A stretch of 25,911 nt of DNA. Origin: a virus. Both the position numbers and the translations under genes were made by a program. How positions within the stretch are numbered: position 1 is the stretch's first letter; every line of letters starts with the position of its first letter. The stretch spans positions 1-25,911 of IMG/VR virus record IMGVR_UViG_3300012096_000017; one strand, written 5' to 3'. The notes under the pieces were generated by a model, which was not told the origin of the DNA, searched no databases, and saw nothing but the letters and a program-made list of their open reading frames with translations. Shown one piece after another: positions 1-25,911 of the stretch.

Positions 1-688
1 ATTCCTGCGAGGATCCGGGGATGACAGCATAGGGAAAATCAGGGCTCCCAGTGTCCTGCCAGAACTCGGTGGACACATCCCCGTAGAGCATCAGCACCGA
101 ATGATCAGCAATGCCGGCGCGGATGTTGCCCGGCGCCGAGCCGGTAAAGTTGATCTGCACCGCCGGCCAGGTCGTCGGATCGGAATTCTTGGACAGCTGA
201 AATTGGTTCGTCATGTTGCTGGTGACGATGAAGTAGGTATCCTGCCAAGTCACCGTGCTGGGACTGGTGGTGAAGTTGCCATCAGTGATGAGGTGCAAGC
301 CGGCCGGCGCGATCAGGTTGTAGTAGTAGCCGCTCTGGCCATCCACGAGCATCAAGTTTCGCCCGTCATCGACCATGCTCACATCGCCAATCACCGTGCC
401 AATGGTGCCGATCACACTGGTCACCCCCGCATTGTTGATCGAGTACAGCACGTTGTTGTGTACGCTGAAGACGAGCGGCAGGGGCAATGTGTTCACCGCC
501 CACATGCCCCTCGATGGATTCAGGCCAAACGAATTCACGAAGATGGTGAGCCCAGCACGCCCTACCAGCGCGAATGCGGTGCGATCGGCTTCCTTACGCT
601 GCTCGACATAGAAGTTGATCCGCCGCTGCGCAGTGACCGCCGGCGATTCTGATTTGGTCCCAAGACCGAAGAGTTGAACGCGGGCCAT
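1..688 (-). CDS. P22 gp10-like packaged DNA stabilisation (tail hub) protein, partial
   Basis: The open frame starts at ATG 688 and runs off the left edge, giving 229 residues. It begins MARVQLFGLG and contains RRINFYVEQRKEADRT near the N-terminus and MVDDGRNLMLVDGQSGYYYN near residue 115. These resemble the tail hub/plug family of P22 gp10, which closes the portal after packaging; this is recognition by eye. The ATG overlaps the TGA of the upstream gp4-like gene (TGATG), so the two are probably translationally coupled. The position directly after gp4 is the canonical P22 order. The C-terminal half is outside the window, so completeness cannot be judged. Confidence 0.8.
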   Translation of the reverse strand, partial: MARVQLFGLGTKSESPAVTAQRRINFYVEQRKEADRTAFALVGRAGLTIFVNSFGLNPSRGMWAVNTLPLPLVFSVHNNVLYSINNAGVTSVIGTIGTVIGDVSMVDDGRNLMLVDGQSGYYYNLIAPAGLHLITDGNFTTSPSTVTWQDTYFIVTSNMTNQFQLSKNSDPTTWPAVQINFTGSAPGNIRAGIADHSVLMLYGDVSTEFWQDTGSPDFPYAVIPGSSQE

Positions 689-1440
689 CAGCTGCCACCG
701 CCCCCTGGCCGATCTTGGAAAATGTTGTAAGTCGCGTACGATCGGCTCACGATGGCCGGGTCCACATCCGAGATGTTCTCCTTGATGTTGCGCCGCTTGG
801 CGTTCGCAAGCGCCTCCTTCGCGATCTCAGCGATGTTCTTCTGTCCCGGAGCCATCGGCGGGATCGGAATGCCGAACATGCTGGAGATTTCCACCGCCAG
901 ATTGAACACGAACGCTCGTTCGTATCCCGGCGGCATTGAGAGATTGGTCGCGAGACCCGCAAAGATCACCTGCTGCAGCTGACTATCGAAATAGCACTTA
1001 TAGGCTACGAGCGGGGTGGGAAAGAAGTTCATCACCCCCAGCGGGTACTGGGGATCGTAGAACAGATCGGTGGGGATCTGTGATGTGACCGTCGGGCCGC
1101 GATTGCCGATAATGTTCCAGCGATCGCGAGTGCGGATGTTCAGCAGGAAATTGTTCGCCCCACCGTCCTGGATGTAGGCTTCGATGATGTCGTTGGGACG
1201 CGCGACATTGACCTGCCCGCCAACCCCCACCGTATAGGATTGCTGCCCGGGGACGAGCGTGAAATTCTGCTCCAGAACTTCATAGGCCACCAGGCCCTCG
1301 CCCGCTGTCCAGGAGTCCAGCAGCGAGTTGAGCGCTTCAAGAGCATCGTTCGCCTCGGAGGCTGACGGTACTTCAGTGCCCCCGAGGGCCTGGAGCGAGC
1401 GCATGGCTCGCCGAATCAGATCGTTCGCGCTGTTCGCCAT
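688..1440 (-). CDS. P22 gp4-like tail accessory factor (head completion)
   Basis: About 250 residues starting MANSANDLIRRAMRSLQALG, a helical N-terminus typical of the P22 gp4 family that assembles below the portal ring. The middle has a PGQQSYTVG segment followed by RPNDIIEAYI, common in this family. The ATG at 1440 is preferred. A GTG at 1449 in the same frame would add three residues, and neither has a strong Shine-Dalgarno. The 5' end overlaps the 3' end of the upstream glycosyltransferase gene by about 68 bases, which is longer than the other overlaps here. The glycosyltransferase tail there may be non-functional extension. P22 gp4 itself is shorter; related podoviruses have longer versions. 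Confidence 0.82.
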   Translation of the reverse strand: MANSANDLIRRAMRSLQALGGTEVPSASEANDALEALNSLLDSWTAGEGLVAYEVLEQNFTLVPGQQSYTVGVGGQVNVARPNDIIEAYIQDGGANNFLLNIRTRDRWNIIGNRGPTVTSQIPTDLFYDPQYPLGVMNFFPTPLVAYKCYFDSQLQQVIFAGLATNLSMPPGYERAFVFNLAVEISSMFGIPIPPMAPGQKNIAEIAKEALANAKRRNIKENISDVDPAIVSRSYATYNIFQDRPGGGGS

Positions 1441-3595
1441 GGTCGGCACTCAGTGATCGTAAGTAGGTATCAAAGTTCCCGCTCCAGCCCTTCACCCCGA
1501 AGTGACTCACATCCACATTGGGATAGATCCAGGGCTCGATGCCCAGTTCCTGCATGCGCTTGCCAAATACCCGATCCTCGCCCCAGCGAAGATGGTCTTG
1601 CGTCTGACAGGCAAAGAATTCGGTGTACAGACGATCCGGCGCTGAAGGATCCGCCGCCGGGTCCTTGTAACTGTGCTCCGGATACTTCGTCCTGAAACTC
1701 TCCAGCGCTGTGCGCTTGATGCGCATGAACCCACCGGCGAGGTACTGGCTCTTGATGATGGAGGTTCCATCCGGAAGCGGCTTGTAGATCGTGTACAGAT
1801 TGCCGTTGTCCTCTTCACCGGGCTTTTTCACCCACTGAGGAATGCTCGTCCAGGCATCCCACTTATTTTTCTGTGGGTAACTCGCCACCACGATTTCCTC
1901 GGGGATGTAGAGCATCTTCAAAAAACTCTCCGGATTCCACTGCATGTCGGAATCGATCATGAAGAGATCGGTGGCCATGGAATCCTCGAGGAACCGAGCG
2001 CACAGCGTGTTCTTCGCCCGCTCGACGTAGCTATCCCCGGAGAGCTCGTAATACTCCCACTCGATCCCCATGATGGTGAGCATGCGTGTGGTCGCCACCA
2101 GCGACATGATGTAAGGGCTCCAGCCCTTCATCTCGTAGTAGGCGGTCGCAATGATCACCCGCATCTTGCGGTTGTAGTAGCGTTTTTTGATCTCCGAATA
2201 GGTCATCAACAGGCGGTGCCCATCGATGTTGGTCGAATAGTTGCCCTTGTGGATGCGTGTGTGGGTGAGCGGTTCTTCGACAATGACGATGTTCTCGCGA
2301 TGTAAAAGACGCAGGTACAGATCGTAATCGCACAGCACCCAATCGTCTTTGTTCCATCCACCCACATCTCGAACGGCCGAGGTGCGGTACATCCCAGCAC
2401 CGAAGTACACGTTTCCATAGTACAGGCGCTCCAGCCACTTCTGCCGCGTCTTGTTGACCGCCGGCTCGATCTTCTGCAGGTGATGCGTACCCTTGGGCAC
2501 CGGCACGCCCTGCTCGTCGATGAAGTCGGTCTGTGAGGCCACCATCTCGGTGAAAAGATTGAGCTTGTATTGCTCCAGGCAGCGCGCGACGAAGGTGGGT
2601 TCGAGCAAATCGTCCGCGGCGAGCGTCACATAGAATTCGGTGTCACAGCGGGCCAGCATCTGGTTGTGCGCTTCCTGCACGCCGCGGTTCTCATCGAACT
2701 GCAGCCACTGCACCTGCGGGTACTTGGCGACCACCTCGGCGGTATCATCGGTGGATCCGTCATCCAGCACCATGATCTTGCAGGGCACGGTTTGCTTCAT
2801 CGCCGACTGAATCGCTTCTTCCACGCACCAGGCCATGTTGTAGACCGGGATGCCGATCGTTACTTCCCCCATCGGCGGAAACACCACCTTGTGCTTGGCG
2901 GACAACCGCTTCACGTCGTCCTGAAATTTCACTGCGTTCTCTGCCGAGGGTGCGGTGAGCCGCGTCTCGGGATGGTCAGCATCGGCCCAGCGGAAAGGCA
3001 GCACCGCGCCTTGAAACTTCTTGAAGAACCGCACGAACCATTCGAGGTCCGAACAGTGAAAGAACTCCGGATCAAAGCCCCCGATCTGGTGGTAGCAGTC
3101 CCAGCGCATCAGCATCGAGGCCCCGCCGATGGGAATGTTGTCCATGGTGAGCAAGGTCTTCACCCACGACTCGCGCGAGCGGTTGGCCGCATGCATCAGG
3201 TACTGTTCACTGGAGGGCCGCTCACCCATCGGTCCTTTGCCCGGCATGCCCCACACGCAGCCGATCTCCGGCGCGTTATCCAGGTACGCCACCTGCTGAC
3301 CCAGCTTGTGCTCATCGATGAATTCATCGGCCGACAGCGGCTGCAGAAATTCTCCGGTGGCATGCTCGAAGGCCCAGTTGAATCCATACGGGATGCCGCG
3401 GTTCTCCTCGAACCGATGCAACTGGATCCGCGCATCGTTAAAGCCATCCACCACCTTCTGAATGTCCTCGGTCGATCCATCATCGACAATGATCAGTTCC
3501 CAGTCGGTGAAGCTCTGCGCCACGACACTGGCAATCATCTTCTCCAGATGATCGGACATGTTCAGCACTTGCGTGCAGATGCTAACGCGAGCCAT
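1373..3595 (-). CDS. Three-domain glycosyltransferase (two GT2-like domains plus a C-terminal GT-A-like domain)
   Basis: 740 residues. Domain 1 (about 1-238) starts ARVSICTQVLNM and has DDGST at 38-42, but its expected DxD position reads SADE (88-91). Domain 2 (about 243-475) starts VTIGIPVYNM and has DDGST at 278-282 and AADD at 326-329. Domain 3 (about 478-715) starts MRVIIATAYY and has a DSDM metal-binding-like motif at 548-551, followed by SYPQKNKW and YLAGGFMRIKR. No signal peptide or membrane segment is evident, so it should act in the cytoplasm. It lies between the co-chaperonin gene (14-base overlap) and gp4. The last 25 or so residues are read from DNA that also encodes gp4 and look unstructured. 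Donor, acceptor and product are unknown; virion or host-surface glycosylation is inference. Confidence 0.88.
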   Translation of the reverse strand: MARVSICTQVLNMSDHLEKMIASVVAQSFTDWELIIVDDGSTEDIQKVVDGFNDARIQLHRFEENRGIPYGFNWAFEHATGEFLQPLSADEFIDEHKLGQQVAYLDNAPEIGCVWGMPGKGPMGERPSSEQYLMHAANRSRESWVKTLLTMDNIPIGGASMLMRWDCYHQIGGFDPEFFHCSDLEWFVRFFKKFQGAVLPFRWADADHPETRLTAPSAENAVKFQDDVKRLSAKHKVVFPPMGEVTIGIPVYNMAWCVEEAIQSAMKQTVPCKIMVLDDGSTDDTAEVVAKYPQVQWLQFDENRGVQEAHNQMLARCDTEFYVTLAADDLLEPTFVARCLEQYKLNLFTEMVASQTDFIDEQGVPVPKGTHHLQKIEPAVNKTRQKWLERLYYGNVYFGAGMYRTSAVRDVGGWNKDDWVLCDYDLYLRLLHRENIVIVEEPLTHTRIHKGNYSTNIDGHRLLMTYSEIKKRYYNRKMRVIIATAYYEMKGWSPYIMSLVATTRMLTIMGIEWEYYELSGDSYVERAKNTLCARFLEDSMATDLFMIDSDMQWNPESFLKMLYIPEEIVVASYPQKNKWDAWTSIPQWVKKPGEEDNGNLYTIYKPLPDGTSIIKSQYLAGGFMRIKRTALESFRTKYPEHSYKDPAADPSAPDRLYTEFFACQTQDHLRWGEDRVFGKRMQELGIEPWIYPNVDVSHFGVKGWSGNFDTYLRSLSADHGEQRERSDSASHALAPGPRGH

Positions 3596-3845
3596 TGATG
3601 CGTCCTATGATGGAGTTGTGACGGGTGACGATGATCTCCTCGCCATCCACCGTGGTGATCTGGTGCCCGTGCGTGCTGAAGAGCACCAGATCGCCGGATT
3701 TCAGCGATGAATCCGGGCCGGCGGCGTACACCGTCCCGATATCCTCCTGAAAATCAGGCGAGCTGATCGGGATGTGAATCATCCCTTTCTTGTCCAGCAC
3801 CTGCCGGCGAATCAGCACCACATCGGAAAGCGGATCGATATGCAT
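3582..3845 (-). CDS. GroES-like co-chaperonin (Cpn10 family)
   Basis: 87 residues starting MHIDPLSDVVLIRR, which matches the GroES opening pattern (IRPLHDRVIVKR). It then has DKKGMIHIPISS, where the mobile loop with its hydrophobic tripeptide should lie, GTVYAAGPDSSLKSGDLVLF (the G.V.AVG...VGD.V.F signature), and ends EEIIVTRHNSIIGRI, like the GroES C-terminal strand. Length fits the family (90-100 aa). An in-frame TTG two codons upstream is less likely than this ATG, which has AAAGGG upstream. Phage co-chaperonins such as T4 gp31 and RB49 CocO replace GroES to fold the major head protein. This one sits within the head operon, overlapping the glycosyltransferase by 14 bases. Partnership with host GroEL is inferred. 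Confidence 0.82.
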   Translation of the reverse strand: MHIDPLSDVVLIRRQVLDKKGMIHIPISSPDFQEDIGTVYAAGPDSSLKSGDLVLFSTHGHQITTVDGEEIIVTRHNSIIGRINGSR

Positions 3846-3966
3846 GGTCAATGAGACCCTTTAGTCTAACCAGTTCAACATCGCTACCGGCTTGCGCCAG
3901 ATACCCGCCCAAGACCTTCAGTTGCGAGCGAGCATCCAGCGCCGGCCAGTTGATCGGGAATATCAC
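3754..3966 (-). CDS. Possible small hypothetical protein, GTGA-coupled
   Basis: A 70-residue frame from GTG 3966, whose GTGA overlaps the TGA stop of the preceding small head protein, the same arrangement used by many real genes here. The first 45 residues (starting VIFPINWPALDARSQLKVLG) look like ordinary protein, with an amphipathic stretch. The last 23 overlap the co-chaperonin gene in another frame and look like shadow sequence (CGADSPAGAGQER). No family is recognised. It fills an otherwise empty stretch of about 120 bases between two genes, which supports it. The long overlap with the co-chaperonin counts against it. Confidence 0.35.
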   Translation of the reverse strand: MIFPINWPALDARSQLKVLGGYLAQAGSDVELVRLKGLIDHAYRSAFRCGADSPAGAGQERDDSHPDQLA

Positions 3967-4190
3967 CCCGCAACGCTCGTGCAATTGATCAACCCCAGCG
4001 CATTCAACGCAATGGCAATGCTGCTGATCAACGGCCCGGTACTGCTGGAGAGCGTCGCAAACGCTACGCCGCTCTTTGCCACTGCGGTCACCCCGTAGAA
4101 CCCGATCAGATCCGTCGTGGATGCGCCCATCGATGTTCCCTGCGAATTCTGATCGGATAGTTGCCGCGGTGCTTTACTGGTGGTCGCCAT
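3963..4190 (-). CDS. Small head accessory (decoration or fibre-like) protein, copy 2
   Basis: 75 residues. The first 33 are identical to the upstream paralogue, ending in the shared motif TTDLIGFYG. The C-terminal halves are divergent but related (ALNALGLINCTSVAG against ALNNLGLISCTSVAA). The IGFYG-x-T-x-V motif recalls short proteins often encoded beside phage major capsid genes, including head-fibre-type proteins. That assignment is from memory of the pattern and is not certain. The C-terminus is small-residue-rich and helix-prone, as in trimeric fibres. AGGAG lies 8 bases before the ATG. It follows its paralogue by about 23 bases. Confidence 0.7.
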   Translation of the reverse strand: MATTSKAPRQLSDQNSQGTSMGASTTDLIGFYGVTAVAKSGVAFATLSSSTGPLISSIAIALNALGLINCTSVAG

Positions 4191-4192
4191 GT
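4092..4192. repeat. 101-bp perfect direct repeat, copy A
   Basis: Identical base for base to 4361-4461. It covers the start codon and first 33 codons of the 75-aa gene. Identity stops at codon 34 on one side and just past the start codon on the other, so the ribosome-binding sites differ between copies. Confidence 0.95.
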
Positions 4193-4213
4193 GAGATCAC
4201 TCCTTTCGGGGCA

Positions 4214-4459
4214 TCAGGCCGCCACCGAAGTGCAACTGATCAATCCCAGGTTGTTGAGCGCAATTGCAATCGTGCTCGCCAACGCTCCGGAGCTCATCGA
4301 CAACGAAGCAAAGCTGCTGCCGGTCATCGTCACACTGCCCGGTTTGGCCGTCGTCGAGGTCCCGTAGAACCCGATCAGATCCGTCGTGGATGCGCCCATC
4401 GATGTTCCCTGCGAATTCTGATCGGATAGTTGCCGCGGTGCTTTACTGGTGGTCGCCAT
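4214..4459 (-). CDS. Small head accessory (decoration or fibre-like) protein, copy 1
   Basis: 81 residues, a tandem paralogue of the gene at 3963-4190 with the same first 33 residues and the TTDLIGFYG motif. The linker differs (TSTTAKPGSVTMTG), and the C-terminus is related but diverged (ASTIAIALNNLGLIS). The Shine-Dalgarno AAGGAG, 6 bases before the ATG, is formed by the last codons and stop of the HNH gene upstream. Translation of this head gene is therefore tied to the end of the HNH gene. It lies in the head operon downstream of the coat gene, consistent with a decoration role, which is inferred. Confidence 0.72.
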   Translation of the reverse strand: MATTSKAPRQLSDQNSQGTSMGASTTDLIGFYGTSTTAKPGSVTMTGSSFASLSMSSGALASTIAIALNNLGLISCTSVAA

Positions 4460-4461
4460 GT
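4361..4461. repeat. 101-bp perfect direct repeat, copy B
   Basis: Partner of 4092-4192, with starts 269 bases apart. It covers the 5' end of the 81-aa gene. Perfect identity beside strongly diverged 3' halves suggests recent gene conversion or selection on this segment. Confidence 0.95.
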
Positions 4462-4462
4462 A

Positions 4463-4948
4463 CTACTCCTTGTGTCCTTTCAGGTAAGAGACAACCATCT
4501 CTTCCCCGACTCTCGCGATGAGTTTCTCATAATGACCCAACGAAACATTGCAGTTGTGGCACAAAATACCGCGGACACTGTCGGCCTTGCATTGAATGAA
4601 TACCCTCTTATCACTTCCGCCAACATGATCAATGTGCCATTTGCCTTTGCCACCAGGTTTGTCTGTCTTACATAAAGCACAGACGCCACCTTGTGCAGCA
4701 AGCATTGCGTTGTACCCTTCAAGAGAGAGTCCATACTTTCTGAACCTCCCACTCGTATCGAACCAGCGCTTCACTGCTGCCCGTGCACGAATGACGTTCT
4801 CGTCGTAGTGCTTCCCACTTCTCGTCTTCTTGCACTCCTTGCACTCGGTGCTATATCTCGCCGAAAACGTCGGCCGCGCTGCCCTTAAAAAATAGAACAA
4901 TTCCATCGGCAACGTTTGCTTGCAGGTACCACACTGCTTCGTTTCCAT
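4463..4948 (-). CDS. Endonuclease VII-type HNH nuclease
   Basis: 161 residues. An N-terminal zinc-ribbon-like part has C6xxC9 and C36xxC39. The C-terminal domain matches T4 endonuclease VII closely: C90xxC93, then HIDH at 105-108, then C130xxC133 followed at once by N134. In endonuclease VII the zinc cysteines, the D40-H41 pair and N62 have the same order, and the cysteine-to-DH spacing (14) is the same. YGLSLEGYNAMLAAQGGVCA precedes the first zinc knuckle, as in the family. It may resolve branched DNA during packaging, or be a free-standing homing-type nuclease. Its lower GC content and position between the coat and accessory head genes favour a mobile insertion. A strong GGAGG Shine-Dalgarno lies inside a predicted hairpin. 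Confidence 0.88.
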   Translation of the reverse strand: METKQCGTCKQTLPMELFYFLRAARPTFSARYSTECKECKKTRSGKHYDENVIRARAAVKRWFDTSGRFRKYGLSLEGYNAMLAAQGGVCALCKTDKPGGKGKWHIDHVGGSDKRVFIQCKADSVRGILCHNCNVSLGHYEKLIARVGEEMVVSYLKGHKE

Positions 4949-4975
4949 GTCTCACCTCCAGTTGAAGGAGAGACA
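4948..4975 (-). promoter_or_regulatory. Hairpin sequestering the HNH gene Shine-Dalgarno
   Basis: On the mRNA strand, TGTCTC pairs with GAGACA and TCC pairs with GGA of the GGAGG, around a short loop with a 3-base bulge. The stem covers the Shine-Dalgarno and reaches the A of the start codon. Occluded ribosome-binding sites are known for phage homing endonuclease genes such as I-TevI. The role here is inferred from base pairing only. Confidence 0.55.
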
Positions 4976-4999
4976 TTCTGGCTTAGTTGGAAATAAATA

Positions 5000-6190
5000 T
5001 CAACCTGCCAGTCTCACCGCCAATTCGTCGTAGTAAACAGTTGTTCCATAAAGAATATCCACTCGTGTCGGAAAGACGTCATTGTTGATGTCGAAAGCCC
5101 TTACTACCCGCATGGATACATTGCGATAGGTCTCGCGAGCTGCGAAGTCCACGCCCTGCGGGATTTCCAGGGGCACCATCACCAGGCCGAAGGCATCGCG
5201 GGTCCAGGCGAGATTGGTCGGGTTGGTCGCCGCGGTGGTGCCGGTGAGCCAGACCACGCTGGATGCGACCTGCAATGGGCCTGAGACGTTCTGGTACGGG
5301 CCCGAGGTCGCGATCGAGGGTGAGAAGAGCACCGTCCAGGTGGAGCTCGTTGGCGTGGTGGAGGCGGTGACCACGAAGTTCTTCAGCACGCCGGTGGACT
5401 GCCGGTTCTGCGGGTTCACGTTGAACACGTTCGCCACTGTGAACACTTCACCGGCCAGAATGGATTCGGTCGCCGTACCGCCGAACATGGTGGTGGAGGC
5501 GCCGGTAAAGGTGGCGCTGGTGATCACCATCGCAATGCTGGTGTTGTGCGAGGCACTGGTGAGCGATGGGATGTTCTGGTCCATATAGACTTCGTAGTTG
5601 CCCACGGTCGCGAGATACCCTTTCACCAGAGCTTCCTTGGCGGTAGGCATGACGAAGAACGTGGACAGGCTATTGGCCAGAGACCAGTACGCATTGGGGT
5701 TCAGGCACAGCGTCCGGTTGTCCTGAGGGGCGGCGTTGTCATCGTGGCGCCGGCCCACCAGTTGGATGCTGGTAGAGAATGTGCTCGGCGTGGTCCCCGG
5801 AGTGCCGACCAAGTTGGAGATGCCGGAGAAGTTCTGCAGAACGTCGAAGTCCACCTGATTGGCGAGACTGGCCATCCCGGGCTTCAAGTAACGCTCGGAA
5901 AACTCTTCGATCGTGAGCGTGAGATCCTGGGAGGTGAACTGGAAATCGACGTGCTTTTGCAGATTGATGGTGATCGAGACTGAGGGCTCGGAAATATCCT
6001 GAACCTGCAGGCCCGCACCAGAAGCAACCGTGAACTTGTTGGGCTTACGAATCGTGAGTGAGTTCCCAATCTTGACGAATTGGTTCTCGAACTTCCTGTT
6101 GACTCGATTGGCCGCAACCAGGTTGTTCTCCAGAATCACCAGCGATTCTTTGGTGATGATCGTTGGAGTAAGCAGGGTTTGCGACGACAT
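5000..6190 (-). CDS. P22-like major coat protein
   Basis: 396 residues beginning MSSQTLLTPTIITKESLVIL, followed by NRKFENQFVKIGNSLTIRKP and VDFQFTSQDLTLTIEEFSER. These are hallmarks of the P22 gp5 coat family (HK97 fold with an inserted I-domain). Residues about 245-295 (GEVFTVANVFNVNPQNRQST onward) align in pattern with the beta-rich I-domain insertion. Length is slightly below P22 coat (430). AGGAG lies 8 bases before the ATG. It follows the scaffold gene by 11 bases, the expected order. P22-type coat folding is known to depend on GroEL/ES in ts mutants, which is relevant to the nearby co-chaperonin. Confidence 0.92.
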   Translation of the reverse strand: MSSQTLLTPTIITKESLVILENNLVAANRVNRKFENQFVKIGNSLTIRKPNKFTVASGAGLQVQDISEPSVSITINLQKHVDFQFTSQDLTLTIEEFSERYLKPGMASLANQVDFDVLQNFSGISNLVGTPGTTPSTFSTSIQLVGRRHDDNAAPQDNRTLCLNPNAYWSLANSLSTFFVMPTAKEALVKGYLATVGNYEVYMDQNIPSLTSASHNTSIAMVITSATFTGASTTMFGGTATESILAGEVFTVANVFNVNPQNRQSTGVLKNFVVTASTTPTSSTWTVLFSPSIATSGPYQNVSGPLQVASSVVWLTGTTAATNPTNLAWTRDAFGLVMVPLEIPQGVDFAARETYRNVSMRVVRAFDINNDVFPTRVDILYGTTVYYDELAVRLAG

Positions 6191-6201
6191 TCAATGAACT
6201 C

Positions 6202-7182
6202 CTAGTGGCGCGTGCGCTGAACGTGCCGCTGCTGCTCATCCATCAACGACTTCCGGCGGCGCTCGGCGTAGGACTCCATATCGGGTTCCTCGTCGGACTC
6301 TCCACTGGAAGAGGTGGCGGATGCTGCAATCGGTTTGATCGGCTTGGGCGCGGGCGTGATCGGCGGTTTGGGAGGATTGGCGAGTTTTGCCACAATCATT
6401 CCGAATTCGACCAGCTGCAATTCCGGGAGAAGGGCATTGATGCGCGCGGCCTCATCAGGGTGACTGCCGAGAAAATACGCCACATCCGGACCGTGCTCGG
6501 AGCGCACAATCGCAGAGGCCATCGGGATCGATATCTGCACATCGGGAGACTCGGCCACCTCGTGGTAGTCCGGGTACTTCGTGATGGCTTTATCGACCTT
6601 CGCTCTGTAGGCCAACTGCATTTGCTGCTGTGCTTCGGCTTGTGCGTTCTCTTGAACCTTGCGCATCTGCTCAGCAATCGCTTGCCTCACTTCGCGCCGA
6701 GCCGACCAGGACGCTTTCTTGTCGGAATAATCGACAAGGGCGGCCTCGTACAGATCCGGATCGTTGAACGCACCACGGGTGGGTTTGGCGGGGGATTCCT
6801 CAGTGTCATCTTGGACTTCGGCCGGTTTCGGCTTGACCTGCTGGGACAACAGCATGTCCAGTCGTCGCTCGGCCGCTTCGGCGCGTGCTCGTTGCTCTTC
6901 GCGTAATCGAACCAGTTCGTCTAACTTCTTCTGAACGCCACGCGCAGGCTTTCGCGCGTCCGCTTCGCCGGGAGTCTCTTCCGTATGCTCGGTCGCCGAT
7001 TCCGAGGTTGTTGTGCCCTCACCATCTGGGGGCGCGGCCGTCTCGGGTGTTTCTTGGGAGGGCGGCTTGCCCTCGTTGGAAGCATCCGGCTTTGTCTCCA
7101 CAATGGGCATATCGCTCGTAGCAGACAAAGCGGGATTCTTCGTGTCCAGGATATCCAGAACAATCGGCTTTACGATTTCCAT
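6202..7182 (-). CDS. Scaffolding protein
   Basis: 326 residues immediately before the coat gene. The N-terminal third is acidic and disordered (many E, T, P). A long charged helical/coiled-coil region follows from about 85 (KKLDELVRLREEQRARAEAA) to about 200. Then comes a proline/lysine linker (PKPPITPAPKPIKPIAA) and a basic C-terminus with RRRKSLMDEQQRHVQRTRH. P22 scaffold also uses a basic C-terminal helix-turn-helix to bind coat. Sequence similarity to P22 gp8 is not evident by eye; the call rests on position, composition and the basic tail. AGGGTG precedes the ATG, inside the end of the upstream 65-aa gene. Confidence 0.78.
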   Translation of the reverse strand: MEIVKPIVLDILDTKNPALSATSDMPIVETKPDASNEGKPPSQETPETAAPPDGEGTTTSESATEHTEETPGEADARKPARGVQKKLDELVRLREEQRARAEAAERRLDMLLSQQVKPKPAEVQDDTEESPAKPTRGAFNDPDLYEAALVDYSDKKASWSARREVRQAIAEQMRKVQENAQAEAQQQMQLAYRAKVDKAITKYPDYHEVAESPDVQISIPMASAIVRSEHGPDVAYFLGSHPDEAARINALLPELQLVEFGMIVAKLANPPKPPITPAPKPIKPIAASATSSSGESDEEPDMESYAERRRKSLMDEQQRHVQRTRH

Positions 7183-7186
7183 CTAT

Positions 7187-7384
7187 TCACCCTTCGTACT
7201 TGAGCAGCAATTCTTTGCAAATGGTATTGATGCTTGTGAGAGCTGGATGAAGACTGTATGTCTCCATCAAATTCCTCAGCATTCGATCTTCATTTGCTTT
7301 AGAAAAATCATCTGCTACTGTGAACACAATGACTATTTCCACCACAGGATCAGAAGTCTGACTACTAAGGTTGAATGTTCTCAT
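7187..7384 (-). CDS. Small hypothetical protein
   Basis: 65 residues, MRTFNLSSQTSDPVVEIVIV onward, with alternating strand-like and helical segments and no recognised family. It starts 3 bases after the stop of the 535-aa repeat protein and ends 4 bases before the scaffold ATG, so it is a coupled member of the head operon. The DNA is visibly more AT-rich than its flanks, suggesting separate acquisition. Supported by tight fit between two real genes. Confidence 0.6.
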   Translation of the reverse strand: MRTFNLSSQTSDPVVEIVIVFTVADDFSKANEDRMLRNLMETYSLHPALTSINTICKELLLKYEG

Positions 7385-7387
7385 CGC

Positions 7388-8995
7388 TCAACCGATGTAA
7401 ATACTCATGAGAATCAGCATCATGTCGTCATCCTCTTCCTGCATCACCTTGTGGCGGATCTCGGCCCGCCACAGTTCCACCGCACTGAATCCCTCGCGCA
7501 AGTCGTCCGAGAGTTCGCGTTCGATCAGCCGGATGTAGGTCTGCTCGGCCAGATCGAGCTTGTGATCGGGCTTGAACGTATGTGCTGTAGGAAGCGTCCG
7601 GATGGCCTGAACAGACTCCTCGAGCGCCTTTTCGACCTGCTTTTCTTCGGTTTTGGCCAGAATGCCGAATCGGATCCGCTTGGCCCGTTCGGCCTCTTCG
7701 CGGATGATCTGACGCGACTCCCGGTCGCGCCACCACAACGCCGGCCCGTACGGTGTAACCGATGGGGCCGCCGGAGGCGGCGCGGGTGGCGGACCAGGAG
7801 GCGGGAAGACCGGCAGAATGGTCTGCGGCTGCGGAGCCGGCAGCCAGCCGATCTGGATCCCGATAAGCGCCGCTTGCGCCGGCTCGTTGCCAATCGGAGG
7901 CTGATCCACCTGGGGAATCGGTGGGCTGGGTCCAATGCCGTACTGCAGCACCGGATCGCGGCTCCACTGCCGTGCAATAGCACTTTGCGCCGCAATGGAG
8001 TACGGCGGGGGCTGATCGACCCGCGGCGCATTGTTGGGCGGGACTTCCAGCGCGAGCGTCCATCCCTCGTCCCACAGGGCCCGGATCGCACTCAGGGTGG
8101 CGATCGAGTACCGCGGGGGCTGTGAGACCACCACTGCGCTCGAGGGCGTGATCGGGGCCTGCTGGGCTCCCCAAGGCAGAGGCAACCAACTCTCTTGGAT
8201 CGCGCTCTGGATCGCTACCGAGTAGGGCGGTGGCTGGTCCACCTCGGGGATCGGCGGGCTGGCGGAGATCCCGGCCAGCAACGTGATATCGCGCGTCCAA
8301 GCTCGTTGCACCGCAACCTGAGCGGCGATCGAATACGGGGGCGGCTGGGAGCCGGCCGCCGCCGCCGGAATGAACGCCGCAACATGCGAATAGGCTTGCG
8401 CCGGCCGCACCGGATCGGGCCAATATGTGCGCACCGCGGAAGCGGGCGGAGGCCGGTCGACGCTCGAAATCCGAGTATTGGGCGCTCCTTGAGCCCCCCA
8501 GGGCGGCGACAGCCAGTTCTGACGAACGGCCATCTGCACCGCAATGCTGTAGGTCGGCGGCGCATCGACGCTGACCAGTTGCGCGGGCAGCCGTTGCTGC
8601 GGGGGCGGATCCGGCGGGTTCCACAGCGCTCGGATCTCCGCCAGCGTGGCAATCGAATAGAGCGGCGGTGGATCGACTTCCGGAATCTGGGGAGTAGGCG
8701 CAATCCCGTACTGCAATAACGGATCTCGAGTCCAGCTGCCTCGAGTCAGGACCTGCGGAGCGACAGAATATCTTGGCGGCGCGTCGCGACTGATGATCTG
8801 GCTGGGCCGGCGCTGTTGCGGAACCGGTGGCGGGATGTTCCATGTGGAACCTATACTGTTCAGCACCGCCCGGGGCATCGGCCCCACCACCGGTGGAGCA
8901 TCCACCGACATCCCAAAAATCTTGCGCTTGCGCGGCTCGTAGGGCTGTCGCCCACCGATAAACGGTGGCGGTGGGGGATAGAACCATCCTGACAT
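7388..8995 (-). CDS. Proline-rich PPxY repeat protein of the head operon
   Basis: 535 residues. The N-terminus is MSGWFYPPPPPFIGG. From about residue 30 to 390 there are about ten degenerate units of 35-40 residues built on VDxPPxYSIAxQxAIxxxW. Seven contain a PPxY motif (PPRY, PPLY, PPTY, PPPY, PPPY, PPRY, PPPY). Linkers fall into three recurring kinds: RDPxLxYGIxPxPxIP, ALWNPPD-like, and LPPWGAQxAP-like. The last 120 residues are a charged helical domain (REEAERAKRIRFGILAKTEE onward) ending with acidic EEDDD. No family is recognised. It lies between a small structural gene and the scaffold genes. A virion or prohead role is inferred. The ATG has only a weak AGG upstream. Confidence 0.82.
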   Translation of the reverse strand: MSGWFYPPPPPFIGGRQPYEPRKRKIFGMSVDAPPVVGPMPRAVLNSIGSTWNIPPPVPQQRRPSQIISRDAPPRYSVAPQVLTRGSWTRDPLLQYGIAPTPQIPEVDPPPLYSIATLAEIRALWNPPDPPPQQRLPAQLVSVDAPPTYSIAVQMAVRQNWLSPPWGAQGAPNTRISSVDRPPPASAVRTYWPDPVRPAQAYSHVAAFIPAAAAGSQPPPYSIAAQVAVQRAWTRDITLLAGISASPPIPEVDQPPPYSVAIQSAIQESWLPLPWGAQQAPITPSSAVVVSQPPRYSIATLSAIRALWDEGWTLALEVPPNNAPRVDQPPPYSIAAQSAIARQWSRDPVLQYGIGPSPPIPQVDQPPIGNEPAQAALIGIQIGWLPAPQPQTILPVFPPPGPPPAPPPAAPSVTPYGPALWWRDRESRQIIREEAERAKRIRFGILAKTEEKQVEKALEESVQAIRTLPTAHTFKPDHKLDLAEQTYIRLIERELSDDLREGFSAVELWRAEIRHKVMQEEDDDMMLILMSIYIG

Positions 8996-9002
8996 TCACC
9001 TG

Positions 9003-9506
9003 TCAGCCAATTTCGTGGTAGCTCAAGCCGGCTGACCAGTTCGAAGTCGTCCCGGGCGTAGCAGCAGCAAACACGCCGTAGCTCACACTCGATGCCAGGG
9101 CCGACAAAATGTGCGTCTCGTTCGGTGTTGGCACCCACAGCCAGCCATTGAGCACATTGAAATTGTCCGGGTACAAAGTTGACTTCACACCGTTCCCGTC
9201 GCTGGTGCAGTTCACCGTTGCCGCACCGGCTCCGCACACCGTACTCGCGGTGAGTTTGCTCGCCGGATCCGAGGCCACCGGCACACCCAGCGTGGCGGAG
9301 GTCCCCACCACCTGATTAGCCGCCGCCCCATTGAACTGCGTCACCAGGCGGATCTCCTGCTGCGCACTGGTCGCATTGGCGTGCTGACTCGCCCAAGCGC
9401 GCAATAGCTCGATCGCCGGACTGGGGCTGGGACTGCTGATCGCCACCCAGGTGTTGGTGGAGGTGACCGTCACATTCGTCATCACTGCGGTGTACTGTCT
9501 TGCCAC
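9003..9506 (-). CDS. Hypothetical structural protein
   Basis: 167 residues starting at GTG 9506 (MARQYTAVMTNVTVTSTNTW), with AGGAG 6 bases upstream. Composition is rich in A, S, T, V and N with short beta-like stretches, as expected of a virion protein. The middle holds two cysteines about 10 residues apart (VCGAG, NCTSDG). The C-terminal part (NGWLWVPTPNETHILSALAS) is hydrophobic. It lies between the portal-linked 98-aa gene and the PPxY repeat protein, in the head operon. No specific family is recognised; a minor capsid or decoration protein is a reasonable guess. Confidence 0.65.
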   Translation of the reverse strand: MARQYTAVMTNVTVTSTNTWVAISSPSPSPAIELLRAWASQHANATSAQQEIRLVTQFNGAAANQVVGTSATLGVPVASDPASKLTASTVCGAGAATVNCTSDGNGVKSTLYPDNFNVLNGWLWVPTPNETHILSALASSVSYGVFAAATPGTTSNWSAGLSYHEIG

Positions 9507-9515
9507 TTTGTTCTC

Positions 9516-9812
9516 CTAGATGAAGACCTTGCCGGTCCATCGTTTCGTACCATCGGGGGTGTGGATTGAAACACGCCCACCGCGCTTCTCGATCCGACTT
9601 GCCCACTCACCGGTTTCGTATCCATTACGCAACACGTTGTAGTGGAACAAGCCCTTGATGCCCCTGCTGTGATGCGTGAACTCCTGCATGCCCAGTGCGA
9701 AGACATTGCGCGAATCATCGCTGCGGATGAACAACGCGGGCGGGGAGGCCACATAGTTCTCGGTCTCCGCAGGCGCGTGATTCTTCGGCATCATGTAATC
9801 GAGTGCGATCAT
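9516..9812 (-). CDS. Small hypothetical protein coupled to portal
   Basis: 98 residues starting MIALDYMMPKNHAPAETENY. Its ATG overlaps the portal TGA (ATGA), and it ends 9 bases before the next gene. The C-terminal half (EWASRIEKRGGRVSIHTPDG) looks like a small globular domain. No family is recognised. Conserved position between portal and head proteins suggests a structural or assembly role, which is inferred. Confidence 0.65.
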   Translation of the reverse strand: MIALDYMMPKNHAPAETENYVASPPALFIRSDDSRNVFALGMQEFTHHSRGIKGLFHYNVLRNGYETGEWASRIEKRGGRVSIHTPDGTKRWTGKVFI

Positions 9813-12136
9813 TGCATCTTCGCTGCGGGTTTTTTCGGAACGGGTTTGCGCCGTGCCCCGATCGGCCGGCCCTGCTCGTTAAACTTGAATTCGATCTCGC
9901 TCTCCTGCCCGCCCTGCTCCTCGAGCACATTGGCGAGTTTGCCGATCGGTCCCATGTCCATGTAGTTGTTGCTCACCTGCTGCTTATCGAAGCGCTCTTC
10001 CATGTGCTTCACCTCTTCGGTGAGCATCTTCATCGCGTTGTGAAACGAGGAGGCTTGCGAGTCCTGCATCTTCTGCGCCACCGCAGCCATCTTGGTTTCC
10101 ATCTGCATGGCGATGTTCGATAGCTTTGCCTCAAAATCATGCTCGCCCTTGCGGCCCTGCATCGCGATCTGGTCACGCGCGATCTGCCGGTCGGCCTCTT
10201 TATCCCCGAGCATCGCCTTAGCCTGCTGGTTCTCCTGCTTCAGATGCTGGTTCTCCTGCTGGATCGACAGAATCATCGCCTTGATCTTCGGATCCACATC
10301 CTTCATGTTCGGCGCATTCATCGCCGGCGGCAGCTGTGCGGCCAGACGCGCGTAAATCTGATCGGCCTCGGGCCAGTCCATGTTCTTGGCAATGAGATCC
10401 ATCACCATCGGGGCGACGTTCGGGACCGCTTTCAGGAACGCGATCATCTGCTCGCCGGCCTCGGCGCGCTTGGTGGCGTAACTGGGCCCGATCGTGATTG
10501 CGACGTCGTAGCGTCCGAGTTTGGGGTTGTAGAGCTTCTGGGTCTTGCCGTCGACGCCTTGCCGCTCTCCGTGTGCGGTCGGCAGAGTCGGGTCAATACG
10601 CACTCGATCCTCGCTATCATCATCTCTAAGAATCGTGAGAACTCTTGGTGAGTTATATATCTTGGGGATGAGCTCGATGAGGATGCGGCCAGTGTGTCGT
10701 AGTGATCGCGCAAGGTTGTCAACGTAGTGGAAATTTCCAAGATCCCCAGTATGCTTGAGTTCTCGAAGTGCCTTTCCGGACTCGTCGTAAGTTCGTTCCT
10801 GCATCGTTGCGTCGAATCGGATTCCGGTGACCGCTTGAATGTCTTGCGCAGCCGATATCTTGGCTTGGACGACTCCGGCAGGGGGACCTGCAAACTGCTG
10901 TCGCTGCGGGGGCGGTGCGGGCTTGCCGGCAAGGTTCACTCCCTTGTAGAGCAGATACGGATAGTTCTTCTGGTTGGCCTGCTTCCAGCGCTGTTCATGG
11001 CCCTCCACCTGCCCCTCTTCCATGATGAAGGGGGCCTTGGGCATCAACGCAATCTGCTCGGTTTCCGCCGTCACCCAGTAGTTGTACATGCGCTGCGGGT
11101 CTTTTGCGTCCCGGATAAGCCCGGCCAGGTCCACCTTCCCCTCGACCTCGGTCTCATCCCCGATCACCTTGACGATCGGGATCCACTTGCCCGGCCAGTC
11201 TTCTTCTTCCAGCACATCGTGCGCGCTGATCTTCGCCCAGTACAGCTTCTTCGTTTGCACCGATCTGCGATCAACCACGAAGTCCTCATCGTCTAACCGG
11301 CCCTTCACTTCTTCGGCCAGCTCGTCCTCCCATCCTTCGTGGCCGTTGGCCAGTTTCACGAGCTTGCGTTCTTCGTGCTTGTAGTAAAAGTACTCGGCAA
11401 TGCGCACGTGAGTCTCGGAAGCCCAGTTCCTGAACTCATCCCCGGTCGCCCCCTGGTCCCACGCAATGGGCTTCACATCGGGGTACATCTGTTCGAACTC
11501 ATGCCGAGGAATCAAATCGGAGATGAATCCCCACTTGGCATCGCTGCCGTCGGGCTCCTGATGATCTGGATCCAGATACACCCGAAACGGGTTGCGGATG
11601 CGCTGGATCTTGATGACCTGATCAAAGCTGTCTTCATCTTCGTAATCGGTGAGCACTCGCCAGTATCCCCATCCGCAGGACACTGCACTATCAAAACCGG
11701 TGTCGTAAGCGATATCCGCATTGCTCTGCCGCTCGATTTGCCGAATGAGGCCCTTCAACATCTTGGCGGTCTGCGGATCGGAGCGATCTCCCACCGGATT
11801 CACGCTGATCTGCGGCCGGTTCTGGCGCTGATCATTGGTGATCTGGTGCACAAAGGTCTTCATCTTGTTAACGGTCAAGCAGGGGCGCTTGTCCATCGTG
11901 CGATCGGCCTTGATCGATTCGGGCCACTGATCGCCCTGCTTGAATTTCAGATCCTCCACCGCCCGGCGGCGCATGTTGCCTTCGGCCGACTGCACCCGAT
12001 CAAAGCGCTTGCGCGCAATTCTCAGGAACTCTTCGTCTTTGTCTTCGCGCGACTTGTCGGATTCGTTCCCGCCGGCCTCCTCGTGCTCTTTGGGAGTCGG
12101 TGCACGATCGGTGGTGGTGTCGGGAACCGGCGGCAT
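9809..12136 (-). CDS. P22-like portal protein
   Basis: 775 residues. After a disordered acidic N-terminus comes EFLRIARKRFDRVQSAEGNM, RRRAVEDLKFKQGDQWPESI and RPCLTVNKMKTFVHQITNDQ with RQNRPQISVNP. This succession is characteristic of the P22 gp1 portal family. The C-terminal 150 residues are a long glutamine- and lysine-rich coiled coil (IQQENQHLKQENQQAKAMLG), matching the barrel helices seen in P22 portal. The ATG directly follows the stop of the preceding 76-aa gene. It forms the dodecameric DNA channel and docks terminase. Length is close to P22 portal (725). Confidence 0.93.
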   Translation of the reverse strand: MPPVPDTTTDRAPTPKEHEEAGGNESDKSREDKDEEFLRIARKRFDRVQSAEGNMRRRAVEDLKFKQGDQWPESIKADRTMDKRPCLTVNKMKTFVHQITNDQRQNRPQISVNPVGDRSDPQTAKMLKGLIRQIERQSNADIAYDTGFDSAVSCGWGYWRVLTDYEDEDSFDQVIKIQRIRNPFRVYLDPDHQEPDGSDAKWGFISDLIPRHEFEQMYPDVKPIAWDQGATGDEFRNWASETHVRIAEYFYYKHEERKLVKLANGHEGWEDELAEEVKGRLDDEDFVVDRRSVQTKKLYWAKISAHDVLEEEDWPGKWIPIVKVIGDETEVEGKVDLAGLIRDAKDPQRMYNYWVTAETEQIALMPKAPFIMEEGQVEGHEQRWKQANQKNYPYLLYKGVNLAGKPAPPPQRQQFAGPPAGVVQAKISAAQDIQAVTGIRFDATMQERTYDESGKALRELKHTGDLGNFHYVDNLARSLRHTGRILIELIPKIYNSPRVLTILRDDDSEDRVRIDPTLPTAHGERQGVDGKTQKLYNPKLGRYDVAITIGPSYATKRAEAGEQMIAFLKAVPNVAPMVMDLIAKNMDWPEADQIYARLAAQLPPAMNAPNMKDVDPKIKAMILSIQQENQHLKQENQQAKAMLGDKEADRQIARDQIAMQGRKGEHDFEAKLSNIAMQMETKMAAVAQKMQDSQASSFHNAMKMLTEEVKHMEERFDKQQVSNNYMDMGPIGKLANVLEEQGGQESEIEFKFNEQGRPIGARRKPVPKKPAAKMQ

Positions 12137-12367
12137 CTAGTGCACCATTTGCAGAGTGAGCTCGCACGGCGGTTCACCGGATTCAATCAGATTGATCGCG
12201 GCATCCTTGAATTCTTTGCGTGCCTCGCGGATTGAATGGGCCCCGTTATCAGCGACCTCCATGAAGTAGCTACCGAGGTCAGTGGTAGCAATGAAGATGA
12301 TCAGGCGCTCATCGGTGGTGATGTCGTAGCGCTCGTGCTCGTGGAAACGAACGGTGACGCTATTCAT
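12137..12367 (-). CDS. Small hypothetical protein between terminase and portal
   Basis: 76 residues from ATG 12367 (MNSVTVRFHEHERYDITTDE). This start is chosen over an in-frame GTG at 12379 because its ATGA overlaps the terminase stop. It has an alternating strand pattern, then a helix (HSIREARKEFKDAAINLIES) and CELTLQMVH. It ends immediately before the portal ATG (TAG ATG). No family is recognised. The compact alpha/beta pattern and coupling on both sides make it a real gene of the packaging operon. Confidence 0.7.
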   Translation of the reverse strand: MNSVTVRFHEHERYDITTDERLIIFIATTDLGSYFMEVADNGAHSIREARKEFKDAAINLIESGEPPCELTLQMVH

Positions 12368-13653
12368 GAGCCCATCCACTGCGTGCCAGCGGTCTCGCGC
12401 TCGTACTGCACGATCTGCACCCGCGGGGTTTCAGGCTTGGTGGTCTGCTGGCCGATCGATTCACCTAGGGTGCGCAGCGCATCGGCAGCGTGTGAGTTCT
12501 CATCGTGATCGGGATCGCGCGACCACTGCCCGTGCTCATCGATGGCAAACCGATAATGTCGCAGCGCCTGCAGACCGTCCTGGCACTTGGTGTCATCGAT
12601 GTAGAAGCGATTGAATAGCGTGCGCACCGCATTGATGCCCAGCGCCACCTTGGGGATACGTTCCAGGGTCACCACCTTGCGGCCCACCAGTTTCATCTGC
12701 CGGGAAATGGAGGGGGCGGCCAGCGACTCATGCTCGGCATCGTGAGGGAGATAATCGGTCCCATACACGTACGGCCGGTCCTGCAGCACCTTCAGGTAGT
12801 GGGGCAGCTTCTGCAGCCGGTTCTGGTAGAAATCAATGAGGTGATATTCAAATCCGACTTTCTGCGCAAACCAGATCGAGGTGCAATCGGAAAATCCCAG
12901 GTCCCAGAAGGTGTGCACCGGCACGCGCTCGTCGTAGGGCACTTTGCCGATGCGGCCGTCGGTCGTTGCAGCACGTAATTCGTTGGCATAGATCGCACCT
13001 TCGAGCGTAACCCGGCACTCGCCCTCCCAGATGTTCAGATACGCATCCGGATCGCGAGATTCCAGCAGCAGCATCTCATCGCGCAGCACATCGGGAAACC
13101 ACGGGTTGTCGCGCCAGGAGACCTTGCGCACCACCGCCTTCGGTGGTGGATTGCGTACCCAGCGCTTGTAGGTCTCATCGGTATCCAGTTCCGGGTTGAA
13201 CGTGATCCAGATCTCGCTTGCGGGCCGGCGGATGGTCGGGATCAGCGTCTCCCAGCTGGCCTTGCTCACCATCTGGGCCTCTTCCACCCAGACGATGTCG
13301 ACACCCTCGTAGCTCTTGATCTTGGCCACGTTGTGGCGCAAGCCCTCAAAGCCGATCTCAGTGCCGTTGATGCCGCGGATATTGGCGTTCTGGATCTGGT
13401 AGAACTCCTCCAGTCCCAGTTCCACGACCTGGTCGCTGAGCAGCTTGTGCACGCTGTCCTTGATCGAGTGCTGGAGCTCGCGCCCGCACAGGATTCGCAA
13501 CGGTTTCTGCCAGCCGGCGATCAGCAGCGCCCGGGCCACCCCCCAGGATTTCGCCGCCCCCCGCCCGCCATAGAGCACCTTGTAACGGTGCGGCTCAAAC
13601 AGGATTTCCAGGATCTCCGGGAACTTCCACTTCGCTGTGATGGGGTCGGACAA
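12364..13653 (-). CDS. Large terminase subunit (packaging ATPase/nuclease)
   Basis: 429 residues. Walker A-like GGRGAAKS is at 29-36 and Walker B VDIVWVEEA at 118-126, with the catalytic glutamate pair. The coupling-like motif is ITFNPE at 150-155. The RNase H-like nuclease has FWDLGFSD (D251), a mid acidic site near FYIDDTKCQDG (350-360) and SHAADALR (D391). This is the standard layout of phage TerL, which cuts concatemers and pumps DNA through the portal. The start is TTG 13653, with no ATG nearby. Its 5' end overlaps the small-terminase candidate by 59 bases, so coupled translation is likely. Confidence 0.93.
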   Translation of the reverse strand: MSDPITAKWKFPEILEILFEPHRYKVLYGGRGAAKSWGVARALLIAGWQKPLRILCGRELQHSIKDSVHKLLSDQVVELGLEEFYQIQNANIRGINGTEIGFEGLRHNVAKIKSYEGVDIVWVEEAQMVSKASWETLIPTIRRPASEIWITFNPELDTDETYKRWVRNPPPKAVVRKVSWRDNPWFPDVLRDEMLLLESRDPDAYLNIWEGECRVTLEGAIYANELRAATTDGRIGKVPYDERVPVHTFWDLGFSDCTSIWFAQKVGFEYHLIDFYQNRLQKLPHYLKVLQDRPYVYGTDYLPHDAEHESLAAPSISRQMKLVGRKVVTLERIPKVALGINAVRTLFNRFYIDDTKCQDGLQALRHYRFAIDEHGQWSRDPDHDENSHAADALRTLGESIGQQTTKPETPRVQIVQYERETAGTQWMGS

Positions 13654-13933
13654 GTTCGATGATTCCTCGGAACGGTACGCGGTTACCTTGTTCGTCCTCA
13701 GTCACGACGATCTGTGCAGGCTTTCCGTCCAGACGATCGGCAATCATGTGAATGGCCCATGACTGACCCTTCGCCGCAAACGTCAACAGTTTGTCGATCC
13801 CTTCTCGTACACGTGCGTAATCTTCCTTCTCGCAAGCATCGATCAATTCTTTCTTGAAAATCTGTACTCGCGTTTCGGCACGCCGACCCTCAGGATTGCC
13901 CGATTGGCCCTTCTGAAAATATTGAGTGGGCAA
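13595..13933 (-). CDS. Probable small terminase subunit (DUF5681-like)
   Basis: 112 residues from TTG 13933. The N-terminal motif QYFQKGQSGNPEGRRAE is the FxxGQSGNPxGR signature of DUF5681-type proteins that often precede TerL. A helical core follows (IFKKELIDACEKEDYARVRE, IDKLLTFAAKGQSWAIHMIA). The C-terminus is extended and proline/valine-rich. Position immediately before TerL with a 59-base overlap supports a DNA-recognition subunit. The family link is from motif memory, so the small-terminase role is inference. The start is in the same frame as the preceding 73-aa gene, separated only by TGA CGA. Confidence 0.68.
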   Translation of the reverse strand: MPTQYFQKGQSGNPEGRRAETRVQIFKKELIDACEKEDYARVREGIDKLLTFAAKGQSWAIHMIADRLDGKPAQIVVTEDEQGNRVPFRGIIELVRPHHSEVEVPGDPGNPV

Positions 13934-13936
13934 TCG

Positions 13937-14158
13937 TCAGCGTCCCCGGATCCGCTGCGGACTGGCCGGATAACTGCCATGCAGCTTGCCGCTGCCGCGC
14001 TTCATGATGCGCGCCTGCGGTGTGGCCGCCGAATCACCCGCCCGGCCATTGCTGCGCCGAGGCATGTAGCTCGAGCCACCGCCGTAGGCCACATCCTTCA
14101 AATCCGCCCCCAGGCTCTGCTGATTGGGTTTGGCTTCGGTCACCCGCTTGATGCTCAC
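13937..14158 (-). CDS. Small basic hypothetical protein, GTG start
   Basis: 73 residues from GTG 14158, whose GTGA overlaps the TGA of the preceding 53-aa gene. The sequence is basic and glycine/serine-rich (VSIKRVTEAKPNQQSLGADL at the start, ARIMKRGSGKLHGSYPASPQ near the end) and looks disordered. The frame stays open upstream to 14380, giving a 147-aa alternative. That alternative start has a Shine-Dalgarno only one base away, and its N-terminal half is odd in composition, so I prefer the short form. A DNA- or terminase-associated function is only a guess. Confidence 0.55.
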   Translation of the reverse strand: MSIKRVTEAKPNQQSLGADLKDVAYGGGSSYMPRRSNGRAGDSAATPQARIMKRGSGKLHGSYPASPQRIRGR

Positions 14159-14316
14159 GAGCGAATCTTCTGCGGTGAGGCCGGCGCGGTGGTCTCGATT
14201 TTGAAGTGCCCACCAGTGGGCCGCGAGCCCGATCCGGTGGCGTAATTGATCTTGGCCGAACTGCCCTGTGTGGAGGGCGCTTGCGTGGTTGTCTTCGGCT
14301 TGGGACTGCGTTTCAT
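14155..14316 (-). CDS. Small basic hypothetical protein, first gene of packaging operon
   Basis: 53 residues, MKRSPKPKTTTQAPSTQGSS onward, ending SPQKIRS. It is lysine/threonine/serine-rich and probably disordered. GGAG lies 8 bases before this ATG, the ideal spacing, whereas an ATG at 14323 in another frame is only one base from it. Its TGA overlaps the GTG of the next gene. A sigma70-like promoter lies just upstream, so this would be the first gene of the packaging/head transcript. No family is recognised. Confidence 0.55.
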   Translation of the reverse strand: MKRSPKPKTTTQAPSTQGSSAKINYATGSGSRPTGGHFKIETTAPASPQKIRS

Positions 14317-14350
14317 GGGACATGCTCCTCGATCGAAAGAAACCCTTGCT

Positions 14351-14380
14351 ATTTAAGGGATTACGAAGTGTAAATGTCAA
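14351..14380 (-). promoter_or_regulatory. Sigma70-like promoter of the packaging/head operon
   Basis: On the minus strand a perfect TTGACA (14380-14375) is followed after 18 bases by TTAAAT (14356-14351). It lies in the only sizeable gap of this long operon, just after the methyltransferase stop and just before the first packaging gene. The -10 region also sits in a small dyad (CCCTT with AAGGG) followed by TTTCTTT, which could act as a weak terminator for upstream transcripts. Confidence 0.5.
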
Positions 14381-14390
14381 GAGGCTGACA

Positions 14391-15164
14391 TCAGAAAGTC
14401 GGCTCGGCGCGGTCCAAAACCCCGGATTTCTGATGGTTCAGCGGGAATGGCGGCCCGCGGCGTGAAATAAACACGCTGCCCTCTTGGTGCCGGATCGGCA
14501 TGTGCTCGAGTTTCGTCGCCGGCTGCCAGTCGTTCTTCTGGGTATACACCAGCGCCCCCAGGCGCTCAAAGTGATCCAGCACGCTCACCGCGGTGGTCAT
14601 CCCCCGCAGCTCGCACAGCAGATCCAGGTGCTCCAGGTGCTCCGCGGTAACGCAACGCAACAGCACGTCTTCGTGGCCCTCGACATCAAGCTTGGCGAAG
14701 TCGGCCCAGTGAAACAGCGGCCGGCAGTCCACACAGGGTACCGTGAGGTTCATCAGCGGCCCATAGCCGGTCTTGGAACCCTCCAGGTACGATCCGGTCA
14801 TGTTGTCGACCACCCGCACGAAAGGAGCCATGCCCTCGCGATCGCTCACCGCCGCCCGGTAACGCTCGATGTGAGTGGCGCCATTCTTCTTCAGATCACA
14901 GTCCATGATCGAGAAAATCGACGGATCGGGCTCGAAGGCCTTCACCTGCCAGCCGAGTTTGGCCATCAGCATGCTGTGCAGACCGAGGTTCGCACCGATA
15001 TCGAGCACCCGCTTGTAGCGATGCCGGTTGTGCTGGTACAGCGCGAAGATGATCAATTCGTTCGGGCCGAAAAGATCGAGACTGTCGACCTTGCCCATGC
15101 TGGTGTAGGGAAAACGAATGCCGATCTGCTCGCACAGCCAGGCCTGAGCGCGCTCCCTAGACAC
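14391..15164 (-). CDS. FkbM-type SAM-dependent methyltransferase
   Basis: 257 residues. SAM-binding motif I is VLDIGANLG at 53-61, with the acidic FEPDP at 77-81. The AKLDVEGHE at 157-165 is the hallmark IKxDVEGxE of the FkbM family, O-methyltransferases that often act on sugars or polyketides. The GTG start at 15164 overlaps the end of the ThDP-enzyme gene by 8 bases. It follows the SDR and ThDP enzyme in one coupled string, so it probably modifies the same product. Substrate is unknown. No transmembrane segment is seen. The C-terminal 30 residues (GPPFPLNHQKSGVLDRAEPT) look like a loose tail. Confidence 0.85.
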   Translation of the reverse strand: MSRERAQAWLCEQIGIRFPYTSMGKVDSLDLFGPNELIIFALYQHNRHRYKRVLDIGANLGLHSMLMAKLGWQVKAFEPDPSIFSIMDCDLKKNGATHIERYRAAVSDREGMAPFVRVVDNMTGSYLEGSKTGYGPLMNLTVPCVDCRPLFHWADFAKLDVEGHEDVLLRCVTAEHLEHLDLLCELRGMTTAVSVLDHFERLGALVYTQKNDWQPATKLEHMPIRHQEGSVFISRRGPPFPLNHQKSGVLDRAEPTF

Positions 15165-16197
15165 TCAGCGCCGCCTTTAACTCTTCTGGATCCAGCCGCG
15201 GGTCGCCATCCTCCAGCCCCGCCCCGAAGCGCACCTGGGGCTCGATGCCCTCATCCGGATCGATGTGAAGCTCGAGCAGCGCTTCGTAAGCGTAGCTGCG
15301 CGCCACCCGGCTGAAATCAGCCATCGACAAGAAATCCTCATCAGTGGCCACATAACGGCCATCGAGCCACTGACGCTGCGTCTGACGACACATGGCATGG
15401 CCCTTGTTGTTGAATAGCACCACCGTGATCGGCCATTGGTGCTTCACAATCGTGGCCAACTCCGGGGTGTGCACCGACAAGCCGCCATCCCCGGTGATGC
15501 ACCAGACCTTCTTGCCGGTCGCCAGATGAGCCCCGATCGCCGCCGGCAAGCCATAGCCCATCGGGGTGTTGTTCCAGGCGTGGATGAAACGTTGCCCGCG
15601 GAACTTGAACGCCTGCATCATCCAGCCCAGCACACACCCGGTATCGCTCACGATCACGTCATCGGGTTTGACCATGTTGCTCAACTGCGCACAGATTTTG
15701 TAGGGTTTTGCGCTCGAACACGGGAACTGTGCCCTCCACATCGCGATCCTCAACTGCCACATCTGGGTGTCTGAGCGCGGCTGCTCGATCTGCAGAAAAT
15801 CCCGCGCATCAGCGCAGATGCCCTCTACGGCTCTTCCCAATTTGCCGAACTTGTCGATCTCTTCGGGGTCGATGTCCACCATGGTGATGCGCGCTCGCGG
15901 AGCGAAGGAAGATACCGGCGAGCCCGTAGCCTTCGTATCCAGGCGTGTGCCCACCGTGACGATACGATCGGCCGTCTGTACCGCAAAGTTTGCATGGCGT
16001 AGCCCATGAGTTCCAAAGCGTCCCACATTCAGGCGGTGATCATCGTGCATCAGATCAGCCGCCCCCCAAGTGAGCACCACAGGCACGTTCGCCCGCTCCG
16101 CCCATTTCACAGCGAGCTCGCGAGCGCACTGCACGCCGCCGCCGAAGACGATCAGCGGGCGCTGTGCGCCGTTAAACAGATGCGCGCTGGAGGTCAT
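15157..16197 (-). CDS. Acetolactate-synthase-like ThDP enzyme, central and ThDP-binding (PP) domains
   Basis: 346 residues if started at ATG 16197 (MTSSAHLFNGAQRPLIVFGG); the open frame extends to 16242. The central domain covers roughly the first 140 residues (RPLIVFGGGVQCARELAV, RIVTVGTRLDTKATG). The PP domain has WNNTPMGYGLPAAIGAH, then the ThDP motif GDG, 24 residues, then NN (CITGDGGLS to LFNNKG). It is in a +1 frame relative to the 177-aa upstream ORF that supplies the PYR domain; together they give the usual length of about 520-560 residues. A GAG 7 bases before the ATG could support re-initiation, so a genuine two-subunit enzyme is possible. The alternative is a frameshifted gene. Confidence 0.8.
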   Translation of the reverse strand: MTSSAHLFNGAQRPLIVFGGGVQCARELAVKWAERANVPVVLTWGAADLMHDDHRLNVGRFGTHGLRHANFAVQTADRIVTVGTRLDTKATGSPVSSFAPRARITMVDIDPEEIDKFGKLGRAVEGICADARDFLQIEQPRSDTQMWQLRIAMWRAQFPCSSAKPYKICAQLSNMVKPDDVIVSDTGCVLGWMMQAFKFRGQRFIHAWNNTPMGYGLPAAIGAHLATGKKVWCITGDGGLSVHTPELATIVKHQWPITVVLFNNKGHAMCRQTQRQWLDGRYVATDEDFLSMADFSRVARSYAYEALLELHIDPDEGIEPQVRFGAGLEDGDPRLDPEELKAALSV

Positions 16198-16705
16198 CGG
16201 GTATCTCGAGCAGCACCGGGCCGGGACGCTGCTGCTGGGCAATACCCAGTGCCGTTATCAGCGTGCTCGATCCAAAGTCAGGATCAAAATCTGCAGCCCG
16301 ATCGCACTGGTGTGCCCACTTGGTGATCGGCCGCGCAATCTGCGTCATCGGACACTCCTGGAACCCATACTGGCGCAGTTTCGGGTTGATGTTCTCTTTG
16401 AGCCGTACCCTCGTCTGCTGGCCCACGATGTACAGCACCGGCACGCTGTCATAGAACGAAGTTGCAATCGCGGTCACCAGGTTCGTTGCGCCAGGCCCCG
16501 AAGTAGCCAGAGCAACGCCCAGGCCGTGCAACCGAGCATAAGCATCAGCGGCAAAACCGCAAGCGGCCTCCGACTGCGGGCATATGATCGCCACTCCAGC
16601 ACGATCCAGGCTATCAAGCAGATGCAGATTGGCCCCCCCTGATACAGCAAAGACATGGCGCACCTGTTCCTTGATGAATTGCGCGATGAGATCAGAAATC
16701 TTCAT
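16172..16705 (-). CDS. Acetolactate-synthase-like ThDP enzyme, N-terminal PYR domain
   Basis: 177 residues starting MKISDLIAQFIKEQVRHVFA. It matches the PYR domain of acetolactate-synthase-like enzymes: FAVSGGANLHLLDSL, the cofactor-activating glutamate E46 in CPQSEAACGFAADAYAR, and ATSGPGATNLVTAIA. It ends GPVLLEIPDDLQRASV, exactly where the PYR domain normally joins the central domain. Its stop overlaps the downstream ORF by 26 bases (to ATG 16197). Its start overlaps the SDR gene by 14 bases. Relatives in sugar clusters, such as YerE of yersiniose biosynthesis, add a two-carbon branch from pyruvate to a nucleotide keto-sugar. That role here is inference. Confidence 0.8.
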   Translation of the reverse strand: MKISDLIAQFIKEQVRHVFAVSGGANLHLLDSLDRAGVAIICPQSEAACGFAADAYARLHGLGVALATSGPGATNLVTAIATSFYDSVPVLYIVGQQTRVRLKENINPKLRQYGFQECPMTQIARPITKWAHQCDRAADFDPDFGSSTLITALGIAQQQRPGPVLLEIPDDLQRASV

Positions 16706-17354
16706 GCCGTCTCAGCTTCCAGGTGTCAGCACTGAACCGCTGTGATCGATAATCGTCCGACACGCAGATGTTGCGGCCCCCGATGGTTGCTTTCTGAGCC
16801 TCCATACACCAGCGCAGACACTCGTAGATTTTCGCCATTGGCGTGCCGCCCACATTCATCGCCTCGCTCAACCTCTCGTTGATCCAGCGCGTATCGATCG
16901 TCGGCTTGTGAATCTTAGTGAGCACAATTCCGGGGGCCAATGCATACCACTTCACATCGGTCTCCACATTCAGATGCTCGACGGCCTTCAATAGCGCCAT
17001 CTTGGCCACGTTGTAGGCGCTGTACCCGAGCTCGATCGTGTTCGGATTGGAGCCGGCCAGCATGCACACCTGCGCGTTCGCATTCCTGTGCTTCCACAAC
17101 TGCCGGATGAGCCGCAGTGGCAGCAGCAGATTGCTCTCCATGGCATCGCACCACTGCACATCATCGGCATCCTCCCACTTGCCGATCGATCCCAGCGCCC
17201 CGATCGCGCAAATGATCAGATCCCAGGCCGGTTCCATCGGTATCAACAGCTCTTCGCCCCGGTGCCAGCCATACACACGATGCCCGTCTTCTTGCAGGAA
17301 CTTGATCAGCGCTCGCCCAATATCACTGAAGCTTCCCAGGATAATGACCTTCAT
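16692..17354 (-). CDS. Short-chain dehydrogenase/reductase (SDR)
   Basis: 220 residues. The N-terminal nucleotide-binding loop is GSFSDIG (7-13), a variant of TGxxxGIG. N74, S101, and the YxxxK pair Y113/K117 (YSAYNVAK) form a complete SDR catalytic set. CAIGALG (49-55) fits the NNAG position loosely. Length is slightly short for a classical SDR. ATGA coupling to the preceding HTH gene and overlap with the ThDP enzyme place it in one pathway. A keto-sugar or acetyl-branch reductase would fit, by analogy with reductases that partner YerE-like enzymes. Substrate cannot be read from sequence. Confidence 0.83.
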   Translation of the reverse strand: MKVIILGSFSDIGRALIKFLQEDGHRVYGWHRGEELLIPMEPAWDLIICAIGALGSIGKWEDADDVQWCDAMESNLLLPLRLIRQLWKHRNANAQVCMLAGSNPNTIELGYSAYNVAKMALLKAVEHLNVETDVKWYALAPGIVLTKIHKPTIDTRWINERLSEAMNVGGTPMAKIYECLRWCMEAQKATIGGRNICVSDDYRSQRFSADTWKLRRHEDF

Positions 17355-17587
17355 ATGCAGCGATGAATGGTGATATTGCCATCGCGCACAATCCGTTGTT
17401 CCTCGACCATCGCCCAGCCGGTACCGTTGCGAATGCGCAGAATCGTATTCGGATTTACCTTGAAGCGCTTGGCCAGCACACCCGTGCGCTCAGGAGATGC
17501 CCGGATGATCTCTACATCCTTCAACGTGAGCTTGGCGCGTCCATTTTCCTCACCGGGATGCGCACCGCCAAACCGATGTATTTTCAT
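17351..17587 (-). CDS. Small helix-turn-helix protein
   Basis: 78 residues. The core ENGRAKLTLKDVEIIRASPE followed by TGVLAKRFKVNPNTILRIRN is the NGRAKLT...V..IR......LA..F.V...TI..I..G.WA pattern of phage HTH domains that are often fused to HNH homing nucleases. Here no nuclease domain is present. ATGA overlaps both the upstream structural gene and the downstream SDR. It may be a small DNA-binding regulator or the remnant of a homing endonuclease; the operon coupling favours a functional gene. Confidence 0.72.
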   Translation of the reverse strand: MKIHRFGGAHPGEENGRAKLTLKDVEIIRASPERTGVLAKRFKVNPNTILRIRNGTGWAMVEEQRIVRDGNITIHRCI

Positions 17588-18282
17588 TGTGCAATCACCT
17601 GTGGGTAGGGATTGATATACGGCGCACTGCTCGCTCCGGCCGGCAGCAATGCGATCGCCATCGCGATCTGTATCGATGAATGACTCAAGCTGGCATCCAC
17701 CACCGTGGTCCCCGCACCGGACCCGGCCAGCAAGTCCTCAACGAGCTCGCCACTGGTCAGCCCTCCGATCACCTGCGCATACGCAGCCCCTGCGGTGTAG
17801 GTGCCCAGCCCCAAGCCAGTGTCAAAGAACGAGCCCACGATGAGATCACCCGCCTGCAAGCCGGTAAGATTCACACTGCCCGTACTGGTCGCCGCCAGCG
17901 CTTGTTCGATATGCGCCCCCGCACCATCCAGGCTCGCACTCGCTCCGCCGTACTCCACCGCCATCGGCTTCCACGACCAGGTGCTCGCCGAATTGCTCGC
18001 GGCAAGAGTAATCGTAGAAGCTAACGCCTGGCCCACGATGCCCTTGAAGTGCATGCCCGTGTCGTTGTCGTTGGCGTCGACCACGGTGCCCACCAGCAAA
18101 TAGTTGTTGCCCTGCTCATCCTTGCACGTGGGTGAGCTGACCGAACTCACGTTCACCGTTGCACAGATGTACATCAGATGGCCCACCGTCATCACGCCCA
18201 GGCCACCACTGGAGCTGTTCAGCACCGCCGTACTGCCAATCACCGTGAAGGTGCTGGTCGATTGCGCTCGGGTGAAGGCCAT
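17584..18282 (-). CDS. Beta-rich tail/virion surface protein
   Basis: 232 residues, rich in S, T, G, A and V with alternating strand patterns. SPTCKDEQGNNYLLVGTVVD and LTGLQAGDLIVGSFFDTG resemble repeated beta-sandwich phage structural proteins. ATGA overlap with the HTH gene downstream and a 6-base gap after the 252-aa gene put it in the tail module that begins with the tailspike. A receptor-binding accessory or tail-appendage role is inferred from position and composition. Confidence 0.62.
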   Translation of the reverse strand: MAFTRAQSTSTFTVIGSTAVLNSSSGGLGVMTVGHLMYICATVNVSSVSSPTCKDEQGNNYLLVGTVVDANDNDTGMHFKGIVGQALASTITLAASNSASTWSWKPMAVEYGGASASLDGAGAHIEQALAATSTGSVNLTGLQAGDLIVGSFFDTGLGLGTYTAGAAYAQVIGGLTSGELVEDLLAGSGAGTTVVDASLSHSSIQIAMAIALLPAGASSAPYINPYPQVIAQ

Positions 18283-18288
18283 CTGCGC

Positions 18289-19047
18289 TCACCAGTAGCC
18301 CATGTAGCGCAGGTTGCCGGATTTGAAAGCAGGAGTAAACCCGGCGGCTGTCTGTGTCGCCCAATTCGATAACAGCGGAAGATCAGTCGCAATGAAGTTT
18401 GTAACTCCAGCCCCGGTTGCGGTGATCTTGATAATGGCGATTCCAGAATAGGTCCGCGTCGTCGCAGCGGGCCCTGTGTAACTTCCGGTGGATGTAAAGT
18501 TCAAATCCACTTTAGAACTCGCAGCAATATCCTCCATGGCAGAGATGCCGGCGGCCGATGGAGTCAACAGGATTCCGTTTTGATAAAGCCGCCAAATGCT
18601 ATCTGCATCGCTCGAGACAAAGATGTTAGAGGTGATAACGGTAGGATTCGGATATGCGTTGTACTCGTTAAAACCGGCCCCACCACCAGAATCGGCAATA
18701 AACAAATCTGTGTTGACACCCCTATTGATGTGAATCGTTTCTGTCCCCGCAACCTGCAATTGAAGATCTACCGACCCATTGAGAATGCTGGCCGAAGTGC
18801 TCATCCCGATGACAATGGCCCAGGGGCGCGTTACTGCAGCAGCCGGCAGTGTTCCTGATTCCAAAAAAGTGGCATTGCAAACGACATTACCACTACCGTC
18901 TACCGTAGCACCAGAGCCGTTGATTACCGTGATTGATGTCGCATTAACTTGTCCGGCCCAGCTTGTGAAGTTCCCAACGATACCCAGGTTCTGCTGCCAG
19001 TATTCAATCGCAGATGAGTAACTGAGCGATGGAAACGGTACACTCAT
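18289..19047 (-). CDS. Tail/virion protein with concanavalin/LamG-like beta sandwich
   Basis: 252 residues. The pattern SVDLQLQVAGTETIHINRG, DADSIWRLYQNGILLTPSAA and TYSGIAIIKITATGAGV resembles the LamG/concanavalin-like fold (a WRLYxNG strand followed by an sGiaIik strand), common in carbohydrate-binding phage appendages. The match is by eye and moderate. The C-terminus ends in a short aromatic tail, NLRYMGYW. ATGA overlap with the 163-aa gene upstream. Likely a tail component that contacts host glycans. Confidence 0.6.
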   Translation of the reverse strand: MSVPFPSLSYSSAIEYWQQNLGIVGNFTSWAGQVNATSITVINGSGATVDGSGNVVCNATFLESGTLPAAAVTRPWAIVIGMSTSASILNGSVDLQLQVAGTETIHINRGVNTDLFIADSGGGAGFNEYNAYPNPTVITSNIFVSSDADSIWRLYQNGILLTPSAAGISAMEDIAASSKVDLNFTSTGSYTGPAATTRTYSGIAIIKITATGAGVTNFIATDLPLLSNWATQTAAGFTPAFKSGNLRYMGYW

Positions 19048-19535
19048 GCATACCCTCGATTAGCACGTCCAAACCATAACGCCTGACAAATCACGTCCGC
19101 CGCCTGCGTCGCGCTGAGCATCGTAGCCCTGAAGATGATCGCGGTCGTCATATCGCTCGTGATTGCAGTGTCCTGCACGTAAACGACGGCGCCAGCCAAG
19201 ACCAAGTTAGACGGATCGCTGTACCACGCACCGCAAATCTTCGATGTGCTCTGCAACAGTCCGTTGATCTCCCACCAAACCCTGATCTGCTTGTTGCTAT
19301 CGGTGAACGTGTGGTCGAAAAAGCTCGTTCCGTTCAAGTACAGCCGGACCCGCTTATTGTTCCCGTTGGCAGCGGTGACGAACTGCGCCGTACCTCGCAG
19401 CACATCGCCGTTGTTAACCCGACGCGCGCCGATCGACAGGCCCGTAGCCTGCGTTCCAATGCAATCCGTCTCGACGTTGTTCAAACTCGGGACCGTCGCC
19501 GTCCCCAGGGCACCGATGATGTCGTAGTCGGTCAC
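19044..19535 (-). CDS. Small beta-rich tail/virion protein
   Basis: 163 residues from GTG 19535, whose GTGA overlaps the tailspike stop. It contains RVRLYLNGTSFFDHTFTDSN and AAIIFRATMLS-type strands (TTAIIFRATMLSATQAADVI), consistent with a small beta sandwich, perhaps distantly like the 252-aa neighbour (shared LYxNG motif). No catalytic signature. Position suggests a tailspike-associated or receptor-binding accessory protein. Confidence 0.6.
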   Translation of the reverse strand: MTDYDIIGALGTATVPSLNNVETDCIGTQATGLSIGARRVNNGDVLRGTAQFVTAANGNNKRVRLYLNGTSFFDHTFTDSNKQIRVWWEINGLLQSTSKICGAWYSDPSNLVLAGAVVYVQDTAITSDMTTAIIFRATMLSATQAADVICQALWFGRANRGYA

Positions 19536-21748
19536 GACGCCATTCTCCAGATGCCCTGTTCCATCGCTTTGTAGGTCATTGGAAGACCGGCATTTTGCGT
19601 CGAGTCAACACTGGACATGAATCGAATTCGGAACACTGGTGATCCTGCCGCCGTTACCACTGACTTGGCGATGCACACTGTCACATCGTATAGCGTCGAT
19701 TGGGTGATCATGCAAATACGCTGCCAGCGCTGCGGCCATATCGTCACAGCGCCTGGCGGAGATGTAGTATCCGAACAGCCCTTGCTGTAGGTTGCCGCAA
19801 CGCCCGAATTTCCACCGTGAAAGATACTCATCCGCCACGCTTGAGACGCATGCTCGTTGTAAATCTCGAAGTTTATGGCTCTTGCAATCGCGGTACCGCC
19901 AGGCGCATTCGATAGAGCGGACCAGCCACGAATGAACGACGAGACAGCGGTGTCTGCTGTTCCAGATGGGAACGAAATCCGCGTCACATAATCATTCGTC
20001 GCACTGTCGAAGATCGTTCCAACCGTAATACCACCCGTGCAATCAGGACGGATCGCGTTGAAGTTGGGGTGAAGCGACGATGGGAAACTGCCTTCATAGC
20101 GGCCTACTTGATAGCCAGAAATAATGAGCAGCCCAGTGTTTTCAGCAACAGAGCCGGGACCAGAAACTGAGCCGAACGCCGTGCGCGGGAATTGGTTGCA
20201 ATTTTCAATGATCGACGTGAAATTCGGTCCGATATAGACCGCCTCATCGAGCCAGCATCCCGCATCGGCGTCCTCGGCACGCACGTTGTACGGATTGCCT
20301 GAAAAAGCGGCGGTACCCTCAACGTACAGATTGGCTTGAGGACCACCTAGGCGAGCGTAGATCCGTCGACCGGCGGAATAGTCTTGAAGATTGTAGAGAG
20401 TTACCGTGTTATTGGCATCGACGAACTTGCTGCACGTCTTGATCGTCGCGTTACCGACCGCGTTAGCAAAATCATCCCAGAACGGATACTGACGCGAATC
20501 CACAAACACGGTCAGTCCCGAAGTCGTGGCTGAATTCACCATGATCGATCCTGGATCGGAAACCGTCAGCACTTGCGTCCCGCTCGCCGATGCAGAGATC
20601 GCCGTCACAGTAAACGGGATCCAGTTCATCCCAGCTGCACCGCCGGTGAATCCAGAGAAATAAACGCTGTCTCCAACGATGATCCCGTAGCCGAAACCGC
20701 CGTTCCCAGCCCAGTTATTGCACCCTCCCGTCTCTGTTTGATTTGATCCTGGCGCGTCCATTGTGAACGTCTTGCCAGATCCGCTAACCGTTACCGTGCT
20801 TCCACTGATCTGAAGATACATCTGAAAGTTGAATTCGTCAGATCCTCCACTCAAACGAAACTGACCGCCGATCGAGTACGGAGCACTGGAGAAAGCATGA
20901 TCACAGATCACCGCTGACCGAGACCATGAATCATTGAGTTGCATCAACGATGGAACGCTGGCGGACTGTCCCTGCGAAAGAAAGAGGTAGTTAATTCCGC
21001 ACGACTGCGATAGAAACTTTCTCCATCCATACAGATCCACACCACCACCAAAGACTGATGACGGCCGTAACAGAAAACCTATCCCGCAATTGTTTGCTCC
21101 ATGCTGCTCATGATCCTGATATTGAGTGGTCTGAAGATCATGTCCCACATAAAAACTGTTGCACTGAATGCGTCGAGCGACGAGATTAGGGTTGCTGTTC
21201 TGGAATTGATTGGGACTGCCACCCGTAGTTAACGACGACCAGCGCCACCCCGTCAAGTAGGTGTTATGGCCGGCCTGACTATTACCATCGATTTTGAATC
21301 CTTCGTACAGCCCCCTGTTCATCACCTGATAGCCGCCGCCACCGTTCTGAGTATTGACAATCCCCACCATGTAGGAATTGTTCGATGGCCCATAGCCTAA
21401 ATTAGAGAGTGGTGCTGTCGCAGCAATCCAAGTGTCGTAGCCTCGATGATCTCCGTAGCCATTAAACTGAAAACTGATCGGAACAGAGGTTCCGTAACTG
21501 CCCCCGCCATCACCATTGATCCATTCCGTAATCGGCTGAACCGCCAGAACTGTATTGATCGCAGCGCCCTGGTCGCTACCGTTGGCAACAACACCGCCCT
21601 GCTTGGTGATGTGATAGCGCTCCGTACCGGCGCCTCCGACTTGCCCAGCGGTGGCGCTCATGGTCACACCCGACTGCACCACCGGCACGAGCTCGCTACC
21701 CGTCAGGCTCACTACAGCCGGCAGCTGCGAGATCTTCTTATCGCTCAT
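19532..21748 (-). CDS. Tailspike/tail fibre protein
   Basis: About 738 residues from ATG 21748 (MSDKKISQLPAVVSLTGSEL). This start is preferred over a frame extension to 21793 because a GGAGG lies just upstream and ATGA couples it to a micro-ORF. The N-terminal KKISQLPxxxxLTGSELVPV is a common phage tail-fibre/tailspike opening. The middle (about 100-550) is rich in G, N, S, aromatic residues and strand-turn patterns (NRGLYEGFKIDGNSQAGHNT), as in right-handed beta-helix tailspikes. The C-terminus (RMSIFHGGNSGVAATYSKGC) looks like a lectin-like cap. Depolymerase activity is possible but no catalytic motif is identified. Visibly lower GC than the head genes, typical of exchanged receptor-binding genes. 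Confidence 0.8.
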   Translation of the reverse strand: MSDKKISQLPAVVSLTGSELVPVVQSGVTMSATAGQVGGAGTERYHITKQGGVVANGSDQGAAINTVLAVQPITEWINGDGGGSYGTSVPISFQFNGYGDHRGYDTWIAATAPLSNLGYGPSNNSYMVGIVNTQNGGGGYQVMNRGLYEGFKIDGNSQAGHNTYLTGWRWSSLTTGGSPNQFQNSNPNLVARRIQCNSFYVGHDLQTTQYQDHEQHGANNCGIGFLLRPSSVFGGGVDLYGWRKFLSQSCGINYLFLSQGQSASVPSLMQLNDSWSRSAVICDHAFSSAPYSIGGQFRLSGGSDEFNFQMYLQISGSTVTVSGSGKTFTMDAPGSNQTETGGCNNWAGNGGFGYGIIVGDSVYFSGFTGGAAGMNWIPFTVTAISASASGTQVLTVSDPGSIMVNSATTSGLTVFVDSRQYPFWDDFANAVGNATIKTCSKFVDANNTVTLYNLQDYSAGRRIYARLGGPQANLYVEGTAAFSGNPYNVRAEDADAGCWLDEAVYIGPNFTSIIENCNQFPRTAFGSVSGPGSVAENTGLLIISGYQVGRYEGSFPSSLHPNFNAIRPDCTGGITVGTIFDSATNDYVTRISFPSGTADTAVSSFIRGWSALSNAPGGTAIARAINFEIYNEHASQAWRMSIFHGGNSGVAATYSKGCSDTTSPPGAVTIWPQRWQRICMITQSTLYDVTVCIAKSVVTAAGSPVFRIRFMSSVDSTQNAGLPMTYKAMEQGIWRMAS

Positions 21749-21852
21749 ATGCCTCCAGGACCGCAGCAGACGAGCGTAGCGCCACGATCGCACCGACCAT
21801 GGGGTAGGAACAGCATCCCACCCCCGATCGTGCCTCCTATGGCCACTGGCAT
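21745..21852 (-). CDS. Possible 35-residue micro-ORF before tailspike
   Basis: ATG 21852 gives MPVAIGGTIGGGMLFLPHGR followed by a cysteine-containing tail ending CCGPGGI. Its TGA overlaps the tailspike ATG (ATATGAGC). The glycine-rich hydrophobic start could be a short membrane-associated or leader peptide. Evidence is limited to coupling and open frame. It may instead be chance in the leader of the tailspike. Confidence 0.3.
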   Translation of the reverse strand: MPVAIGGTIGGGMLFLPHGRCDRGATLVCCGPGGI

Positions 21853-21869
21853 GGCCTAGAAATCGATTT

Positions 21870-22013
21870 TCATTGTTGTTCGATCAGCAGCGCGCTCACG
21901 CCATCCTCGAGCAAGATGTGCCCACCATCCTCCTGCAAGAGGAACGACTCGAGGATCGTAACGAGGAATGGCGCGATGCCGCCGAAGCGAAATTGCAGGA
22001 AGCTCAAGCGCAT
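21870..22013 (-). CDS. Small hypothetical phage protein
   Basis: 47 residues from ATG 22013, MRLSFLQFRFGGIAPFLVTI, then SFLLQEDGGHILLEDG and ending ALLIEQQ. The repeated LLxEDG pattern (LLQEDGG, LLEDGVS) is familiar from short proteins next to phage tail genes, but no family name can be assigned. The frame is open upstream to TTG 22097; no Shine-Dalgarno is clear at either start. It would be the first gene after the repeat-rich control region and so the first gene of the tail transcript. Confidence 0.5.
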   Translation of the reverse strand: MRLSFLQFRFGGIAPFLVTILESFLLQEDGGHILLEDGVSALLIEQQ

Positions 22014-22123
22014 GGTGCGGGGCAGCAAACCTGCTGGCAGCGAAGATAGGGGCTTGTACGCTGAAACCGACGACTTGGCAACGGGTGGTTTTTGCAAGCC
22101 CGATGTCAGTAAATACCGCTTGT

Positions 22124-22152
22124 AACCGCTGTAACTCAGTTACAACGCGGTT
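22124..22152. repeat. Imperfect inverted repeat (TGTAACT dyad)
   Basis: TGTAACT and AGTTACA are separated by one base, flanked by AACCGC on the left and, after a two-base bulge, GCGGTT on the right. On the plus strand it is followed by TT, resembling a terminator, but no plus-strand gene leads into it. It shares the GTAAC core with the nearby 9-bp repeats, so an operator is the better guess. Confidence 0.55.
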
Positions 22153-22183
22153 TTGAAACCTCTAAGTTATAGCAATATACTCT

Positions 22184-22219
22184 CAGTTATTAGAGTTACT
22201 AGAGTTACAAGAGTTACAA
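22184..22219. repeat. Four tandem 9-bp repeats (GAGTTACAA type)
   Basis: Consecutive 9-mers read CAGTTATTA, GAGTTACTA, GAGTTACAA, GAGTTACAA with no spacer. The next 12 bases (TAGTAATTACTA, 22220-22231) form a perfect palindrome. The array lies just after the VapE-like gene and upstream of tail genes. A -10-like TATAAC on the minus strand (22171-22166) lies just downstream and lacks a good -35, suggesting activator sites; replication iterons are the alternative. Confidence 0.8.
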
Positions 22220-22241
22220 TAGTAATTACTAGAGGGAGAAA

Positions 22242-23447
22242 TCAGTTACCTATGTCCGTAACCCTGATACCCTTCCTCCATTTACGGGTTATTTTGTCTC
22301 CATCACGGATGAGCGTTCTATTCCATCCCAGGTCCCGGAGTGTCGATGCGGCTCTGAGCTGATCAGTGCGACTTTGACGCCCCAGTTCGATCTGCAGACA
22401 TTGCTCGAGCAGATCCGACATGGTGATCAGCTCGCGGCTCTCGAGCCAGCGCGAGATGGGATGTTCCCAGGCATCGCGATCTCGCCGTTGTTCCTGTTCT
22501 TCGGTGGCTCGAGTAATTGGAACATCCCACCAGATGGCCCCGTTGTGAAACTGGGTATGAGCCTCGGCAAACAACTGCTCTCGGGTATTGCGGATCCAAT
22601 CCAAGTCAATATGAGTACAACGGACGGGCCAGAACCGGCGGGCTCCTGTCTCGTCACGGTTCCAGTCCTCGCGGTTGGTGGTGCCGGCAAGCACGCACTG
22701 CCGCGGGAAATCACCAGCATGCCGACCATAGGGAGGTCGGTAGCGGTCGATTTGACACGAAATGACGCCTTTGATGCGCTCCACTTCGGCCCGTGAAAAA
22801 GCGTTCAGTTCACTGATCTCGACCATCATCTTGCCCTGCAGGTGCTGACAGAAGTCCTTGGTGAGGATGGACTCATGGCACTCAGAAAACCATGGGTCAC
22901 TGGCCAGAAGCCGCAGGGCGCTCGATTTGAGGCCACCCTGAGGCCCTTCGAGCACGGGCATGGTGTCTACTTTGCAGCCTGGGCGGCAGATCCGGGCGAC
23001 CATGGACACCATCCAGCAACGGCCCACGGATTGTGCGTAGTCGTCTTGGGGAACGCCGAATCCCTCATGCATCAAGTAGTTCAGTCGATCGGTGCCATCC
23101 CATTTGAGTGCGCTGAGCCATGCTTTAGGAGCATTCAGGCGTGTTTTCTTGGCCATGCTTTGCGCTGCAGCGGCAACGGTTTGAAGCGGCATGCGATAGA
23201 TGCCGATCTTGCGCTGGATGTAAACCGTCAAATCTGTATCATCGGTGTCAGACCATTCGCGATACTCTGCAGAATCAATGCGCCCGAGCATGCGATTGGC
23301 GAACTCGTCATAAGCGAGCTTGCCTTTGAGGCTGGGATCGTTCTCGAGGATGGCTAGAGCGTTGGATAGATTGCCCAGCGGTCCATTGTCCGTGCACTTA
23401 AGCCCTAGCGCACCCCACAGAGCAATTTCGACAACCGTGGCGGGCAC
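22242..23447 (-). CDS. VapE-like (virulence-associated E) helicase
   Basis: 401 residues. LAYDEFANRML near 44-54 is typical of the region preceding the VapE ATPase. The P-loop is GPQGGLKS at 168-175. An acidic Walker B-like stretch (MMVEISELNAF, 207-217), a sensor-like AGTTN (253-257) and RRFWPV (269-274) follow, all in family order. VapE proteins are SF3/AAA-like ATPases used in replication of phages and pathogenicity islands. There is no primase domain in front, so a primase must be supplied elsewhere. The GTG start at 23447 lies two bases after the previous stop. The last 80 residues (WLESRELITMSDLLEQCLQI onward) look like a winged-helix. Confidence 0.85.
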   Translation of the reverse strand: MPATVVEIALWGALGLKCTDNGPLGNLSNALAILENDPSLKGKLAYDEFANRMLGRIDSAEYREWSDTDDTDLTVYIQRKIGIYRMPLQTVAAAAQSMAKKTRLNAPKAWLSALKWDGTDRLNYLMHEGFGVPQDDYAQSVGRCWMVSMVARICRPGCKVDTMPVLEGPQGGLKSSALRLLASDPWFSECHESILTKDFCQHLQGKMMVEISELNAFSRAEVERIKGVISCQIDRYRPPYGRHAGDFPRQCVLAGTTNREDWNRDETGARRFWPVRCTHIDLDWIRNTREQLFAEAHTQFHNGAIWWDVPITRATEEQEQRRDRDAWEHPISRWLESRELITMSDLLEQCLQIELGRQSRTDQLRAASTLRDLGWNRTLIRDGDKITRKWRKGIRVTDIGN

Positions 23448-23449
23448 AG

Positions 23450-23791
23450 CTAAGACCCCAGCATTCTGCGCAGGAGCGCCTCTTGCAAATACTGCCGGGT
23501 CAGGTATTGCTGATGTTCGGCCAGTATCTCATCAGCCATCTCAAGGGTGATGCGCAAGTTTTCATGCATGTTCCACAGAACCCGCTCGCATCGACTAAGC
23601 CCATCGGACAGAGGTTCTAAGAGGAATGCCGGTATTTTTCTTTCACGCAAGCGAAGCAATTTAGCGGCATCGGCCACGGCCATCTCATAGGCCGCATGCA
23701 ACTGTCCCGGATCGATCGGCTTGAATGCCACAGACACGATAGGATCATCAATCCACGGTAGGTCCGTTGGGTTGTAGGGCAAATCCGGCAT
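23450..23791 (-). CDS. Hypothetical helical protein upstream of VapE-like helicase
   Basis: 113 residues, MPDLPYNPTDLPWIDDPIVS then a largely alpha-helical body (LHAAYEMAVADAAKLLRLRE and ITLEMADEILAEHQQYLTRQ). A strong GGAGG lies 5 bases before the ATG. It ends two bases before the helicase start, so co-translation is likely. No family is recognised. It could be a small partner of the helicase; this rests only on coupling. Confidence 0.7.
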   Translation of the reverse strand: MPDLPYNPTDLPWIDDPIVSVAFKPIDPGQLHAAYEMAVADAAKLLRLRERKIPAFLLEPLSDGLSRCERVLWNMHENLRITLEMADEILAEHQQYLTRQYLQEALLRRMLGS

Positions 23792-23885
23792 GGGTGCCTC
23801 CGCTTAGGTGACAAAGAAGGGTGCTGGTAGATCCTGAAAGCGGCAGGAACAGGGGCGGCCGGCCCTTTTCCCAGCGAAGGCGATG

Positions 23886-24074
23886 CTACACTTTTTTTGC
23901 CTTCAATTCTGCGGCAATTCGGTGGCTGTCGTAAGCCGAGGGGCGCTGCTGGATCAGTTTGCGCAGGTGCTCGAAGACTTTGTGGCTACCCTTGAGGCCG
24001 TCTTTATCGACGCTCTTCCAGTAGGCTTTCCAGGCGATGTCGATGCGGTGCTCGAGGTCATCGGGCTGGCTCAT
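23886..24074 (-). CDS. Small hypothetical helical protein
   Basis: 62 residues, MSQPDDLEHRIDIAWKAYWK onward, ending AAELKAKKV. It is charged and helical. The ATG overlaps the nuclease stop (ATGA), with GGAGGG 6 bases upstream inside the nuclease gene. It is followed by about 94 noncoding bases before the next gene. No family is recognised. Confidence 0.65.
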   Translation of the reverse strand: MSQPDDLEHRIDIAWKAYWKSVDKDGLKGSHKVFEHLRKLIQQRPSAYDSHRIAAELKAKKV

Positions 24075-24565
24075 GGCTTGCCCTCCAGGTAAGTTGTGAC
24101 GACTTCGATCGCCTTGTCCAGCGAATCGCAGATGTGGGTAGCGTAGCCGACCGACTCGAGATAATTGAGCACCTCGAGCTGGGCATCGGATGCGGCGCCA
24201 CCGGGCCGTTTCATCTCGATCGCCATGCCGTGCAGCGAGCCACGAGGCACCGCCAGGAACAGATCGGGGATGCCCGGCCTCACACCCTCAGCCTTCAGCA
24301 TGGCGCCCGTCACGGGGCTCCTGTGGCCCCCTGAGGGCACCGCATAGAGCGCGAACTCCGGCAACCGATACTTCGCGTGGTTGTAGTGCCACCACAGGAT
24401 CACCTCGCACTGGATAGTGTGCTCCGACTTGCCGGCCGATGGCTTCCTCTTCCGCACCGGCGCAATCTGCTCGAACACCGCCGCCGGCGTGGGCCGGCCC
24501 GACAGTGAGGCGTAGTGGGCGAGACCCTTCTGAGCCTCGCGCCGGGACTGCTTCACGCCGGTCAT
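24071..24565 (-). CDS. VRR-NUC domain nuclease
   Basis: 164 residues. The VRR-NUC (virus-type replication-repair nuclease) pattern is clear. SEHTIQCEVILWWHY (E48 and E54 region) is followed by YAVPSGGHRSPVTGAMLKAE and then GVRPGIPDLFL with D101. The GMAIEMKRP segment gives the ExK (E117, K119), and Q129 (SDAQLEVL) completes the PD-(D/E)xK core. These stand-alone domains occur in phage replication or resolution modules, cutting branched DNA. The N-terminal 45 residues are basic and probably DNA-binding. ATGA-coupled both upstream and downstream, within the early operon. Confidence 0.88.
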   Translation of the reverse strand: MTGVKQSRREAQKGLAHYASLSGRPTPAAVFEQIAPVRKRKPSAGKSEHTIQCEVILWWHYNHAKYRLPEFALYAVPSGGHRSPVTGAMLKAEGVRPGIPDLFLAVPRGSLHGMAIEMKRPGGAASDAQLEVLNYLESVGYATHICDSLDKAIEVVTTYLEGKP

Positions 24566-24708
24566 ATCACACCTCGGATCACGGCTTCGATATGCGCAGC
24601 CGTAACATCGTACTGCACCGCCAGTTCGTAGACTGACGCTCCGCAGAGGAACGCATACAGGATCTGCCAGCGATCAAGGAAAGCCGTGACACGGGTGGGT
24701 AGGCTCAT
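24562..24708 (-). CDS. Small HTH-like protein
   Basis: 48 residues from ATG 24708 (MSLPTRVTAFLDRWQILYAF), chosen because its ATGA overlaps the stop of the 68-aa HTH gene. ASVYELAVQYDVTAAHIEAV has the shape of a helix-turn-helix (xxxELAxxYxVTxxxIxxVIRG). The longer frame to 24954 reads through the other HTH gene and is rejected. Its stop overlaps the nuclease ATG. Probable small regulator or replication accessory. Confidence 0.6.
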   Translation of the reverse strand: MSLPTRVTAFLDRWQILYAFLCGASVYELAVQYDVTAAHIEAVIRGVI

Positions 24709-24911
24709 CCCTTCGCCCTGCCGTTGAGCTTCTTCAGCCCCGTCAGTGCCGCCTCCAGCGCCTGCCAACTGTGCAGCCGCGGGGCTTGGATATCCCGGTA
24801 AGCAAACTTGTCTAGCGACGACTTGCTGATGCCGACCAGTTTGGCCAGAGAGATCCGCTGGACGATCGTCATCTCCCTGACCATGGTCCGCGCCTCTTCG
24901 AGTGTCATCAT
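24705..24911 (-). CDS. Small HTH regulator (candidate repressor of the divergent region)
   Basis: 68 residues, MMTLEEARTMVREMTIVQRI then SLAKLVGISKSSLDKFAYRD, a clear helix-turn-helix with LVGISKSSLDKF as turn and recognition helix. It is the first gene leftward of a divergent promoter with a palindromic operator, so autoregulation is likely. The predicted transcription start would lie only a few bases before the ATG, giving a leaderless or near-leaderless message, as for the lambda cI gene from its maintenance promoter. The two ATGs in a row make the exact start ambiguous by one codon. Confidence 0.75.
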   Translation of the reverse strand: MMTLEEARTMVREMTIVQRISLAKLVGISKSSLDKFAYRDIQAPRLHSWQALEAALTGLKKLNGRAKG

Positions 24912-24922
24912 TTCTGTCTTTT

Positions 24923-24951
24923 ATAACAAACTGCGAAATAGTTCTTGACAA
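24923..24951 (-). promoter_or_regulatory. Leftward promoter of the HTH/replication operon
   Basis: On the minus strand TTGTCA (24951-24946) is followed after 17 bases by TGTTAT (24928-24923). A better-matching TATAAA lies 20 bases away. The -35 lies in the centre of the palindrome at 24938-24958. Confidence 0.55.
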
Positions 24952-24958
24952 CAACTAT
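24938..24958. promoter_or_regulatory. 21-bp near-perfect palindromic operator
   Basis: Arms ATAGTT (24938-24943) and AACTAT (24953-24958) surround a core with TTG and CAA also symmetric. Only the pair at positions 7/15 and the centre base break symmetry. The centre coincides with the -35 boxes of both divergent promoters. Confidence 0.75.
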
Positions 24959-24975
24959 CCGAATCATGTTAGTAT
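24945..24975 (+). promoter_or_regulatory. Rightward promoter of the small early genes
   Basis: Perfect TTGACA (24945-24950), then TAGTAT (24970-24975) after 19 bases, with TG before it (extended -10 style). TATAAA 22 bases away is an alternative. A GGAGA Shine-Dalgarno and ATG 25006 follow. Confidence 0.55.
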
Positions 24976-25005
24976 AAATCCGTCGAAAGTCAAGCGGAGA
25001 TTGAA

Positions 25006-25206
25006 ATGAGCGACGTTCAATGCAACCGATGCGATAAATCGGCCAAGTTTTTACTCGAATTCCCATGTACCACAGAACTTCAATATCAGTTTGAGGCGCA
25101 TCTCTTGGGAAAATCGACAAAACTCATTCCATTTTGTACGTCTCACACAAAGCGTGCAAGAGGATTCCTCCAAATTATCAAACTGACGAAAGAGGAAACG
25201 TTATGA
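25006..25206 (+). CDS. Small putative zinc-binding early protein
   Basis: 66 residues, MSDVQCNRCDKSAKFLLEFP onward. C6xxC9 and C44xxH47 could form one zinc site of treble-clef type. GGAGA lies 6 bases before the ATG. It is first in a rightward operon and overlaps the next gene by ATGA. No family is recognised. Early phage genes of this type often encode host-takeover proteins, but nothing specific is visible. Confidence 0.7.
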   Translation: MSDVQCNRCDKSAKFLLEFPCTTELQYQFEAHLLGKSTKLIPFCTSHTKRARGFLQIIKLTKEETL

Positions 25207-25430
25207 CCCCGATGGAAGAGATGGCCGCGCGAATTTTAAACCCACCACGGGCGCCGGTTCCGGACAACTCGGATCTGAGCGTGTGTCAGTATATTGCGAT
25301 GTGCACGTCGGCCGATGATCTGGGCGAATACTTGCACCAGTTGACCTTCGGCGATGGGCCGACGCAGGAAATGGCGCGGCTGAGCATCAAGCTCAAAGTA
25401 TCCGTGCTTCAAGTGGGCAACGGCAGATGA
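25203..25430 (+). CDS. Small hypothetical early protein
   Basis: 75 residues from ATG 25203 (MTPMEEMAARILNPPRAPVP), with GAGGAAA upstream and ATGA overlap with the previous stop. The frame is open 23 codons upstream, but that part overlaps the zinc-like gene and is not used. The C-terminal half (DLGEYLHQLTFGDGPTQEMA then RLSIKLKVSVLQV) looks like a small helical domain. ATGA overlap with the next gene also supports it. Confidence 0.68.
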   Translation: MTPMEEMAARILNPPRAPVPDNSDLSVCQYIAMCTSADDLGEYLHQLTFGDGPTQEMARLSIKLKVSVLQVGNGR

Positions 25431-25911
25431 AAGCCTGGCACTTCGTCGGCAAGACGTTGCGCGATGGCAATCCCATCCATGAAAATGGCTACACGCTACT
25501 GTTCGATGGCCCACTCAAGATGTGCGAGTACGGTCTGCACGCGAGCAAACTTCCCTTCGATGCATTGAACTATGCACCCGGGGCGACCTTGTGCTACGTC
25601 GAATGCGGCGGCAAGATCATCGAGGACACCGACAAGCTAGTGTGCTCTGAGCGCACCATCATCGCGCGCATGGATGCGACCGAACTCCTGTACTACTTTG
25701 CTCGCATGCAAGCGTTGTCGGTCATCCATCTGTGTGACACAGATCCTCCGGATGTGGTGCTGGATTATCTGATGACCGGAAACGATTCAATCAGGGCCGC
25801 AGCCTGGGCCGCAGCCTGGGACGCAGCCAGGGCCGCAGCCTGGGACGCAGCCTGGGCCGCAGCCTGGGACGCAGCCTGGGACGCAGCCAGGCACGCAGTC
25901 AGGGACGCAGC
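25427..25911 (+). CDS. Phage repeat protein (DUF7666-like N-terminus), partial at right edge
   Basis: Starts at ATG 25427 (MKAWHFVGKTLRDGNPIHEN), ATGA-coupled to the previous gene, and runs off the window after about 161 residues. The N-terminal domain (MCEYGLHASKLPFDALNYAP, CYVECGGKIIEDTDKLVCSE, and YYFARMQALSVIHL) resembles a common phage protein family that I recall as DUF7666; the name is uncertain. From about residue 125 the protein is a tetrapeptide array (AAWD, AARA, AAWA types) encoded by 12-bp repeats. Function unknown. Confidence 0.75.
   Translation, partial: MKAWHFVGKTLRDGNPIHENGYTLLFDGPLKMCEYGLHASKLPFDALNYAPGATLCYVECGGKIIEDTDKLVCSERTIIARMDATELLYYFARMQALSVIHLCDTDPPDVVLDYLMTGNDSIRAAAWAAAWDAARAAAWDAAWAAAWDAAWDAARHAVRDA
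25799..25911 (+). repeat. 12-bp tandem repeat array coding A-A-(W/R)-(D/A)
   Basis: At least nine in-frame copies of GCAGCC(T/A)GGG(A/C)C with few changes (the last copies vary to CAC and GTC), continuing to the window edge. The period is a multiple of three, so copy-number change would keep frame. Confidence 0.9.

Follow-up and report, generated by a model that had tools for sequence, protein, structure and literature searches.

What pathway could four overlapping enzyme genes encode in the genome of a P22-like phage? We addressed this question for an entire IMG/VR record of 25,911 bases (hereafter the window), which is classed as linear and is probably a genome fragment. The window encodes both a P22-type portal (PF16510, 3.7e-181) and a P22-type coat protein (PF11651, 1.5e-35), and with its scaffold and large terminase genes it is, judged from its sequence, a P22-like podovirus. 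The four coupled, overlapping reading frames described by the initial annotation are all present on the minus strand (17354-14391) and encode, in gene order, an SDR, two ThDP-enzyme proteins and an FkbM methyltransferase. These genes and the two head-region genes discussed below are:

1373..3595, minus strand: three-domain glycosyltransferase, 740 aa, in the head gene region (PF00535, 2.5e-41; phrog_1574)
5000..6190, minus strand: P22-like coat protein (PF11651, 1.5e-35)
14391..15164, minus strand: FkbM-type methyltransferase, 257 aa (TIGR01444, 65.9 bits; PF05050 just below cut-off)
15157..16197, minus strand: ThDP TH3+PP-domain subunit with a GDG...NN motif, 346 aa (PF00205, 1.6e-30; PF02775, 7.1e-32)
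16172..16705, minus strand: ThDP PYR-domain subunit, 177 aa (PF02776, 8.2e-30), with a catalytic Glu46 that is invariant in the phage set
16692..17354, minus strand: SDR reductase, short form, 220 aa (PF00106, 7.5e-06, just below the gathering cut-off), with YxxxK

Neighboring cassette genes overlap by 14, 26, and 8 nt in gene order, and the ATG of the SDR gene overlaps the stop codon of a preceding small gene by 4 nt. The open frame of the ThDP C-terminal half extends from a TTG at 16242, and its start is most likely the ATG at 16197 (346 aa) rather than this TTG. The four genes would be co-translated as one module. A promoter scan gave no sigma-70-like site, and terminator-like sites were near the chance level. 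GC and GC3 of the cassette are similar to those of the structural genes of the same phage and thus give no compositional hint of recent arrival. The cassette had been placed beside a tail module; this label is unproven, since the three upstream genes checked (17584-18282, 18289-19047, and 19532-21793) match no Pfam or PHROG family. A scan of 399 genomes of the order Burkholderiales (E <= 1e-100) matched only an already-known MAG, and so, at this strict limit, provided no link to a host or prophage. The window's large terminase (12364-13653) is ~29-38% identical to those of phages that share 55-66% of the portal, and 67-68% identical to the terminases of L043 and L045. This disagreement between terminase and portal identities among relatives suggests terminase exchange within the lineage.

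The FkbM identity first proposed for the methyltransferase holds, as TIGR01444 scores 65.9 bits vs. an NCBIfam cut-off of 37.7 (PF05050, 21.1 vs. 22.7). The SDR had been described as having complete motifs, and only its YxxxK site, which is kept in every relative, is intact. Asp takes the place of the middle Gly in its glycine motif (GSFSDIG), a segment of ~25-30 residues found in bacterial relatives is missing, and its two Pfam scores fall slightly short of the gathering thresholds (26.0 against 26.6 and 25.4 against 27). We propose that the SDR reduces a branch carbonyl.

Between them, the two ThDP proteins carry the PYR, TH3, and PP domains, the catalytic Glu and a GDG-type motif, and the Pfam matches are far over cut-off (TPP_enzyme_N 8e-30, TPP_enzyme_M 2e-30, TPP_enzyme_C 7e-32). 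In a tree of 32 proteins, the cassette enzymes form one group with JanthE, bacterial relatives and fused viral homologs (support 100/99), apart from E. coli IlvB, IlvI, Gcl, and PoxB and from plant AHAS; JanthE, the single YerE-like reference in this tree, and some outgroups have long branches. AHAS binds its acceptor through an Arg and a Trp (R377 and W574 in the plant enzyme). All cassette enzymes have Lys in place of the Arg and Thr in place of the Trp, and JanthE likewise has Thr. The second subunit, modeled with AlphaFold (mean pLDDT 81), matched JanthE first and AHAS next, and the best PDB sequence match of the enzyme is 8rph, which is JanthE, a crystallized YerE-like enzyme with a CDG motif (PMC12188165). 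YerE-like enzymes are described as the sole decarboxylase subclass that uses isolated ketones, and their natural acceptors are NDP-keto-sugars of LPS (PMC12247030). Based on family placement and gene context, the ThDP pair would work like YerE, as a ketone carboligase. The initial annotation had named grouping with housekeeping acetolactate synthase and absence of the cassette from related phages as signs of a recent passenger of bacterial metabolism. Neither is seen: the tree and the JanthE fold match set the enzyme off from acetolactate synthase, and related phages do carry the cassette.

An acetolactate synthase that feeds the branched-chain amino-acid supply during infection would agree with the names of many of the best-scoring general models, and with the ilvB annotation of viral contigs elsewhere (PMC8226683). 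However, the two halves score 189.9 and 121.2 bits against the acetolactate synthase model TIGR00118, well below its 538-bit equivalog cut-off, the tree position and acceptor residues disagree, and the linkage of the enzyme to the SDR is constant and to FkbM usual. We give this supply role hardly any credence; a housekeeping acetolactate synthase is ruled out by the tree, acceptor residues and score cut-offs. In karst lake viral contigs, the gene table places ilvB alongside CDP-glucose and GDP-mannose dehydratases (PMC8226683), and the genes so labeled may in fact encode YerE-like enzymes. Four other viral contigs (L014, L017, L020, and L021) encode a fused, distant YerE-like ThDP enzyme (C-terminal half 28-31% identical) that lies near a dTDP-glucose-dehydratase-like gene and is positioned near JanthE in the tree.

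The YerE-type enzyme of the cassette is encoded by two genes. In 10/10 split-gene phages, the window included, the split falls at the same domain boundary, after PDD-x-x-R, where the PYR domain ends, and the second gene begins at a start codon of its own close to the stop of the first. Two overlap geometries occur: the second ATG lies 26 nt upstream of the first gene's end, in frame +1, in the window, L001, L006, L008, and G016, and the genes overlap by 4-7 nt, in frame +2, in L002, L005, L007, and L010; L009 has frame +1 and a possible GTG start. The linker seen in fused homologs is reduced in most split phage enzymes, and close bacterial relatives are fused in 12 of 12 cases. Catalytic motifs are intact in both halves, and both are under purifying selection (dN/dS 0.11-0.29 for the ThDP halves and FkbM in non-saturated pairs; several pairs are saturated, and the portal comparison of the window with L040, computed out of frame, is excluded). 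The conserved split and these dN/dS values rule out a sequencing error or pseudogene as its cause. One further phage record, L003, starts inside the gene and has a bacterial-like linker; it is read as fused because its frame runs uninterrupted from the end of PYR into TH3. This fused enzyme nests within the split phage clade, but a single split clade is not rejected at the 5% level (p-AU 0.075), so the split may have arisen once or repeatedly.

The 26-nt frame overlap in the window and the fused L003 homolog would also suit programmed frameshifting that joins the two frames into one protein. Yet the frame offsets given above differ between phages and RNA folding at the junction is unremarkable compared with shuffled sequences (z -1.4), which disfavors a shared programmed frameshift, and each split pair has a separate start codon near the first gene's stop; we regard frameshifting as very improbable. 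The preferred reading is that the two proteins assemble into one YerE-type carboligase, in which the PYR subunit would give the catalytic Glu and the TH3-PP subunit would hold the diphosphate end of ThDP. The split-gene transketolase of Carboxydothermus likewise works as two polypeptides, but belongs to another ThDP superfamily (PMC7661550).

Other carriers were sought by IMG/VR scans and one record search. The gene order recurs in other phages, a search that the initial annotation had proposed: the split pair is found in nine more records (L001, L002, L005-L010, and G016), and the fused record is a tenth. The SDR accompanies the split pair wherever the record reaches (L009 begins inside N, the first ThDP gene) and FkbM is present in most of the nine, the common order being SDR - N - MC - FkbM. 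L007 (G006) and G016 have no FkbM homolog, so methylation is not universal. In three records a gene is inserted between SDR and N: an HNH gene in L005 and a truncated sugar-dehydrogenase-like gene in L006 and L008. The latter (L006 8871-9524, L008 8859-9500) encodes a ~215-aa protein that matches just the middle of NDP-sugar dehydrogenases, and longer homologs lie nearby in the bacterial clusters L022 and L023. Among the head genes of the window lies an endonuclease VII-type gene (4463-4948); this gene and the HNH gene of L005 (1620-2132) possibly encode homing endonucleases. A 4.9-kb relative, L040, has a portal 90% identical to that of the window and an FkbM, 70% identical, that is cut by the contig end. 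Carriers span several phage types, as neither G002 nor G009 matches the P22 portal. A collection of cultured phages gave no useful relatives: its ThDP matches were ~27-32% identical, acetolactate-synthase-like or unannotated, and no FkbM match was found. The 12 bacterial ThDP relatives, of which those in L022 and L023 are nearest to the phage clade, are mostly encoded beside SDR, FkbM, and NDP-sugar genes, and six clusters (L022, L025-L028, and L033) combine several NDP-heptose-type activities with SDR, ThDP and usually FkbM.

Genes that could supply the sugar adjoin the cassette in several phages. Upstream of it, L006 (G005) and L008 (G007) encode a GmhA-like SIS-domain isomerase, a transaldolase, an epimerase, a nucleotidylyltransferase, a PfkB kinase and a dTDP-glucose-dehydratase-like enzyme. 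Heptose-type models were scanned in L006, of which the L008 genes are homologs. The best NCBIfam models were gmhA/phosphoheptose isomerase for the isomerase, heptose-7-phosphate kinase (rfaE_dom_I) for the kinase and heptose-1-phosphate adenylyltransferase (rfaE_dom_II) for the nucleotidylyltransferase, each scoring below its equivalog cut-off. G016 has the order epimerase, dehydratase, SDR, N, MC, nucleotidylyltransferase, kinase, isomerase, so that two gene arrangements are seen among the three P22-like relatives whose cassette adjoins NDP-heptose-type genes (G005, G007, and G016). In L001, a dehydratase immediately precedes the SDR. An NDP-deoxy-keto-sugar setting is thus seen in L001, L006, L008, G016, and the bacterial relatives; the window fragment has no sugar-activation genes, and no heptose-type kinase was found in it, in G002 or in G006. 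As the fuller operons encode NDP-heptose-type enzymes, the keto-sugar is probably a heptose. This is the likeliest reading of the sequences and, with all phage scores below equivalog cut-offs, falls short of proof.

Which molecule would receive the sugar is suggested by the glycosyltransferase in the head gene region. Its 740 aa comprise two GT2 domains and a third, phrog_1574-like domain; the structural model is of modest quality (pLDDT 70, pTM 0.46), with K4 chondroitin polymerase as best match. No membrane-like segment was found in the protein, which is apparently cytosolic. The link to the cassette made by the initial annotation is reinforced by co-occurrence, the glycosyltransferase being present in 7/7 cassette carriers of the window's lineage (the window, G004-G008, and G016). 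Wherever the lineage record reaches, its gene lies between the coat and adaptor genes, and the coat protein is a possible acceptor. The cassette is missing from all nine longer records that come from distant P22-like phages, whose portals are 39-42% identical, and one of the nine encodes a shorter GT2 protein over cut-off. Neither this count nor the 7/7 is phylogenetically independent. In L001, a TPR protein at the matching place behind the capsid gene is possibly a glycosyltransferase.

Three partial records (G013, G014, and G018) have the glycosyltransferase and no visible cassette. Since G018 encodes a radical-SAM protein and an O-methyltransferase before the terminase instead of the cassette, exchangeable modification genes that supply one fixed transferase would fit. 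The radical-SAM protein, of the SPASM type, and the O-methyltransferase thus take the pre-terminase place in a relative with the glycosyltransferase and no visible ThDP cassette, and a B12-binding radical-SAM-like protein is encoded upstream of the G016 cassette; the loci concerned are L047 1344-2944 and L127 2552-4561.

The same pathway could instead place its product on a host surface glycan, and so alter the receptor or exclude superinfection. YerE-like enzymes of known product make LPS sugars, the bacterial cassette relatives lie among NDP-sugar genes and glycosyltransferases, and part of the glycosyltransferase matches are O-antigen conversion families. Against this target stand the missing membrane-like segment and the position of the gene, which is flanked by the coat and adaptor genes in every lineage member that shows this region. 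Moreover, the P22-like carriers yielded no integrase (G002, of another phage type, has one), which makes lasting lysogen conversion less likely. We consider a host-glycan target unlikely, if still worth weighing. Phages also glycosylate modified bases, and attachment of the sugar to phage DNA as a hypermodification could be accommodated by the incompleteness of the window record. However, a thymidylate-synthase-type base-modifying gene is found in 0/7 carrier records, several of them ~40 kb, and a DNA target seems decidedly improbable.

We therefore favor, with a probability of about 0.6 judged from families and context, a phage-borne module for a C-branched, O-methylated sugar nucleotide that is transferred most plausibly to the virion. 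The carboligase would decarboxylate a 2-keto acid, e.g., pyruvate, and join the two-carbon unit to an NDP-4-keto-deoxy sugar at its ring ketone; reduction of the branch carbonyl by the SDR and methylation of a hydroxyl by the FkbM enzyme would follow. In the fuller operons, the NDP-heptose-type isomerase, kinase, nucleotidylyltransferase, and dehydratase of the phage would make the keto-sugar, which in the window phage may be supplied by the host or made by genes that lie beyond the fragment. The coat-side glycosyltransferase would then transfer the sugar, most plausibly onto a virion protein. The branched, methylated sugar pathway suggested initially is thus supported as far as gene families and genomic context go, and from these we infer the sugar, reaction and target. 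In its favor, the same gene set occurs in nine other phage records of different phage types; speaking against it are the absence of FkbM in G006 and G016, the shortened window SDR with its altered glycine motif, the glycosyltransferase in three partial records that show no cassette, the lack of sugar-activation genes in the window fragment and heptose-enzyme scores under equivalog cut-offs. A more specific version, tentative and on balance doubtful, is that the P22-like lineage converts sedoheptulose-7-phosphate to an O-methylated C-branched deoxy-heptose via a phage-only split YerE-type carboligase, and that a dedicated glycosyltransferase puts it on the coat protein or on other proteins of the virion.

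The closest known enzymes are the YerE-like lyases (YpYerE, ErwE, and JanthE), which share the domains and the association with NDP-keto-sugar genes, with JanthE as the tree and fold match. The cassette enzyme differs in having GDG where JanthE has CDG, in being split into two genes and carried by phages, and in being linked to FkbM and to genes of the heptose type instead of CDP-dideoxyglucose genes. Bacterial SDR/ThDP/FkbM/NDP-heptose-type clusters (L022-L033) share the enzyme set, but their ThDP gene is fused in 12/12 and the clusters are longer. Mycobacteriophage glycosyltransferases have been proposed to modify the capsid (PMC11256854); a phage glycosyltransferase and proposed capsid glycosylation are shared with that report, which lacks a phage-made branched sugar nucleotide. 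We found no description of a YerE-like enzyme or a branched-sugar cassette in a phage, which is weak evidence of novelty because the literature covered was open-licence papers. Relative to this searchable literature, two things are new: the phage-borne YerE-type cassette with its conserved two-gene enzyme, and the connection of this cassette with a coat-side glycosyltransferase and with NDP-heptose-type genes.

If the favored reading is true, phages would make a rare branched sugar, beyond transferring one, and there would be a natural two-subunit form of a ketone carboligase class that attracts interest in biocatalysis. Viral genes labeled acetolactate synthase may be sugar-branching enzymes, and whether virions are decorated with self-made phage sugars becomes a directly testable question.

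Follow-up and report, generated by a model that had tools for sequence, protein, structure and literature searches.

Gene layout at the right end of the window

We analyzed a 25,911-bp fragment of a virus record, hereafter the window, whose portal, terminase and head genes are P22-like and whose source is an uncultured P22-like phage. Nearly all genes in the window are transcribed leftward, with a short rightward block beginning at 25006 at the right end. The leftward early block is headed by a gene for a 68-aa putative XRE/Cro-like HTH protein (24705–24911, minus strand), followed by genes for a 48-aa HTH-like protein (24562–24708, minus strand; weak HTH_23/Mor and late-activator profile matches), a VRR-NUC nuclease (24071–24565, minus strand; PF08774, 6e-8) and, further on, a VapE-like replication helicase (22242–23447, minus strand; PF05272, 1e-70). 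The rightward block encodes a 66-aa protein with CxxC and CxxH motifs (25006–25206, plus strand; Shine-Dalgarno −6.6 kcal/mol), for which no relatives were found in IMG/VR or the INPHARED phages, a 75-aa protein with no assigned function (25203–25430, plus strand), and a DUF7666 protein that contains AAWDAA repeats and whose gene is cut by the contig end (25429–25911, plus strand; PF24703, 2e-13). At the DNA level, the AAWDAA-repeat segment (25794–25911, 118 bp) is 91–94% identical to Pseudomonas phages AF and PPpW-3; no other DNA similarity to the phage collection was found for positions 22001–25911.

Several additional features were observed elsewhere in the window. A cluster of AGTTAC-like repeats (22114–22249) spans the end of the VapE helicase gene and the DNA immediately 3′ of it; the window has 14 exact AGTTAC copies, of which 6 lie in this cluster. 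It contains three or four 9-bp tandem units (22185–22220), an inverted pair that forms the second 21-bp dyad of the window (22127–22147; the other is described below), and TTGAAA-17-TATACT (22153–22181), which scores best of all sigma70-like sites in the window. The cluster may serve as an iteron-type origin or as a site for a regulator. Unusual metabolic genes occur amid the structural genes at 14391–17354, including those for an FkbM-like methyltransferase (a weak match), a short-chain dehydrogenase and an acetolactate-synthase-like TPP enzyme that is split over overlapping frames (N-terminal domain 16705–16172, middle and C-terminal domains 16242–15157). Two family 2 glycosyltransferase stretches occur in a 740-aa protein (1373–3595) encoded beside the head and tail genes. 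The phage also encodes a GroES-like co-chaperonin (3582–3851; Cpn10, 2e-7; phrog_3188).

A palindromic site between divergent genes

The start codons of the first leftward gene (ATG 24911) and the first rightward gene (ATG 25006) are separated by an AT-rich gap of 94 bp. Within this gap, between the HTH gene (24911–24705) and the gene for the 66-aa protein (25006–25206), lies a 21-bp dyad, ATAGTTCTTGACAACAACTAT (24938–24958), in which 9 of 10 pairs match around an odd centre at 24948. As had been originally predicted, the dyad is centred in TTGACA read rightward (24945–24950, plus strand) and TTGTCA read leftward (24951–24946, minus strand), and the two hexamers are offset by one base. The description of these hexamers as two −35 boxes holds in part: both are present on their respective strands, but they are not independent, since TTGACAA always yields TTGTCA on the opposite strand.

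When the 94-bp gap was shuffled 20,000 times with dinucleotides preserved, a comparable 21-bp dyad arose in 94 of the shuffles (0.5%), a frequency that rose to 1.7% when gaps of 0–4 were allowed. Across the whole window there are two dyads of equal quality versus ~0.8 expected, and it is therefore the placement of the dyad, not its existence, that makes it notable. Three of its pairs come free with any −35 element, because TTGACAA is partly self-symmetric; the outer arms match at 6 of 7 pairs, and a match this good or better has P = 0.002 given the core. No second copy of the dyad was found in the window at up to 3 mismatches, and a search of IMG/VR for the operator pattern gave no further occurrence. 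The dyad most likely represents a docking site for a repressor.

Candidate promoters were sought with a sigma70 scan that employed a simple, approximate weight matrix. On the plus strand, TTGACA (24945–24950) is the candidate −35 of the best site in the gap, which scored above local shuffles (P = 0.013) and is the second best plus-strand site window-wide by this matrix. The candidate rightward −10 (24970–24978, plus strand) is either TAGTAT (24970–24975; TG-extended, spacer of 19) or TATAAA (24973–24978; spacer of 22), with a predicted start at ~24982–24985. On the minus strand, the highest-scoring site in the gap has TTGTCA (24946–24951) as its candidate −35, and the candidate leftward −10 (24920–24928, minus strand) is either TGTTAT (24928–24923), which is weak at its spacer of 17, or TATAAA (24925–24920; TG-extended, spacer of 20), with a predicted start at ~24913–24916. 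The leftward site was not significant against local shuffles (P = 0.085), and an alternative leftward candidate, TTGACT-16-TAACAT (start ~24959), had the same score as the site anchored by TTGTCA.

About 70 bp separate the predicted divergent starts, and relative to each of them the dyad extends from about −25 to −47. The proposal of a single symmetric, operator-like site over the −35 of both candidate promoters is supported. Since the spacers are non-optimal, one promoter or the pair of them could be weak or positioned elsewhere. One shared −35 is plausible yet unproven, because the spacers are poor and the leftward site is not convincingly above shuffles, and strict mutual exclusion of polymerase would depend on these same predicted promoters.

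The 68-aa HTH protein and its start

An AlphaFold single-sequence model of the 68-aa protein has four helices (pLDDT 82). Its structure matches, among them P22 c2, 434 repressor and Cro, YdaS, AcrIIA15 and Aca11, are largely small DNA-binding HTH proteins, with match scores that are middling (Z at most 7, Foldseek E above 0.5). No curated profile matched the protein above the cut-off, the best being HTH_26 (E 0.19, 12.4 bits versus a cut-off of 22), and no relatives were found in IMG/VR, GTDB contigs, INPHARED phages or 398 genomes of the order to which the host of the related prophage (see below) belongs.

The leftward ATG at 24911 lies 2–5 nt past the predicted starts and is without a Shine-Dalgarno (duplex −0.9 kcal/mol). 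Together with the XRE-like model, this agrees with the earlier description of the first leftward gene as encoding a small HTH protein with a near-leaderless start. An in-frame ATG at 24884 does have a Shine-Dalgarno (−5.8 kcal/mol), but starting there would remove helix 1 of the modelled domain. We favour the upstream start at 24911, because helix 1 spans residues 4–13 in the AlphaFold model and most of the PDB matches begin their alignment at residues 1–3. The possibility of a mis-annotated start, with 24884 as the true ATG, is weakened both by the need of helix 1 for the upstream residues and by the same arrangement in the related prophage. The comparison of this gene with lambda cI implies the position of cI, whereas the gene heads the replication operon, which is the position of Cro.

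Comparison with a related prophage and known control regions

The closest prophage found was that of Rhodanobacteraceae bacterium ZG21-1 (L116/L121), whose portal is 51% identical to that of the window and which has a gene (L121:3762–4499) whose product is 42% identical to the DUF7666 protein. In the ZG21-1 prophage, the first gene of the early operon is YdaS/Cro-like and diverges from a gene for a CI-like repressor (phrog_12107, 9e-21). The intergenic DNA has two operators, ACCGTTACGGT and ACCGTTTCGGT, 25 bp apart, beside TTGACAA, and a TTGACA-17-TAATGT site toward YdaS has its predicted start at the YdaS ATG, which would make that start near-leaderless as well. The two regions are thus alike in that each has a first gene that encodes a small HTH protein from a near-leaderless start, contains TTGACAA, carries a DUF7666 gene on its rightward side and lies next to related phage genes. 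They differ in that two operators flank the −35 in the prophage, whereas the window has one operator that contains it, and in that the prophage has its own operator sequence, a CI-like gene and an HTH protein dissimilar in sequence. As the layout of the window matches that of ZG21-1, the region can be equated with a cI/cro region that lacks CI at the usual place.

Among 40 related virus records, only L012 has a related helicase (45%), and in that record TTGACAA anchors the best promoter-like site in each direction. The VRR-NUC relatives L003 and L004 were rejected as comparison loci, as their neighbourhoods differ. Pseudomonas phage Haddon has an annotated order of repressor, CII-like activator and helicase, and the HTH, HTH, VRR-NUC, helicase order of the window mirrors this cro-cII-replication order.

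Both single-operator divergent regions (PMC4488713) and overlapping divergent promoters (PMC4207663) are already known, and the region in the window, though compact, is ordinary in kind. In the immB cI/cro region of phage PY54, a single 16-bp palindromic operator between divergent genes is bound by a Cro-type protein (PMC4488713). The window has a similarly lone palindromic operator between divergent genes; in PY54, however, the divergent partner is the prophage repressor gene, and the operator is upstream of cI, not over a shared −35. Bidirectional promoters of E. coli, like the site in the window, are pseudo-symmetric DNA on which polymerase could sit in either of two mutually exclusive orientations; they share a −10 (PMC12825309), whereas the promoters in the window would share a −35, back to back. 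At basal activity no marked competition was apparent at the E. coli promoters, and strengthening one direction was needed to bring it out (PMC12825309); for this reason, polymerase competition is not to be assumed in the window. In the Pc/Pr switch of pLS20, too, regulator sites lie on overlapping divergent promoters (PMC4207663), but its −10 and −35 boxes coincide crosswise, and it relies on many sites and on DNA looping.

A probable divergent early control region

We consider it probable that a P22-like phage controls its divergent early genes from this region, with back-to-back sigma70-type promoters and one operator over the −35 of both, and that the 68-aa protein is the likeliest repressor. 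The 68-aa protein would be produced early, together with the replication genes, and a dimer of it may then occupy the dyad. The bound repressor would block both promoters and so turn down the replication operon and the rightward operon, an outcome that would amount to Cro-like negative feedback on its own operon. Polymerase competition at the shared −35 could contribute additionally.

The dyad might instead be the operator of another regulator, either a CI-type protein whose gene lies beyond the fragment or a factor of the host, with the 68-aa protein acting elsewhere. The window is a fragment whose contig ends at 25911, and in the ZG21-1 prophage it is a CI-like repressor gene that adjoins the operators; nevertheless, we regard this as rather unlikely, given that the corresponding adjacent position in the window is without CI and that the first gene beside the dyad itself encodes an HTH protein. 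There is also a small chance that the dyad arises largely as a side effect of a −35 in an AT-rich gap, TTGACAA being self-symmetric, and that the rightward promoter alone is real. The automatic presence of TTGTCA, the number of such dyads in the window (two versus ~0.8 expected) and the P of 0.085 for the leftward promoter all fit this explanation, but the pairing of the outer arms given the core does not, and the leftward operon requires a promoter, for which none better was found nearby.

The original prediction of a minimal early or lysogeny-type switch stands as to an early divergent layout with an operator, but not as to lysogeny. This is because no CI or integrase was found among the proteins scanned, a subset of the ORFs in a fragment record with an incomplete contig; partition genes were likewise not found in that set. 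A lambdoid switch has a divergent prophage repressor gene and two or three related operators, whereas the rightward genes here encode the 66-aa CxxC/CxxH, 75-aa and DUF7666 proteins, and the operator occurs as one copy at up to 3 mismatches. A lysogeny switch is thus not supported by this fragment, which has no lysogeny repressor gene where such a switch needs one. That the region is a lambda-like lysogeny/lytic switch whose direction is set by polymerase competition at the shared −35 strikes us as very improbable, despite the overlapping −35 hexamers and a layout equivalent to the cI/cro region of the ZG21-1 prophage; the scanned proteins include neither CI nor integrase, the first rightward gene encodes a small CxxC/CxxH protein, the operator is single, and the leftward promoter is not above chance. 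We give equally little weight to a CI-less decision element, in which the one operator and shared −35 would force a choice on polymerase and the protein in the Cro position would shut off both operons.

Overall, our analysis favours a divergent early control region, probably under negative feedback from the HTH protein in the Cro position. Should the −35 not be used from both sides, the region would be an ordinary operator between divergent early genes, valuable mainly for annotation and for its cI/cro-like layout without CI at the usual place. If the −35 is used from both sides, the window would contain compact, natural back-to-back promoters that are made mutually exclusive by one element and that could easily be rebuilt in a reporter.
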